Positions 1 through 64,000 of a stretch of 64,000 nucleotides of DNA are shown here, piece by piece. A model generated the notes under the pieces. The model searched no databases and was not told the origin of the DNA. It saw nothing but the letters and a program-made list of their open reading frames with translations. This DNA is from Microbacterium sp. KUDC0406 (GTDB lineage: Bacteria; Actinomycetota; Actinomycetes; Actinomycetales; Microbacteriaceae): the NCBI RefSeq assembly GCF_021582875.1, contig NZ_CP091138.1:2108001-2172000 (forward strand), written 5' to 3'. Each line of letters starts with the position of its first letter. Position 1 is the stretch's first letter. Made by a program: the position numbers and the translations under genes.

Positions 1-1091
1 TCGGCGTGGACTCCGGCTGGGACGGCGGCGGATTCCGGCGTCGGCGCTCCTCCTCCTGCCGGCGGCGCTCCTCCTCTTCCGCCCGGAGCTGCTCCACCCG
101 CGCCTGATCCACGATCAGGGCGAGGTAGGCCGAGCGGTACGCGGTGAGGACCTTCGCCGCGTCCGCACCGTGCAGCTTCGACGCCACGACGGCAGCGCCG
201 GCATCCGTCATCGCCGCGCGGACCTCGTCATCGGCATCCGGATTGCGCTCGACCGCTTGGGCGGCCGCCTTCGCGAATGTCGCCGCGTACGCGGCGCGCT
301 TCGCATCGAACGTCGATGCCAGCTCATCCAGCTGCTCCTTGTCCGAGCGCAGCTCGGCGCCGACCGCGTCGAGCTCGTCGAGCTGCTGCTGGGCGGCATC
401 GATCGCCTTGCCGACCGACGAGAGCGAATCGGTGTCGACATCCGCGCGCTGATACGGCTCCGGCAGCGCGGGCACCTCCACCGCGTCGACCGCCGCGAGG
501 TATGCGTCGAGCTCGCCGAGCGCAGCATCCAGCGCCTTGCCGTCGACGATCGCGATCGTCGACTCCTCTTCGTCCGCGCGCGGATCCGGTGCCTCGCGCA
601 CCCCCTCCAGCGCGGCGCGCAGTGCCTCGGCGTGCGAGATCGCGGCCGCCTTCTGCTCGGTCACCCGCTGCGACTCGGCCTGCACCGGCGGTCTCGAGGT
701 TCGCGATCGTCTGCTCGTCGGCCTTCAGCACCGCGACCGCGTCTTGAGCAGGGCTCGACGTCGCCGCCTGCACCACGCCGACCGTGCCCGCGGTCATCAG
801 TGCGAGCACAGCCACGGCCACAGCTGCCAGGCTGAGCAGATCGCGCGGCCGCCTCCGGCGGCGCATCTCAGACGGCGGCAGCTGCTCGCCGGCCCTCATC
901 GGTGCGGCGTCTCGCCTGGCGGCATCCACCATCGCCACCAGCTGCGGCACATCGGCCGACACCGGCTCGGTGCGCGGCGCGCGCGGAGCACCGAGCATCC
1001 CATCCAGACGCCGGGCCGTCTGCCGGTCGTCGAGCACCGCGGCCGTCTGTCCGCGAGGACCGCCGGGGAAGATCTCATCGAGCGATGTCAT
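1..1091 (-). CDS. hypothetical single-pass membrane protein with long coiled-coil tail, 3' end outside window, frameshifted
   Basis: I do not recognise this protein. The start region reads MTSLDEIFPGGPRG, followed by a polar stretch of about 75 residues, a basic RRRRRPRD patch and one membrane segment (about residues 83-107). The rest is alanine/glutamate/glutamine-rich and probably an extracytoplasmic coiled coil ending in a run of Glu and Arg near the window edge. The frame breaks near 685-690: before it the protein reads ...TIANLETA, and the sensible continuation (QAESQRVTEQKAAAISHAEA) is one base away. Removing one C from CCGCCGG there restores LETAVQAESQ. It is divergent from the polysaccharide genes at 1214. 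Function unknown. Confidence 0.6.
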
Positions 1092-1213
1092 CGCGATGCG
1101 GCGCCTTCCACAGCGGGCTCCTTCCGCACCGCACGCGGCAGGGCGGGCGGAACGCTGAGTCTCAGGGGGAACACGGCGCGCCCCCTGCCGCCATTCTGCC
1201 AGCCAGGAGCCTG

Positions 1214-2588
1214 ATGAACTTCCCCGATGTGCTACGGATGCTGCGCCGGCAGTTCGTGCTCATCATCGCGGCGACCCTGATCGGCCTCTCGGCCGGCGCC
1301 ATCACCGCCATGCTGACCCCGGCGCGATACCAGGCGTCCACCGACGTGTTCCTCTCGGTCGAGGTGTCGCCCGACGCCACCCCCGGCGAGCGCCTGGCCG
1401 CCGCCGGGTACATCACGCAGGTGATCGACAGCTACCGCGCCGTCATCAACACCTCGCTGGTGCTGCAGCCGGTCGTCGACGCCCTCGGGCTCGAGGTGAG
1501 CGCTCAGCAGCTGTCGGGCTCGGTGCAGACCACGGCGACGCTGCGCAGCGCGGTGATCACGATCACCGCCTCCAGCCCGAACGCGGGTCAGGCCGCCCGC
1601 ATCGCGAACGCCGTCGCCGACAGCTTCGCCGACGCCGTCCCCAACACCCTCGAGAAGCGCGGCGAGAACGCCCCCTACGGCGTGCGCGTGGTGCAGGTGC
1701 AGAGCGCCCAGGTGCCGACCGCGCCCGTCGCACCGAACCTGCGGCTGTCGCTGGTGCTCGGCGGCCTGGCCGGCCTCGCCGTCGGCATCGGCGTCGCCCT
1801 GCTGCGGGCGACCCTCGACACCCGCATCCGCACCGCGGAAGAACTCGAGCACGCCGTCGACAAGCCGGTGCTCGGCCGGTTCGCGCTCTCGTCGGATGCC
1901 GCCGGACAAGCCGCTGATCGTCGCCACGAGCCCCGCGGATCAGCGCGCCGAGTCGTACCGCACCCTGCGCACCAACATGCAGTTCCTGCACCCCGACGGC
2001 ACGACCGGCGTCTTCGTCGTCACCAGTGCCGGGCCCGGTGAGGGCAAGTCCACCACCGCCGCGAACCTCGCGATCAGCATCGCCGAGACCGGCAGGCGGG
2101 TGGTGCTCATCGATGCCGATCTGCGCCTGCCGCGCGTGGCCGGCCTGTTCGGCGTCGAGGGCGGCATCGGGCTCAGCGACGTGCTCGTCGGGCGGTTCCG
2201 CCTCAACGATGTGCTGCAGCGCTGGCAGCGGGGAACGCTGTTCCTGCTGCCGTCGGGAACCATCCCGCCCAATCCCGCCGAGCTGCTCGGATCCGGCGCG
2301 ATGGACACGCTGCTGAAGGACCTCGCCGCGGCCTTCGACGTCATCATCATCGACAGCCCGCCGGTGCTCCTGGTCACCGACGCCGCCGTCGTGTCGCGCT
2401 TCGCCACCGGTGCGATCGTCGTCGTCGCCGCGGGCACGACGCACCGGCCGCGGCTCGTCGACGCCGTGCGCACCATCGAGGCCGCCGGCCCCCGCGTGCT
2501 CGGCACCGTGATCACGATGCTGCCGCCGAGCCGGGCCGACAGGGCCGGCTACGGCACGCAGGAGCGCACCGCCTGGGCGCAGCGCTGA
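1214..2588 (+). CDS. Wzz chain-length determinant / BY-kinase fusion (first copy), frameshifted
   Basis: Polysaccharide co-polymerase fused to a cytoplasmic tyrosine-kinase ATPase, a type that controls chain length and export of capsule or exopolysaccharide. The ATG at 1214 follows AGGAG at 1204-1208. The N-terminal Wzz domain (about residues 1-200) has membrane segments at about 15-35 and 175-195. The kinase has Walker A GPGEGKST, Walker A' VVLIDADLRLP and Walker B VIIIDSPP. The frame breaks near 1898-1905 (GATGCCGCCGGAC); dropping one C gives SSDAADKPLIVATSP, matching the paralogue at 2663 (PEAPKRPLIV). The corrected length is 457 residues. Unlike the paralogue it lacks a C-terminal tyrosine cluster, ending GYGTQERTAWAQR, so autophosphorylation is doubtful. 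Confidence 0.85.
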
Positions 2589-2662
2589 TCAGCGGCATCC
2601 GAGCGTTCGCCGAGACTGTGCGACAATCAGACCGATAAGCCGGGGAAGAGGAACACACTCAC

Positions 2663-4111
2663 GTGGAGCTACGCGATTACGTGCGCATCGCACGCAAGAA
2701 CTGGATCCTGATTCTGGTGCTCCTGCTCGCCGGGCTCGGCGGCGGGGCGGTCTACGCGTTCGCGCAGACGCCCAAGTACGTCGCATCCACCCAGCTGTAC
2801 GTGTCGGTGCGCACCGAGGGCGCCGCCACCGGCGACCTGGTGCAGGGCACGACGTTCGCGCGCCAGATGGTCACCAGCTACGTCGACATCGTGAACACCG
2901 CGCTGGTGCTCGAACCGGTCATCGACAAGCTCGGGCTCGACGTCAGCGCCACCGCGCTCAGCAAGGAGATCTCGGCCACGGCGCCGCTGAACACCGTGCT
3001 GATCGACATCTCGGTCACCAACAGCGACCCCGAGCGCGCCGCGAAGATCGCGAACGCGGTCGCCGAGAGCTTCACCGACGCCGTGCAGGGCACGCTCGAG
3101 AAGCCGACCGCAGAAGACGCCTCCAGCCCTGTGCAGATCAACGTCACCGAGCCCGCCACCGCCCCCACCGCGGCCAGCAGTCCCAACGTGCGCATGCTGA
3201 TCCTGCTCGGCGGCCTGCTCGGACTGGCTCTCGGCATCGGCATCGCCCTGCTGCGCACAGTGCTCGACAACCGCATCCACACGCTCAGCGATCTCGAGGG
3301 CATCACCGAGAAGCCGGTGCTGGGCGGCATCGCCTTCGACCCCGAGGCGCCGAAGCGACCGCTGATCGTGCACGCCGACCCGCGCAGCCCCCGCGCGGAG
3401 TCGTTCCGCTCGCTGCGCACCAACCTGCAGTTCCTCGACGTCGAGGGCGGCCCCCGCATCTTCGTGATCTCCAGCGCCGGCCCCGGCGAGGGCAAGTCGA
3501 CCACGACCGCCAACCTGGCCATCGCACTCGCCGAGACCGGCGCCAGAGTGGCCCTCATCGACGGCGACCTGCGCCTGCCCCGCATCGCGGACTACATGGG
3601 TCTCGAGGGCGGTGTCGGACTCACCGACGTGCTGATCGGCAAGATGGAGGTCGCCGACGCCCTGCAGAAGTGGGGCTCCAACGAGCTGTACGTGCTGGCC
3701 AGCGGCCGCGTGCCGCCGAACCCCAGCGAGCTGCTCGGCTCGGCCGCCATGGACCAGGTGCTGCAGCCCCTCGGCCAGTACTTCGACTACGTGCTCATCG
3801 ACGCCCCGCCCCTGCTGCTGGTCACCGACGCCGCGGTCATCGGCCGCAAGACCCGCGGGATCATCCTCGTCGCCGCATCCGGCAGGACGAAGAAGCAGGA
3901 GCTGGCCGGCGCGGTGCAGGCGCTCGAGACCGCCGGCGTCGGCCTGCTCGGCACCGTCGTGACGAAGCTGCCGACCAAGGGCCCCGACAGCTACGGCTAC
4001 GGCGCATACACCTACGGGACGACCCACGACATGGACCAGGCGCCCATCGAGATGACCGGTGGCCTGCCCCGGCCCGCCGGCACCAAGCGCGGGGCAAAGG
4101 CCCGCGCCTGA
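2663..4111 (+). CDS. Wzz / BY-kinase fusion (second copy) with C-terminal tyrosine cluster
   Basis: Intact 482-residue paralogue of the preceding gene. The GTG start at 2663 has GGGGAAGAGGA upstream at 2642-2652. The Wzz domain begins MELRDYVRIARKNWIL with membrane segments at about 14-34 and 175-197. The ATPase has GPGEGKSTTT, VALIDGDLRLP and YVLIDAPP. The C-terminus carries SYGYGAYTYGTT, the tyrosine-rich tail that BY-kinases use for autophosphorylation. It probably tunes polymer length together with its neighbour. The pairing of one copy with and one without a tyrosine tail suggests gene duplication followed by divergence (inference). Confidence 0.92.
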   Translation: MELRDYVRIARKNWILILVLLLAGLGGGAVYAFAQTPKYVASTQLYVSVRTEGAATGDLVQGTTFARQMVTSYVDIVNTALVLEPVIDKLGLDVSATALSKEISATAPLNTVLIDISVTNSDPERAAKIANAVAESFTDAVQGTLEKPTAEDASSPVQINVTEPATAPTAASSPNVRMLILLGGLLGLALGIGIALLRTVLDNRIHTLSDLEGITEKPVLGGIAFDPEAPKRPLIVHADPRSPRAESFRSLRTNLQFLDVEGGPRIFVISSAGPGEGKSTTTANLAIALAETGARVALIDGDLRLPRIADYMGLEGGVGLTDVLIGKMEVADALQKWGSNELYVLASGRVPPNPSELLGSAAMDQVLQPLGQYFDYVLIDAPPLLLVTDAAVIGRKTRGIILVAASGRTKKQELAGAVQALETAGVGLLGTVVTKLPTKGPDSYGYGAYTYGTTHDMDQAPIEMTGGLPRPAGTKRGAKARA

Positions 4112-4171
4112 CCCGCGCCTGACCCGGGGCCGTCGGGGCATTCCCCCAGGTGCATACGAGAGAATGAGTGC

Positions 4172-5188
4172 ATGACCGACCTCTTCGCGCCTGAGCCGGT
4201 GCCGACCCGCGTCAAGCGCCGCCGGTGGCCCTGGGTGATCGTCTTCACGATCGTCGCCCTGCTCATCGCCGTGGCCGCGGCCGCCTTCGTCTACATCTCG
4301 CACCTGTCGTCGCTCTACGACCAGGCCGAGAAGCTGCCCGACTCGCAGGTCTTCCCCGACCCGACCACGCGCCCCACCGTTCCCGCCGCGAACCCGGATG
4401 CCACGAACATCCTGCTGCTGGGATCGGACACGCGGGGCTCGATGGGCAAGGATGTCGAGGACATCCGGGGGCAGCGCTCCGACACGATCATGCTCGTGCA
4501 CATCCCGTCCGACCGCTCCGGGGTGCAGGTCACCTCGATCATGCGCGACAACTGGGTGCCGATCCCCGGGCACGGCGAGAACAAGATCAACGCGGCGCTC
4601 GCGTTCGGCGGCGTGCCGCTGCTGGTGGAGACCATCGAAGACATCGTCGACGTGCCGATCGACCACGTCGCGATCGTCGACTTCGAGGGCTTCAAGGGCC
4701 TGTCCGAGGCCGTGGACGGCGTCACCCTGAACAACGCCATCGCGTTCTCGTCGAACGGTCACAGGTATGAGCAGGGGCAGATCACTGTCAAGGGCGACGA
4801 CGCTCTCAACTACGTGCGCGCCCGCTACCCGTTCACCGACGGCGACTACCAGCGCGTGCGCAACCAGCAGGCGTTCGTGAAGGGCCTGGTGGCGAAGGTC
4901 ATCAGCAAGGACACTCTGACCAACCCGGCGCGCATCGCCGACTCGGTGGGCGCGATCTCGAAGTTCCTCGCCGTCGACTCGGGTCTGACCTCGCAGGTCG
5001 CCGCTCAGCTGGGCCTCGAGATGAAGGACCTCCGCGCCGACGACATCCAGTTCCTCACCTCGCCGACCACCGGCACCGGGATGATCGGCGACCAGTCGGT
5101 CGTGCTGCCCGACTGGGACGGCCTGCGGGCGCTGTCGGAGGCGCTGAAGAACGACACGGTGCCGGAGTACGCGGCGACGCAGAAGTAG
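4172..5188 (+). CDS. LytR-CpsA-Psr (LCP) family cell-wall glycopolymer transferase
   Basis: Membrane-anchored enzyme family that attaches polyprenyl-linked polysaccharide to peptidoglycan or arabinogalactan. The 338-residue protein has a short basic cytoplasmic tail (VKRRRWPW), one membrane segment at about 22-44, and the LCP domain: NILLLGSDTRG, RSDTIMLVHI, MRDNWVPIPG, KINAALAFGG, VDFEGF, NYVRARYP and DYQRVRNQQ. The RD pair and the arginines that bind the pyrophosphate are present; the usual SIPRD is SIMRD. It lies 60 bp after the BY-kinase on the same strand, which fits a capsule-attachment role. Confidence 0.93.
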   Translation: MTDLFAPEPVPTRVKRRRWPWVIVFTIVALLIAVAAAAFVYISHLSSLYDQAEKLPDSQVFPDPTTRPTVPAANPDATNILLLGSDTRGSMGKDVEDIRGQRSDTIMLVHIPSDRSGVQVTSIMRDNWVPIPGHGENKINAALAFGGVPLLVETIEDIVDVPIDHVAIVDFEGFKGLSEAVDGVTLNNAIAFSSNGHRYEQGQITVKGDDALNYVRARYPFTDGDYQRVRNQQAFVKGLVAKVISKDTLTNPARIADSVGAISKFLAVDSGLTSQVAAQLGLEMKDLRADDIQFLTSPTTGTGMIGDQSVVLPDWDGLRALSEALKNDTVPEYAATQK

Positions 5189-5206
5189 GGGCTTCAGGGG
5201 GCGCTG

Positions 5207-5360
5207 AGAGCGTTTCGTCTCGCTCGTTCCTCGCTCGCTGGCCACAGGATGGAGCCCCGGGGTCGTTGAGCGAGCGCCAGCGAGACGAAACGTCGCGACG
5301 TCTCTGACGGACGCAGCGCGTTTCGTCTCGCTCGTTCCTCGCTCGCTCAACGACCGGGCG
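5207..5360. repeat. family A palindromic repeats (GTTGAGCGAGCG...GACGAAACG), three copies
   Basis: Two copies in one orientation (about 5211-5244 and 5317-5354) and one inverted (about 5263-5292). The core is GGTCGTTGAGCGAGCG followed by AGCGAGACGAAACG; its complement reads CGTTTCGTCTCGCTCGTTCC. The same family recurs at 5841, 32365, 54757, 55796 and 61244. No gene lies here. Confidence 0.85.
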
Positions 5361-5469
5361 ATTTCGCGAGTTGTCCACTGATCGAGGGTTCACCGGCAAC
5401 GCCGTGATGCGGTGTGCGTCAGAATCGTTCGCATCCCGATTCGCTGTGACGCACAATGGAGATATGTAC

Positions 5470-5832
5470 ATGTCCGCCGAACTCATCGCGACCCTGTCGG
5501 CGTTCATCACGCTCGGAATCGGCATGTTCGCCGGCTTCGCGTGGGTACTGCATCGCATGGACGCCAAGTTCGACTCGCTCGATCACAAGATCGACGGTGT
5601 CGGAGCGGGGCTCACCACGCGCATCGACGACAAGACCGACAGCCTCGAGGCGAAACTCATGACTCGCATCGACGACAAGACCGACAGCCTCGAGGCGAAA
5701 CTCATGACTCGCATCGATCAGGTCGACACCAAGCTGTCGACCCGGATCGACAGCGTGCAGTCCGAGCTCGTCGAAGTGAAGATCGCGATCGCGCGCATCG
5801 AACCGCCGCGGCATCTCATCGCCGCGCGCTGA
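5470..5832 (+). CDS. small membrane-anchored coiled-coil protein with perfect 45-bp internal repeat
   Basis: Function unknown. The ATG at 5470 is 8 nt after GGAG (5458-5461); an ATG at 5464 is too close to that site. The 120-residue protein starts MSAELIATLSAFITLGIGM, one N-terminal membrane segment (about 5-27). A heptad-like cytoplasmic or periplasmic coil follows, in which RIDDKTDSLEAKLMT is repeated exactly (5620-5664 and 5665-5709 are identical at the DNA level) and then degenerates (RIDQVDTKLST, RIDSVQSELVE). The end, VEVKIAIARIE, is echoed by a gene fragment at 33705-33799. Confidence 0.75.
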   Translation: MSAELIATLSAFITLGIGMFAGFAWVLHRMDAKFDSLDHKIDGVGAGLTTRIDDKTDSLEAKLMTRIDDKTDSLEAKLMTRIDQVDTKLSTRIDSVQSELVEVKIAIARIEPPRHLIAAR

Positions 5833-5840
5833 GAGCGACC

Positions 5841-5948
5841 CCGGTCGTTGAGCGAGGGAGCGCCAGCGACCGAGACGAAACGCGCAGACCTCCGGGGAAG
5901 CTGAGAGCGTTTCGTCTCGCTCCTTCGTCGCTCGCTCAACGACCCGGG
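5841..5948. repeat. family A palindromic repeats, two copies in inverted orientation
   Basis: GGTCGTTGAGCGAGGGAGCG at about 5842-5861 with its GAGACGAAACGC continuation, then an inverted copy (GCGTTTCGTCTCGCTCCTTC ... CTCAACGACC) at about 5907-5944. It sits between two convergent genes and may also act as a terminator. Confidence 0.8.
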
Positions 5949-5952
5949 AGGG

Positions 5953-7311
5953 TCAGAGCGCGAGGCGCTCCTTGACCACGACGGCCAGGCGGTCGGCGTG
6001 CAGGCGTGCCGTCTCGGCATCCGCCGCCTCGACCATCACGCGCACCAGCGGCTCTGTGCCCGACGCGCGCAGCAGCACACGGCCGGTCTCGCCGAGCACC
6101 TGCTCGCAGTCGCGCACGGCATCGGCCACGGCCTGGTCGTCGACGCGGTTCTTGTCGACGCCCTTCACGTTCACGAGCACCTGCGGGTACACGGTCATGA
6201 CCGACGCCAGCTCGGCCAGCGACCTGCCGGTGCGGGCCATCTCGGCCACCAGGTGCAGGCCGGTGAGCACGCCGTCGCCCGTGGTGGCGAACTCGCTCAT
6301 GATCACGTGACCGGACTGCTCGCCACCGAGCGAGAAGCCGTTCGCGTTCATGTCCTCGAGCACGTACCGGTCGCCGACGGCAGTCTGGCGCACCGTGATG
6401 CCGTGCTCGCGCATCGCGACGTGCAGGCCCAGGTTGCTCATCACCGTGGCGACGAGCGTGTCGTCCTTCAGCTTGCCGCGCTGCTTCATCGAGACCGCGA
6501 GGATCGCCATGATCTGGTCGCCGTCGACGATGTTGCCGTCGGCGTCGACCGCCAGGCAGCGGTCGGCGTCGCCGTCGTGCGCGATGCCGACATCCGCCCC
6601 GACCCGCACGACCTCGGCGGCCAGCTTGTCGAGGTGGGTCGAGCCCACACCGTCGTTGATGTTGATGCCGTCGGGGTCGGCGCCGATCACGGTCACCTTC
6701 GCGCCCGCGGTGCTGAACGCCTCGGGCGAGGCACCGGATGCCGCGCCGTTGGCGCAGTCCAGCACCACGTGCAGGCCGTCCAGCCGGTGCGGCAGCGAAC
6801 CGAGCAGGTGCAGCACGTAACGGTCCTCGGCATCCGAGAACCGGCGCACGAGACCCACCTCGGCGCCCTGCGGCTGGAGCTTGGGGCCGGTCATCGCCTC
6901 TTCGATGCGCTGCTCCACAACATCCGGCAGCTTCACTCCGCCGCGGGCGAAGATCTTGATGCCGTTGTCGGGCGCGGGGTTGTGCGACGCCGAGATCATC
7001 ACGCCGAAGTCGGCGTCGATGTCGGAGATCAGGAACGCGGCGGCCGGGGTCGGCAGGGTGCCGGCATCCAGCACGTCGACGCCCGACGAGGCGAGACCCG
7101 CCTCGACGGCGGCGCTGAGGAAGTGCCCCGAGATGCGGGGGTCGCGGGCGACCACCGCAGTGAGACGCTTGCCGGCGGCCCTGCGAGCCTCGGCAATACG
7201 GCCCTGGCCCAGGACGACAGCAGTCGCCTGGGCCAGGGTGAGCGCAAGTCCGGCCGTGAGGGTCTCGCCATTGGCGAGACCCCGCACGCCGTCTGTACCG
7301 AACAGTGCCAT
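5953..7311 (-). CDS. glmM: phosphoglucosamine mutase
   Basis: Converts glucosamine-6-phosphate to glucosamine-1-phosphate on the way to UDP-GlcNAc and peptidoglycan. The 452 residues match the family length. It begins [11 protein letters not shown]; the active-site phosphoserine loop is ISASHNP (about residue 105); the metal-binding loop is DGDADRC (about 245); the sugar-binding loop is GGEQSGH; the phosphate-binding loop near the end is [12 protein letters not shown]. It follows rpsI by 17 bp on the same strand, the usual actinobacterial order rplM-rpsI-glmM. Confidence 0.98.
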
Positions 7312-7328
7312 GTAAGGAACTGGGCGGA

Positions 7329-7814
7329 TCAGCGCTTCGAGTACTGAGGAGCCTTGCGGGCCTTCTTGAGACCGGCCTTCTTGCGCTCGATGACGCGGGC
7401 GTCGCGCGAGAGGAAGCCGGCCTTCTTCAGGGTCGGGCGGTTGTTCTCGACGTCGATCTCGTTCAGCGCACGGGCGATGCCCAGACGCAGAGCGCCGGCC
7501 TGGCCCGAGTCGCCGCCGCCCGAGATGCGGGCGATGACGTCGTAGGCGCCGGTGAGGTTCAGAACCGTGAACGGGTCGGTGATCAGCTGCTGGTGCAGCT
7601 TGTTCGGGAAGTAGTCCTCGAGGGTACGGCCGTTGACCGTGATCACGCCGGAGCCGGGGACGAGGCGCACGCGGGCGATGGCCTGCTTGCGACGGCCCAC
7701 GGCTGCGCCGGGGACGCTGAGAACGCGCGGAGCGGCGGTCTCGACGACCTCGGACTCGGGAGTCGAGGTGGAGAAGTTCTGCGGGAAGTCGGTGGAGTCC
7801 TGGATTTCAGCCAC
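7329..7814 (-). CDS. rpsI: 30S ribosomal protein S9 (uS9)
   Basis: Small-subunit protein whose basic tail reaches the P-site tRNA. 161 residues with an N-terminal extension of about 35 residues, common in actinobacteria, then [37 protein letters not shown], and the characteristic C-terminus ending QYSKR. The gap to rplM is 27 bp; co-transcribed with rplM and glmM. Confidence 0.98.
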
Positions 7815-7841
7815 GAGTATGTCCTTAGTGAGAAACGGCGC

Positions 7842-8288
7842 TTACTGGGCGACCTGGTCGAGGGTGTACGGCGTGGGCTGCTGCGCGGCGTGCGGGTGCT
7901 CGGCACCGACGTACACCTTCAGCTTGGTGAGCTGCTGAGCGCCCAGCTTGTTCTTCGGGAGCATGCCGCGGACGGCCTTCTCCACGGCGCGGACCGGGTT
8001 CTTCTCGAGGAGCTCGGAGTAGGTGGTCGACTTCAGACCGCCCGGGTAGCCCGAGTGGCGGTAGGCGATCTTCTTCTGGAGCTTCTGACCGGTGAGCGCG
8101 ACCTTGTCGGCGTTCACGATGATGACGAAGTCACCCGAGTCGATGTGGTTCGCGAAGGTCGGCTTGTGCTTGCCACGCAGGAGGGCGGCGGCGTGCGAAG
8201 CCAGACGGCCGAGAACGACGTCGGTGGCGTCGATGACGACCCAGTCACGCTGAGCCTCGCCAGCCTTGGGGGTGTAAGTGCGCGTCAC
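7842..8288 (-). CDS. rplM: 50S ribosomal protein L13 (uL13)
   Basis: Early-assembly large-subunit protein. The GTG start at 8288 gives [21 protein letters not shown], the usual N-terminus in this group, in preference to an ATG 48 nt upstream that adds 16 unconserved residues. Motifs: [38 protein letters not shown] ([12 protein letters not shown]), and [15 protein letters not shown]. The length of 148 residues is typical. Confidence 0.96.
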
Positions 8289-8469
8289 GATAGTGCTGCT
8301 TTCTTGGATTCGAACGGAGAGGTTCGTGAATCCCACTCCGGGGTGGTTCTCATCAAGGATGGGAACACGCCAGTGGAGGGCTCACGTTCGTCGCATCCGC
8401 CTTCGGACACACCGATGGCAGATACCAAAGGAACAGCTTACGGCATGCGGCACTGCCGCGCAAAACCGC

Positions 8470-9159
8470 TCAGTGCGCGCGCGACGCCGTCGCGCGGGTC
8501 GCCGTCACCAGGATGGGACGGTGGTCGCTGACCCCCTGTGGCAGGGTGTGCACGCTGTCGACCCGGAAGCCGACGGATGTCGCGAAGTCGTAGTGCCCGC
8601 GGAACACCCGGTACCGCGTGTACGTGCGCTCGTCGCTGAGGGTCAGCATGTAGCCGTGCTCGCGGATGGTCTGCCCCAGGTTCTCCTTGAACACGGGGTA
8701 GTTGTAGTCGCCCACCATCAGCACCGGCAGCCCGTGGCCCATCGTGTCGAGTTCGGCCAGCGCCGCGCGGATCTGCTCGCGCCGCAGCGAGTTCAGTGCG
8801 GTGAGGGGCGCCGCGTGGAACGACGCCGCGATGAACTCGTACCCGTCGTCGATGTCGTGCAGCCGCACGGCGACCACCCGCTCGTGCGCCGGCCGCGCGA
8901 TGCGATCGTGCAGGGACTTCTTCAGCCCGATCGTGCGCACGTCCTGAGCCCGGTACATGTCCGGACGGTAGAAGAGCGCGATGCCGAGCCGATTGCCCGC
9001 GGTGGCATGCGCGAGCGTCATGCCGCCGATGTCCTCCGGCAGCGCTGCGACATCCGCCTCCTGCAGGCAGAGCAGGTCGGGCGTGTGCTCGGCGACGAGC
9101 GCCTCGAGCTCGTGCGCGGCCGCATGCTTGCGCAGGTTGTAGGAGATGATCCTCATCAT
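8470..9159 (-). CDS. endonuclease/exonuclease/phosphatase-fold hydrolase
   Basis: Metal-dependent hydrolase fold of the EEP superfamily; the substrate cannot be told. 229 residues, starting MMRIISYNLRKH. The EEP signatures are present: SYNLR at the N-terminus, CLQEAD (metal-binding Glu, about residue 34), SFHAAPL, MVGDYNYP (catalytic Asp/Asn) and SDHRPILV (catalytic His). Its ATG overlaps the truA stop (ATGATGA at 9156-9159), so translation is probably coupled to truA. Confidence 0.88.
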   Translation of the reverse strand: MMRIISYNLRKHAAAHELEALVAEHTPDLLCLQEADVAALPEDIGGMTLAHATAGNRLGIALFYRPDMYRAQDVRTIGLKKSLHDRIARPAHERVVAVRLHDIDDGYEFIAASFHAAPLTALNSLRREQIRAALAELDTMGHGLPVLMVGDYNYPVFKENLGQTIREHGYMLTLSDERTYTRYRVFRGHYDFATSVGFRVDSVHTLPQGVSDHRPILVTATRATASRAH

Positions 9160-10056
9160 CCGTCGCCCCCGTCTTCCAGGTCGCTGAGCAACCCTGGGTC
9201 ACTGAGTCTGCCTGCGGGCAGGCTGCGGCGCCCGCGCGTCTGCTCGGCTCGGGCTGCCAGCAGTTCCTCTGCAGGATAACCGACCTCGGTGAGGCTCAGC
9301 CCGCGCGCGGCGAGCACCTTGAACGCGCTGGTGCGGGTGAGTTCGTCACGCAGCCGCACGACGTCGGCGACCTCGAGGCGCCCCTCCCCCACGGCCGCGC
9401 ATGCGCCCACCAGCGCGCGCACCATGCTGTGGCAGAACGCGTCGGCCTTGACCTCGGCGACGAGCACGCCGTCGTCGTCTCTGCGCCACCGGTAGTCGAG
9501 CAGCGTGCGGATGGTGGTCGCCTCGGCCCGCGGCTTGCAGTACGCCGCGAAGTCGTGCAGTCCGATCAGGGTCTGCGCCGTCGGCATCCATCGCTTCGGC
9601 GTCGAGAGCGCCCTTCAGTGCCGTCGTGTCGTGGCGGCGCATCGGATCGTAGCCGCTGGTCGCGTCGGCGAGCCGGTACCGGTACCGGCGCCACACCGCC
9701 GAGAACCGGGCGTCGAAGCCCTCGGCCGCGATCGACGTGCGGGTCACCGTGACATCCGGGTAGGCGCCGAGCGCGCCCCGCATCCGATGCGCGAGCGATC
9801 CGGCCGGGTCGTCCGCGGCACGGCCATGGCGCGACTGCAGCCTGGCGTACTGCGCGTCGTCGAGATCGACGTGCGCCACCTGACCGGACGCGTGCACTCC
9901 GGCATCCGTGCGGCCCGCGACCACGAGCTGCGCGTCCGAGCCGACGATGCGCGCCAGCGCGGCCTCGAGCGTGCCCTGCACCGTGCGCAGGCCCGGCTGC
10001 TTCGCCCAGCCCCGGAAGTGGGTGCCGTCATAGGCGATGTCGAGACGGATGCGCAC
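9156..10056 (-). CDS. truA: tRNA pseudouridine(38-40) synthase, frameshifted
   Basis: Isomerises uridines 38-40 in tRNA anticodon arms. The GTG start at 10056 gives VRIRLDIAYDGTHFRGWAKQ; a TACTCT -10 box six bases upstream supports a leaderless mRNA. The catalytic Asp is in AGRTDAGVHA. The C-terminal half (HDFAAYCKPR, FCHSMVRALVG) lies in another frame. The break is at about 9579-9583: GATGCCGACGGC reads correctly as DAAAQTLIGLHDF if the central base of CCGACGG is removed. The corrected length is 299 residues. The gene is conserved and nearly always intact, so a sequence error is likely. Confidence 0.9.
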
Positions 10057-10062
10057 CGTTCC

Positions 10063-10068
10063 AGAGTA
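10063..10068 (-). promoter_or_regulatory. -10 box of truA (leaderless)
   Basis: TACTCT on the minus strand, followed by six bases and the GTG start. Confidence 0.5.
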
Positions 10069-10095
10069 CGGCCCGGTGGGACTTCCCCTCCCCGC

Positions 10096-10154
10096 TTCGA
10101 ATCGCGCAACTTGCTGCTTCCGGCGGCGAAAGGCGGCAAGTTGCGCGATTCGAA
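10096..10154. repeat. family C palindrome (perfect 19-bp arms)
   Basis: TTCGAATCGCGCAACTTGC at 10096-10114 and its exact complement at 10136-10154, separated by 21 bp. A second member with the same TCGAATCGCGC outer arms is at 16061-16117. Lies between truA and the acyl-CoA ligase; may act as a terminator, but there is no T tract. Confidence 0.85.
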
Positions 10155-10163
10155 AGTCGGAGG

Positions 10164-11672
10164 CTAGGCGGCCAGCTCCGTCCGCAGCACGTGCTTCATC
10201 ACCTTGCCGGAAGGATTCCGCGGCAGCGCGTCGCGCACGATCAGCTCGCGCGGGATCTTGTACTTCGCGAGATGGTCGGCGAGGAACGCCCGCATATCGT
10301 CGAGCGACAGCTCGCCGGATGCCTCGACGACAGCCACCACGGTCTCGCCCCACTCCCCGTGCGGGCGTCCGACGATCGCGGCATCCGCGACGGACGGATG
10401 CTGCCGCAGCGCCTCCTCGACCTCGGGAGAGTAGACGTTCTCACCGCCGGTGATCACGACGTCCTTCAGCCGGTCGACGATGAACAGGTAGCCGTCGGCG
10501 TCGACGCGCGCGAGGTCGCCGGTGCGGTACCAGTCGCCGACGAACACGGCATCCGTCGCGGCGGCGTCGTTCAGGTACCCGGCCATCCGGGTCGCGGAGC
10601 GCATCCACAGCTCACCGGCCTCGTCCGCCGTGACGTCGGTGCCCTCGGCGTTCACGACGCGGATGTCGACGCCCGGCATGCCGCCGGCGCCGATCGACCC
10701 GGCCTTCTCGATCTGCTCGGCCGGGTACAGCGCCGACCCCACCGGGCCCATCTCGCTCATGCCGTAGACCTGGTAGAACGCATCGGTGCCGTATGCCTGC
10801 TGCAGCATGCGGACGGTCTCGGCGCCCATCGGCGCTCCGCCGTAGGCCCAGAGCCGCATCGACGAGAGGTCGAAGTCGGCGAGGCTCCTCCCGACGGAGG
10901 GCAGCACCTTCAGCGGCGCGAGATAGGCGATCGGCGCCCCGAAGAACGCCGTGACCCGGTGCTGCTGCACGGTCTGAAGGAAGTGCACCGGGTGGTACTC
11001 CTTCAGCAGCACGACCGTGCCGCCGAGGTACATCATCGACAGGAACCAGTTGTTCAGCGGTGAGGCGTGCCAGATCGGCATCGCGATGAGGAAACGGTCG
11101 TCGCGCTGCAGCCCGACCGCGGCGGTCGTGTACGCGGGCACGTTCGCGAGACCCGCGTGCGTGTGCAGGCATCCTTTCGGGCTGCTCGTGGTGCCCGAGG
11201 TGTAGAGCACCTGGGCGATGGCGTCGCCTTCGACCTCGACGCCGTCCCACTCCCCGGCTGCGGCGACGAGGGTGTCGAACTCACCCGTGCCGTCGTCGGC
11301 GATCGTCAGCACCCGTGCATCCGGAGCGCCCTCGCGCACCCTGTCCTCGAGATCGACGTCGGCGACGACGACCTTCAGCCCGGCGTGCGCGGCGACGTAG
11401 GCGACCTCGCGGGCGGTGAACTTGTGGTTGATCGGCACCAGTGCCGCGCCCGCGCGCCACAGGCCGAAGGCCGCGACGGCGAAGGCCGGCGTGTTGAAGG
11501 CCATCACGCCGACCCGGTCGCCGGGCTGCACGCCGGCCTCGCGGAACACCGTGGCGGCGCGGCGTGAGGCGGCCAGCAGCTGCTGGTAGTCGAGGGTGCC
11601 GAGGTCGGAGACGATCGCGGGCTTGTCGGGAAAGGTGCGGGCGGAGCGCTCCAGCATCCAGGTCAGGTTCAT
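10164..11672 (-). CDS. AMP-binding acyl-CoA ligase (fatty or aryl acid)
   Basis: Adenylate-forming enzyme that activates a carboxylic acid with ATP and CoA. The 502 residues have every family signature: P-loop YTSGTTSSPKGCLHTHAG (about residue 165), VYGMSEMG, WYRTGDLARVDADGYLFIVD, DRLKDVVITGGENVYSPEVE, and the catalytic Lys in NPSGKVMKH near the end. The start ATG at 11672 has GAGGACCC just before it. It is divergent from a TetR gene across two 16-bp operators, and the other TetR-side gene is an acyl-CoA dehydrogenase, so a fatty-acid substrate is the best guess. Confidence 0.92.
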   Translation of the reverse strand: MNLTWMLERSARTFPDKPAIVSDLGTLDYQQLLAASRRAATVFREAGVQPGDRVGVMAFNTPAFAVAAFGLWRAGAALVPINHKFTAREVAYVAAHAGLKVVVADVDLEDRVREGAPDARVLTIADDGTGEFDTLVAAAGEWDGVEVEGDAIAQVLYTSGTTSSPKGCLHTHAGLANVPAYTTAAVGLQRDDRFLIAMPIWHASPLNNWFLSMMYLGGTVVLLKEYHPVHFLQTVQQHRVTAFFGAPIAYLAPLKVLPSVGRSLADFDLSSMRLWAYGGAPMGAETVRMLQQAYGTDAFYQVYGMSEMGPVGSALYPAEQIEKAGSIGAGGMPGVDIRVVNAEGTDVTADEAGELWMRSATRMAGYLNDAAATDAVFVGDWYRTGDLARVDADGYLFIVDRLKDVVITGGENVYSPEVEEALRQHPSVADAAIVGRPHGEWGETVVAVVEASGELSLDDMRAFLADHLAKYKIPRELIVRDALPRNPSGKVMKHVLRTELAA

Positions 11673-11720
11673 CGGGTCCTCACGTCGTCGTGTCGGGGTT
11701 CGGCGGCATTGCCTCAGGTG

Positions 11721-11760
11721 TTGAATCGTGATTCAATACGGACATTGAATCACGATTCAA
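11721..11760. promoter_or_regulatory. double palindromic operator between acyl-CoA ligase and TetR genes
   Basis: TTGAATCGTGATTCAA (11721-11736) and TTGAATCACGATTCAA (11745-11760). Each is a near-perfect 16-bp palindrome, and the second is the exact reverse complement of the first, 24 bp apart centre to centre. The position between divergent genes, and the AT content against a GC-rich background, mark it as the likely binding site of the adjacent TetR protein. Confidence 0.85.
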
Positions 11761-11801
11761 TCGAGTTGTGAACCGCGGCAGAACCGAGCGAAGGAGCACG
11801 G

Positions 11802-12420
11802 ATGGCACAGCGTCGCGAAGCAGGGCGCCGGGAGGACCTCATCGAGGCCGCCACGGCGATCGTGCGGGATTCCGGGTTCGGAGCAGCGTCGGTGAAGGCC
11901 GTCACGGCGCGCGCCGGCATGAGCGCCGGGCTGCTGTACAGCTACGCGGACGGCGTGGACGACGTGCTCGCCGAGGTGTTCCGGCGCTGCGCCGGCACCG
12001 AGCTCGCGGCCGTCGACCAGGCCGTACTCGCCTCGAAGCGCACGGATGCCGACGGGCCGGCTGCTCGCGCTCATCGAGACCTTCGCCACCCGCGCGCTGC
12101 GCGGCGGACGCCTCGCCTGGGCGCTGCTGGGGGAACCGGTCGGCCGGGCGATCGACGAGGAGCGCCTCGCCTACCGCCGCAGCTACGCCGACATCCTCAC
12201 CGAGATCGTGGCACAGGGCGTGCGCGACGGATCGTTCGCCCCGCAGCATCCGGAGATCACCGCCGCGGGACTCGTCGGCGCGATCGGCGAGGCGCTCACC
12301 GGCCCGCTCACGCCGGTGAGCGCGGAGGAGGACGACCCGGATGCCGTCGTCGCGGCGATCTCCGAACTGTGCCTGCGCGCGGTCGGCGCGGTGCCCGAGC
12401 ATCTGGGCCCGAAAGTCTGA
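11802..12420 (+). CDS. TetR-family transcriptional regulator, frameshifted
   Basis: Probably represses the divergent acyl-CoA ligase and its own operon through the palindromes at 11721-11760. The ATG at 11802 follows AAGGAGCACGG. The N-terminal helix-turn-helix is EDLIEAATAIVRDSGFGAAS then VKAVTARAGMSAGLLYSYAD (about residues 10-55). The ligand domain continues in another frame from about 12050: GATGCCGACGGGC with one base removed reads TDAAGRLLALIETFATRALR. Corrected length 205 residues. The indel again sits inside CCGACGG. Confidence 0.88.
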
Positions 12421-12426
12421 GCCCCC

Positions 12427-12630
12427 GAGCCCCTGGGTCCCTGAGCCCCTGGGTCCCTGAGCCCCTGGGTCCCTGAGCCCCTGGGTCCCTGAGCCTGTCG
12501 AAGGGGCCGGCACGACGCTTCGACAGGCTCAGCGACCCAAATACGGCCGCAGACGCTTCGACAAGCTCAGCGACCCACCACTCGACCAGAGGCTCAGCGA
12601 CCCACCACTCGACCGCTGAACCCCTGGGCC
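12427..12630. repeat. 16-bp tandem repeats and family B (CTTCGACAGGCTCAGCGACCC) palindromes
   Basis: Four exact copies of GAGCCCCTGGGTCCCT (12427-12490), then GAGCCTGTCGAAG ... CTTCGACAGGCTC forming a hairpin (12491-12530), then three decaying family B copies (CGCTTCGACAAGCTCAGCGA and AGGCTCAGCGACCCACCACT). Family B recurs at 52648 and inside menB at 57547. No gene is present. Confidence 0.9.
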
Positions 12631-12653
12631 ACCACTTGACCAGAGAAGGAATC

Positions 12654-14276
12654 ATGAGCACGCACGAGGTCACAGGCCAGTCCCCCGCCCGCGTCGGCAT
12701 CGACGAGTACGCCGCCAACGTGGCGCTGGTCGAGGGCATCACCCGGTACGACGCGGCCTGGGCGAACGAGGGGCTGCACGCCACCGGCATCCGGGTCGGC
12801 ACGGCCGAGTTCCAGGCGGACGCGCGTCGCGCGAACCGCAACAAGCCGCAGCTGCACACGCACGACCGCTGGGGTCACCGCATCGACGAGGTCGAGTACG
12901 ACCCGTCGTACCACCGCGTGATCACGGCCGCCGTCGCCGACGGCGCCCACACCAGCGCCTTCGCCGACCCGCGGCCCGGGGCGAACGTCGCGCGGGCGGC
13001 ATCGTTCATGCTCTACGCGCAGATCGAACCCGGACACGCCTGCCCGGTGTCGATGACGCACTCGGCGGCGCCGGTGATCGCGCAGCATCCGGAACTCGCC
13101 TCGGAGTGGATGCCGCGCGTGCTGTCCCGCGAGTACTCGCCCGACCTCGTGCCCGGCAAGCGGAGCGCGCTGTTCGGCATGGCGATGACCGAGAAGCAGG
13201 GCGGATCGGATGTGCGGGCGAACACGACCGTCGCCGTGCCGATCGGCGAGGGACGGTACGAGCTGACCGGGCACAAGTGGTTCTGCTCGGCGCCGATGTC
13301 AGACGGCTTCCTCGTGCTCGCGCAGGCGCCCGGCGGGCTGTCGTGCTTCCTGCTGCCTCGGCTGCGCGAGGACGGCAGCCGCAACGAGATGCGCATCATG
13401 CGGCTCAAGGACAAACTCGGCAACGCCTCGAACGCGTCGAGCGAGGTCGAGTACGAGGGCGCGGTCGCGCACCTGCTCGGCGAGGAGGGCCGCGGGGTGC
13501 GCACCATCATCGAGATGGTCACGAACACCCGGCTGGACTGCATCCTCGGGTCGCTCGCCGGCATGCGGCAGGCGGTGGCCGAGGCGTCGTGGCACGCCCG
13601 GCACCGCGCCGCGTTCGGACGGATGCTGATCGACCAGCCCGCGATGACCGGCGTCATCGCCGACCTGCAGCTCGAGGTCGAGGGCGTGACGGCCGCCGCC
13701 CTGCGGCTGGCCCGCGCCTATGACACGGATGCCTCGGAGCAGGATGTCGCGTTCACCCGGCTGGGCACCGCGGTGATGAAGTACTGGGCCTGCAAGCGCG
13801 GTCCGGCGCACGCCGCGGAGGCGCTGGAATGCCTGGGCGGCAACGGCTACACCGAGGACTTCCCGCTCGCCATGCGGTACCGCGAGCAGCCGGTGATGGC
13901 GGTGTGGGAGGGCTCGGGCAACGTGATCGCCCTCGACGTGCTGCGTGCACTCGGCCGCGAGCCCGGCGCCTTCGAGGCGTTCGACGCCGAGGTGTCGCTC
14001 GCGCGCGGAGCGGATCCCCGCCTCGACGCGCACCTGGACCGCACCCGCGCTCTGGTGCGGGCTGTGGCATCCGATCACTCGCCCGAACTGCGCGCACGGG
14101 AGCTGGTCGGCGCTCTGGCACTGGCCCTGCAGGGATCGCTGCTCCTGCAGCACGCCCCGGCCGCCGTGGCCGACGGCTTCGTGGCATCCCGCCTGGTCGA
14201 CAGCTTCGCCGGCGGTGCCCTGTTCGGCGCGCTCCCCTCTGGCGTCGACGCCGCCGCGATCGCCGCCCGCGCCTGA
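12654..14276 (+). CDS. acyl-CoA dehydrogenase, AidB-like
   Basis: Flavoprotein of the acyl-CoA dehydrogenase superfamily, closest in layout to the AidB branch. 540 residues from the ATG at 12654, preceded by AGAAGGA. Motifs: FGMAMTEKQGGSDVRANTT (FAD/substrate contact), KWFCSAPMSDGFLVLAQ, RRAAFGRMLIDQP-like HRAAFGRMLIDQP, ECLGGNGYTEDFPLAMRYRE and VWEGSGNVIALDVLRAL. It lies downstream of the TetR gene on the same strand, separated by repeats. In Escherichia coli AidB responds to alkylation, but here the neighbours point to acyl-CoA metabolism. Confidence 0.9.
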   Translation: MSTHEVTGQSPARVGIDEYAANVALVEGITRYDAAWANEGLHATGIRVGTAEFQADARRANRNKPQLHTHDRWGHRIDEVEYDPSYHRVITAAVADGAHTSAFADPRPGANVARAASFMLYAQIEPGHACPVSMTHSAAPVIAQHPELASEWMPRVLSREYSPDLVPGKRSALFGMAMTEKQGGSDVRANTTVAVPIGEGRYELTGHKWFCSAPMSDGFLVLAQAPGGLSCFLLPRLREDGSRNEMRIMRLKDKLGNASNASSEVEYEGAVAHLLGEEGRGVRTIIEMVTNTRLDCILGSLAGMRQAVAEASWHARHRAAFGRMLIDQPAMTGVIADLQLEVEGVTAAALRLARAYDTDASEQDVAFTRLGTAVMKYWACKRGPAHAAEALECLGGNGYTEDFPLAMRYREQPVMAVWEGSGNVIALDVLRALGREPGAFEAFDAEVSLARGADPRLDAHLDRTRALVRAVASDHSPELRARELVGALALALQGSLLLQHAPAAVADGFVASRLVDSFAGGALFGALPSGVDAAAIAARA

Positions 14277-14285
14277 CCCTCCTCA

Positions 14286-14347
14286 GCTCCGGTCTCAACG
14301 GTTGTGGGTGCTCCCGGCCGACAACCCACAACGAGTGAGACCGGAGC
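14286..14347. repeat. family D palindrome, copy 1
   Basis: GCTCCGGTCTCA with a mirrored TGAGACCGGAGC; the inner arms GTTGTGGGT and ACCCACAAC also pair. It is followed 35 bp later by a second element of the same kind. Confidence 0.85.
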
Positions 14348-14382
14348 AGCATGAACGCCACACCACGACCGGCCGCCCTCCT

Positions 14383-14444
14383 GCTCCGGTCTCAACGGAT
14401 GCGGGTGCAACCGCCCCAACACCCGCAACCAGTGAGACCGGAGC
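14383..14444. repeat. family D palindrome, copy 2
   Basis: The same GCTCCGGTCTCA / TGAGACCGGAGC arms as the previous element, but the inner arms differ and still pair (GATGCGGGT with ACCCGCAAC, allowing mismatches). Compensating change between copies suggests that the fold is kept rather than the sequence. Confidence 0.85.
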
Positions 14445-14495
14445 ATCCGAAGCGCCCGGGAGTACGATGGCGACCACCGTGCGGAAGGGGCATCG

Positions 14496-16055
14496 ATGCC
14501 GACCGAATACGACCTGATCGTGCTGGGCGGCGGAGCCGTCGGAGAGAACATCGCAGACCGGGCGGTGCAGGGCGGCCTGTCCGTCGCCATCGTGGAGGAC
14601 GAGCTCGTCGGAGGGGAGTGCTCGTACTGGGCGTGCATGCCGTCGAAGTCCCTCCTCCGGCCCGGCAGTGCGCTTCGTGCCGCCCGCCGCGTGCCCGGAG
14701 CATCCGCCGCGATCACCGGCGACCTCGACGTCGCCGCCGTGCTCGCCCACCGCGACGAGGTCGTGAACCACTGGGAGGACGACGGCCAGGTGCGCTGGGT
14801 CGAGGGCGCGGGCATCGACCTCATCCGCGGCCACGGCCGCTTCACCGGCCCGAAGCAGGTCGAGGTCGCCGCGGCCGGCGTCGTGCTCACCGCCCGCCAC
14901 GCGGTCGCCGTCGTCACCGGTTCGAGCGCGACGATCCCCGGCATCCCCGGCCTGCGGGACGCGAACCCGTGGACCAGCCGTGAGGCGACCAGCGCGAAGC
15001 GCGCCCCCGCCGGCCTGGCGATCATCGGCGGCGGCGTGGTCGCGGCCGAGATGGCCGCGGCCTACGCCTCGTTCGGCACCGAGGTCACCATGATCGTGCG
15101 CAGCCGGATGCTCGGAAGGCTCGAGCCGTTCGCCGCCGAGCTCGTCGCAGACGGCCTGCGCGAACAGGGCGTGCGGATCCTGACCGGCACGTCACCGGCA
15201 TCCGTCGATCGTGACCCCGACGGCGTGCACATCGCGCTCGAGAACGGCGAGATGATCCACGCCGAGGAGGTGCTCGTCGCGACCGGCCGCTCGCCGCGCA
15301 CCGACGACCTCGGTCTCGAGAGCATCGGCCTCCGCGCCGGCGGCTGGCTCGAGACCGACGACACGATGCTCGTGCCCGGCTTCGACTGGCTGTACGCCGT
15401 CGGCGACGTCACCCGGCGCGCCCTGTTCACGCATCAGGGCAAGTACCAGGCCCGCGCAGCCGGAGATGTGATCGCGGCGCGCGCGACCGGCGGGCGCGTC
15501 GACGACGCCCCGTGGGGCGCGCACGTCGCGACCGCCGACCATCACGCCGTGCCGCAGGTCGTGTTCACCGATCCCGAGGTCGCCGCGGTCGGCCTGACCG
15601 CGGCGGATGCGGATGCCGCCGGCCTGCGCACCCGGGTGATCGACTACGACCTGTCGTCGCTGGCCGGCACCTACGTGCACGCCGAGGACTACCGCGGGAA
15701 GGCCCGGATGATCGTCGACGAGGACCGGCGGGTGCTCGTCGGAGCGACCTTCGCCGGGCAGGACGTCGCCGACCTGCTGCAGGCCGCGACGATCGCGATC
15801 GTCGGCGAGGTGCCGATCGACCGGCTCTGGCACGCGGTGCCCGCCTACCCCACGATCAGCGAGGTCTGGCTGCGGTTCCTCGAGGCGTACGGCCGGCCCA
15901 CGGTGCCGCCACAGCATCACATCCCGGCGCCCGGCGAGTCGAGCGTGCCCGAGATCGAGGTCGACGAGAACATCGCCCCGCGTCCCGAGGAGGATGCCGC
16001 GGACCTGAGCCGCGCCGAGCCGGATGTCGCGGACCACAGCAGCGACGCGTCCTGA
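14496..16055 (+). CDS. NAD(P)H-dependent flavoprotein disulfide reductase-like protein
   Basis: Pyridine-nucleotide disulfide oxidoreductase fold (lipoamide dehydrogenase / mercuric reductase type), 519 residues. FAD motif LIVLGGGAVGE at the N-terminus; redox-active CXXXXC in GGECSYWACMPSK (about residue 45); NAD motif IIGGGVVAAEMAA (about 175); second FAD motif YAVGDVT. The dimer-interface active site, normally HPTLSE, is YPTISE, so the catalytic His is a Tyr while the Glu remains. It also has an acidic tail of about 50 residues. The true substrate is unknown; quinone or other small-molecule reduction is possible. Confidence 0.88.
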   Translation: MPTEYDLIVLGGGAVGENIADRAVQGGLSVAIVEDELVGGECSYWACMPSKSLLRPGSALRAARRVPGASAAITGDLDVAAVLAHRDEVVNHWEDDGQVRWVEGAGIDLIRGHGRFTGPKQVEVAAAGVVLTARHAVAVVTGSSATIPGIPGLRDANPWTSREATSAKRAPAGLAIIGGGVVAAEMAAAYASFGTEVTMIVRSRMLGRLEPFAAELVADGLREQGVRILTGTSPASVDRDPDGVHIALENGEMIHAEEVLVATGRSPRTDDLGLESIGLRAGGWLETDDTMLVPGFDWLYAVGDVTRRALFTHQGKYQARAAGDVIAARATGGRVDDAPWGAHVATADHHAVPQVVFTDPEVAAVGLTAADADAAGLRTRVIDYDLSSLAGTYVHAEDYRGKARMIVDEDRRVLVGATFAGQDVADLLQAATIAIVGEVPIDRLWHAVPAYPTISEVWLRFLEAYGRPTVPPQHHIPAPGESSVPEIEVDENIAPRPEEDAADLSRAEPDVADHSSDAS

Positions 16056-16060
16056 CACTC

Positions 16061-16117
16061 TCGAATCGCGCAACCGGCTGCATCCGCTCGTCGAACCGGG
16101 CCGGTCGCGCGATTCGA
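16061..16117. repeat. family C palindrome, second member
   Basis: TCGAATCGCGCAACCGG (16061-16077) pairs with 16101-16117 with one mismatch. Same outer arms as 10096-10154 but different inner sequence. Confidence 0.85.
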
Positions 16118-16131
16118 ACGCGGGGCTGGGC

Positions 16132-17112
16132 TCAGACGAACGCGGCGCCGTCCCACACGGCGTCGAGGTGGTCGGCGTAGGCGCTCTGCACGATCTGATC
16201 CCCCGTCCACACCAGAGCGAGCTCATCGCCGAGGCGACTCGCGCCCGGCAGCAGACCCGCCACCGCGACCATCCTCGCCCAGGCGTAGTCTCCGCGTGAC
16301 GGCGGCACGGCGGTGAGCGGCCGGCTGACGAACGGCGTGGCCGCAATCGCCTTCTCCAGCGCGAGCATGGTGACGGTGCCGATGCCCGCCTCGAGGAAGG
16401 CTCCGCCGACCGCATCCCACTTCAGCCCCACCCAGTCGGCGGACTCCGCCTCCGCAGTGCCGTCGGCGACGCGTACACCCACCCGGTAGCCGGCACCGGG
16501 GTCGGTGCTCGCCCTGCCGAGCACGATCGGATCGGTCTCGGGATCGGTGAGAGCGGCCGTCGGCGCGACCCACACCTCGCGGCCGAGGTACGGCAGCGGA
16601 TCGGGGGTCGGTCCGGTGCCTCCGGTCGGCGCCGGCAGCGCGGCGGGCGGCCCCCACAGCGGCAGATGCCCGGCGGCGGCGCGCACGTCGGCGACGGCCG
16701 CCTGCAGTCCCGCGGCCAGGTCCTGCCGCACGCCGACCGAGAGCGGTACGCCGTCGCCCGCCGGCGAGGGCAGCCGGTCGTTCGCGATCTGCACCAGCCG
16801 CAGCGGCGGCACCGTGCCGCCCGCTCCGTCATCCGCCGGCACGGATGCCGCCAGCCCGAGCGCGGCACCCAGCATGCCCTTGCACATGGTGGTCTCGCCC
16901 AGCTCGGTGAGCAGGTTCAGGTAGCCCCCGACCTCGGTGATGTTGCGCGGAGCGGGGATGCGCGACGGGATCACATCGCCCTGGGTCGCCAGGCGACGCA
17001 GCAGCATCGCCTGCGCCTGCTGGATCTCGGGGCCGGACGCCCCCTTGATGACGTCGGTCAGGGCGAGGACGAGTGCGTCGCCCGCCGCGTCCGAGACGGA
17101 TGGAGTGGACAT
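16132..17112 (-). CDS. hypothetical protein, partner of the large OmpA-domain protein
   Basis: I do not recognise a family. 326 residues from the ATG at 17112, seven bases after AAAGG; an earlier in-frame ATG at 17118 is too close to that site. No signal peptide or membrane segment is evident. The N-terminal half is helical and Ala/Leu-rich (ALTDVIKGASGPEIQQAQAM), with a proline-rich linker at about 175-195 (ALPAPTGGTGPTPDPLP), then a beta-rich C-terminal half with DWVGLKWDAVGGAFLEAG. It starts 25 bp after the stop of the large OmpA-domain gene, so the two are almost certainly one operon. Confidence 0.75.
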   Translation of the reverse strand: MSTPSVSDAAGDALVLALTDVIKGASGPEIQQAQAMLLRRLATQGDVIPSRIPAPRNITEVGGYLNLLTELGETTMCKGMLGAALGLAASVPADDGAGGTVPPLRLVQIANDRLPSPAGDGVPLSVGVRQDLAAGLQAAVADVRAAAGHLPLWGPPAALPAPTGGTGPTPDPLPYLGREVWVAPTAALTDPETDPIVLGRASTDPGAGYRVGVRVADGTAEAESADWVGLKWDAVGGAFLEAGIGTVTMLALEKAIAATPFVSRPLTAVPPSRGDYAWARMVAVAGLLPGASRLGDELALVWTGDQIVQSAYADHLDAVWDGAAFV

Positions 17113-17137
17113 CGTCATGCCTTTCTCTCGAATGCTC

Positions 17138-20100
17138 TCAGTACTGGAAGCTCATGTCGGCACGGCGCAGCCGCGGGTAGTCGCCCTCCGCGCCCGGGAG
17201 CACACCGCCCTCGGCCGTGCCGGCCGTGATGCCGTGCGCGTTGAGATACGCGGCGGTGTTCGTCGCGCGATCACGGGCGAGTGCGACGTTGTCGAAGCCC
17301 GCGGTGCCCTCGGGCGATGCGTAGCCGCGGACGACGGCACCGGTCGCACCGCCCGCCTTCACCTCGGCGATGATGAGATCCAGCCCCGCCTTCTGATCGT
17401 CCTCCAGCACGCGCTGCGCCTTCGCGAAGTAGATGGTGCGCTGCGCCGGCTGGGCGGGAGCGGGCTGCGGCGCGGGATCCGCCCCACCGCCGGTGCCGCC
17501 TCCGGTACCGCCGCCTCCGTTCGCCGGGCCCTCGGTGCCTCCGCTGCCGGCGCCGCCGGTGCCCTTGCCCTTGCCTCCGGACGAGTCCTTGTCGCCGGCA
17601 TCCTTGTCGCCGGCATCCTTCTTCTTGTCCGCCCCGTAGATCGATGCCGACGTCTCCATCGCCTTGATCGCCAGGTCCTTCGCGGCGCCGAGCGCGTCCT
17701 TGCGCGCGGATTCCGGCGGTGTCGAGCGTCTTGCCGGTGAGCGTCGCCAGATTGCCGGCGTTGGTGAGCGCGGCGATGTCGAAGCTCTTCTGCGCCTCCG
17801 CCGACTTGATCAGCGCGCCGGCCAGGGAGGTGTCGGCCGAGACCGGCGCCATCGAGAAGTTCTGGATCATCGGATTCATGCCGGTGAGGGCACTCGGACC
17901 GGTCAGCCCCGCGGTGAGCGAGCCCTGCGGCATCCCGACCTGGGCGATCTGCGTGGCCTCGTCGCCCGGAGAGTCCTGCCAGTTCCAGAACCGGGTGAGG
18001 TCGACCCGTTCCGCCGACGGGCAGTGCCCGAGCACGGCTTCGCCGAGCACGCCCTTGGTCGGCAGCGCGATCGTCGATCGTGGCGCCGAGAAGCCGTCGG
18101 TGTGGAACCGGGTCAGCGCGTCCTGGATCTGCCCGGTGGTCAGTCCGGCCTTCTTCACCGGCCGGATGCCGTGCTCATCGGGCTCGCCGTACTCGGCGGT
18201 CGCGTCGGTGATCGCCGCCGGGATCATGAAAGGCAGCACCATCGAGTTGCCGAAGTACCCCAGCACGTTGTTGGTGATGCAGCTGAGCAGCGGAACCGCC
18301 GGACGCGCTGTGCCGTCTTCGGCGGGCGGCAGGGTGATCTCGTACCGCTCCAGCATGACGGCCCGCTCCTCCGGAGTGAGCGAGGCGAAGACCGCGACGC
18401 TGCACGTCATGGTGTTGCGCATCACCCACTGCAGGGTCTTCTCGATCTCGAGCACGGAGGCGTACGAGAGCACGGGCGGCACGGTGCGCGCGGCGATCGG
18501 ATAGGTCATCGCCGGCAGCGCCGTCGATCCGCCGAACCTGTTGTCGACGAGCACGACCTGCGGCGTGGTCCCCGAGATCGACGCCACGAAGCTGGTCACC
18601 TGCGGACCGCCGATCTCGCGCTCCAGCCGGTCCGCGTCGTACGACCCCGTCTTCGACTGCTTCGCGGCCGCATCCTTCAGCGCCCCCTCCAGGGCCGAGC
18701 CGAGGCCGCCCAGCGTGATCTGCGCGAAGCCGAGGTCGGCGATCGCAGGCGGGGCGAAGTGGTAGTCCAGGCGACGCGTGCGGCGCGTGATCTCGAAGCC
18801 GGTGATGTCCTGCCGGGCGAACGACGGCGGCAGCGAGATCGTGGCCACCCTGGTCCTGCCGAGCACGTGGTTGGCGCGTGCCGCGCGGAGACGGCCGAAC
18901 AGGTCATCCTCCGTCGCCAGCGCGTCCTTCCCCGTCGGCAGCGTGTCCGAGACGGCGGTGCCGCTGAGCGGATAGGGCCCCACCCGCATCCCGCGCTTGC
19001 CGACGACGGTGACGAACAGGTCGTCGAAGTCGAGGAAGGTGCCGATCAGCGTGACGTCGAGCACGTCCGTCGCCGGCGCACCGGCGTCCGCCACCGAGGT
19101 GGTCGGGTCGGAGGCGAAGTCGGTGATCAGCGACAGGCCCCGGCGGTAGCGCGCCGGCACGACCCTGGTCAGGATGTCGGCATGGCCGAGCAGCCGCTCG
19201 TAGCGGGCGAGCACGTCATCACGGGTGGACGGGGCGTCGGTGAGCTTGGCCGGCTGGAACGCCGGCAGGAACCGGATCACGTCCAGCGGCACCTGGCACG
19301 TGAGCGTCACGCCCTCGCAGGCGGTGGTCACGTCGAACAGCCGCTGCACCTCCCAGTACTGCATGGTCAGCGCGCGGGTCTTGTTGTGGTTCGTGATGAC
19401 CTTGGTGGTGATCTCGGTCGACTCGGTCGCGGTGGCCAGCCGCATGGATGTCCGCGACGCCGAGCGACGTGCCGCCGCCTGGCGCTGCACGGCGGAGTGC
19501 GTCGACTGCGCGGCATCCGAGGTGCTGTTCCTGGCGCCGCTCATCCAGGTGTTCGTGTTGCCGCTGGTGCTCGATGTGCCGTAGCTGGTCGCGACGCCAC
19601 CGGCGGCGCATCCGAACGGGAACACGCCGCCACCGCCGGCCGCGGCCGCCACCGAGAACGAGTCCGCCTCGGTGTCGTAGTGCGAGCCGCCGGACGCGGA
19701 CTCCCGGAACGCGCTGGCGAAGGTCGCCGTCGCCGAGGTGTCATCGCGTTCGGCGAACGACATCGTCTCGGTCGATTCGAGCCTCTCGCTCTCGACGACC
19801 GAGGTCGACGCCGTGCGCTCCATGATCGCCATGCGCTGCTGCTCACCCGGTGCCAGCGGCAGCGAGTAGACCAGGTCGCCGAGCGCCAGGCCCAGCGGAG
19901 TCCAGCGCTGCGCGAGCGTGACCACGTAGCCGATCGACAGCGATCCTGCCAGCGGCACGGAGCCGTACGCGGTCTCGGTGGCCAGCCCGTCGCGGAAGGC
20001 GTCGATGCTGATGGGCCGGTCGACAGGCACCCGCTCGGCGAGGTGGAACTCCAGCTTCTCCAGGCCTCCGGCCAGCCGGGCCGCGGCGGAGTAGCCGCCG

Positions 20101-20887
20101 TAGAACGTGACGGGCCAGCGTGTGCGGCGCCCCTCGAGGATCCGCATCCGCAGGCTGGGCTGGCTCAGGCTCGGATCGGTGAGCCGGAAGAACACGCCGT
20201 ACGGGAAGCGGTCGCTGGACGCGTCGCGCCGGAACACCACCTGGCATTCGTCCTCGCCCACCGCCAGCGCCGGGATGGCGTGCTCCTCGGCAGGAGGCTC
20301 GAGGCCCGCGGCATCCGTCACCAGCTGCTGCAGCGCGGCGATCATCGCCATCGACAGTGCCGGCGCGGGGTCGGGCAGCGTGACGACGGGCAGCATGCCG
20401 CTCGGCTGCAGATTCTTCAGCGCGGCCTTGATGCGCTGCACGCCGACCGCGGAGGTCACCACCAGATCGGCGCCGAACGCGGTCGCGCGCGCCGCCGCCG
20501 GGATCGGGAGCACGAAGCTGCCGTCGTCGAGGGTCACTGTGGTGCCCGCCATGGCCTGTGCGGTCGAGGCGCCGTCGAGGTCGAGCCCCACCTGCACGCG
20601 CGCCGCGGACGACCCGTCCGGCTGCAGCAGCGTGCCCACCACCTGCGGCGGCGCCTGGTTGTCGGTGGGAACGAGATCCTGCATCGTCCAGACCAGCGAG
20701 TCGAGTGCCCGGAACATCCGCTGATCGCTGTCGGCCTGCCTCTCGAGGTACTCCTCCGCGAGTACATCCACCATCGGCGAGTCGCTCTGCCAGAGCGGCG
20801 AGTCGGGGCGATCGCGACCGGGATGTCCTGCCCCTCACCGCCTTTCGCGCGAGCGGAGAACATCGAGTTCGTGTTGAAGATCGGCAT
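17138..20887 (-). CDS. large protein of unknown function with C-terminal OmpA-like domain, two frame breaks
   Basis: About 1,249 residues once two indels are corrected. The ATG at 20887 has a strong GGGGAGG site and reads MPIFNTNSMFSARAKGGEGQ. The frame breaks at 20805-20808 (a G run one base short; P-x-DSPLWQSDSPMVDVLAEEY follows) and at about 17713-17716 (CCGCCGG; the corrected reading is DTAESARKDALGAAK). No signal peptide. In order: a beta-sandwich-like region (about 60-160), a region with LAPGEQQRMAIMERT, a long Ser/Thr/Ala/Gly-rich segment, the motif TNHNKTRALTMQYWEVQRLF, then a Lys/Asp/Gly linker, and an OmpA-like domain (IYFAKAQRVLEDD, VVRGYASPEGT, NVALARDRATNTAAYL). OmpA domains usually bind peptidoglycan. 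Function unknown. Confidence 0.8.
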
Positions 20888-20996
20888 CGCAACCTCCCCA
20901 GGTGCGTGCGCGGAGCAGAATTCCGCGACCACAGATCAGGAGCCGGACGCCGGGGATCTGATACATTCCGGGTCGATGAGCGAGGGCACACACCGA

Positions 20997-21002
20997 TAGT
21001 GT
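20997..21002 (+). promoter_or_regulatory. -10 box of small membrane protein (leaderless)
   Basis: TAGTGT, six bases before the ATG at 21009. Confidence 0.5.
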
Positions 21003-21008
21003 CTCGCC

Positions 21009-21344
21009 ATGAACGCGTACATGGTCCTCGCCCAGATCATCCCGGTCCTCATGCTCGGCATCGGAGCGGATATGCGCGTCGCACTCAACCTTCGCAGCAC
21101 CGCAAGACTCGGCTGCCTGCTGTTCGGAGCAGCCGCACTCTGCGGCCTCATGCTCGAGATGTTGTTCGTGCTCCCGCCGTTGGCGGTGATTCCATCAGGG
21201 TGGGCCGCATCCGAGAACACTGTCTTTGTGCTCGCCGCGGTGGCTATGTGCCTCTTCGCATTGCCTACTACCGCTGTGACGATCGCATCCCTCAGAAAGC
21301 GCGGGCAGGCCCACGCCAACGCATCAGACCCCGCTTCCCCGTAA
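21009..21344 (+). CDS. small hypothetical membrane protein
   Basis: Unknown function. 111 residues with three predicted membrane segments (about 3-20, 32-55 and 68-92) and a short basic, polar tail (LRKRGQAHANASD). There is no ribosome-binding site, but a TAGTGT box six bases upstream supports the ATG as a leaderless start. Codon use is less GC-biased than the neighbours, as in the adjoining toxin-antitoxin genes, suggesting a small acquired block. Positions 21345-21504 hold nothing I can name. Confidence 0.65.
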   Translation: MNAYMVLAQIIPVLMLGIGADMRVALNLRSTARLGCLLFGAAALCGLMLEMLFVLPPLAVIPSGWAASENTVFVLAAVAMCLFALPTTAVTIASLRKRGQAHANASDPASP

Positions 21345-21504
21345 CCCATCCCGACCAGACTGCCTGCCACCGCTCGGCGGGGTGTCTGCGAAGCGCAGAG
21401 CGTCGCCCACCTCGACAGCGTCGGCATTTCATCCGTCGAAGACCGCCTGACTCGTTGAGGGTGCCCTCGCCTGGGAGCCCATTCGCCAGGAACGCCTGGC
21501 ATAT

Positions 21505-21530
21505 GCCTGATCGTGGCGCCGTGATCAGGC
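21505..21530. terminator. inverted repeat at the 3' end of hepT
   Basis: GCCTGATC (21505-21512) pairs with GATCAGGC (21523-21530) across a 10-nt loop. It overlaps the hepT stop codon; terminator role is a guess because there is no T tract. Confidence 0.35.
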
Positions 21531-21878
21531 GCCGGAGGGCCCTTCCCCGAGCAGGAGACCCAGATAGGTGACCAGCTCCGGCACCCGCTCGGAAGCGGCC
21601 GCCCAGACGACTCCGTCGTCCACCACCGCATAGCCGTGCGCGAGCACGTTGCGGAGCCCGACGATGCGATGAAGATCCGGAACTCCGTCGGCCGTCTCCG
21701 CGTCTACCCGGCGCAGGTTGTTCAGGGCCTCTCCGACGATCTCGAGCTGGCGCTCCACGGCAGAGCGACGGAGGGCATCCGAACGATATCCGGTCTCATC
21801 AAGACCACTGATGAACTCCGTCACACGCTGCGCCGCTTCCCGGGCATCCCAGAGGTATGCCGCAGCCTCAGGCTGCAT
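21525..21878 (-). CDS. hepT: HepT-like (DUF86) HEPN toxin
   Basis: HEPN-domain RNase toxin of a HEPN-MNT pair. 117 residues from the ATG at 21878, which lies inside the end of the antitoxin gene and is preceded by GAGGAAC. The helical HEPN fold carries the active motif RNVLAHGY (about residues 75-82), matching RX4HXY. In characterised HepT-MntA systems the Tyr of this motif is AMPylated by the antitoxin to silence the toxin. Confidence 0.88.
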   Translation of the reverse strand: MQPEAAAYLWDAREAAQRVTEFISGLDETGYRSDALRRSAVERQLEIVGEALNNLRRVDAETADGVPDLHRIVGLRNVLAHGYAVVDDGVVWAAASERVPELVTYLGLLLGEGPSGA

Positions 21879-22173
21879 AAAGTTCCTCCGCGGATGCGAG
21901 GGCTCGATCGCGGAAGTACGGATTGCGGACCGCATCCGTCATCACCAGATCAACTGTGCGCCCGAACACGCGCTCGAGATCCTCCTTCAGACCGAAGTAG
22001 GCGTCGAACTTGTCCTTCGTCTCGGGAGCCAGGTCGACGAGCAGATCGATGTCGCTCCGTTCGGGATCGAAGTCGTCGGTGACTGCCGACCCGAAGACCC
22101 GAAGACGGCGAACACCATGAGCTCGTGCGACGCGCTCGAGCTCCTCCGCGTTCACTTCGATCATCAGGCCCAT
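21868..22173 (-). CDS. mntA: MntA-like nucleotidyltransferase antitoxin
   Basis: Minimal nucleotidyltransferase, 101 residues. Motif LRVFGSAVTDDFDPERSDID: GS, then ten residues, then DXD with the third acidic residue in LLVDL, the catalytic set for AMP transfer. The start at 22173 is supported by TACACT six bases upstream (leaderless). Its last 11 bases overlap hepT, the standard antitoxin-first order. It probably neutralises HepT by AMPylating its HGY tyrosine (family knowledge). Confidence 0.88.
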   Translation of the reverse strand: MGLMIEVNAEELERVARAHGVRRLRVFGSAVTDDFDPERSDIDLLVDLAPETKDKFDAYFGLKEDLERVFGRTVDLVMTDAVRNPYFRDRALASAEELYAA

Positions 22174-22179
22174 GCTGAG

Positions 22180-22185
22180 AGTGTA
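22180..22185 (-). promoter_or_regulatory. -10 box of the mntA-hepT operon (leaderless)
   Basis: TACACT on the minus strand, six bases before the ATG. Confidence 0.55.
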
Positions 22186-22200
22186 CCGAGACGGGCAAAG

Positions 22201-22232
22201 CGAAAGCCCCCGGGTGGAGCCGGGGGCTTTCG
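22201..22232 (-). terminator. terminator of the tRNA-Thr/tRNA-Met transcript
   Basis: CGAAAGCCCCCGG and CCGGGGGCTTTCG form a perfect 13-bp stem with a 6-nt loop immediately after the tRNA-Met 3' end, followed by CTTT on the minus strand. Confidence 0.8.
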
Positions 22233-22306
22233 TAGCAGGAGCGGGGCTTGAACCCGCGACCTCACGATTATGAGTCGTGCGCTCTCACCAACTGAGCTAC
22301 CCTGCC
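22233..22306 (-). tRNA. tRNA-Met (anticodon CAT)
   Basis: 74-nt cloverleaf. Anticodon stem CACGA/TCGTG with loop CTCATAA, T arm GCGGG TTCAAGC CCCGC, acceptor GGCAGGG with TCCTGCT (two G-U pairs). The 5' pair is G-U rather than the unpaired C-A of initiators, so this is an elongator Met or an Ile2-type (lysidine-modified) tRNA; I favour elongator Met. Confidence 0.93.
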
Positions 22307-22333
22307 ACGGGCACTCGGATTACGAGTGCTGCG

Positions 22334-22405
22334 AGCCCCGAGTCAGGATTGAACTGACGACCCCTTCCTTACCATGGAAGTGCTCTGCCACTGAGCTATC
22401 GGGGC
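22334..22405 (-). tRNA. tRNA-Thr (anticodon GGT)
   Basis: 72-nt cloverleaf. Anticodon stem CTTCC/GGAAG with loop ATGGTAA; acceptor GCCCCGA/TCGGGGC. It is 27 bp upstream of tRNA-Met on the same strand and shares its terminator. Confidence 0.95.
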
Positions 22406-22456
22406 ATGTTTCCCGTCTCCGGGCAACCAGGAAATCCTAACATCCCGGAGGCGGGA

Positions 22457-24001
22457 TCAGGAAATCGGCCCGACTCCGTCATGACGGCCCGCGTTCGCCT
22501 TCATCCAGGGCAGCGGGTCGAACTGAACGCCGTTGCGGAGCAGCTCGAAGTGCAGGTGCGCACCGTAGGAATGACCGGTGTTCCCGACGAGCCCGACGAT
22601 GTCGCCGACCTTCACGTGCTGTCCGGTCTGCACGCGCATCGAGCCGTGCAGCATGTGCGAGTAGTGGCTCGTGATGACCTTGCCGTCGATCATGTGATCG
22701 ATGTAGACGGTGACGCCGTATCCGCCGCCGTTCTCGGTCGCCTTGCGCACGACGCCGTCGGCGATCGCCTGGATCGGCGCGCCTTCTCCGGGCACGAGGT
22801 CGATGCCGGCGTGCAGGCGTCCCCAGCGAGAGCCGTACGGCGAGCTCATGGCCACGCCGACGGCGAAGGGCCACTGAATCGCCGCCGTGGTGTCGTTGGT
22901 GTACAGGCTGGTGGAGTACTTGATGCCCTCTTCAGCCGCGAGGTCGGCCATCGACATCGACGTGAACCCGCCTTCGCGGGCGGACTGCGCGTTCTCGACG
23001 TCGGATGACGCGACGTACGCCTGGATGTCGTCGGTGCCGAGCTTCTGCTGCTGCGTTTCCGCCGCAGTGAGCGAAGTCAGCGACTGGGCGTCCTGGCCCT
23101 GAGCCGCGGCCACCGCCTCGGAGGGCAGCGTCATCGAGACGAGCATGAGGCCAGCGACGCCCATCACACCGAGCGTGGCGCCGGCGGTGGCCACCTTGCG
23201 CCCCAGGCGACGACCGCGTCGCGGTGCACGGTGCGCGGTCGCCGAGTTCTCGACGGACGGCTCCGGCTCGGCGGCGGATGCCCGGGCAGCGGGCTCGACC
23301 TGCTCGTCGAGATCGTCCGCGCTGAAGCCGAAAGCCGCGGCAGCTGCGGTGAATGCGTCGGCGGCGGACTCGGCAGCGGATGCCTCGGAGTCGGTGGCGG
23401 CATCCGGGGCGACGGGCTCCTCGGCGGCGGCCTGGGCCTCGGCGGCGGACTCGGCCTCGGCGGCGGACTCGGCCGCAGCCTGGGCCTCGGCGGCGGGCTC
23501 GGCCTTGGCGGCGGGCTCGGCCGCGGCGGCGGGCTCGGCCTCGGCTGCGGCCGGTTCCTCGACGACGAGACGCTCGGTCTTCAGCTCGGCTGCGGCGACG
23601 GGGGCGATCGGCTCGGCCTCGACGACCGGCTCGGCGACGATGGCCGGCGCCGCGGCGGGCTCCCCGTCGACGACGGTCTCGGGCACGACGGACTGAGCGG
23701 CGACCAGGGGCCGGCCGGTGCCGGCATCCGCCATCGACTCGCGCCAGGGCGCGGCATCCGATGCGACGGGCTGCGCGATTCCCGCGCGACGGGCGCGCCG
23801 GCCGACGAACGGCTGCGCGGCAGCCGGAGCGGACGGCGTCTGCACGACCGGGACCTCGGCGGTCTGGCGCTCACGGGCCGCACGGCGGGAGGCCGGAGCG
23901 GCCGACGACGTCACTGCGACAGCGGACTCTGCGGGCACCGCACGGCGTCGGTCGGACCGGCGCTCGGGGGCAGAGCCGGTCTGGGGGGCATCGAAGGGCA
24001 A
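22457..24001 (-). CDS. M23 (LytM-type) peptidase with long Ala/Glu-rich N-terminal region
   Basis: Probable cell-wall endopeptidase or its regulator. The start is uncertain: the frame is open to 24265, but this would overlap the upstream gene, and I choose TTG at 24001, giving a 514-residue protein. Cytoplasmic N-terminal part is Ala/Glu/Pro-rich with repeated AEPAAEAE-like units (about 120-260), then RRGRRLGRK, a membrane segment (about 300-320) and an extracellular M23 domain. Zinc ligands are in RLHAGIDLVPG (HxxxD) and GAHLHFELL (HxH), with SHYSHM before. Two direct repeats upstream may control it. Confidence 0.85.
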   Translation of the reverse strand: MPFDAPQTGSAPERRSDRRRAVPAESAVAVTSSAAPASRRAARERQTAEVPVVQTPSAPAAAQPFVGRRARRAGIAQPVASDAAPWRESMADAGTGRPLVAAQSVVPETVVDGEPAAAPAIVAEPVVEAEPIAPVAAAELKTERLVVEEPAAAEAEPAAAAEPAAKAEPAAEAQAAAESAAEAESAAEAQAAAEEPVAPDAATDSEASAAESAADAFTAAAAAFGFSADDLDEQVEPAARASAAEPEPSVENSATAHRAPRRGRRLGRKVATAGATLGVMGVAGLMLVSMTLPSEAVAAAQGQDAQSLTSLTAAETQQQKLGTDDIQAYVASSDVENAQSAREGGFTSMSMADLAAEEGIKYSTSLYTNDTTAAIQWPFAVGVAMSSPYGSRWGRLHAGIDLVPGEGAPIQAIADGVVRKATENGGGYGVTVYIDHMIDGKVITSHYSHMLHGSMRVQTGQHVKVGDIVGLVGNTGHSYGAHLHFELLRNGVQFDPLPWMKANAGRHDGVGPIS

Positions 24002-24040
24002 AGCGGAATCTCTCGGTCGCGCGTCAAGCAGGGGGGCTAT

Positions 24041-24076
24041 CGCTCGGGTAAACGAAAGTAACGATCGGGTAAACGA
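24041..24076 (-). promoter_or_regulatory. 21-bp-spaced direct repeats upstream of the M23 peptidase
   Basis: CGCTCGGGTAAACGA (24041-24055) and CGATCGGGTAAACGA (24062-24076), spaced exactly 21 bp. On the minus strand they give three CGTT(T)AC half-sites about one helical turn apart, the layout expected for an OmpR-type response regulator. In related actinobacteria MtrA controls M23-type genes through GTTAC-like repeats; assignment to MtrA is inference. Confidence 0.5.
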
Positions 24077-24137
24077 TACCTGCTTCCGCCTGGGAACGCC
24101 ATGGGCGTCGGCGAGAAAGTTGATCGTCCTGACGAAA

Positions 24138-24926
24138 TCAGTTCTCGGCGAGCAGGGCTCCGAGCCGGGCGTGCACCTCGCGCCCTCCGGCGAACAGCAG
24201 CGGACGGCGGGAATCCAGTTCGATGCGAGACACCGCTCCCCCGGCTTCGGAGACGAGGATCGCACCGGCCGCGAAGTCCCACGCGTTCAGGCCGCGCTCG
24301 AAGAACCCGTCCAGCCGCCCGGCCGCTACGTACGACAGGTCGATCGCGGCCGACCCCATCCGGCGCAGGTCCCGGGCCATGGTCATCACCCGTCGCACCG
24401 TCGCCAGGTCGCCGTCGTGCGTGGCCGGGTCGTACCCGAATCCGGTCGCCAGCAGTGCTCCTGCAGGAATCTCGGTCGTGACGGCGAGGCGCGCCCCGTC
24501 GTGCCAGGCTCCCTCGCCGCGGACCGCTGTGAACAGCTCGCCGAGCGCCGGAGCGCAGACCGCGCCGGCCACGCCGTTCCACGACTCGGGCTCGGGCGTG
24601 CCCTCGACCACGGCGATGCTCACCGAGTACGCCGGGATGCCGTAGCTGTAGTTGACCGTCCCGTCGATAGGGTCGACGACCCAGGTGAAGCCGCTCGTGC
24701 CCCCGGCCGCACCGGACTCCTCGCCGAGGAAGCCGTCATCGGGACGCTCCGTGGCGAGCCGGTCTCTGATCAGCGCCTCGACCTCGCGGTCGGCGTCGGT
24801 CACGATGTCGGCGAGCGTCGACTTGGTCGCGGCGAGATGCACGCCCTCGCGACGGCGACGCGCGGCGAGCTCACCCGCTTCAAGGGCGATCTCCGCGGCG
24901 AGCGCGCCGAGTTCGATGTCGGTCAT
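24138..24926 (-). CDS. inositol monophosphatase family phosphatase
   Basis: SuhB/ImpA-type Mg2+-dependent phosphatase, 262 residues from the ATG at 24926 with GGAGGACCC directly upstream. Motifs: LADIVTDADREVE, GEESGAAGG (metal-binding Glu), WVVDPIDGTVNYSYGIP (the DPIDGT signature) and LNAWDFAAGAILVSEAGG (WD motif). Substrates in this family include inositol phosphate, histidinol phosphate and nucleotide phosphates; the sequence does not decide between them. Confidence 0.93.
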   Translation of the reverse strand: MTDIELGALAAEIALEAGELAARRRREGVHLAATKSTLADIVTDADREVEALIRDRLATERPDDGFLGEESGAAGGTSGFTWVVDPIDGTVNYSYGIPAYSVSIAVVEGTPEPESWNGVAGAVCAPALGELFTAVRGEGAWHDGARLAVTTEIPAGALLATGFGYDPATHDGDLATVRRVMTMARDLRRMGSAAIDLSYVAAGRLDGFFERGLNAWDFAAGAILVSEAGGAVSRIELDSRRPLLFAGGREVHARLGALLAEN

Positions 24927-25137
24927 GGGTCCTCCAGTCGGGCGGGCTTCCAGTCTCGCGCAGTCCGGATGCCGGAGCACACCGACCTTCCCGCCGAAGC
25001 CCCTCCTGGGCGCCCGTCAGCCAGGCCGGGTGTCGACACGGAAACGGGGTCTCGGCACGGGAGGGGGTCTCGGCACGGGCATCCGGGACACAGAGCGGGG
25101 GTGTGACGCCCGGGCATCGTGCCCCTGCGAACCCGGT

Positions 25138-25935
25138 TCAGCGGGCCGAGCGCGCCGCGAAGGCCGCGACGCGCGCCTGCGCGTCCGGCGTCTCGAAGGA
25201 TGCTCCGATCGAGAGCGCCTCCTCCTCGAGCTGCTCATGGAACGTGCGCTCCGGCTGCGAGCGCACCAGGCGCTTGGCATGCCCGTAGGCGCCGGCGGCA
25301 CCGTCCAGCCAGAACCGGGCGATCTCCTCAGCGCGAGCCTGGACGGCGGCGGCCTCGGCCGCGGCATCCGATCCCTCGGCGCCGGCGACCGCCTCGGCGA
25401 CGAGACCCCATTCGACGGCCTCCGCCGCGCTGAGCATGCGGTCCTGCAGCAACAGCTGCAGCGCCCGGCGCTGACCGATCGCGTGGGCGAGCTGTGCCGA
25501 CACCGACAGGTCGGGCGTGAGGCCGATGTTCGCGTACAGGCTGCCGAGCTTCGAGTGCGCGCCGACGACGGCGTAGTCGCTGCAGAGCAGGATGCCGAGG
25601 CCTCCGCCGGCGGTCGTGCCGTGTGCGGCCGCCACCACGGGCTTGGCCGAGTCGGTGAGCGAACGGATGCCCTCGTTGATCACCCGGGCGAAGGCGGTGA
25701 TGTCCTCGCCGGATCCCATCTCGTTCGCCATGTCGAGCACGTCGCCGCCGGCGCAGAACGCCGGGCCGGCCGCGTCGATGAGGATCGCGCGCACGTCGTC
25801 GCGGGCGACGGCCTCGGCCGTGGCATCCCGCCAGGCGTAGGCGAGGTCGCCGTTGAAGGCGTTCAGCCGTGCCGGACGGTTCAGGGTGAGCCGCGCGAGG
25901 CCCTCGTCGACGGTGGACAGGATGGGCTCGCCCAT
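25138..25935 (-). CDS. enoyl-CoA hydratase/isomerase family protein
   Basis: Crotonase-fold enzyme, 265 residues from the ATG at 25935 with GAAGGAGAC upstream. The oxyanion-hole segments are AFCAGGDVLDMA and HGTTAGGGLGILLCSDYAV; the region that normally carries the two catalytic Glu reads NIGLTPDLSVSAQLAHAIG, where the second Glu is replaced by Asp/Leu, so it may not be a typical hydratase. A tandem repeat array starts 100 bp upstream of its start codon. Confidence 0.88.
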   Translation of the reverse strand: MGEPILSTVDEGLARLTLNRPARLNAFNGDLAYAWRDATAEAVARDDVRAILIDAAGPAFCAGGDVLDMANEMGSGEDITAFARVINEGIRSLTDSAKPVVAAAHGTTAGGGLGILLCSDYAVVGAHSKLGSLYANIGLTPDLSVSAQLAHAIGQRRALQLLLQDRMLSAAEAVEWGLVAEAVAGAEGSDAAAEAAAVQARAEEIARFWLDGAAGAYGHAKRLVRSQPERTFHEQLEEEALSIGASFETPDAQARVAAFAARSAR

Positions 25936-26261
25936 TGGCGTCTCCTTCGATGCGTCGGTGGGCTTCCAGCGTATCTGCGCCGATCGGATGCTCCGGTCGC
26001 ACTGCTTGCGGCCTCCTGTCCTACCCACACGGGTGCAAGGAGGAAAACGCCGGCAACGACGTCCCCGCACCAGCAGAAACCTCCTCGCACGCGGAGGCCC
26101 CCTCAGCAGCATCCGCCCACACCCACGCAAGGAGGAAAACGCCGGCAACGACGCCTCCCCACCAGCAGAAACCTCCTCGCACGCGGAGGCACCCCCCTCA
26201 GCAGCATCCGCCCACACCCACGCAAGGAGGGGTCTGCTGCACGGATAGGTGACAGTTTCGG

Positions 26262-27164
26262 TTAGGCCGCGAGGGCCAGGTTCTGGTTCATGATGGTCTC
26301 GAATTCGACCGGCGTCAAACGGCCCAGACGTGCTTGCCGACGGCGCCGATGGTAGGTCCGTTCGATCCAGGTCACGATCGCGATCCGCAGCTCTTCCCGG
26401 GTGGCCCAGGACCGCCGATTGAGGACATTCTTTTGCAGCAGCGCGAAGAAGCTCTCCATCGCGGCGTTATCACCGGCCGCGCCGACTCGGCCCATCGAGC
26501 CGACCATACGGTGACGAGCCAGCACCCGGATGACCTTCCGGGAACGGAACTGACTGCCCCTATCGCTATGCAGCACGCAACCGGCGACGTCACCGCGCAG
26601 CGCGGCGGCGTTGTTGATCGCGTTCACGACCAGCCGGGACTTCATCCGCGAGTCGATCGAGTAGCCGACGATCTTGCCCGAGAACACGTCCTTGACCGCG
26701 CAGAGGTAGAGTTTGCCCTCGCCGGTGCGGTGCTCGGTGATGTCGGTCAGCCAGAGCCGGTTCCGGCTGTCAGCGGTGAACTCGTGTCGGACCCGCCCGT
26801 CCTCGTCAGTCACCGCGCACAGGTCGTCGTGGACCGGCGGTCCGGGCCTCTTGCCGTTACGTCCCTTCTTCTTCCCGAACGCCGACCACCAGCCGTTCGC
26901 TGACGTGATCCTCCACGCGGTCCGGTCCGCCATCGGTTCCCCGGCGTCGCGGGCCTCGTCGGCCAGGAGACGATGCCCGAACTCAGGATCGTCACGGTGC
27001 GCGTCGAACAGCGCGTTTGCCCGATACGCCTCCACCAGCTCAGCATTCGTGATGGGGTCGGCCAGCCACCGGTAGTAGGGCTGGCGGGAGAGCTTGAGGA
27101 CCCGGCACGTCACTGCGACGGGGATCCCGTCGGCAGCGAGCTCTGTCACGAGCGGGTATGTCAT
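26262..27164 (-). CDS. IS3-family transposase OrfB (DDE integrase core)
   Basis: 300 residues. After an HTH_21-like region (AHRDDPEFGHRLLADEARDA) the catalytic core has D in LWLTDITEH, D in VLHSDRGSQFRS and E in AAGDNAAMESFF, spaced as in IS3 transposases (D-D-35-E). The ATG overlaps the OrfA stop (ATGA), but the preceding G GGA AAA heptamer points to production as an OrfAB fusion by -1 frameshifting. Confidence 0.95.
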   Translation of the reverse strand: MTYPLVTELAADGIPVAVTCRVLKLSRQPYYRWLADPITNAELVEAYRANALFDAHRDDPEFGHRLLADEARDAGEPMADRTAWRITSANGWWSAFGKKKGRNGKRPGPPVHDDLCAVTDEDGRVRHEFTADSRNRLWLTDITEHRTGEGKLYLCAVKDVFSGKIVGYSIDSRMKSRLVVNAINNAAALRGDVAGCVLHSDRGSQFRSRKVIRVLARHRMVGSMGRVGAAGDNAAMESFFALLQKNVLNRRSWATREELRIAIVTWIERTYHRRRRQARLGRLTPVEFETIMNQNLALAA

Positions 27165-27454
27165 TTTCCCGGCAGATGCGCCTGAGCGAAGTACGCCGCC
27201 GCACGACGGAGCACCTCGTTCTCCTGCTCCAACAGCCGCACCCGCTTGCGCAACTCGCGAGCTTCGTCAGCCTCGGCCCGGGTCGCGCCGGGCTTGGCGC
27301 CGTCTTCCACATCGGCCTGGCGAAGCCAGTTCTGCAGGCACGTCTCGCTGATTCCGAAGTCGGTCGCGATCTGCTTGATCGACACACCGTCCTCGCGCTG
27401 ACGAGCCACCCGCACGACATCGTCGCGGAACTCACGGGGATAGGGCTTGGGCAT
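27161..27454 (-). CDS. IS3-family transposase OrfA
   Basis: 97 residues from the ATG at 27454, seven bases after GGGAGGA. Helix-turn-helix at about 8-50 (PREFRDDVVRVARQREDGV, IKQIATDFGISETCLQNWL) and a leucine-zipper region (ELRKRVRLLEQENEVLRRAA) for multimerisation. It ends at the slippery heptamer GGGAAAA followed by TGA. Confidence 0.95.
   Translation of the reverse strand: MPKPYPREFRDDVVRVARQREDGVSIKQIATDFGISETCLQNWLRQADVEDGAKPGATRAEADEARELRKRVRLLEQENEVLRRAAAYFAQAHLPGK
27164..27171 (-). other. programmed -1 frameshift site in the IS element
   Basis: On the minus strand the codons CCG GGA AAA TGA contain the heptamer G-GGA-AAA, the canonical X-XXY-YYZ slip site. Slipping back one base continues directly into the OrfB frame (ATG ACA TAC). 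Confidence 0.7.
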
Positions 27455-27981
27455 GATGACATCCTCCCAGCAGCGCACTCAGCACCACAGATCAGGTGTC
27501 ACCTATGCGTGCAGCAGACCCGAGGAAAACGCCGGCAACGACGTCCCCGCACCAGCAGAAACCTCCTCGCACGCGGAGGCACCCCCCTCAGCAGCATCCG
27601 CCCACACCCACGCAAGGAGGAAAACGCCGACAACGACGCCTCCCCACCAGCAGAAACCTCCTCGCACGCGGAGGCACCGCCCTCAGCAGCATCCGCCCAC
27701 ACCTGCGCAAGGAGGAAAACGCCGGCAACGACGCCTCCCCACCAGCAGAAACCTCCTCGCACGCGGAGGCACCCCCCTCAGCAGCATCCGCCCACACCCG
27801 CGCAAGGAGGAAAACGCCGACAACGACGCCTCCCCACCAGCAGAAACCTCCTCGCACGCGGAGGCCCCCCAGCAGCATCCGCCCACACCCACGCAAGGAG
27901 GAAAACGCCGACAACGACGCCTCCCCACCAGCAGAAACCTCCTCGCACGCGGAGGCACCGCCATCTCGGTCGACGCGGCCG

Positions 27982-28470
27982 TCAGTCCTCGAGCACCCGC
28001 TGCACGAGGTCGTGCATGCGGCGGCGCGTGCCGTCCAGCCGCATGTCGACCTGCCCGGGCGCGAGCACCTCGTTGGGCGCGAGCGGATGCGCCAGCCGTA
28101 CGTTCTCATGGCACGACAGATCGGCGCACACGTAGGTGCCGACCGTGTCGCCGCGGCTGCCGCGCTCGCCCGCGCGCCGCGCGGCCCAGAGCGCGACCTG
28201 GTTGCCCGGTTGCATGGTGTGGCAGATGTTGCACATGCCTGAGCGCGTGCGCCCGCCGCCGGCGGTCTGCAGCACGATGCCGACGGTGCTTCCCTCGTGC
28301 TCGAGCAGCACATACCCGCGGCGCGATGACGACGGGTCGCGCCAGGCGAAGAAGTCGAGGTAGTCCCAGTCCGTGAGCAGGAAGTCGTGCGGCAGTTCGA
28401 TCAACCGCAGTTCGTCGTCGCCGGCGTTGACGAAGGATGCCCGGACGTCGGCCTCGGTCAGCGGATGCAT
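27982..28470 (-). CDS. FBP-domain (treble-clef zinc finger) protein
   Basis: 162 residues of the FBP family, related to the C-terminal zinc finger of FusB/elongation factor G-binding proteins. Likely zinc ligands are C and C/H in MCNICHTMQPG and C and C in VCADLSCHENVR, followed by an Arg-rich end (DGTRRRMHDLVQRVL). The FusB relatives bind ribosome-associated EF-G; here the role is unknown. The start is supported by TAGACT six bases upstream. The repeat array ends 19 bp beyond its stop. Confidence 0.8.
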   Translation of the reverse strand: MHPLTEADVRASFVNAGDDELRLIELPHDFLLTDWDYLDFFAWRDPSSSRRGYVLLEHEGSTVGIVLQTAGGGRTRSGMCNICHTMQPGNQVALWAARRAGERGSRGDTVGTYVCADLSCHENVRLAHPLAPNEVLAPGQVDMRLDGTRRRMHDLVQRVLED

Positions 28471-31270
28471 CGCCTCAGTCTATGCAGGCGGGTTCCCGAC
28501 CCGCCGCCCCGCATCGCGTCGGAGATCTGCAGCATCCCGGACGCCGATGCGCGGCAGGCTCCGCGATTCTGCAGATCTCCGAGATGATGCCGCGGCACCG
28601 GGCCCGCCCACGACTCACCCCTCACGTCGAAGATGCCGTGCGCGCCGCGCTCCGCGTCGATCATGAAGTGCGAGACGAACGGGTAGTGCCCCGCCTCGGG
28701 GAAGGTCAGCTCGACGAATCCGCCCTGCGCCGGCATCAGCCCGAGCGCCTGCGACCCCGTGTCCGGCGACCGGTTCAGCAGATACCGCCCCTCCGCCCAG
28801 ACCGTGTCGAACTGCCCGCCGATCACATGGAAGCTCGACGACCTCTCGATCCCGGCATCCAGCACCCAGACCCGCACGCGCTCCCCGACAGAGGCCGGTA
28901 GAGGCGCGTGGTCGTACTGGTTCGCGTAGCCGTTGAACACGACCAGATCAGGATCGCGCGTCGCGATCCTGTCGACGTCGACCTCGCCGCCGTCGTGGTC
29001 GCCCAGGTAGTACTCCCCTGCACCAGCACGTAGCTGCGATCGACGGCCGGCAGGTCGTCGGGCTCGATCACGACCGCTCCGTACATGCCGTTCGCGATGT
29101 GCGCGGTCATCGGCATGGTCGAGCAGTGATACATCCAGATACCGGCGCGGGTCGCGGTGAACGTGTAGGTCAGGCTCTCGCCCGGCGCGATCGTGCGCAT
29201 CGGCCGGTCGGGAGCGAGCGACCCGGCGTGGAAGTCGATCGAATGCCCCATGGAGCCGTCGTTCACGAGCGTGATCTCGAAGGTGTCGCCGACGCGCCCG
29301 TGCAGCACCGGTCCCGGCGCGGTGCCGTTGTAGGTCCAGAGGGTCTGCGTCACTCCCGGAGCGACCTCGGTCTCGACATCGCGCGCGGTGAGGGTCAGCC
29401 TCCGATGCACAGGGCCATCGGATGCCGGCAGAGCCGGCAGCTCGGCGTCGTACGGCGAGAAGTCCTCGCCCGGGTCGGCCATCAGATCGATGGCTCCGGA
29501 TGCCGCGTGATCGCCGTGCTCCCCGGCATCCGACGAACCGGCATCCGACGAACCGGCATCCGACGCGCCGGCATCCGTACTCGCGGATCCGGCCGCCGCG
29601 CCCGTCGCGACGATCGTCATCGTCATGCCCATCTGCCGGTGTCCGATGATCGAGCACCAGCCGTCGAGGTCGGCGGTGATCACGCCGACGTCGATGGTCT
29701 GCGATTCGCCCGGCGCGAGCCGACCGCCGGCGATGCCGTTCGCGAACACGAGATCGTGCACCTGCTCGGTGTCGGTGTTCGTCAGCTCGATCACCAGCCG
29801 CGTGCCCGCGGGCACCTCGATGTGGCTGGGCGTGAAGCGCATGTCCGCGGCCTCGACCTGCACGGTCTTGACCGGAGCATCCGCATCGCCGGCCGGCGCG
29901 GCCGACCAGCCGAACCCGGCCGGATCCGCTGCGGCGGGTACGGCGACCGCGAGCACCACGGCGAGCAGTCCCGCCACGGCCTGACCGGCGCGACGACCGC
30001 GCGGCTGCCGCCCCTCCGGCACGATCGGGCCCTCGCCCGGTTTCTCGAGTCGGAGCCCGCCGGCCTTCGCCCGGCGCTGCGCGCGCATCGCGAGGAACAT
30101 GATCGGCAGGAACGACGCCATCGCGATCAGATAGAGCATGGATGCCACCACCCGCGACAGGCTCGACACCGGCAGCGCGCACACGGCGAGCGCGGCGTTC
30201 GCCGTCGTCACCCGCCAGGCGGCGCCCCGGTCGAACGCGGCCGTGCCGGTGCGCACCGGACTCGGCCCGCCGCCCAGCACCACGGGCACCAGGTAGCTGA
30301 GCGCTCCGACGAGCACCTGCGCGGCGAACCCGGCAGCCAGGTACGGCACGACGGCGTCGAGCAGCGCCGACACCGCGGCGAATCCCGTTCCGTCGGCGAA
30401 CGCGACGATCGTGCCGGCGATGAGCATCGCGACGACCCCGGCCCACCAGATCAGCGCCATCCCGACCGACATCGCCGAGAAGCTGCGCGGAGGCTTGCTC
30501 TGCGCTGACCGCCACAGCGAGACGCCGATCACGATCAGCCCGCCCAGATAGCCCGCCAGGCCGAGGACGAGAACCGGCAGCCAGGCGAGCGCTGCGCCGA
30601 AGGCGGCGACCGAGACCCCGGCGGCGAGCCAGGGCAGGGCGCGGGCCGCGCCGTCGGCGGCGTGCGCGTCCGCACGGGTGCGCAGGATCGTCGGCCACAG
30701 CGTGACGACCGTGCCGGCGACGGTGAGCCCGATCCAGCCGAGCACGTTGATCAGCGCGTGCGCGAGCACGAGGTTGGGCAGGTCACCGCCGCGCGCCAGC
30801 AGCGCGCCGAGGGCCGCGCCGACGGTGAGCAGCGCTGCCGCGGCGATGTAGTACCTGACCGTTCGGCCGAACCGCCCCGGCATGCTGCGTCGGGCGCGGC
30901 GGTACAGGCTCGCGCCGTGCCAGGCGACGGCGACGATGAGGGATGCCGCGCCGGCGGCCGTGACGGCCCAGATGCCGCTGAGCACGCCGGCGATCACCAG
31001 CACGGCGCCGCCATTGGACAGGATGAGCCGGATGGTCTGCGTACGGACATCCGCCGGCGTCGCCCGGCCGCGCAGCAGCGCCCAGGAGAAGTACTGGCTC
31101 CACACCAGGATCGCGTGCGTGACGGCGCCGAGCAGCAGCAGATGGATCATCAGCCAGCCCGGCATCGGCAGGGCACGGTGGGCGACGGCGGCCACGACCG
31201 TCAGCAGCAGCCACACGACGGTCGGGATGTCGCGCATCGGCTGGAACCCGCGGTTCCTGACGGCGGTCAC
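28458..31270 (-). CDS. membrane domain - cupredoxin - copper nitrite reductase (NirK-type) fusion, frameshifted
   Basis: About 937 residues after correction. Residues 1-400 hold 10-12 membrane segments with conserved His (VTHAILVWSQYFSWALLRG, VLAHALINVLGW). After a further membrane segment comes a cupredoxin (VHDLVFANG, WCSIIGHRQMGM: His, Cys, His, Met of a type-1 copper), a SDAGSSDAG linker, and two NirK domains. Type-1/type-2 copper ligands are visible: GHSIDFHAG, YHCSTMPMTAHIANGM, SSFHVIGG and FVSHFMIDAERGAHG. This is the layout of enzymes reducing nitrite to NO. The frame breaks at 29015-29018, a C run one base short (VLVQG-EYYLGDHDG). The GTG at 31270 overlaps the previous stop. Confidence 0.88.
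28477..28482 (-). promoter_or_regulatory. -10 box of the FBP-domain gene (leaderless)
   Basis: TAGACT on the minus strand, six bases before the ATG. Confidence 0.5.
28519..28582. repeat. palindrome with 14-bp arms inside the 3' end of the NirK fusion gene
   Basis: TCGGAGATCTGCAG (28519-28532) and its exact complement (28569-28582). In the minus-strand frame it encodes DLQNRG...SGMLQISD, the non-conserved last 40 residues of the copper protein. Confidence 0.8.
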
Positions 31271-32646
31271 GACTTCTGCCCCTGCCCGAGCACCGCACTC
31301 GTCAGCGCCGTCACGACGAACAGCAGCAGCGCGACCACCCCGAGCACTCCGCCGAGCTGCCAGCCCACCGGCATCCCGAGTCCGTCACCGATCCACAGCC
31401 GCACGATCAGCGCGACCTGCAACAGCCCGATCGGCGCCCAGAACGCCGGGCGGTACGGCAGGGCGATCCGCAGCACGGCGGGCAGGATGCTGGTGGCGTG
31501 CGCCATGATCATCGAGAACACGTAGCCGAGGAACACCGCGTGCACGACCGCGTCGTAGGCGCGCTGCTCGGTGGGCGCGCCGAACAGCAGGACGACGCCG
31601 GCCACCGCGAGCCACACGTACCCGGCGAGGATGCACGCCGCCATGTACCGCGTCACCCCGGCTGCACGGATCGTGCGCCGCGCGACGTCGTGCACCAGCA
31701 GCCAGCCCACGAGCGAGAGCAGCACGATGCCGAGCAGGATCGCCCCGGCACCGGGGAAGACCGTGCCGACGACGAGCGCGGCCGTGATCGCCCACGCGTG
31801 CACCAGAAGACGGATGCCGGCACCCGCGCCCATCGTGATGCGTGCGAGCTCCACGCGCTCGGCCGCGATCGTCAGCACGACGAAGCCGATCAGCCACGGG
31901 AGCACCCGCGTCAGCGAGTCCTGACCGATCCAGATGAGCGCACCGGCGAGGCCGAGCCCGGCGGCGAGCAGCTGCGTGAGCAGCGCAGCGTCGTACTGCC
32001 GGCGCCAGAGCGGGATGTAGAGCAGCACGAACGCGGCCGCTCCCACAGCGAGCAGGGTCTTGCCGATCGGCAGCGGCACCGCGGTCACCAGCAGCAGGAT
32101 GCCGCCGGCGCCGAGCAGCGCCGGGGCGAGGTAGCCGTACCAGCGGCCGAGCGCGGTAGCGCGCTCGAGAGCGATCAGCGTTCCGACGAAGCCCAGCACC
32201 AGCAGCATCCCGTGCACGTCGGGAAGGCGATCCGCGGTGACCGGTGCGGGCAGGCCGAGCAGGAGGAGGCCGGCGTCGAGGCCGGCGAGCAGGGCGAGAC
32301 CTGCGGGCAGCAGCCAGATCAGGCGCCAGGACGGGGTTCGTCTCGTGGTCGCTCCGGCTCCCCCGGTCGTTGAGCGAGCGAAGCCTTCCCCGCCGGTCGT
32401 TGAGCGAGCGAAGCGAGACGAAACACCCTCACCCCCGCCGGAAGACTCACTCCGTTTCGCCTCGGTCGCTGGCGCTCCCTCACTCAACGACCCGCGGGAA
32501 ACGCCCTCACCCTCCCCGGTCGTTGAGCGAGCGAAGCGAGACGAAACGCCCCCACCCTCCCCGGAAGACTCACTGCGTTTCGTCTCGGTCGCTGGCGCTC
32601 CCTCGCTCAACGACCCGCGGGAAACGCCCTCACCCTCCCCGGTCAC
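31267..32646 (-). CDS. NnrS-like multi-pass membrane protein with repeat-derived N-terminus
   Basis: About 12 membrane segments; NnrS-type proteins bind haem and copper and relieve NO stress. The core begins TPSWRLIWLLPAGLALLAG; conserved His are in LPDVHGMLLVLGF, LLVHAWAIT, VVHAVFLGY and MAHATSILP. The only usual start codons are the GTG at 32646, which overlaps the regulator stop as GTGA, and two TTG codons within the repeats. Using the GTG, the first ~105 residues translate family A repeats (RGSLSEGAPATETKRSESS and FARSTT units). It sits between the regulator and the NirK fusion, all with 4-bp overlaps. Confidence 0.8.
   Translation of the reverse strand: MTGEGEGVSRGSLSEGAPATETKRSESSGEGGGVSSRFARSTTGEGEGVSRGSLSEGAPATEAKRSESSGGGEGVSSRFARSTTGGEGFARSTTGGAGATTRRTPSWRLIWLLPAGLALLAGLDAGLLLLGLPAPVTADRLPDVHGMLLVLGFVGTLIALERATALGRWYGYLAPALLGAGGILLLVTAVPLPIGKTLLAVGAAAFVLLYIPLWRRQYDAALLTQLLAAGLGLAGALIWIGQDSLTRVLPWLIGFVVLTIAAERVELARITMGAGAGIRLLVHAWAITAALVVGTVFPGAGAILLGIVLLSLVGWLLVHDVARRTIRAAGVTRYMAACILAGYVWLAVAGVVLLFGAPTEQRAYDAVVHAVFLGYVFSMIMAHATSILPAVLRIALPYRPAFWAPIGLLQVALIVRLWIGDGLGMPVGWQLGGVLGVVALLLFVVTALTSAVLGQGQKS
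32365..32625. repeat. family A repeats with an in-frame 123-bp tandem duplication
   Basis: Five family A cores in alternating orientation. The block starting GGTCGTTGAGCGAGCG at 32395 is duplicated at 32518, a 123-bp period (41 codons), so the minus-strand frame of the NnrS-like gene stays open through both copies. Confidence 0.85.
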
Positions 32647-33296
32647 GACGCGACCCGCAGGTGCAGGACGCAGGCGCCGTCGGCCGCGAACGGCAGCAGT
32701 TCGGCGTCCGCACTCTCGGAACGAGTGCGGGCGAGCCCCTCGATGAGTCCCTCGTGCACCGCGCACACGACGTCGGACCTGCGGGACGCGGCGGCGAGCA
32801 GCGGGCAGCTGCGCAGAATGATCGGGTCACCGGCATCCGTGTCATCGGGAGCGAATCCCTGTTCGCGCATGACCTCGAGCACGAGCGCGCGCGGGTCACT
32901 CGTCGACCGTCCCTCGGCGAGCTGGGCGCCCCAGGTGCGGCCGGCGGACCGGGCCTCCTGCACCGGGTGTTCGCTGGTGCGGACGAGCCCTTCGGCGAGG
33001 GCCAGTGCGAGGCCCGCGTAGGGAGCTTCAGCTGTGCTGCCGGCCGCACTCCAGCGCAGTGACGGGCGGCCGCGACCGGACGGCGCCTCCTTCTCTCGCA
33101 CGATGTGACCGTCGGCGAGCAGACGCTCGAGGTGCCCGCGCACGGTGTTCTCGTGCAGGCCGGTCGCGGCGACCAGTTCGGCCGTGGATGCCGGATGGGC
33201 CTCGATCTCGCGCAGGATGCGTTCACGGCTGGAGGAGTGCCGCCGATCATCCGATGTCCTGCGACGGTTTTCCCCGGCGCTCAGCTTATTTTCCAC
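32643..33296 (-). CDS. winged-helix transcriptional regulator with C-terminal cysteines
   Basis: 217 residues from the GTG at 33296, supported by TACACT seven bases upstream. The N-terminal winged helix is ERILREIEAHPASTAELVAA then TGLHENTVRGHLERLLADGH (about residues 20-70). The C-terminal half has Cys in RSCPLLAAASRRSDVVCAVHEG and a third in GACVLHLRV, a spacing that could hold an iron-sulfur cluster or sense NO, as in SufR-like proteins. Position at the head of the nitrite/NO operon and divergent from a DUF2249 gene fits an NO- or redox-responsive regulator (inference). Confidence 0.8.
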   Translation of the reverse strand: MENKLSAGENRRRTSDDRRHSSSRERILREIEAHPASTAELVAATGLHENTVRGHLERLLADGHIVREKEAPSGRGRPSLRWSAAGSTAEAPYAGLALALAEGLVRTSEHPVQEARSAGRTWGAQLAEGRSTSDPRALVLEVMREQGFAPDDTDAGDPIILRSCPLLAAASRRSDVVCAVHEGLIEGLARTRSESADAELLPFAADGACVLHLRVAS

Positions 33297-33303
33297 GGGA
33301 TCT

Positions 33304-33309
33304 AGTGTA
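33304..33309 (-). promoter_or_regulatory. -10 box of the nitrogen-oxide operon (leaderless)
   Basis: TACACT on the minus strand, seven bases before the GTG. It lies in a short AT-rich divergent region (33286-33313) shared with the DUF2249 gene. Confidence 0.5.
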
Positions 33310-33355
33310 ATAAACTCAGCGGTGAACCCGCATCCGGGTGAGGACGGAGAAAACC

Positions 33356-33670
33356 ATGGCGAACAACGAGATCCACCACTCACGGTCCGAGGCCGTCGAT
33401 CAGAGCCCGACCGCGGGCTGCACCTGCGGCGAGCACGACGAGGAGCTGCCCGAACTCGACGTGCAGACCATTCCGCACGCCATCCGGCACGCGGCGATCT
33501 TCGGCGCCATCGAGTCGCTGCGTCCTGGCTCAGCGATGGTCGTCTCGGCCACGCACGACCCGGTGCCCCTGCTCACGCAGCTCGAGGCGAAGCATGGGGA
33601 CCAGTTCCGCACCCGGTACCTCGACGAGGGCCCGGAGCGCTGGCGCATCCTGGTGCGCAACGTCGGCTGA
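33356..33670 (+). CDS. DUF2249 domain protein
   Basis: 104 residues from the ATG at 33356 with GGAG eight bases upstream. The N-terminus has Cys/His (GCTCGEHDEE) that could bind metal; the DUF2249 core follows: ELDVQTIPHAIRHAAIFGAI, GSAMVVSATHDPVPLLTQL and WRILVRNVG. DUF2249 proteins often occur with denitrification, NO and haem-copper oxidase genes. It is divergent from the NirK-NnrS operon and probably shares its regulator. Confidence 0.88.
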   Translation: MANNEIHHSRSEAVDQSPTAGCTCGEHDEELPELDVQTIPHAIRHAAIFGAIESLRPGSAMVVSATHDPVPLLTQLEAKHGDQFRTRYLDEGPERWRILVRNVG

Positions 33671-33704
33671 CCGGTCCTGCGCCGGTGCACTGTTCCGATC
33701 CGGC

Positions 33705-33799
33705 CTCGACACCCGCCTCGGGTCGAGAACGAGCTGGTCGAGGCGAAGATCGCGATCGCCAGGATCGAAGGCCCCGAACGCCGGCTGCAGCGCCTGTGA
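33705..33799 (+). pseudogene. fragment related to the coiled-coil protein at 5470
   Basis: LDTRL, then, one base out of frame, ENELVEAKIAIARIEGPERR and QRL before TGA. The protein at 5470 ends DTKLSTRIDSVQSELVEVKI and AIARIE, so this is a decayed 3' end of a paralogue. No start codon. Confidence 0.7.
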
Positions 33800-33843
33800 T
33801 CGCCGCATCGCCTCGATTTCCGGAGCGGCGTCACGGCGGGTAA

Positions 33844-33849
33844 TATGAT
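33844..33849 (+). promoter_or_regulatory. -10 box of tRNA-Tyr
   Basis: TATGAT, 44 bp upstream of the mature tRNA 5' end, in a local AT-rich patch (TAATATGATT). Confidence 0.5.
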
Positions 33850-33893
33850 TCTTCGCGCCCCCGGTTGGCTGTTCAAGTCGGACGGGTGTGCAT

Positions 33894-33976
33894 GGCGAGT
33901 TGCCCGAGCGGCCAAAGGGAGCTGACTGTAAATCAGCCGCGGAATGCTTCGGGGGTTCGAATCCCTCACTCGCCAC
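33894..33976 (+). tRNA. tRNA-Tyr (anticodon GTA)
   Basis: 83-nt class II tRNA. Acceptor GGCGAGT/ACTCGCC, anticodon stem CTGA/TCAG around loop CTGTAAA, a long variable arm (CCGCGGAATGCTTCGG) and T arm GGGTTCGAATCCC. Confidence 0.97.
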
Positions 33977-33983
33977 CCACAGA

Positions 33984-34016
33984 ACCGAGACCCTCGCGAA
34001 GCGGGGGTCTCGGTTC
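33984..34016. terminator. bidirectional terminator after tRNA-Tyr and pfkB-type gene
   Basis: AACCGAGACCC (33984-33994) pairs perfectly with GGGTCTCGGTT (34006-34016), followed by CGTT on the plus strand. Confidence 0.8.
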
Positions 34017-34025
34017 GTTAACGCC

Positions 34026-34955
34026 TCAGCTTCCCTGCACCCCTCGGTCCGACTCGGCCAGGGACTCGGGAGTGCGCAGCAGGCCGCCCTCGGCGCGGCA
34101 CGTCGCGGCGGCGATCAGCATCGCCCGGTCCAGGAGCGCCTGCCACCCCGCATCCGACGAGGGCGCGCCTTCCACGAGCCCTGCCGCGACCGCGGCGAGC
34201 GTCGCGTCACCGGCACCGACGGTGTCGACGATCCGGCCGGGCAGCGTCGTGATCGGGGCCGTCACCACTCCGGCATCCGTGTCGAGCACGGCCCCGTCGG
34301 CACCCGCCGTCGCCAGCACGGCGGTCGCTCCGGCGGCGCGCAGTCGCTCGCGCAGGGCCTCGAGATCTCCGTCGTAGAGCAGCGCAGCGTCGTCCGCTCC
34401 GACCTTGACCAGCGAGGCTCGAGCCGCCAGTCGTTCGAAGCCGCGCACGAACTCGTCGCGGTCCGTGAGCATCCCCGCCCGCGGGTTGGGATCGATGGCG
34501 AGCGGCGCTTCGCCCAGCGCGTCGACCAGGGCGTCCGTCTCGGCGGGCACGTCGAACGGGAAGCAGCTGACGGCCACGATCCCCGCATCCGCGATCGCCC
34601 TGCGCGCGGCATCGTCGTAACGGATGCTGCGCCGCTGCGCGGCCTCGTTGAACACGTACTCCGGCTCGCCGTTCGGCGCGCGGCTCACGACGGCGCGCGA
34701 GGAGCCCAGCGCGGACGGGCTCTCGACCAGCGCGACGCCATGGTCGGCCAGGTACTCGCGGATGTGCGCGCCCGGCTCGTCCGCGCCGACCATCGCGATG
34801 AGCGTCACCGGCACGCCGAGTCGGCGCAGGCCGACCGCGACGTTCAGTGCGGCACCGCCGACGAGTTCGCGCACGCCGCGGTCATCCCGGATCTCGTCGA
34901 TCAGGGCGTCTCCGATGACGACCGCGCCGCGTGCCGTTTCCTGCTCCTGCTCCAT
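34026..34955 (-). CDS. PfkB-family carbohydrate kinase
   Basis: Ribokinase/fructokinase-type kinase, 309 residues. It begins with the family substrate-binding segment VIGDALIDEI and VGGAALNVAVGLRRLG; the ATP-binding/catalytic signature DTVGAGDATLA (Asp is the base) lies at about residue 250. Other conserved pieces are DPNPRAGM and VKVGADDAALLY. Fructokinase or a related sugar is likely; the sequence does not settle it. A TAGTCT box six bases upstream supports the ATG at 34955. Confidence 0.92.
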   Translation of the reverse strand: MEQEQETARGAVVIGDALIDEIRDDRGVRELVGGAALNVAVGLRRLGVPVTLIAMVGADEPGAHIREYLADHGVALVESPSALGSSRAVVSRAPNGEPEYVFNEAAQRRSIRYDDAARRAIADAGIVAVSCFPFDVPAETDALVDALGEAPLAIDPNPRAGMLTDRDEFVRGFERLAARASLVKVGADDAALLYDGDLEALRERLRAAGATAVLATAGADGAVLDTDAGVVTAPITTLPGRIVDTVGAGDATLAAVAAGLVEGAPSSDAGWQALLDRAMLIAAATCRAEGGLLRTPESLAESDRGVQGS

Positions 34956-34961
34956 CCCGCG

Positions 34962-34967
34962 AGACTA
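34962..34967 (-). promoter_or_regulatory. -10 box of the PfkB-family gene (leaderless)
   Basis: TAGTCT on the minus strand, six bases before the ATG. The stretch 34968-35173 is GC-rich low-complexity DNA (CTCCGGCGCCCC units) without a gene. Confidence 0.5.
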
Positions 34968-35173
34968 TCGCGCCGCCCCGACGTCGACTGGCTCCGGCGC
35001 CCCCTCTGGCTCCGGCGCCCCAATGGCTCCGGCGCCCCCACTCGCCGACACCCCTCCTTGTTGCCGCCGCCCCTCCGCAGCAGCCGACAACCAGGCGGGG
35101 CCTCGACAACCAGACAGGGCGTCCCAAACCCCGACACCCCTCCGGGTTGCCGAGACCCCACCGCAGCAACGAG

Positions 35174-35245
35174 CAACCAGACGGGGTCTCGGCAACCAGA
35201 CGGGGTCTCGGCAACCAGACGGGGCCTCGGCAACCGGACGGGGCG
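35174..35245. repeat. 19-bp tandem repeats
   Basis: CAACCAGACGGGGTCTCGG at 35174-35192 and 35193-35211, a one-base variant at 35212-35230 and a partial copy at 35231-35245. More decayed copies extend upstream to about 35080. Confidence 0.9.
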
Positions 35246-35299
35246 CCACGCAGACGGGGGTTCGGCGCGTTTCGTGCGCGACGCAGCGAGGCCCAGGAC

Positions 35300-35305
35300 T
35301 AGCCT
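35300..35305 (+). promoter_or_regulatory. -10 box of the lipoprotein gene (leaderless)
   Basis: TAGCCT, six bases before the ATG at 35312. Confidence 0.5.
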
Positions 35306-35311
35306 GTGGCC

Positions 35312-35905
35312 ATGAGAGCCGCGCGCGTGTTCGCCATCGCCGCCGCCGTCGCGGCATCCGTCCTGCTCGCGGGCTGCGCGCCTGCGGCATCCGATCCGGG
35401 CGACGCCGACACGAAGCCGACGACGTCGTCGACGAAGGGCACGGATGCCGGCGACAAGACGCCGTCCCCCACGGCGACGCCGACCGTGAAGCCGGTGGCG
35501 ATCCCGAAGGACTGCCGGAACATCCTCTCGGCCGCCGTGCTCGCCCAGCTGAAGGACGTGCCGCTGAACGACAAGGCCTTCGGCCCCTCCGGCACACTCG
35601 ACGACGGATCGCTCAAGTGCGTGTGGGGCGACCCGCAGGCCGACACGACGGGACTCGTCACGACGATCGAGCACGAGCGCAGCGGAGCGGCCCTGGAGAA
35701 GCTCAACGCCCTGATGGACGAGGGCTACACCTGCTACACGCCCGACGAGGGCACCCGCTGCGAGAAGGTCTGGAAGAACGAGGACTACCCGGTTACCGAC
35801 GGCCGCACGCTGTTCTACCGGCAGGGTGTGCTCATCGACACCCAGTACTCGAACCTCGCCCCGAAGGGCTATACCGACGCGATCATCGCGAGCATCTGGA
35901 ACTGA
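35312..35905 (+). CDS. secreted lipoprotein, DUF3558-like, unknown function
   Basis: 197 residues. Signal peptide MRAARVFAIAAAVAASVLLAGC with lipobox LLAGC (Cys at 22), then a Thr/Ser/Asp-rich linker (about 25-60) and a globular domain with four Cys (DCRNILSAAV, LKCVWGDP, YTCYTPDEGTRCEKVW) likely forming disulfides. The CVW.DP pattern is like DUF3558-type actinobacterial lipoproteins. Exported and lipid-anchored by Lgt/Lsp. Confidence 0.85.
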   Translation: MRAARVFAIAAAVAASVLLAGCAPAASDPGDADTKPTTSSTKGTDAGDKTPSPTATPTVKPVAIPKDCRNILSAAVLAQLKDVPLNDKAFGPSGTLDDGSLKCVWGDPQADTTGLVTTIEHERSGAALEKLNALMDEGYTCYTPDEGTRCEKVWKNEDYPVTDGRTLFYRQGVLIDTQYSNLAPKGYTDAIIASIWN

Positions 35906-35972
35906 CCCAGGCCCGCGCGAGCCACCCGCCCGGGAGGAGGTCGCAGGTTCAGGAGGAGGATCCTCCGCGAAA

Positions 35973-36029
35973 CATCCTCCCGGACGAGCGAACTCCTCCC
36001 GGACGAGCGAGCTCCTCCCGGACGAGGAG
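35973..36029. repeat. three 19-bp tandem repeats
   Basis: Copies of ACTCCTCCCGGACGAGCGA at 35973, 35992 and 36011, with small changes at the ends. They lie between the convergent lipoprotein and rpoC genes. Confidence 0.85.
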
Positions 36030-36061
36030 TCTCGGGCCCCGGGCGAGCACGACCTACGACG

Positions 36062-36096
36062 AAGGCCCCGGACCCTCCGAAGAGGGGCCGGGGCCT
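36062..36096. terminator. terminator of rpoBC (bidirectional)
   Basis: AGGCCCCGG near 36063 pairs with CCGGGGCCT ending at 36096, with further CCC/GGG pairing inside. It lies 16 bp after the rpoC stop. Confidence 0.8.
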
Positions 36097-36111
36097 CTGT
36101 CACATCAGCAC

Positions 36112-39987
<3,876 letters not shown>

Positions 39988-40043
39988 TGAGTTCTCCTGT
40001 GTCGAAATTCTTCTGAAGAAAAGTTGGATGCCGGGGGCCGGCG

Positions 40044-43546
<3,503 letters not shown>

Positions 43547-43734
43547 GGGAATAACCTCCGTGAGCCTGTGCGGGGCTCGTTGATTCCTCGTCGTCGGTGG
43601 AGTGCGCGCGCAGGTCTCAACATGCCGACCACCATATGAGGGCAGGGAGAAGCGAGCGCAACTACCTACTATATGCCGGATTCCGCGACATGGCAAGTGA
43701 GGTTCTTGACGATTTCCTGAGTGTGGGGTATGAG

Positions 43735-43740
43735 TACGCT
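43735..43740 (+). promoter_or_regulatory. -10 box of spermidine-synthase-like gene (leaderless)
   Basis: TACGCT, six bases before the ATG at 43747. Confidence 0.5.
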
Positions 43741-43746
43741 CGAGTC

Positions 43747-44607
43747 ATGGGACGGTCGCGCGCGAAGCACGAGGAGAACCCCCGGGCGCGACTGGATCAC
43801 GGCGGCACCGCCGAGATCGCGGCATCCGCGTTCACCAGCGGATACGAGCTGATCGTCGACGGCACCCCCCAGTCGCACGTCGACCTGGACGACCCGACGC
43901 ACCTGCACTTCGAGTACATCGTGCGGATGGGCGCGGTGATCGACCAGCTGCCGGCCGGCCCGCTGACCGCGGTGCACCTCGGGGCCGGCGCGCTCACCAT
44001 CCCGCGCTACGTCGAGGCGACCCGCCCCGGTTCCCGGCAGCAGGTCATCGAGCTCGAGGCGCCGCTCGTGCAGCTGGTGCGCGAGCACCTTCCGCTGCCG
44101 AAGGGCGCATCCATCCGGGTGCGGATCGGCGATGCGCGCGAGGGCGTCGGCCGGCTGCCCGCCGCTCTGCAGGGCACCTGCGATCTCGTCGTGTCGGACG
44201 TCTTCTCGGGTGCGCAGACCCCCGCGGATCTCACCAGCGTGGAGTTCTACCGCGAGCTGTCCGCGCTGCTCGCGCCCGACGGCGTGCTCCTGGCGAACAT
44301 CGCCGACGGCCCCGGCCTGGCGTTCGCGCGCCGCCAGGTCGCCACGGTGCAGACGGTGTTCGAGGATGTCGCGGTGCTGGCCGACGCCCAGGTGCTGAAG
44401 GGCCGCCGGTTCGGGAACCTCGTAATCGCGGCATCCGCCGCTCCCCTGCCCACGGAGTGGCTGCCGCGGATGCTGGCCGCAGGGCCGCACCCCGCGAAGA
44501 TCGCGCAGGGCGCCGAGGTCGCGAGCTTCGCGCAGAAGGCCCGCGTCGTGACGGACGCCGATGCCGTGGCATCCCCCCGTCCCGACGCGAGCCTCTTCCT
44601 GCGCTGA
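43747..44607 (+). CDS. spermidine synthase-like (class I SAM-fold) protein
   Basis: 286 residues with the Rossmann methyltransferase/aminopropyltransferase fold. AVHLGAGALTIPRYV is the nucleotide-binding loop, QQVIELEAPLVQLV the acidic strand 2, RIGDAREGVGRL and DLVVSDVFSGAQTPADLTS the region that holds the catalytic Asp in spermidine synthases. It lacks an obvious polyamine-site N-terminal domain, so it may not make spermidine. The start at 43747 is chosen because of the -10 box; longer in-frame starts lack support. Divergent from rpoB. Confidence 0.82.
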   Translation: MGRSRAKHEENPRARLDHGGTAEIAASAFTSGYELIVDGTPQSHVDLDDPTHLHFEYIVRMGAVIDQLPAGPLTAVHLGAGALTIPRYVEATRPGSRQQVIELEAPLVQLVREHLPLPKGASIRVRIGDAREGVGRLPAALQGTCDLVVSDVFSGAQTPADLTSVEFYRELSALLAPDGVLLANIADGPGLAFARRQVATVQTVFEDVAVLADAQVLKGRRFGNLVIAASAAPLPTEWLPRMLAAGPHPAKIAQGAEVASFAQKARVVTDADAVASPRPDASLFLR

Positions 44608-44622
44608 CGCCAGGCGGCGGCG

Positions 44623-46439
44623 TCAGCCGGCGACCCAGGGCGAGTTCTCGCCGCCCGGCGCATCGCCTCGCGTCCACCAGCGCGCGGTGTATCTGATTCC
44701 GTCGTGCACGACCATGTCTCCCGCGACGTACACGTGATCGGCGAACCAGGCCTGCGCGGCGTCGGAGTCCGCGGCGCAGTCGACGTCCGTCTGCCAGGGG
44801 CCGTTCTTCGCAGTGCCGGGCATGGTGCCCTTCGCGTACCAGAGCGCCTGGAACACCTTGCCGTCGAGAGTCACCCTGTCACCGCCGCCGTAGGTGCGCC
44901 CGGCGTTCCAGATCGGCGTCGCCGCGCAGACCGTCTTCTCGGTGCCCGCGACCGGGCCGGGGGCTGCGGCGCGCAGCGCGTCCGCCCCTGCCGTCGACAG
45001 CTCGCCCTTCGCATCGCCGGCGATCTGCCAGTAGTCCACACCGCCCAGCCCCTGGGCGATCGCCCATCTGGTCTTCTCAGTGACCGCGGTGGGGTCGTCG
45101 AGCGAGAACCACTCGCGGGTCCCGGAGTTGTAGCCGTAGGTGGCGTTGAACTCGCCGTCGGCGGTGCGCTCGTGCGTGTACTCCAGGCCGGCGTCCTGCA
45201 GCTGGTCCCACGTGCGCGTGCCGCCGTCGATGCCGCCGCCGGACTGCTGCCACGGCTCGTGATCGGCGTCCTTCCAGCCCTGTCCGTAGGCGGCCAGCCC
45301 GAGGTTCAGCTTCGCCGCGGGAACGCCGGCACTGCGGTAGGTGGCGACGATGGTGTCCAGGCCGAGCCCCCAGTTGTGGTCGGGGTCGCCGTGGACGTTG
45401 CCCTGGTGGCCGGTGAGCGGATCCCAGGTGCCCCACAGGTCGTAGCCCTGCAGGTTGCCGAAGTCGAGGTTCTGCCAGAGCCCGGGATCGTTCCAGCCGC
45501 CGGCGGTGATCACACCGGGGCTGGCGGGCAGGAATGCGGAGATCTCGTACTCACGGCCGGTGCTCGCCTCACGGGCATCCAGTGCGGCGCGCAGCTCCTG
45601 CACGAACGCGAGGAAGTTGGCCCGGTCGTTCACCGGATCGACGGCGTTGCCGGCCTCCTGCGACCAGTCCGGCGCTCCCGGCCACTCCCAGTCCAGGTCG
45701 AAGCCGTCGAACAGCCCTGCCGCCGCGCCGGGGCCGCCGCGGCCGTCGATCACCGGCAGGTCTCCGTCGAGGTAGATGTCGATGCACGACTCCACCAGCG
45801 CGGTGCGGCGCTCGGGGTCGCGACGGCGGTCGAGAACGACTTCGACCACGACCATCCGCCCAGCGACACCAGCACACGCAGGTCGGGGTTGATCCTCTTC
45901 AGCTGCGCCACCTGGTTCATCGCGCCGGCGAGCTTCTGATTCTTCGTGTCGGCGATGCCCAGCACCGACTCGTCGGCCGAGTAGGCGCGCATGAAGTCGG
46001 CCTGCGCCTCGCCGGCGGTCTCGGTCTCGCCCGCCGCCGGGGCGACGCCGTCGGAGATGAAGCAGGTGTAGGGCTGCACGCCGTCGAGGCCCTGCACGCC
46101 GTCGGCGCGGGCGGCGTCGAGCGCCTCCTCGCTGCCGGCGATGTTGCCGAACGAGTAGTTCAGGTGGGTCAGGGCGCCGCTGTGCGCGCCGGCCGTGAAC
46201 AGCGTCTTGAGAGAGGTGGCCGGGTCGTTCGCCATCCACTGCCCGTAGTAGCCGACGTTGCGGTACCCGTTGATCGTCGTGGTGCCCGGCACGGCGTCGC
46301 CGGCGACCGACACCTTCGGAGCGTCATCCGCCACGGCGACGGACGCCGGCAGGAGCGCGGCGGCGAGGGCGAATGATCCGAGCACCACGACGGGCGCGAG
46401 GCGCCTGCGGCGGGCAGAGGCGTCGGATGCGGGAGGCAT
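44623..46439 (-). CDS. secreted GH18 chitinase with two C-terminal chitin-binding modules, frameshifted
   Basis: About 605 residues after correction. The ATG at 46439 follows GAAGGAG. Signal peptide about 1-40 (LAPVVVLGSFALAAALLPAS). GH18 barrel with NVGYYGQWM, VLVSLGGWSWSKSF and the catalytic DGFDLDWEW (DXXDXDXE). Two CBM5/12-type modules end the protein: IWNAGRTYGGGDRVTLDGKV with QALWYAKGTMPG, and ADHVYVAGDMVVHDGIRYTA with RWWTRGDAPGG. The frame breaks near 45830-45836 (ACCGCCGTCGC), between FSTAV and RDPERRTALVESCID; here one base is missing or two are extra. Degrades chitin outside the cell. Confidence 0.92.
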
Positions 46440-46650
46440 GGGAACTCCTTCGTTCGGGTGCGCCGGATGTGCGCGCTCCCGGACAGGATGCCGCATGCGC
46501 CGGCATCCGGCCAGGGCACGGACGCAGGAATGTGGAGAACACGTACCCGGCTCGACGGTGTGGAACGACGGCGGGCAGGGCGCGCCTCAGGAGGTTCCCG
46601 GCCCGAGAGGGCAGACTGTCAGAAGCCGTCGCGGAAGGGAGAGTCGAGCA

Positions 46651-47178
46651 ATGAGTCTGATCCAGGGTTATGACCCCGATACCCTTCGCGAACTGGTGAA
46701 TCAGCGCGAGTGCGAGCTGCGTCTCGACGAGATCGAGTCGCAGCGCAGCCTGCCGGCCCTGATGGAGCGCGTCTGGCTGCTGAAGGTGACCGGCCGCCTG
46801 GATGACGCCCTGCCGCTGTCCGAGGAGGCGGTACGCCAGGCCCGCATGGCCGGCACCCGCAAGGACCTGCTGCGGGCTCGGGTGCTGCACGCGACGATCC
46901 TGCAGTACCTGGGCAAGCACACGGCGGCCGAGCAGGAGCTCGCGCACGTGGCATCCGAGGCGGAGGGCCAGGGGTGGGCGCAGGTCGCCGCCTTCGCTCA
47001 CCAGCACCACGGCAAGAACGCCTACGACGCCGGCGACTACGAGCAGGCGCGCGAGAGCTTCAAGCGCTCGCTGTTCCTGCGCCGCGAAGCCGGCGCCGAG
47101 GACCGTGATCTCGAGACCGCGCTGCTCGCGATCGAGGCGTCCGAGCGCCGCAGCACGGTCGAACCCGTCGCGATCTGA
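46651..47178 (+). CDS. tetratricopeptide-repeat protein
   Basis: 175 residues, all helical, probably four TPR-like hairpins: SLPALMERVWLLKVTGRLDD, ALPLSEEAVRQARMAGTRKD, ARVLHATILQYLGKHTAAEQ and AFAHQHHGKNAYDAGDYEQA with RESFKRSLFLRREAG. GGAAGGGAGAG precedes the ATG at 46651. A cytoplasmic protein-protein interaction role is likely, with no indication of a partner. Confidence 0.82.
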   Translation: MSLIQGYDPDTLRELVNQRECELRLDEIESQRSLPALMERVWLLKVTGRLDDALPLSEEAVRQARMAGTRKDLLRARVLHATILQYLGKHTAAEQELAHVASEAEGQGWAQVAAFAHQHHGKNAYDAGDYEQARESFKRSLFLRREAGAEDRDLETALLAIEASERRSTVEPVAI

Positions 47179-47211
47179 CCCGTCCTGCACCGGGATGTCG
47201 GCCGGCTGATC

Positions 47212-47217
47212 TACTGT
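47212..47217 (+). promoter_or_regulatory. -10 box of the SprT-like gene (leaderless)
   Basis: TACTGT, six bases before the ATG at 47224. Confidence 0.5.
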
Positions 47218-47223
47218 TGCGGC

Positions 47224-47712
47224 ATGGCTGATCTGAAGCGGGTGCGCATCTGGGCCGACGCGCTCATCCGCCTGCACCTCGACCCGTCGTGGTCGTTCGA
47301 GTTCGATCACGCCAAGCGGCGCGCCGGGGCGTGCCACTACACCACGAGCACGATCACCCTCTCGCGCTATCTGGCGGCCCGGTTCGACGACGACGAGATC
47401 CACCAGGTGCTGCTGCACGAGGTGGCTCACGCACTCGCGGGTCCCGCCGCCGCGCACGGCCGCGACTGGAAGCGCATCGCCGCAGACCTGGGCTACGTCG
47501 GCGGCACGACCCACCACGGAGAGACCGCCACCGAGCTCGCGCCGTGGGTGGGCAGATGCCCCTCGGGGCACCTGGTGTACCGGCATCGCCGGCCGGGGCG
47601 TCCGATCTCATGCGCCAAGTGCTCGCGCAGCTACGACCCGCGGTTCGCATTCGACTGGACACACCGCGAGATCACCCCGGCCGTCCGCCTCGCCGCCCAG
47701 ACACCGCGCTGA
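47224..47712 (+). CDS. SprT-like zinc metalloprotease
   Basis: 162 residues. The SprT signature HEVAHALAG (about residue 59) with a further His in AAAHGRDWKRIAADLG supplies the zinc ligands and catalytic Glu. A C-terminal zinc-ribbon-like element has Cys in GRCPSGHLVYRH and ISCAKCSRSYDP. SprT/Spartan relatives act on DNA-protein crosslinks in eukaryotes; the bacterial role is not established. Confidence 0.9.
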   Translation: MADLKRVRIWADALIRLHLDPSWSFEFDHAKRRAGACHYTTSTITLSRYLAARFDDDEIHQVLLHEVAHALAGPAAAHGRDWKRIAADLGYVGGTTHHGETATELAPWVGRCPSGHLVYRHRRPGRPISCAKCSRSYDPRFAFDWTHREITPAVRLAAQTPR

Positions 47713-47727
47713 GGCGCGAGCTCCCGC

Positions 47728-47781
47728 CGCTGGGCAGGCGGCCGGACTGGGCAGGCGGCCGGACTGGGCAGGCGGCCGGCG
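47728..47781. repeat. three 17-bp tandem repeats
   Basis: GGGCAGGCGGCCGGACT three times (the last one truncated), directly after the SprT-like gene. Confidence 0.85.
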
Positions 47782-47920
47782 TCGCTCGCGTGGTTGTCGT
47801 CCCCTCGCCGACGCCATGCCTCGCGCTGCGCATCGCCTCCCCCGCGACACTTCTCTGCCCGCCGTCCGGCCGCTTCGCCGTTCGCGCGGCACTTCCTTGC
47901 TCGCGCGGCGCTTCCTTGCA

Positions 47921-48127
47921 CGCGCGGCGCAGATACGCGCAGCACGTGCCAAGAACAGCAGCGCGAAGCACACGCGACGCCGAGATCAGTAGCGCGAGCC
48001 GTCGTTGTCGCCATCCCACCCGCCGCGCGTTTGCGCGGCACTCCCTTGCTCGCGCGGCGCAGATACGCGCAGCACGTGCCAAGAACAGCAGCGCGAAGCA
48101 CACGCGACGCCGAGATCAGTAGCGCGA
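47921..48127. repeat. 77-bp direct duplication
   Basis: 47921-47997 and 48051-48127 are identical, offset 130 bp. The unit starts CGCGCGGCGCAGATACGCGC and ends GAGATCAGTAGCGCGA. Related shorter pieces (CTTGCTCGCGCGGCGC) occur just upstream. The whole 47713-48170 stretch has no supportable gene. Confidence 0.92.
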
Positions 48128-48170
48128 CCGGGAAACAGCCGCGCGGATCAGGCCGGATGCCGGTGGCCGG

Positions 48171-48235
48171 GCTGAGGGCTACTCGAGCTGAGCGCCGCGG
48201 CCCCGGGCTGAGGGCTACTCGAGCTGAGCGCCGCG
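48171..48235. repeat. tandem duplication of the DUF3054 gene 3' end
   Basis: GGGCTGAGGGCTACTCGAGC through GAGCGCCGCG occurs twice about 36 bp apart; the inner copy is the last codons and stop of the DUF3054 gene, the outer copy a non-coding duplicate. Confidence 0.85.
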
Positions 48236-48592
48236 CGGGCGACGACGACGCACCAGCGCCGCGATCCCCCGCCAGCCGAGCAGGAAGACGCCGAGCGTGA
48301 TCGCCGCGACGATGATGAACGGCACTGCGGCGGTGTCGCCCGAGAGCACGCGCACCAGCATCCCGCCGGCGACGGTCACGATCCAGACCACGAGACCCCA
48401 GAGCATCCCCCACGGGCGCCGCGGACGACCCGGCAGCAGCAGCGCCAGCAGGTGCCCGACAACGAGCGCGACGAGGAACGGCCACGCGGTGAGGAGGAAA
48501 CCCGCCGGATCCTCGGAGTGCGAGGCGCGGCCGATCGCGGCGAAGACGAGCACGAACAGGGCATCGAGCACGAAGGCGGGGAGGAACCTCAT
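48215..48592 (-). CDS. DUF3054 family membrane protein
   Basis: 125 residues with four membrane segments (about 8-25, 33-52, 60-82 and 90-110) and a basic tail (RRRRPRGAQLE). The conserved N-terminal piece DALFVLVFAAIGRASHSED is typical of DUF3054. Function unknown. TAGGGT six bases upstream supports a leaderless ATG at 48592. Confidence 0.88.
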   Translation of the reverse strand: MRFLPAFVLDALFVLVFAAIGRASHSEDPAGFLLTAWPFLVALVVGHLLALLLPGRPRRPWGMLWGLVVWIVTVAGGMLVRVLSGDTAAVPFIIVAAITLGVFLLGWRGIAALVRRRRPRGAQLE

Positions 48593-48598
48593 GCCTCG

Positions 48599-48604
48599 AC
48601 CCTA
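48599..48604 (-). promoter_or_regulatory. -10 box of the DUF3054 gene (leaderless)
   Basis: TAGGGT on the minus strand, six bases before the ATG. Confidence 0.5.
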
Positions 48605-48659
48605 CGCGCCGACCGTCATCTCCGCCGAGACCGGTCTGCCCGTCCCTCGTCGCCGCCGG

Positions 48660-48874
48660 CGCTCACGCATTGATGCGCTCAGTGGATCAGAGCGTGAGCG
48701 ACCAGGCTCGCGTCATGTCCGGACTCACGCGCGAGCCGCTGCCGGGCGCGTCCTGAGCGCACCGGCTCGCGTCGACTGAACCGGCTATCGACGTCGACAG
48801 CTGGTGCGCTCGCGGCCAAGTGGTGCGCTCGCGGTCAAGTGGTGCGCTCGATCCCCAGTGGTCCGCTCGCAGCC
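48660..48874. repeat. GC-rich repeats: mirrored GCTCACGC pieces and four 19-bp tandem copies
   Basis: 48660-48798 holds short inverted pieces (GCGCTCACGC / GCGTGAGCG, GGCTCGCG). At 48799, 48819, 48838 and 48857 begin copies of AGTGGTGCGCTCGCGGTCA. No gene is present between 48605 and 48895. Confidence 0.75.
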
Positions 48875-48895
48875 CCGAAGGCGGCGCAGTCCGAC

Positions 48896-49558
48896 TCAGA
48901 CGAATGCCCGGAACACCCCGTCGCGCAGGTGCGGCACGGCGCCGCTCGCATCATGCTCGGAGGCCTCCTCGGGCGTCGCGGGACGGATGCCGGCATCCGT
49001 CATCCGCGCGGTGGATGCCACGCCGATCGCGAGCTCGCGGCCCGAGCCGCTCGCGGAGAGCAGGTGCCGCAGACCGCGACGCAGCGCGCGGAACGACTCC
49101 GCGGCGGCGACCGCCTCGGGCGAGGTGTGATCGATGCCGAGATCGATGAGCGCGCAGATCACGGCGCCGGCGCCGAGCAGGTCCTCGACCGCGAACCGCA
49201 GCGAACCGTCGGCCGCCCGCTCCCCCGCGGCGATGACGGTGACCGAGGTGCGGTCGCCTCGGCGCTCCTGCAGCGACATCACGGCGGATGCCACGGCCGA
49301 GGCGTTCCGGATGCCGCCGAGCAGCACCTCCGCGCCGGTCATCACGGCGGCCTCCGCGACATCCGCGCCGTTGCTGGACCAGATCCGCGCACCGTCCAGC
49401 GCGATCTCGGTGCCTGCCTCGACCAGCTCGGTCACCGTCGTGGAGAACCGCAGCACATCCACCGCGATCACGACATCTGCCGGTGCGAGGCGGGCGAGCC
49501 CCTCCGCGCCCCATTCGAGGCGCACCTGATACGGGGACTGATCGAACGGTGAAGGCAT
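48896..49558 (-). CDS. 2-phosphosulfolactate phosphatase (ComB) family protein
   Basis: 220 residues of the ComB fold: VIAVDVLRFSTTVTELVEAG, IWSSNGADVAEAA, LLGGIRNASAVA and VTVIAAGERAADGSLRFAVE with DLLGAGAVI match the family. In methanogens ComB acts in coenzyme M synthesis; actinobacteria do not make coenzyme M, so the substrate here is unknown. The ATG at 49558 lies within a 17-bp-stem hairpin whose loop holds the TACGCT -10 box, six bases upstream, indicating a leaderless mRNA. Confidence 0.85.
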   Translation of the reverse strand: MPSPFDQSPYQVRLEWGAEGLARLAPADVVIAVDVLRFSTTVTELVEAGTEIALDGARIWSSNGADVAEAAVMTGAEVLLGGIRNASAVASAVMSLQERRGDRTSVTVIAAGERAADGSLRFAVEDLLGAGAVICALIDLGIDHTSPEAVAAAESFRALRRGLRHLLSASGSGRELAIGVASTARMTDAGIRPATPEEASEHDASGAVPHLRDGVFRAFV

Positions 49559-49587
49559 CCCTCCAGCGTAGAGGGATGCCTTCACCG
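49547..49587. promoter_or_regulatory. perfect 17-bp palindrome carrying -10 box and start codon of the ComB-family gene
   Basis: CGGTGAAGGCATCCCTC (49547-49563) pairs with 49571-49587. On the minus strand the loop is TACGCTG, containing the -10 box (49565-49570), and the ATG (49556-49558) lies in one arm. It also follows the FtsX-type gene stop by 15 bp and could terminate that transcript. Confidence 0.75.
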
Positions 49588-49602
49588 ATCCGCGAGAAGC
49601 AG

Positions 49603-51057
49603 TCACTCCGCGGCGAGCGCCTCCACCGGCTGCACTCGCGTGGCCAGGCGGGTCGGTGCGACCGCGGCGATCAGCGTCAGAACGGCGGTCGACGCCGCGA
49701 TGATCGCGATCGGCACCCACGGAACCGCGGGCCACACGAACCCGGCGGGCTCGAAGTCGGGCAGCACCGGCACCGAGCCGAGCAGCGACTGCGCGGCGAT
49801 CCAGCCGTAGATCACGCCGAGCACGAGGCCCAGCAGCGTGGCGGCGATCGTGATGTGGGCCGCCTCGAGCAGCACCATCCGGCGCACCTGCCTGCCGGTC
49901 AGCCCGATCGCGCGCAGCAGCCCCAGTTCGCGCTTGCGCTGCACGACCCCGATCGTGAGCAGGTTCACCAGGCCGACGGCGGCGATCACGGCCGCGACGG
50001 CGACCAGGAGCATCATGATGTTCGCGAATGCGTCCATCGGGGCGAAGAACCCCTCGACGAACTCCCCCTCGCTCTGCCGCATCATCAGCACCTTGGCCGA
50101 CTCCAGCGCGACGGCGAACATGGTGACGAGCGTGACCCCCATCACGACGCCGATCGCCATCCTGCTGGACCGCTCCGGGTGCCGCAGCGCGTTCTCGGCC
50201 GCGAGCTTCGCGGTCGCGCTGCTGCCGAACATCCGGCCCACCATCCGCAGCACCGGCGGCATCACGAGCACGGCGCCGATCGCGAGGGCGGTGAACGAGA
50301 GCACGCCCCCGAAGAACGCGATGACGACGCCCAGCGGCGACACCAGGCCGAGCGCCACGCCCGCCGCCAGCAGCACCACTCCGATGATCATCAGCACCAG
50401 CGCGCCGATGTGGCGCCCCGACCGTGATGCGACCTCGTCGTGTCCGCGCTCGACCGCGCCACCGATCGCCTGAAGCGGGGTCACATCCAGCACCCTCCTC
50501 GACCCCGCCCAGGCGGCGACCCAGGTCGTCAGCGCGACGCCGACGGCGGGCAGCACGAGGGCGGGCTGCAGCGTCGTGAAGTCCGCCGGTGCGTTCTCCA
50601 GCAGCTCCGCCCCCGCGATCGCGCCGATGTTCGCGAGCATCATTCCGGCGCTCATGCCGAACAGCGCGCCCAGCACGCCGACGGCGAGTCCCTGCCGGGC
50701 GACCTCCTCGCGCTGCGAACGAGCGGAGGCACCGATCAGCCGCATCAGCGCGATGCGGCGGGTGCGGCCGGCGATGATCGTCGTGAACGTGTTCGCGGTC
50801 ACGATCGCGGCGACGTACATCGCGACGCCGGTGAGCAGTACCGACAGGATCGTCACGACGAGCGCGAGCGTCTCGCTGTCGCCGATGAACGGGTCGGCCT
50901 GCAGCAGCATCCCGATGTAGGTGGTCACCTCGACGAGGAACACCCCGAACCCTGCGGCGAGCGCGGAGACCAGGATGCTCGCACCCATGCCCCGCTCGCG
51001 CATCCAGGCCGTGCGAGACGGACGCGCCGCGCGCAGGTCGGCGGCGAGGGCGGTCAT
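49603..51057 (-). CDS. FtsX/MacB-type ABC transporter permease
   Basis: 484 residues with two sets of FtsX-like segments: an N-terminal helix (about 27-50), extracytoplasmic part, helices at about 65-90, 115-140 and 160-180, then the repeated C-terminal unit (IMMLLVAVAAVIAAVGLVNL, LGLLRAIGLTGRQVRRMV, TIAATLLGLVLGVIYGWI). Cytoplasmic coupling motifs RRIALMRLIGAS and KRELGLLRAIGLTGRQ are present. The ATG overlaps the ATPase stop (ATGA). Exports an antibiotic, lipid or peptide, or acts mechanically; not decidable. Confidence 0.93.
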   Translation of the reverse strand: MTALAADLRAARPSRTAWMRERGMGASILVSALAAGFGVFLVEVTTYIGMLLQADPFIGDSETLALVVTILSVLLTGVAMYVAAIVTANTFTTIIAGRTRRIALMRLIGASARSQREEVARQGLAVGVLGALFGMSAGMMLANIGAIAGAELLENAPADFTTLQPALVLPAVGVALTTWVAAWAGSRRVLDVTPLQAIGGAVERGHDEVASRSGRHIGALVLMIIGVVLLAAGVALGLVSPLGVVIAFFGGVLSFTALAIGAVLVMPPVLRMVGRMFGSSATAKLAAENALRHPERSSRMAIGVVMGVTLVTMFAVALESAKVLMMRQSEGEFVEGFFAPMDAFANIMMLLVAVAAVIAAVGLVNLLTIGVVQRKRELGLLRAIGLTGRQVRRMVLLEAAHITIAATLLGLVLGVIYGWIAAQSLLGSVPVLPDFEPAGFVWPAVPWVPIAIIAASTAVLTLIAAVAPTRLATRVQPVEALAAE

Positions 51058-51827
51058 GCCGCCACCCCGCTGCCCGACTCCGCGGCCAGCATGTGCGCCG
51101 CGATCTGCTCGGCCGACAGCTGCGGGTGATCGGCGACGATGCGGCCGTCGCCGAGGAACAGCACCCGATCGGCGTGACTGGCGGCGATCGCGTCGTGGGT
51201 GACCATCGCGATCGACTGCCCGTGCTCACGGCTCGCGGTGGCGAGCAGCTGCAGCACCTCGCGCCCGGTGGCCGAGTCGAGGTTGCCGGTCGGCTCGTCG
51301 GCGAACACGAGATCCGGCGCCGTGGCGAGCGCACGCGCGATGGCCACGCGCTGCTGCTGCCCGCCGGACAGTTCGTGCGGACGGTGCTTCAGCCGCGCGC
51401 CGAGACCGAGCGTCTCGACCAGCCCGTCGATGCGCGCCTTCTCGATCGCCGAGGGCCGCCGGCCGTCGAGTTCGAAGGGCAGCAGGATGTTGCCGAGTGC
51501 GTCGAGCGTCGGGATGAGGTTGAAGGCCTGGAAGATGAAGCCCACGCGGCGGCGGCGCAGGATCGTCATCTCGAGGTCGCCGAGCTCGCTGATCTCGGTG
51601 TCGCCGATCCACACGCGACCCTCGGTCGGTGCGTCGAGTCCCGCCATGATGTGCATCAGGGTCGACTTGCCCGAGCCCGACGGCCCCATGATCGCGGTGA
51701 ACTGCCCGCGGCGGATGCCGACACTCACGTCGTCGAGGGCGCGCACGCCGGCGACGCCGGTGCCGTAGGTCTTGGTGAGGTGCTGGACGCGGGCGGCGAG
51801 GCCGAGGCCCGAGGTCGTGATCTCCAT
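51054..51827 (-). CDS. ABC transporter ATP-binding protein (MacB/LolD type)
   Basis: 257 residues. Walker A GPSGSGKST, Q-loop FIFQAFNLIPTLDA, signature LSGGQQQRVAIARAL, Walker B LVFADEPTGNLDS, switch His in VTHD. The A-loop Tyr is TKTYG. Partner of the following permease. TAGCGT seven bases upstream supports a leaderless ATG at 51827, so it has its own promoter although a two-component pair lies just upstream on the same strand. Confidence 0.96.
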   Translation of the reverse strand: MEITTSGLGLAARVQHLTKTYGTGVAGVRALDDVSVGIRRGQFTAIMGPSGSGKSTLMHIMAGLDAPTEGRVWIGDTEISELGDLEMTILRRRRVGFIFQAFNLIPTLDALGNILLPFELDGRRPSAIEKARIDGLVETLGLGARLKHRPHELSGGQQQRVAIARALATAPDLVFADEPTGNLDSATGREVLQLLATASREHGQSIAMVTHDAIAASHADRVLFLGDGRIVADHPQLSAEQIAAHMLAAESGSGVAA

Positions 51828-51834
51828 GCCTTCG

Positions 51835-51840
51835 ACGCTA
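51835..51840 (-). promoter_or_regulatory. -10 box of the ABC transporter operon (leaderless)
   Basis: TAGCGT on the minus strand, seven bases before the ATG. Confidence 0.5.
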
Positions 51841-51909
51841 TTTCCGGGGCTCGCGCCCGGTCATCGCCCTGCGGATGCATCCGCGTACATCTGCAGGATG
51901 ATCCCCGAG

Positions 51910-51968
51910 ACTGCATGCCCGCGCCGAGTCGCGGTGCTAACGCCACCGTCTCGGCGCGGGCGTGCAGT
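51910..51968. repeat. palindrome with 18-bp arms between regulator and transporter
   Basis: ACTGCATGCCCGCGCCGA (51910-51927) pairs with TCGGCGCGGGCGTGCAGT (51951-51968), one mismatch, with GCGGTG/CACCG pairing inside. Probable terminator of the two-component operon or a mobile palindrome. Confidence 0.75.
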
Positions 51969-51982
51969 TTCGTGAGAGGGGG

Positions 51983-52618
51983 TCAGGCCAGACCGTGCTC
52001 GAACGCGAAGACGACGAGCTGCACTCGGTCGCGCAGCGCGAGCTTGGTGAGGATGCGGCTGATGTGCGTCTTCACGGTCGCCTCGCTGAGGAACTCGCGG
52101 GTGGCGATCTCGGAGTTCGACAGTCCGCGTGCGGCGAGCGCGAAGATCTCGCGCTCGCGCTCGGTGAGGTCGGCGTAGGACGCGGGCACCGGTTTGGTCT
52201 CCGGCGTGAAGTGCGCGAACAGATCGCGGGTCGCCGACGCGGCGATCACGCTCGACCCCGACTCCACGGTGCGGATCGCGGCGAGCAGGAACTCCGGGTC
52301 GGCGTCCTTGAGCAGGAAGCCGCTCGCGCCCTGGCGGATCGCACGGGCGGCGGCCTCGTCGAGGTCGAAGGTCGTGAGCATCACGACGCGCGGCGGCTCC
52401 GGCCGGGCGAGGATCTCGGCGGTCGCGGTCAGACCGTCCATCACCGGCATCCGGATGTCCATCAGCACCACGTCGGGGCGGGTGCGCGCGACCACGGCGA
52501 GCGCCTCCTGACCGTCGCCCGCCTCACCCACCACGGTCATGTCGGGCTGCGACGACACCAGCATCCGGATGCCGGCGCGGAACAGCGCCTGGTCGTCGAC
52601 GAGCACGACGTTGATCAT
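51983..52618 (-). CDS. NarL/LuxR-type response regulator
   Basis: 211 residues. Receiver domain with acidic pocket (VVLVDDQALF), phospho-acceptor Asp in VVLMDIRMPVMDGL (about residue 54), MLTTFD (Thr) and FLLKDADPE (Lys). LuxR helix-turn-helix at the end (LTEREREIFALAARGLSNSE, IATREFLSEATVKTHISRIL). It follows its kinase by 25 bp and probably controls the ABC transporter next door. Confidence 0.96.
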   Translation of the reverse strand: MINVVLVDDQALFRAGIRMLVSSQPDMTVVGEAGDGQEALAVVARTRPDVVLMDIRMPVMDGLTATAEILARPEPPRVVMLTTFDLDEAAARAIRQGASGFLLKDADPEFLLAAIRTVESGSSVIAASATRDLFAHFTPETKPVPASYADLTEREREIFALAARGLSNSEIATREFLSEATVKTHISRILTKLALRDRVQLVVFAFEHGLA

Positions 52619-52643
52619 GGGTTCTCCTGCGTCTCGCGAAGCG

Positions 52644-53849
52644 TCATCCCTGGGTCCCTGAGCCCGTCGAAGGGCCGATGGGCAGCCGCGCGCTCACGAC
52701 GAAGAGCTGGCCGGCACGCTCGGCCTGAAGCGTACCGCCCACGAGCTGCGCGCGCTCCCGCATACCGATCACGCCGTGCCCGCCCGAGGTCGGCGTCTTC
52801 CCTGCGTCCACGGTGTTCGAGACGCTGACGTCGACGGCATCCGCCCACCAGCTCAGCCGCACGTCGACCCCGCCGGTCCCATGCCGCAGGGCATTGGTGA
52901 GCGCCTCCTGCAGGATGCGGTAGACGGCGAGCTGGATCGCCGCAGGCGGCTCGCCCGGCGGCATGGGGTCGACCGTGACGCGCGGTTCGACGCCGGCCTG
53001 CCGCACCTGGGCGAACAGGGTCTCCAGGTCGGCGAGCGTCGGCTGCGGGCCGTCGCCCTGCCGATGACGAAGCTGGGTGAGCAGCATCCGCACGTCCGAC
53101 AGCGCGCCACGCGCGGTCTGCGCGATCGTGCCCAGCGCCTCCTGCGCGATCTGCGGATCGGCTGCCGCGGCGTAGCGGGCACCGTCGGCCTGCGCGATCA
53201 CGACGGCGAGCGAGTGCGCGACGACGTCGTGCATGTCGCGCGCGATGCGCACGCGCTCCGCCTCCTCCGCCGCGGTCGCCTCGGCGCGCAGCTGAGCGTC
53301 GCGGGTCTCGCGCCCGCGCACGACCTGTCGCCAGAGCAGGCCGGCGCCCCACGACAGCGCGAGCGAGAGCCCGACGACCGAGCCCATCAGCGCTGCGACG
53401 AGCAGCACGCGCATGCCCTCGGAGAGCAGGCTTCCCGACATGCCGAACTGCTGCACGCCGATGTACAGCCCCGCCACGACGCCGCCGACGACCGCCGAGA
53501 TGCCGCCCGCCCAGAGCAGCGACCTCGATCCCCAGGCCGCGGCGGCGAACAGCACCACGAACACGGCGACGTTGCTCGGCATCGGCGGCAGCCCCGTCGC
53601 CATCTGCACGATGCAGGCGCCCCACGAGATCATCAGCGCCAGGAACGGCGAGAGCCGGCTGATCGCCGCTGCGCCCCACAGTACGAGGCTGATGACGATG
53701 GAGAGCGCGTTCGAGAGCCAGTCCGGCGTCAGCCAGGCGCTCAGCGAGCCCGCGCCCATGATGAACGCGAGCGGCGCGGTGACCAGGAAGCCGAATACGG
53801 AGCCGACGATGTCGAGCACCAGCCAGCGACGCGGAACGGATCTGATCAC
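52644..53849 (-). CDS. sensor histidine kinase, DesK/NarX-like (HisKA_3)
   Basis: 401 residues. Five to six membrane segments in the first 170 residues with almost no extracellular loops, as in kinases that sense the membrane or a partner transporter. Phospho-acceptor His in RIARDMHDVVAHSLAVVIAQ (about residue 205); ATP-binding piece LQEALTNALRHG and SGGHGVIGMRERAQLVGG. The last residues, GPSTGSGTQG, are encoded by a family B repeat. GTG start at 53849 with TAGCGT six bases upstream (leaderless). Confidence 0.95.
   Translation of the reverse strand: MIRSVPRRWLVLDIVGSVFGFLVTAPLAFIMGAGSLSAWLTPDWLSNALSIVISLVLWGAAAISRLSPFLALMISWGACIVQMATGLPPMPSNVAVFVVLFAAAAWGSRSLLWAGGISAVVGGVVAGLYIGVQQFGMSGSLLSEGMRVLLVAALMGSVVGLSLALSWGAGLLWRQVVRGRETRDAQLRAEATAAEEAERVRIARDMHDVVAHSLAVVIAQADGARYAAAADPQIAQEALGTIAQTARGALSDVRMLLTQLRHRQGDGPQPTLADLETLFAQVRQAGVEPRVTVDPMPPGEPPAAIQLAVYRILQEALTNALRHGTGGVDVRLSWWADAVDVSVSNTVDAGKTPTSGGHGVIGMRERAQLVGGTLQAERAGQLFVVSARLPIGPSTGSGTQG
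52648..52676. repeat. family B repeat overlapping the histidine kinase 3' end
   Basis: CCCTGGGTCCCTGAGCCCGT then CGAAGGGCC. On the minus strand it encodes the last residues of the kinase. Confidence 0.85.
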
Positions 53850-53855
53850 GTCACC

Positions 53856-53861
53856 ACGCTA
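53856..53861 (-). promoter_or_regulatory. -10 box of the two-component operon (leaderless)
   Basis: TAGCGT on the minus strand, six bases before the GTG. Confidence 0.5.
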
Positions 53862-53922
53862 CGCGAGGGGTTCCGTGCCCGGCATCCGTCCGGAGATGTA
53901 TCCCACCCCCGGCTGGATTCGG

Positions 53923-54713
53923 TCACACCCGGCAGAGGATCTCGCCGTGCGGAATGAGGTACCAGCCGTCGCCGGATGCCGCCCACGCGCGCCAGGCGTC
54001 GCTGATGCGCTGCAGGTCGTCCTCGGTGGCGAAACCGCCCGCGAGCAGCTGCCGCGCGAGCGCGGACTCCAGGATGCGGTCGGCCCACATCCCGCCCCAC
54101 CATTCGCGCTCCTCGGGCGTCGCGTAGAACCAGAGGGAAGCCGAGGCCGTCACGTCGCTGAACCCCGCGGTGCGGGCCCAGGACAGCAGCCGTCGCCCGG
54201 CATCCGGCTCACCGCCGTTCGCCCGCGCGGCGGCCTTGTACAGATGCAGCCACTCGTCGAGCTCGGGCAGCACCGGGAACCAGATGAAGCCGGAGTAGTC
54301 GGAATCGCGCGCCGCGACGATGCCGCCCGGCTTCGTCACCCTGCGCATCTCGCGCAGGGCCTGCACCGGATCGGCGACATGCTGCAGCACCTGGTGAGCG
54401 TGCACCACGTCGAAGGTGTCGTCGGCGAACGACAGCGCGTGCACGTCCTGCACGGCGAAGTCGATGTTGCGGATGCCGCGCTCCGCGGCGAGCCTCTGCG
54501 ACAGGGCGAGTTCGTCCGCGCCGATCTCGGTGGCCGTCACGTGCGCGACGCGCTCGGCGAACTCCATCGTGATCGTCCCGGGCCCGCGCCGACGTCGAGG
54601 AGCGCGACGTCAGGCGTGAGGTGGTCGGCGAGATACGCCGCGGAGTTCGCGATCGTGCGGTTGCTGTGCGAGCGCAGGACGGATTCGTGATGCCCGTGGG
54701 TGTAGGTCGCCAT
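53923..54713 (-). CDS. class I SAM-dependent methyltransferase (UbiE-like), frameshifted
   Basis: 263 residues after correction. It starts MATYTHGHHESVLRSHSNRT. Motif I is LLDVGAGPG; the frame then breaks at 54577-54579 (a C run on the plus strand one base short), and the continuation TITMEFAERVAHVTATEIGA is in another frame. Motif post-I is ATEIGADE, then DIDFAVQDVHAL-like NIDFAVQDVHALSFADDTFD, and HAHQVLQHVADP. Similar to methyltransferases acting on small molecules or quinones; the substrate is unknown. Confidence 0.9.
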
Positions 54714-54756
54714 CGTGACAGTCTGGCAGGCCATGGTCGCCCGCGACCCCTCCCAG

Positions 54757-54812
54757 GGTCGTTGAGCGAGCGACGAAGGTGTTCGTTGAGCGAGCGACGG
54801 AGAAGCGAGATC
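54757..54812. repeat. family A repeats, two partial direct copies
   Basis: GGTCGTTGAGCGAGCGACGA and GTTCGTTGAGCGAGCGACGG in the same orientation. Confidence 0.75.
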
Positions 54813-54831
54813 CCCTCATCCGCTCAGCCGG

Positions 54832-54837
54832 TATGCT
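54832..54837 (+). promoter_or_regulatory. -10 box of the leader peptide transcript
   Basis: TATGCT, six bases before the leader ATG at 54844; leaderless transcription predicted. Confidence 0.55.
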
Positions 54838-54843
54838 TCAACG

Positions 54844-54903
54844 ATGATGACCAGTCAGGCCCACACGGGCCGCTCCCGGGACGGCAACCTGGTCGTAGTC
54901 TGA
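54844..54903 (+). CDS. candidate 19-residue leader peptide (attenuator)
   Basis: MMTSQAHTGRSRDGNLVVV, ending in four consecutive branched-chain codons (CTG GTC GTA GTC) before TGA. A TATGCT box six bases upstream would start transcription at the ATG. A hairpin follows at 54921-54952 and the next gene begins at 54969. This is the layout of a ribosome-mediated attenuator sensing Leu/Val supply. No homology is claimed. Confidence 0.5.
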   Translation: MMTSQAHTGRSRDGNLVVV

Positions 54904-54920
54904 TCCGCGCTCCTCCGAGT

Positions 54921-54952
54921 GTCTGCGTGACCTTGAATTCCCCAACGCAGAC
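54921..54952 (+). promoter_or_regulatory. hairpin between leader peptide and hydrolase gene
   Basis: GTCTGCGT (54921-54928) pairs exactly with ACGCAGAC (54945-54952). It lies 17 bp after the leader stop and 16 bp before the TTG start; no T tract, so it may be an anti-terminator or a translational switch. Confidence 0.5.
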
Positions 54953-54968
54953 AGAACGGAGAACGACC

Positions 54969-55778
54969 TTGATTTTCAATCATGAAACCGCCCATTCAGC
55001 GGATTCGACTGACAGGGCCCACAGCATTGCGACGCGGACGGTCGAGTACGAGTCCGAGGGTGAGCAGATGTACGGTCATCTCGCCGTGCCTTCAGGGGCG
55101 GATATTCGGCCCGCCGTCCTTATCGCCCATGAGGGTGCAGGCCTGAACGATTTCCAGCGGCGACGCGCCGACCTGCTTGCAGAGCAGGGCTACATCGCCT
55201 TGGCGATGGACTACCACTCGGGTCGGTGGTACTCCGATCCCGCGGCAATGATGGAACGGCTGGGTCCGCTCCTCAGCAGCCCTGAGCGATGCCGCGCGGT
55301 TGGGCAGACAGCGATCGACGTCCTTCTGAGTCACCCGCGAGCCGATTCTGGTCGTGTGGCGGCAATTGGTTATGGCGCGGGCGGGACCATTGCGCTGGAG
55401 CTCGGTCGCGGGGGAGCAGATCTTCGAGCGATCGCGGCCGTCAACCCGATCCTCGCGGCGATACGCCCTGAAGACTCTCGACAGATCAGGTGCCCGGTTC
55501 TTGCTTGCGTCGGCTCCAAGGACCCATTGTCACCACCGGAGGCACGTCAAGCCTTCATCGACGAGATGGACAATGCTCGTGTGGACTGGCAGCTACTCGT
55601 CTGCGGTGGCGCAGAGCACGCGTTCCACCTTCCCCCAATGACCTCCGAAGGCGCACTCGCGACATCAGCCGACGAGGCGGTTGCCGTGCCCGGTATCAGC
55701 CATAGTCCGGTCCATGCACAGAGGTGCTGGAAAGCCATCCTCACGCACCTTGACGAGAGCATGCGGTCTCGTCGCTGA
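54969..55778 (+). CDS. dienelactone hydrolase-like alpha/beta hydrolase lacking the usual nucleophile
   Basis: 269 residues from the TTG at 54969 with GGAG upstream. DLH-fold features: PAVLIAHEGAGLNDFQRRRA, LAEQGYIALAMDYHSG, AIGYGAGGTIALELG, PVLACVGSKDPLSPPEA and CGGAEHAFHLP. The Asp (SKDP) and His (AEHAF) of the triad are present, but the nucleophile elbow, usually G-x-C-x-G-G, reads GYGAGG with Gly instead of Cys. Codon use is less GC-biased than the neighbours, hinting at acquisition. Confidence 0.82.
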   Translation: MIFNHETAHSADSTDRAHSIATRTVEYESEGEQMYGHLAVPSGADIRPAVLIAHEGAGLNDFQRRRADLLAEQGYIALAMDYHSGRWYSDPAAMMERLGPLLSSPERCRAVGQTAIDVLLSHPRADSGRVAAIGYGAGGTIALELGRGGADLRAIAAVNPILAAIRPEDSRQIRCPVLACVGSKDPLSPPEARQAFIDEMDNARVDWQLLVCGGAEHAFHLPPMTSEGALATSADEAVAVPGISHSPVHAQRCWKAILTHLDESMRSRR

Positions 55779-55795
55779 CGCTCCTCGCGGGGCGA

Positions 55796-55826
55796 CCGCT
55801 GAGCGAGCGAAACGAGACGAAACCTC
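55796..55826. repeat. family A repeat, single copy
   Basis: CGCTGAGCGAGCGAAACGAG then ACGAAACC, between convergent genes. Confidence 0.75.
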
Positions 55827-55840
55827 GTGACAGAGGAGCG

Positions 55841-56961
55841 TCAGTCCAGAATCATCCGGCGGAGCAGCTCGCGATCGGGCTTGCCCGATGCCAGCATCGG
55901 CAGTTCCGGCGACGTCTCCAGCTGAGCGGGGCGAGCGTGCCTGCCGATCTCCGCGGCGACCCGTTCGCGGGCCTCGTGGAACGCCGCGCTCTCGTCGAAG
56001 GCACCCACGGCGGCGAAGATCACGGATGCCTCGCCCCAGCGCTCATCCGGCATCGCGACGACCACCGCTGCTTCGAGCCCCGGAACCGTGCGGACGATCC
56101 GCTCCACGCGGTCGAGTGAGACGTTGATGCCTCCGCTGACGATCACATTGTCGATCCGGCCGCGGACTTCGACGACGCCGTCCGTCACGTCTCCGGCGTC
56201 CCCCGTGCGATACCAATGCACGCCGTCGGAGTCGGGGCCGAACACGCGTCGGGTGAGGTCGTCGTCGCCCAGGTACCCGCTCGCCAGTGTCGGCCCCGCG
56301 ATGCGCAGTTCGCCGTCGATCGAGGCGACCCGCATCCCGTCCAGGGGAACGCCGTCGTACACGCATCCGCCGCTGGTCTCGCTGGAGCCGTACGTGCTCA
56401 CGATCCGCGCGCCGAGTTCCTCGGCATGGTCGCGCCGATGGTGCTCGAGCCATTGCCCGCCGATGAGGATCGCGTCGTAGGCGGCGAGCGCGGTGCGCAC
56501 GGCGGGCAGGTCTTCTGCGGCATCCAGCAGCGTGCGCAGTTGCGCGGGGACGAGCGAGGTGTAGCGGCGCTCAGCCCGCATCGCAGAGGTGGCGGCGGCG
56601 AAGGCATCCGGGGTGAACCGCCCGTCCAGCATCACCGGAGTCTCCCCGCGGCGAGCGACCGCGCGAGCACCTGCAGCCCTGCCACGTAGCCGGCCGGCAG
56701 CGCCAGCATCCACTGCCCCTCTCCGATGCGGCCCGCGGTCGCCCGACCGCTCGCCCGCAGCGCGTCGGCGCTCAGCACGACCCGCTTCGGGACGCCGGAC
56801 GACCCGGACGTCGCGATCACGACCGCGGTGCCGTCGGGCACCTCGTCACCGGCATCCGGTGCGAAGCCGAGCGCCAGCGGCCGCGCGCCGTCGAGCGCCG
56901 CGGGCAGCGCCGCCTGGACGGCCCGCGCGTCGGAGCCGTCGATCGGATGCAGCGCGGTCAT
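55841..56961 (-). CDS. menE: o-succinylbenzoate-CoA ligase, frameshifted
   Basis: Menaquinone step that activates o-succinylbenzoate with CoA. About 373 residues after correction, the short form usual in actinobacteria. P-loop VIATSGSSGVPKRVVLS near the N-terminus, VSTYGSSETSGGCVYDGVPL, WYRTGDAGDV, VRGRIDNVIVSGGINVSLD and LASGKPDRELLRRM (catalytic Lys). The frame breaks at 56644-56647, where a C run is one base short; the correct reading is RSLAAGETPVMLDGRF. The start is five bp beyond the menB stop. Confidence 0.92.
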
Positions 56962-56965
56962 CGGA

Positions 56966-57910
56966 TCAGTAGTGGTAGGGGAAGGCGGACCAGTCGGGAT
57001 CGCGCTTCTCGAGGAACGAGTCGCGGCCCTCGACGGCCTCGTCGGTGCCGTACGCGAGGCGGGTGGCCTCGCCGGCGAACACCTGCTGGCCCACCATGCC
57101 GTCGTCGACCGCGTTGAACGCGAACTTCAGCATGCGGATCGCGGTGGGCGACTTCGTGAGGATCGTCCGCGCCATCGCGATCGCCTCCTTCTCGAGGTCG
57201 GCGTGCGGCACCACACGGTTGACCGCTCCCATCTCGTATGCGCGATCGGCGGAGTACTCCTCCGCCAGGAAGAACACCTCGCGGGCGAACTTCTGTCCGA
57301 CCTGCCGCGCCATGTAGGCCGATCCGTACCCGGCGTCGAAGCTGCCGACGTCGGCATCGGTCTGCTTGAACCGGCCCTGCTCCCGCGAGGCGATGGTCAG
57401 GTCGCACACCACGTGCAGCGAGTGCCCGCCGCCGGCCGCCCAGCCCGGCACGACCGCGATGACGACCTTCGGCATGAAGCGGATCAGTCGCTGCACCTCG
57501 AGGATGTGCAGCCGGCCGACCGCCGGGCCTGCGGCGCCAGAGGTCGGGGTCGCTGAGCCTGTCGAATGGGTCGCTGAGCCTGTCGAAGCGTACTTGTACC
57601 CGTCGCGTCCGCGGATGCGCTGATCGCCGCCGGAGCAGAACGCCCAGCCGCCGTCCTTCGGACTCGGGCCGTTGCCGGTGAGCAGCACCACGCCGATGTG
57701 CGGGTCCTGCCGGGCGCTGTCGAGCGCGCGGTACAGCTCGTCGACGGTGTGGGGGCGGAAGGCGTTGCGCACCTCGGGCCTGTCGAACGCGATCCGCGCG
57801 ATGCGCCCGTCACGCGACACGTGCGCGGTGATGTCGGTGTACCCCTCGGCGCCGGGGGCGAGAGCCCACTCGGCCGGGTCGAACAGCTCGGAGACGGATG
57901 CTTCGGTCAC
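56966..57910 (-). CDS. menB: 1,4-dihydroxy-2-naphthoyl-CoA synthase with repeat-encoded insert
   Basis: Crotonase-fold enzyme that closes the naphthoquinone ring. 314 residues; GGDQRIRGRDGYKY, VVPGWAAGGGHSLHVVCDLT, DADVGSFDAGYGSAYMAR and the C-terminal FLEKRDPDWSAFPYHY are diagnostic. Between DGYKY and VGRLHILEVQRLIRFMPK lies STGSATHSTGSATPTSGAAG, partly encoded by two family B repeats (57547-57588). The GTG at 57910 is seven bases after TAGGCT (leaderless). Operon with menE. Confidence 0.96.
   Translation of the reverse strand: MTEASVSELFDPAEWALAPGAEGYTDITAHVSRDGRIARIAFDRPEVRNAFRPHTVDELYRALDSARQDPHIGVVLLTGNGPSPKDGGWAFCSGGDQRIRGRDGYKYASTGSATHSTGSATPTSGAAGPAVGRLHILEVQRLIRFMPKVVIAVVPGWAAGGGHSLHVVCDLTIASREQGRFKQTDADVGSFDAGYGSAYMARQVGQKFAREVFFLAEEYSADRAYEMGAVNRVVPHADLEKEAIAMARTILTKSPTAIRMLKFAFNAVDDGMVGQQVFAGEATRLAYGTDEAVEGRDSFLEKRDPDWSAFPYHY
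57547..57588. repeat. two in-frame 21-bp family B repeats inside menB
   Basis: GGGTCGCTGAGCCTGTCGAA plus T or G, at 57547-57567 and 57568-57588. A 21-bp period keeps the reading frame and gives STGSAT twice in a surface-loop position. Confidence 0.9.
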
Positions 57911-57917
57911 AGCATCC

Positions 57918-57923
57918 AGCCTA
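57918..57923 (-). promoter_or_regulatory. -10 box of menBE (leaderless)
   Basis: TAGGCT on the minus strand, seven bases before the GTG. Confidence 0.5.
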
Positions 57924-58059
57924 TTCCGCGAGACCGCGGACGGATGCAGGTGACGGATGCAGGCGAATTGGACGCTCGCACGCCGTTCCGGCGGCGTGTC
58001 CGCCTGCTGGCGTTCGGACTCCCTGCACCCGTCCCGGCGGCCTCCAAAGCCTCGTCACG

Positions 58060-58065
58060 TACGAT
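58060..58065 (+). promoter_or_regulatory. -10 box of the peptidyl-prolyl isomerase gene (leaderless)
   Basis: TACGAT, seven bases before the GTG at 58073. Confidence 0.5.
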
Positions 58066-58072
58066 CGTCGTC

Positions 58073-58765
58073 GTGCGTCTGACTCCCTCACTCCTCCGTC
58101 GTTCCCTGCTCGCCCTCACCGCCGCCGCCGCGCTCGCGCTGGCCGGATGCGCCTCGAACCCGGCATCCGATCCGGCATCCGCGCCTGCGCCGTCGTCCAC
58201 GGCCGACACGGCGTCGGGCACCTGTCAGTACCCCGCCGACGGCCAGGCCGCGAAGCAGGCGGACGCGCCGGATGCCGAGCCGACCGCCGCCGGGGAGGTC
58301 TCGGCGACCATCAAGACCAGCGCGGGCGACCTCGCCGTCACGCTCGACGCCGACAAGACCCCGTGCACGACCAACAGCTTCCTCTCGCTGGCGAAGCAGA
58401 CCTACTTCGACGGCACCCAGTGCCACCGCCTCACCACGCAGGGCATCTTCGTGCTGCAGTGCGGCGACCCGAGCGGCACCGGCGCGGGCGGTCCCGGCTA
58501 CTCGTTCGCCGACGAGCTGAGCGGCGACGAGACCTACGGCGCCGGCACGCTCGCGATGGCGAACGCCGGGCCCGACACCAACGGATCGCAGTTCTTCATC
58601 GTCTACGCCGACAGCGAGCTGCCGCCGAACTACACCGTGTTCGGACACCTCGATGACGCGAGCACGAAGATCGTCGCCGGCATCGGCGCCGAGGGCACCA
58701 AGGACGGCGGCCCCGATGGAGCCCCGAAGACCCCGGTGACGCTCCTCCAGGTCACCCAGGACTGA
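58073..58765 (+). CDS. cyclophilin-type peptidyl-prolyl isomerase, lipoprotein
   Basis: 230 residues from the GTG at 58073. Signal peptide with lipobox ALAGC (Cys about 25), a Pro/Ser/Ala linker, then a cyclophilin domain: ATIKTSAGDLAVTLDADKTP, FDGTQCHRLTTQGIFVLQCG, GGPGYSFADE, MANAGPDTNGSQFFIVYAD and YTVFGHL. The active-site FHR is replaced by CHR, while NGSQFFI is kept. Acts on exported proteins at the outer face of the membrane. Confidence 0.93.
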   Translation: MRLTPSLLRRSLLALTAAAALALAGCASNPASDPASAPAPSSTADTASGTCQYPADGQAAKQADAPDAEPTAAGEVSATIKTSAGDLAVTLDADKTPCTTNSFLSLAKQTYFDGTQCHRLTTQGIFVLQCGDPSGTGAGGPGYSFADELSGDETYGAGTLAMANAGPDTNGSQFFIVYADSELPPNYTVFGHLDDASTKIVAGIGAEGTKDGGPDGAPKTPVTLLQVTQD

Positions 58766-58775
58766 CAGATCGACG

Positions 58776-58820
58776 AACGGCGCGGATGCCGGGGCCGCTG
58801 CTCCCGGCATCCGCGCCGTT
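58776..58820. terminator. bidirectional terminator with perfect 18-bp stem
   Basis: AACGGCGCGGATGCCGGG (58776-58793) pairs with 58803-58820, nine-base loop, between two convergent genes. Confidence 0.85.
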
Positions 58821-58836
58821 CATCGTCCGGGTCCGC

Positions 58837-59799
58837 TCAGGACAGCCGGGCTGTCCGGGCCTTCAGGAAGCCGTCGATCATGTCCCAGATGCCGATGCCG
58901 GCGATGCCGATGCCGGTGAGGGCGGCGAGCACGCTGAGCGCCGCACCGTCGACCCCGTTCGCGGTGAAGACCTGCGACACGAACTGCGGGTTGTAAAGGA
59001 TGCCGCGGCCCAGCGCGGTGAGACCGAGGCTCATCACGCTCACCGCGATCGCGAAGTTCACCCAGGCGAGTGCCAGGGTCCACCGCCCCCGCGCGTAGAC
59101 GGCGATCGCGAGCGCGGCCTCGGCGACCATCAGCACGAACAGCAGGCCGATCCACCAGGGCCACAGATCGGGATTGATGACGGGCAGCGGCTCGGCACCG
59201 GGCACGAATCCGCGGAAGTGGTCCCACAGCAGCGCACCGGCGAAGATCCCGAGCATGACCAGGCTTCCGATGAGCTCGGACCGTGCCACGCCATCCGCCG
59301 CGGGTTGCGGCAGCTGGTCGGGGTTCCAGTCCAGGATCGTGTCGCCCGTCGAGCCCGTGCGCTCGAGGATGAAGAACACGAGCGTCGTCCAGAAGCACAC
59401 GTGCACGATCACGCTGAGCAGGATGGCGATGGCCTGGCCGAAGATCTCCCCGATCGACGCCTGGATGACCACCTGCCCGATCACGACCCCGGCGGTCGCC
59501 ACGGGAGGCACCGTCCACAGCAGCAGGCGCAGCAGTCGCAGCCAGGCGGCGTAGTAGCGCGGCCCGACCAGCCACATCGGCCGGTCGATGAGCGAGGCGG
59601 CATAGGCGGTCGGCTCGCCGAGCTCGGCGACGACCGCGCGCTCGGCCTCGTCCCTGTCCTCACCCTGCGCGATGCGCGGCTCGACCTGCTCGGCGATCGA
59701 CGCCTCGACCTCGGTCAGGATCTCGGGGCGCGCGGCGGCGGGAACGGAGCGCGCGACGGCGCTGAGGTAGCGCTCGGCGTAGGAAGCGGTGGTGGTCAT
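58837..59799 (-). CDS. multi-pass membrane protein of a PadR operon
   Basis: 320 residues. The N-terminal 70 residues are a soluble helical piece (YLSAVARSVPAAARPEILTE with DRDEAERAVVAELGEPTAYA) resembling the HAAS/DUF1700-type region that often follows PadR regulators. Seven or so membrane segments follow, starting at LLRLLLWTVPPVATAGVVIG. The start is two bases after the padR stop with GGGGAGGACTG inside padR as the ribosome site. Function unknown. Confidence 0.85.
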   Translation of the reverse strand: MTTTASYAERYLSAVARSVPAAARPEILTEVEASIAEQVEPRIAQGEDRDEAERAVVAELGEPTAYAASLIDRPMWLVGPRYYAAWLRLLRLLLWTVPPVATAGVVIGQVVIQASIGEIFGQAIAILLSVIVHVCFWTTLVFFILERTGSTGDTILDWNPDQLPQPAADGVARSELIGSLVMLGIFAGALLWDHFRGFVPGAEPLPVINPDLWPWWIGLLFVLMVAEAALAIAVYARGRWTLALAWVNFAIAVSVMSLGLTALGRGILYNPQFVSQVFTANGVDGAALSVLAALTGIGIAGIGIWDMIDGFLKARTARLS

Positions 59800-59801
59800 G
59801 G

Positions 59802-60137
59802 TCAGTCCTCCCCTTCGATGAGGGCGGCGGTCGCCGCCGCGATGACGGCGACTTCCTGGGTCAGTGTGTCGGCGAGGCGGATGCCGGATGCCGAGGTGCG
59901 GTAGAACTTGCGCGGGCGGGCGTCTTCGGTGTTCCACTCGCTGTCGAGATAGCCCTGCTTCTCGAGACGGCGCAGCAGGGGGTAGAGCGTGTTCGCGTCG
60001 GTCGGGAACCCGGCGGCGGCGAGCTGCTCGAGCAGCCCGTAGCCGTACCCGGGCTGCCGCAGCAGCTGCAGGCTGGCGAGCACGATCGTGCCGCGCCGCA
60101 GTTCCTGCAGGTGGGTGTCGAACTCGTTGTCGCTCAT
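59802..60137 (-). CDS. PadR-family transcriptional regulator
   Basis: 111 residues from the ATG at 60137 with TATAGT seven bases upstream. Winged helix: ELRRGTIVLASLQLLRQPGY, GYGLLEQLAAAGFPTDANTL and YPLLRRLEKQGYLDSEW, then a short dimerisation helix. Probably represses itself and the membrane-protein gene through the palindrome at 60143-60173, which covers the promoter. Confidence 0.94.
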   Translation of the reverse strand: MSDNEFDTHLQELRRGTIVLASLQLLRQPGYGYGLLEQLAAAGFPTDANTLYPLLRRLEKQGYLDSEWNTEDARPRKFYRTSASGIRLADTLTQEVAVIAAATAALIEGED

Positions 60138-60142
60138 GTCAC

Positions 60143-60173
60143 TGACTATATTGTGCGTCACACACTAATGTCA
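60143..60173. promoter_or_regulatory. PadR operator overlapping the padR -10 box
   Basis: An interrupted palindrome, TGAC-N2-TA-N-TGTG mirrored as CACA-N-TA-N2-GTCA, centred near 60158. The minus-strand TATAGT -10 box (60145-60150) lies within one arm, so binding would block initiation. Confidence 0.7.
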
Positions 60174-60215
60174 AGAGCCCGATATCGTGCGCCTCGCGAA
60201 GGGCAGGATGGAGGG

Positions 60216-61238
60216 ATGCCCGAGATCCTGACCGTCGACGCGTTCGACGATGCCGCCGTCGACGCCTGGTGGGATGCCTACGCCGCAGCCCGCCGCGCCG
60301 ATATGGGCGAGCACGCCCTGGTGTGGACGCGCGAGGAGAGTCGGGCCGAGCTGCAGCAGCCCTCGGCGACCACGAAGCGGACCGCGTACGTCGCGATGGA
60401 TCGCGGTGCCGTCGTCGGGTCGGGCTCGCTCGCCCTCTCACTCAAGGACAACCTGCACTCCGCCGCCCTCGGCGTGAACGTCCCACCGCAGCATCGCAGG
60501 CAGGGCGTGGGCACGGCACTGCTCACGCACATCGAGGCGGAGGCGGTCGCCGCGGGGCGGACCACGATGCGTGTGGACATCCTCTGGCCGGCATCCGCGC
60601 CCGCCGACGGCGCCGGGCAGCCGAACCGCGAGTTCGCCCGACGGCACGGCTACGAGATCGCGATCGGCGATCTGCAGAACCGCCTGGAGCTGCCTGTGCC
60701 GGACGGCGTGATCGACGACCTGCGGGCCGGGACGCCGGAATCCGACGGATACGAGCTCCACTCGTGGCGCGGCGCGGTCCCCGAGCACTTCGTCGCGGAG
60801 TGGGCGGCGCTGGACGCCGTGCTCGACACGGAGGCACCCACCGGAGAGCTCGACATCGAAGCGGCATCCGGCGATGTCGACGACGTGCGCGCCCACGAGG
60901 AGCTGCTCGTCCGTCAGAACCGCACCTCGTTCGGCACGGTCGCCGTCGCACCCGACGGCGGCGTCGCCGCCTACACACAGCTCGTGGTCTCGGGCGACGA
61001 CGGCAACGCCTACCAGTGGGGCACGCTGGTGCGGCGCGAGGACCGCGGGCACCGGCTCGGGATGCGGGTCAAGCTCGCGAACCTGTGGATGCTGCAGCGC
61101 GAGTCGCCGCAGACCCCGCGCATCTACACGTTCAACGCCGAGTCGAACGCGCACATGCTCGCCGTGAACACCCGGCTCGGATTCATCCCCACCGCCCGCC
61201 TCGCCGAGCTGCAGAAGCGGGTCGCCACCAGCCTCTGA
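60216..61238 (+). CDS. two-domain GNAT acetyltransferase
   Basis: 340 residues from the ATG at 60216 with AGGATGGAGGG upstream. First GNAT domain about 1-165, with the acetyl-CoA loop PPQHRRQGVGTALLTHIE. Second, more degenerate GNAT domain about 200-335 with LVRREDRGHRLGMRVKLANL as its loop and FNAESNAHMLAVNTRLGFIP. Double-GNAT proteins in actinobacteria include mycothiol synthase, but the substrate here cannot be assigned. Confidence 0.92.
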   Translation: MPEILTVDAFDDAAVDAWWDAYAAARRADMGEHALVWTREESRAELQQPSATTKRTAYVAMDRGAVVGSGSLALSLKDNLHSAALGVNVPPQHRRQGVGTALLTHIEAEAVAAGRTTMRVDILWPASAPADGAGQPNREFARRHGYEIAIGDLQNRLELPVPDGVIDDLRAGTPESDGYELHSWRGAVPEHFVAEWAALDAVLDTEAPTGELDIEAASGDVDDVRAHEELLVRQNRTSFGTVAVAPDGGVAAYTQLVVSGDDGNAYQWGTLVRREDRGHRLGMRVKLANLWMLQRESPQTPRIYTFNAESNAHMLAVNTRLGFIPTARLAELQKRVATSL

Positions 61239-61243
61239 TCGAG

Positions 61244-61331
61244 CGCTGGTCGTTGAGCGAGCGCCAGCGAGACGAAACGCCTCGGCAGACCTGAGAGCGT
61301 TTCGTCTTCGCTCCTTCGTCGCTCCGCGGGG
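61244..61331. repeat. family A repeats, inverted pair
   Basis: CTGGTCGTTGAGCGAGCGCC with GAGACGAAACGC, then an inverted, decaying copy (GAGCGTTTCGTCTTCGCTCC TTCGTCGC, written as two pieces). Confidence 0.75.
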
Positions 61332-61368
61332 CGACCGACGGCGCTGCGATGCGCGGCATGATGGACGC

Positions 61369-62355
61369 ATGCAGCCGTCGCTCGCCGATCTCCTCACCAC
61401 CGCCCGCGTCGTCGCCCTGCCGATGCACACCCGGTTCCGCGGGGTGGACGTGCGCGAGGCGCTGCTCTTCGAAGGCCCGCAGGGCTGGGCGGAGTTCTCG
61501 CCGTTCGTCGAGTACGACGACGCCGAGGCCGCGACCTGGCTCGGGGCCGCCGTCGACTTCGCGTGGCGCGAGCAGCCGGCCCCGCTGCGCGACCGCATCC
61601 CGGTGAACGCCACGATCCCGGCGGTCGAAGCGGGCCGTGTGCCTGAGGTGCTCGCCCGCTTCGACGGATGCCGCACCGCCAAGGTAAAGGTCGCCGAGCG
61701 CGGCCAGAGTCTCGCCGCCGACGTCGCAAGGGTGCGGGCGGTGCGCGAGTCGATGGGTCCGGAGGGCCGCATCCGCATCGACGCGAACGCCGGCTGGAAC
61801 GTCGACGAGGCCGAGCACGCGCTGCACGCCCTCGCGGAGTACGACCTGGAATACGCCGAGCAGCCCTGCGCCACCGTCGACGAGCTCGCCGAGCTGCGCC
61901 GACGGGTGAAGTACATGGGCATCCCGATCGCCGCCGACGAGAGCGTGCGCAAGGCGACCGACCCTCTCGCCGTCGCGCAGGCGAAGGCGGCGGACCTGAT
62001 CGTCATCAAGGCGCAACCGCTCGGCGGCATCCGGCGGGCACTGCAGATCGTCGCGGATGCCGGGCTGCCGGCAGTGGTCTCGAGCGCGCTGGACACCGCC
62101 GTCGGGCTCGCGCAGGGCGCCGCGCTCGCGGCCGCGCTTCCCGCACTGGACTACGACTGCGGCCTCGGCACGGCGTCGCTGTTCGCCGACGACGTCGCGG
62201 ATGCCCGTCCTGTGGCGGGATCCGTCAGTGCGGCGCGGGTGGTGCCGGATGCCGCGGCGCTGGACCGCCTCGCCGCCCCGGCCGAGCGCCGCGACTGGTG
62301 GGTCGCACGGTTGGAGCGCTGCTATGCGTGGCTCAGAACTCCAACGACTTCCTGA
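61369..62355 (+). CDS. menC: o-succinylbenzoate synthase
   Basis: Enolase-superfamily dehydratase of menaquinone synthesis, 328 residues. The catalytic Lys is in CRTAKVKVAERG, metal ligands D in IRIDANAGWNVDE, E in LEYAEQPC and D in PIAADESVRK, and the second Lys in DLIVIKAQPLGGI. A CATGAT box six bases upstream supports the ATG at 61369. It is encoded about 3.5 kb from menBE on the other strand. Its last 23 bp overlap the convergent HAD gene. Confidence 0.96.
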   Translation: MQPSLADLLTTARVVALPMHTRFRGVDVREALLFEGPQGWAEFSPFVEYDDAEAATWLGAAVDFAWREQPAPLRDRIPVNATIPAVEAGRVPEVLARFDGCRTAKVKVAERGQSLAADVARVRAVRESMGPEGRIRIDANAGWNVDEAEHALHALAEYDLEYAEQPCATVDELAELRRRVKYMGIPIAADESVRKATDPLAVAQAKAADLIVIKAQPLGGIRRALQIVADAGLPAVVSSALDTAVGLAQGAALAAALPALDYDCGLGTASLFADDVADARPVAGSVSAARVVPDAAALDRLAAPAERRDWWVARLERCYAWLRTPTTS

Positions 62356-63073
62356 CTCCCGGCGACTCGGCGCCGGTTCGCGCCGCCGCAATGGCGTGGA
62401 CGCGCCGGAGATCCGCCACCGATCTTCCTCTCATGCCCGGCCAGCGCACCAGCGATTCCGACTCCACGATAGTCGGCGGTGCATTCACGGCAATTGTCGT
62501 GAGCCCGGCGGCAACTGCGGAGGTGACGCCGACGAACGAATCCTCGATAGCCAGGCACGACTCTGCCGACAGGCCGAGAGCATCGAGACCCCGTAGATAC
62601 GGCTGCGGAGCAGGCTTCGGCTCCGTCACGTCGCTGCCGGACACGATCACCTCGAACAGCCCCGGATCGAGCGCCCGGAGGATCGCCTCCACCGCCTCTC
62701 GACCCGACATCGTGACGAGCCCGCAGCGGATCCCCGCGTCAGCGCAGTCGATCAGCATCTCGCGCACTCCCGGAAGCCAGACAGGTGGCGCCGTGACGGC
62801 AAGTTCCGCGGCGGCCCGCTCGATCTGCGACACGACAGCGGCCTCGGTCAGTGCCGCACCCTTCTCGCGAAATCGAGCAGCCACGGCCCACATCCCGTGT
62901 CCTCGTGTGACGGCCTGGTCGGCTCCGGTCCACTCGACTCCCAGCTCGTCCGCGGCGGTCAGCATCGCCGCCTCCCATACGGGAGCGCTGTCGGTCGAGG
63001 TTCCATCCATATCCCAGAGGACGCCGTGCAACCCCGCACCGGGCACCCGCTCCGCTTGTCCGCCTCCGCTCAC
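62333..63073 (-). CDS. HAD-family phosphatase (beta-phosphoglucomutase-like)
   Basis: 246 residues. Motif I DMDGTSTDS (the usual DGTLxDS has Ser for Leu), a helical cap, motif II LVTMSGRE, Lys in VTEPKPAPQPYLRGL, and motif IV AIEDSFVGVTSAVAAG. The GTG at 63073 overlaps the permease stop as GTGA, so it is translationally coupled to a sugar ABC transporter and likely acts on a sugar phosphate. Confidence 0.9.
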   Translation of the reverse strand: MSGGGQAERVPGAGLHGVLWDMDGTSTDSAPVWEAAMLTAADELGVEWTGADQAVTRGHGMWAVAARFREKGAALTEAAVVSQIERAAAELAVTAPPVWLPGVREMLIDCADAGIRCGLVTMSGREAVEAILRALDPGLFEVIVSGSDVTEPKPAPQPYLRGLDALGLSAESCLAIEDSFVGVTSAVAAGLTTIAVNAPPTIVESESLVRWPGMRGRSVADLRRVHAIAAARTGAESPGVRKSLEF

Positions 63074-63924
63074 GACTTCACCGCTCCCGCGGTGAGACCC
63101 GAAATCACGTGCCGCTGCGCGAACAAGAACAGGACCAGGACGGGGAGCACCGACAGCGTGGTCGCCGCCATCTGGATGCCCCACATCGGGCCGGCAAAGG
63201 GATCATAGAACTGTGTCAGGGCGAGGGGCACCGTGAACATCTCTGTGTCCCTCAGGTAGATGAGCGGTTCGAGATACTGACTCCAACTGTGCCATCCGGC
63301 GAGCACGACGACCGCTGCCAACGACGGACGCACGAGCGGCGTGTAGATGGTCAGGAAAATCCTCAGGTCGCTCGCACCGTCGAGCCGAGCGGACTCACCA
63401 AGTTCCTTGGGAAGGCCGAGATAGGCCTGACGCAGGATGAAGGTCGCGATCGGGGCCGAGTGCAGGAACACGGTGATGATCACCAGGGGATAGTACGTGT
63501 CGATCCAACCCAGCGAGGTCACCAGCTGGAACAGCGGAACGATGGTCGCCTCCGGCGGGATGAAGGTCGCGCTCAGGAGAACGAGGAAGAGGATCGAACT
63601 CCCCAGCGGCTTCACCCGCGCGAACGCGTACCCGGCGCACGCCGAAACGATCACCGTCAACACACACACAAGCGCCATGACGAAGACGCTGTTGAAGAAC
63701 TGCCGAGCGAAGGGCTGCAGCTCGAACACCTGCGCATAGTTCGACCACTTGAACTCGCTGGGGAAAAAGGTCGGCGGGTAGCTGAGTATCTCAGCGTCCG
63801 ACTTCACGGATCCGAGCACCATCCACAGGATCGGTCCGAGGAACACGAAGGAGATCACGATGAGCGTCAGGTAGTTGACCCCTCTCCCGATGCGCACACG
63901 CGGGGTCGTTCGGCGCTTAGTCAT
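63070..63924 (-). CDS. carbohydrate ABC transporter permease (MalG type)
   Basis: 284 residues with six membrane segments starting at LTLIVISFVFLGPILWMVLG. The EAA loop ELGESARLDGASDLRIFLTI with YTPLVRP contacts the ATPase. Ends KS with the HAD gene overlapping. Base composition is slightly less GC-rich than the core genes. Its ATG overlaps the upstream permease by eight bases. Confidence 0.95.
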   Translation of the reverse strand: MTKRRTTPRVRIGRGVNYLTLIVISFVFLGPILWMVLGSVKSDAEILSYPPTFFPSEFKWSNYAQVFELQPFARQFFNSVFVMALVCVLTVIVSACAGYAFARVKPLGSSILFLVLLSATFIPPEATIVPLFQLVTSLGWIDTYYPLVIITVFLHSAPIATFILRQAYLGLPKELGESARLDGASDLRIFLTIYTPLVRPSLAAVVVLAGWHSWSQYLEPLIYLRDTEMFTVPLALTQFYDPFAGPMWGIQMAATTLSVLPVLVLFLFAQRHVISGLTAGAVKS

Positions 63925-64000
63925 TTTCGGCGTACACCAGCTTCTTTCGGATCGCCCACAGCGCGCTGCTGACGACGATGATCATCAGGAGGAGGATGAC
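63917..64000 (-). CDS. carbohydrate ABC transporter permease (MalF type), C-terminal end only
   Basis: Only the last 27 residues are in the window: a membrane helix (VILLLMIIVVSSALWAI) and the tail RKKLVYAEND before TAA. The overlap with the MalG-type gene and the hydrophobic end fit the partner permease; the identification rests mainly on context. Confidence 0.75.
   Translation of the reverse strand, partial: VILLLMIIVVSSALWAIRKKLVYAEND

Follow-up and report, generated by a model that had tools for sequence, protein, structure and literature searches.

The window analysed here, a stretch of 64,000 nucleotides from the single 3.61 Mb contig of Microbacterium sp. KUDC0406, carries a unit of two adjacent genes on the minus strand (positions 16132-20887), just where the initial annotation had placed it. 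The ~1,249-residue product then ascribed to gene 1 is not encoded by one reading frame here, although a homologue of matching length (P0002 from Microbacterium sp. NPDC057659; 1246 residues, 91% identical) is intact and uninterrupted across both sites at which the window's gene is broken. Three-frame translation against P0002 places these two frameshifts near 20.80 kb and near 17.71 kb. The start of gene 1 (20775-20887, beginning MPIFNTNSMFSARAKGGEGQDIPVAIAP) lies in a different frame from the conserved core of about 1,018 residues (17715-20774, within the open reading frame 17271-20774), and the C-terminal part with its Gly-rich linker (17138-17714, in the frame of ORF 17138-17659), likewise delimited by comparison with P0002, shares the frame of the start; the two shifts therefore cancel, and the split stayed hidden. 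Since truA (pieces 9346-10353 and 9159-9614, both matching PF01416) and a TetR-family regulator (11802-12476 and 12046-12417, in two frames) are split likewise in the same window, indel errors in base calling are a likelier cause than decay, and the frameshifts of gene 1 are probably errors of the assembly. The two frameshifts could also mark gene 1 as a decayed pseudogene in this strain, a reading that we consider quite unlikely against the similarly split truA and TetR genes, the intact gene of the relative and an intact gene 2.

Judged from predicted structure only (AF2 model of the core, mean pLDDT 74), gene 1 appears to encode a CnaB/transthyretin-like beta domain (20367-20657; core residues 40-136) and a PLAT/C2-like beta-sandwich (18486-19091; core residues 562-763). 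The centre does contain the Ser/Thr/Gly-rich segment described initially (19446-19784; core residues 331-443), a putative hairpin of pLDDT below 50 that is flanked by two long predicted beta strands, and the motif TNHNKTRALTMQYWEVQRLF reported with it (19335-19394; core residues 461-480) is a genuine signature: across 92 rows of clade A (defined below), 14 of its 20 positions reach at least 90% identity. A second signature, IALPTKGVLGEAVLGHCPSAERVDLTRFWNWQDSP (17967-18071; core residues 902-936), is still more uniform (29 of 35 positions reach this level across the same rows), and three cysteines are invariant in a 16-row alignment. As had been stated, the gene 1 product lacks a hydrophobic N-terminal stretch: none of the 92 rows exceeds a mean hydropathy of 2 over 12 residues within its first 45 residues, by a simple rule rather than a trained predictor and with the window's row beginning at the Met of the core; inspection by eye of the window's upstream start found no hydrophobic stretch there either. 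By this hydropathy rule, the protein lacks the N-terminal signal peptide expected of a Sec-secreted surface protein. At the other end, the OmpA-like stretch that had been assigned to the C-terminus is present (17219-17431), but its PF00691 score of 24.3 bits falls below the Pfam cut-off of 27.2; of the residues that usually make up the peptidoglycan-binding motif, the Arg seems to be retained, and the Asp is presumably not in its place.

Gene 2 (16132-17112) follows 25 bases downstream of gene 1 and is intact; a GAAAGG element precedes the start codons. It encodes the 326-residue partner recognized at the outset, represented in the protein database as P0122, for which the AF2 model reaches a mean pLDDT of 88. 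Among the 50 fetched clade A loci, gene 2 lies directly behind gene 1 in 42, and the contigs of the remaining eight end inside gene 1. The two genes diverge in parallel, and TIG domains occur in some gene 2 products (L035; P0184, P0193 and P0208). The gene 2 product would be a dedicated partner of the gene 1 product, of unrecognized fold.

At E 0.001 or better, 672 core homologues were found among 8000 scored candidates; the names among the 120 matches listed include Actinomycetota, Pseudomonadota, Terriglobia and archaea (Bathyarchaeota and Methanoregulaceae), and distant bacterial and archaeal rows are about 41% identical to the core. A genome scan confirmed 109 stretches, the best 80 of which were kept and correspond to 77 distinct loci, 50 in clade A (L002-L051) and 27 in clade B (L052-L078). 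Clade B proteins align mainly over residues 300-980 of P0002 and have the core without a partner gene; a profile comparison joins the two clades with a probability of 100 (E 4e-66), the clade B counterpart of the first signature reads NxNHxHxLTxxYYEV, and a stretch related to the second is present. In agreement with the initial view of a two-gene unit without a known family, no Pfam, NCBIfam, PHROGs or PADLOC model matched core or partner beyond chance-level or accessory-domain matches, and the open-access literature (subscription papers lay outside the search) yielded no description of the family. PADLOC left gene 1, gene 2, P0112 and L053 unmatched and returned a weak PbeC match (E 0.0035) for L060 only, so its models do not place the pair in an anti-phage defence system. 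Hundreds of predicted proteins share this scaffold of about 1,000 residues, which retains ~41% identity between Actinomycetota and archaea and has a constant partner in one clade; that no family model in the searched libraries covers it leaves a blank on the protein map.

Accessory domains are absent from most family members among the matches listed, and those that occur are varied. The clade A end domains are OmpA (PF00691; 9 of the 120 listed), TIG (10 of 120) and HhH (1 of 120). Across the 27 clade B proteins (E 0.001), GH25, OmpA, DUF2272, DUF922 and HhH were each found in one, PA-IL in two, tectonin in two and RCC1 in one; the 120 clade B matches listed add PF01471 and PF02563 (which we take to be PG_binding_1 and Poly_export) in two each, and PF01510, PF06037 (DUF922) and PF11579 in one each, PF01510 and PF11579 presumably being Amidase_2 and DUF3238. 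In three clade B members examined, the domain between the two signatures is an RCC1-like propeller (L052), a tectonin propeller (L053, below its cut-off) or a PA-IL lectin (L055), which is the position held by the PLAT-like domain in the window's protein. One conserved scaffold therefore bears exchangeable middle domains (PLAT/C2-like, RCC1, tectonin propeller and PA-IL lectin) and exchangeable end domains (OmpA, TIG, lysozyme, amidase and peptidoglycan-binding).

The distribution of the family is patchy. In a sample of 59 genomes from the genus, gene 2 was matched only in the window's own; other named Microbacterium strains do carry the genes. When 47 clade A proteins were placed in a tree, Actinomycetota required at least six and Pseudomonadota at least seven label changes on starred branches, and proteins from Nitrospira and Actinotalea, both with an upstream neprosin peptidase, paired with each other; this pattern points to horizontal movement of the clade A genes, without proving it. 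A neprosin-family peptidase gene lies just upstream of gene 1 in L011, L016 and L039 and on two Novosphingobium plasmids, and an M64 peptidase gene, accompanied by a gene that found no match, adjoins gene 2 in L004, L024, L029 and L034 (three of the four scanned with Pfam, L034 assigned by clustering only). The remaining neighbours, as far as identified, look mixed. The neprosin loci L011, L016, L039, L079 and L086 span three phyla, and the peptidase may be the module's third component. Plasmids of Psychrobacter and the archaeon Haladaptatus (L083 and L084) carry a Fic-family gene close to that of the clade B protein and in the opposite orientation. In the window itself, a HepT-like/nucleotidyltransferase pair (PF01934 and PF01909; 21525-22173) that resembles a HEPN-MNT toxin-antitoxin pair lies on the strand of gene 1, ~0.6 kb upstream of it; a 602-residue ORF (22457-24265) has an Ala/Glu-rich low-complexity middle and an M23 peptidase domain at its end, and the transposase-like ORF 26262-27164 contains an integrase core domain.

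The injection-type apparatus suggested initially is not supported in this genome: the contractile sheath PF04984 (the sole sheath family searched) has no match there at E 1e-5, and ORF clustering revealed no recurrent tail-like genes among the minority of neighbour clusters that were identified. Relatives of clade A, clade B or the partner were not confirmed in the viral contigs of IMG/VR, and 50,697 phage records produced a single weak match, to clade B, and nothing for clade A. These results make it very unlikely that the gene 1 product serves a contractile injection system or phage tail as its cargo or spike, even though such a role would suit a leaderless protein, the lysozyme- and amidase-type end domains of some relatives recall cell-wall effectors, and PF04984 was matched in 15 of 34 family-bearing genomes (the window's included in the set) compared with 3 of 14 controls.

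The leaderless product, the patchy spread, the linkage to a partner and the surface- and wall-type modules together make it most likely that the gene 1 product acts outside the cell on envelopes. The idea of a leaderless wall-binding protein, also raised by the initial annotation, fits the accessory domains found in part of the family. Alternatively, the gene 1 product could work within the cytosol as a scaffold or enzyme whose lectin-like and propeller folds serve intracellular functions, which would accord with the 92 rows lacking an N-terminal hydrophobic stretch, with the invariant cysteines and with the presence of the family in archaea. Domains that hydrolyse the wall or bind peptidoglycan would have little use there, however, and together with the occurrence of gene 2 in a single sampled genome of the genus they render this role improbable. 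A close rival to membrane disturbance is an adhesive or structural envelope protein, which would anchor the producer to surfaces or bind its own wall without attacking membranes, with gene 2 providing an assembly partner. CnaB-like, TIG, OmpA and peptidoglycan-binding domains are common modules of adhesins and wall proteins, and their occurrence among the family matches, and of TIG in some partners, speaks for such a protein, whereas the lack of a signal peptide by the hydropathy rule and the degradative lysozyme and amidase domains of a few relatives speak against it; on balance we regard it as possible but somewhat unlikely.

That the Ser/Thr/Gly segment inserts into a membrane is no more than a suggestion, the aerolysin-like matches being weak. 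A Foldseek match of the model to an aerolysin-like fold has an E value of 5e-4 but a TM score of 0.07 and an rmsd of 25. The hydrophobic periodicity of the alignment average is strand-like over residues 345-378 (5.1 versus 2.3 for helix) and helix-like over stretches of the second arm, 399-461 (2.1-3.4 versus 1.1-1.4), and the arms of the matching clade B segment are also helix-like (e.g. 3.9 versus 1.5). The test is a weak one, because the confidently predicted strands 280-307 and 469-496 also read as helix-leaning; the segment may form a hairpin that is helical, beta or able to convert, or no hairpin at all.

Our preferred reading, held tentatively and at rather less than even probability, is that of a mobile two-gene module whose leaderless gene 1 product docks on the cell surface and wall and plausibly disturbs the membrane. 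The pair would move horizontally as one module, joined in some lineages by a peptidase gene (neprosin or M64). The gene 1 scaffold would present two exchangeable domains: one for surface recognition, which is PLAT/C2-like in the window and a propeller or lectin in other members, and one at the C-terminus, which is OmpA-like in the window and of the lysozyme, amidase, peptidoglycan-binding or TIG type in others. Leaving the cell by lysis or an undefined non-Sec route, the released protein would dock and use the Ser/Thr/Gly segment, flanked by its two long beta strands, to disturb a membrane, with the gene 2 product serving as chaperone, inhibitor or second subunit. If the family does act on cell surfaces, its natural swapping of lectin, propeller, PLAT and wall domains would illustrate how microbes redirect a single carrier from host to host. 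A wider proposal, which we advance as doubtful, is that these are leaderless membrane-perforating proteins of an undescribed class common to Bacteria and Archaea, with one scaffold (signatures approximately NxNxxxALTxxYxEV and GVxxExxLGxCxxxExxDxTRFWxW), plug-in recognition and wall-binding or wall-cutting domains and sometimes a peptidase gene, one clade of which would be checked or completed by an obligate partner.

Several known systems share parts of this layout. Aerolysin-type beta pore-forming proteins, including the lectin-bearing Dln1, likewise combine an attached recognition domain with long beta strands around a Ser/Thr-rich segment, as predicted for gene 1, and some of them also lack a signal peptide; the gene 1 protein differs in being far larger, in having no sequence match and a very weak fold match to them, and in the exchangeable wall domains and partner gene of its family. 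The closest known counterparts of the PLAT/C2-like domain are the PLAT/LH2 and C2-like membrane-binding domains of lipoxygenase, pancreatic lipase and the clostridial alpha-toxin C-terminus, but the gene 1 domain has a predicted helical insertion (core residues 622-703) and no Pfam match, and the protein has no recognized catalytic domain. Pal/OmpA peptidoglycan-associated proteins share the C-terminal OmpA-like stretch, which in the gene 1 family is optional and in the window scores below the cut-off, and their N-terminal lipoprotein or membrane signal was not seen in gene 1. In polymorphic toxins and chimerolectins, which are patchily spread, recognition and end domains are swapped on a conserved carrier, a plan that the gene 1 family follows; unlike them, it has no recognized carrier, pre-toxin or immunity gene, and a constant partner stands downstream in clade A only.
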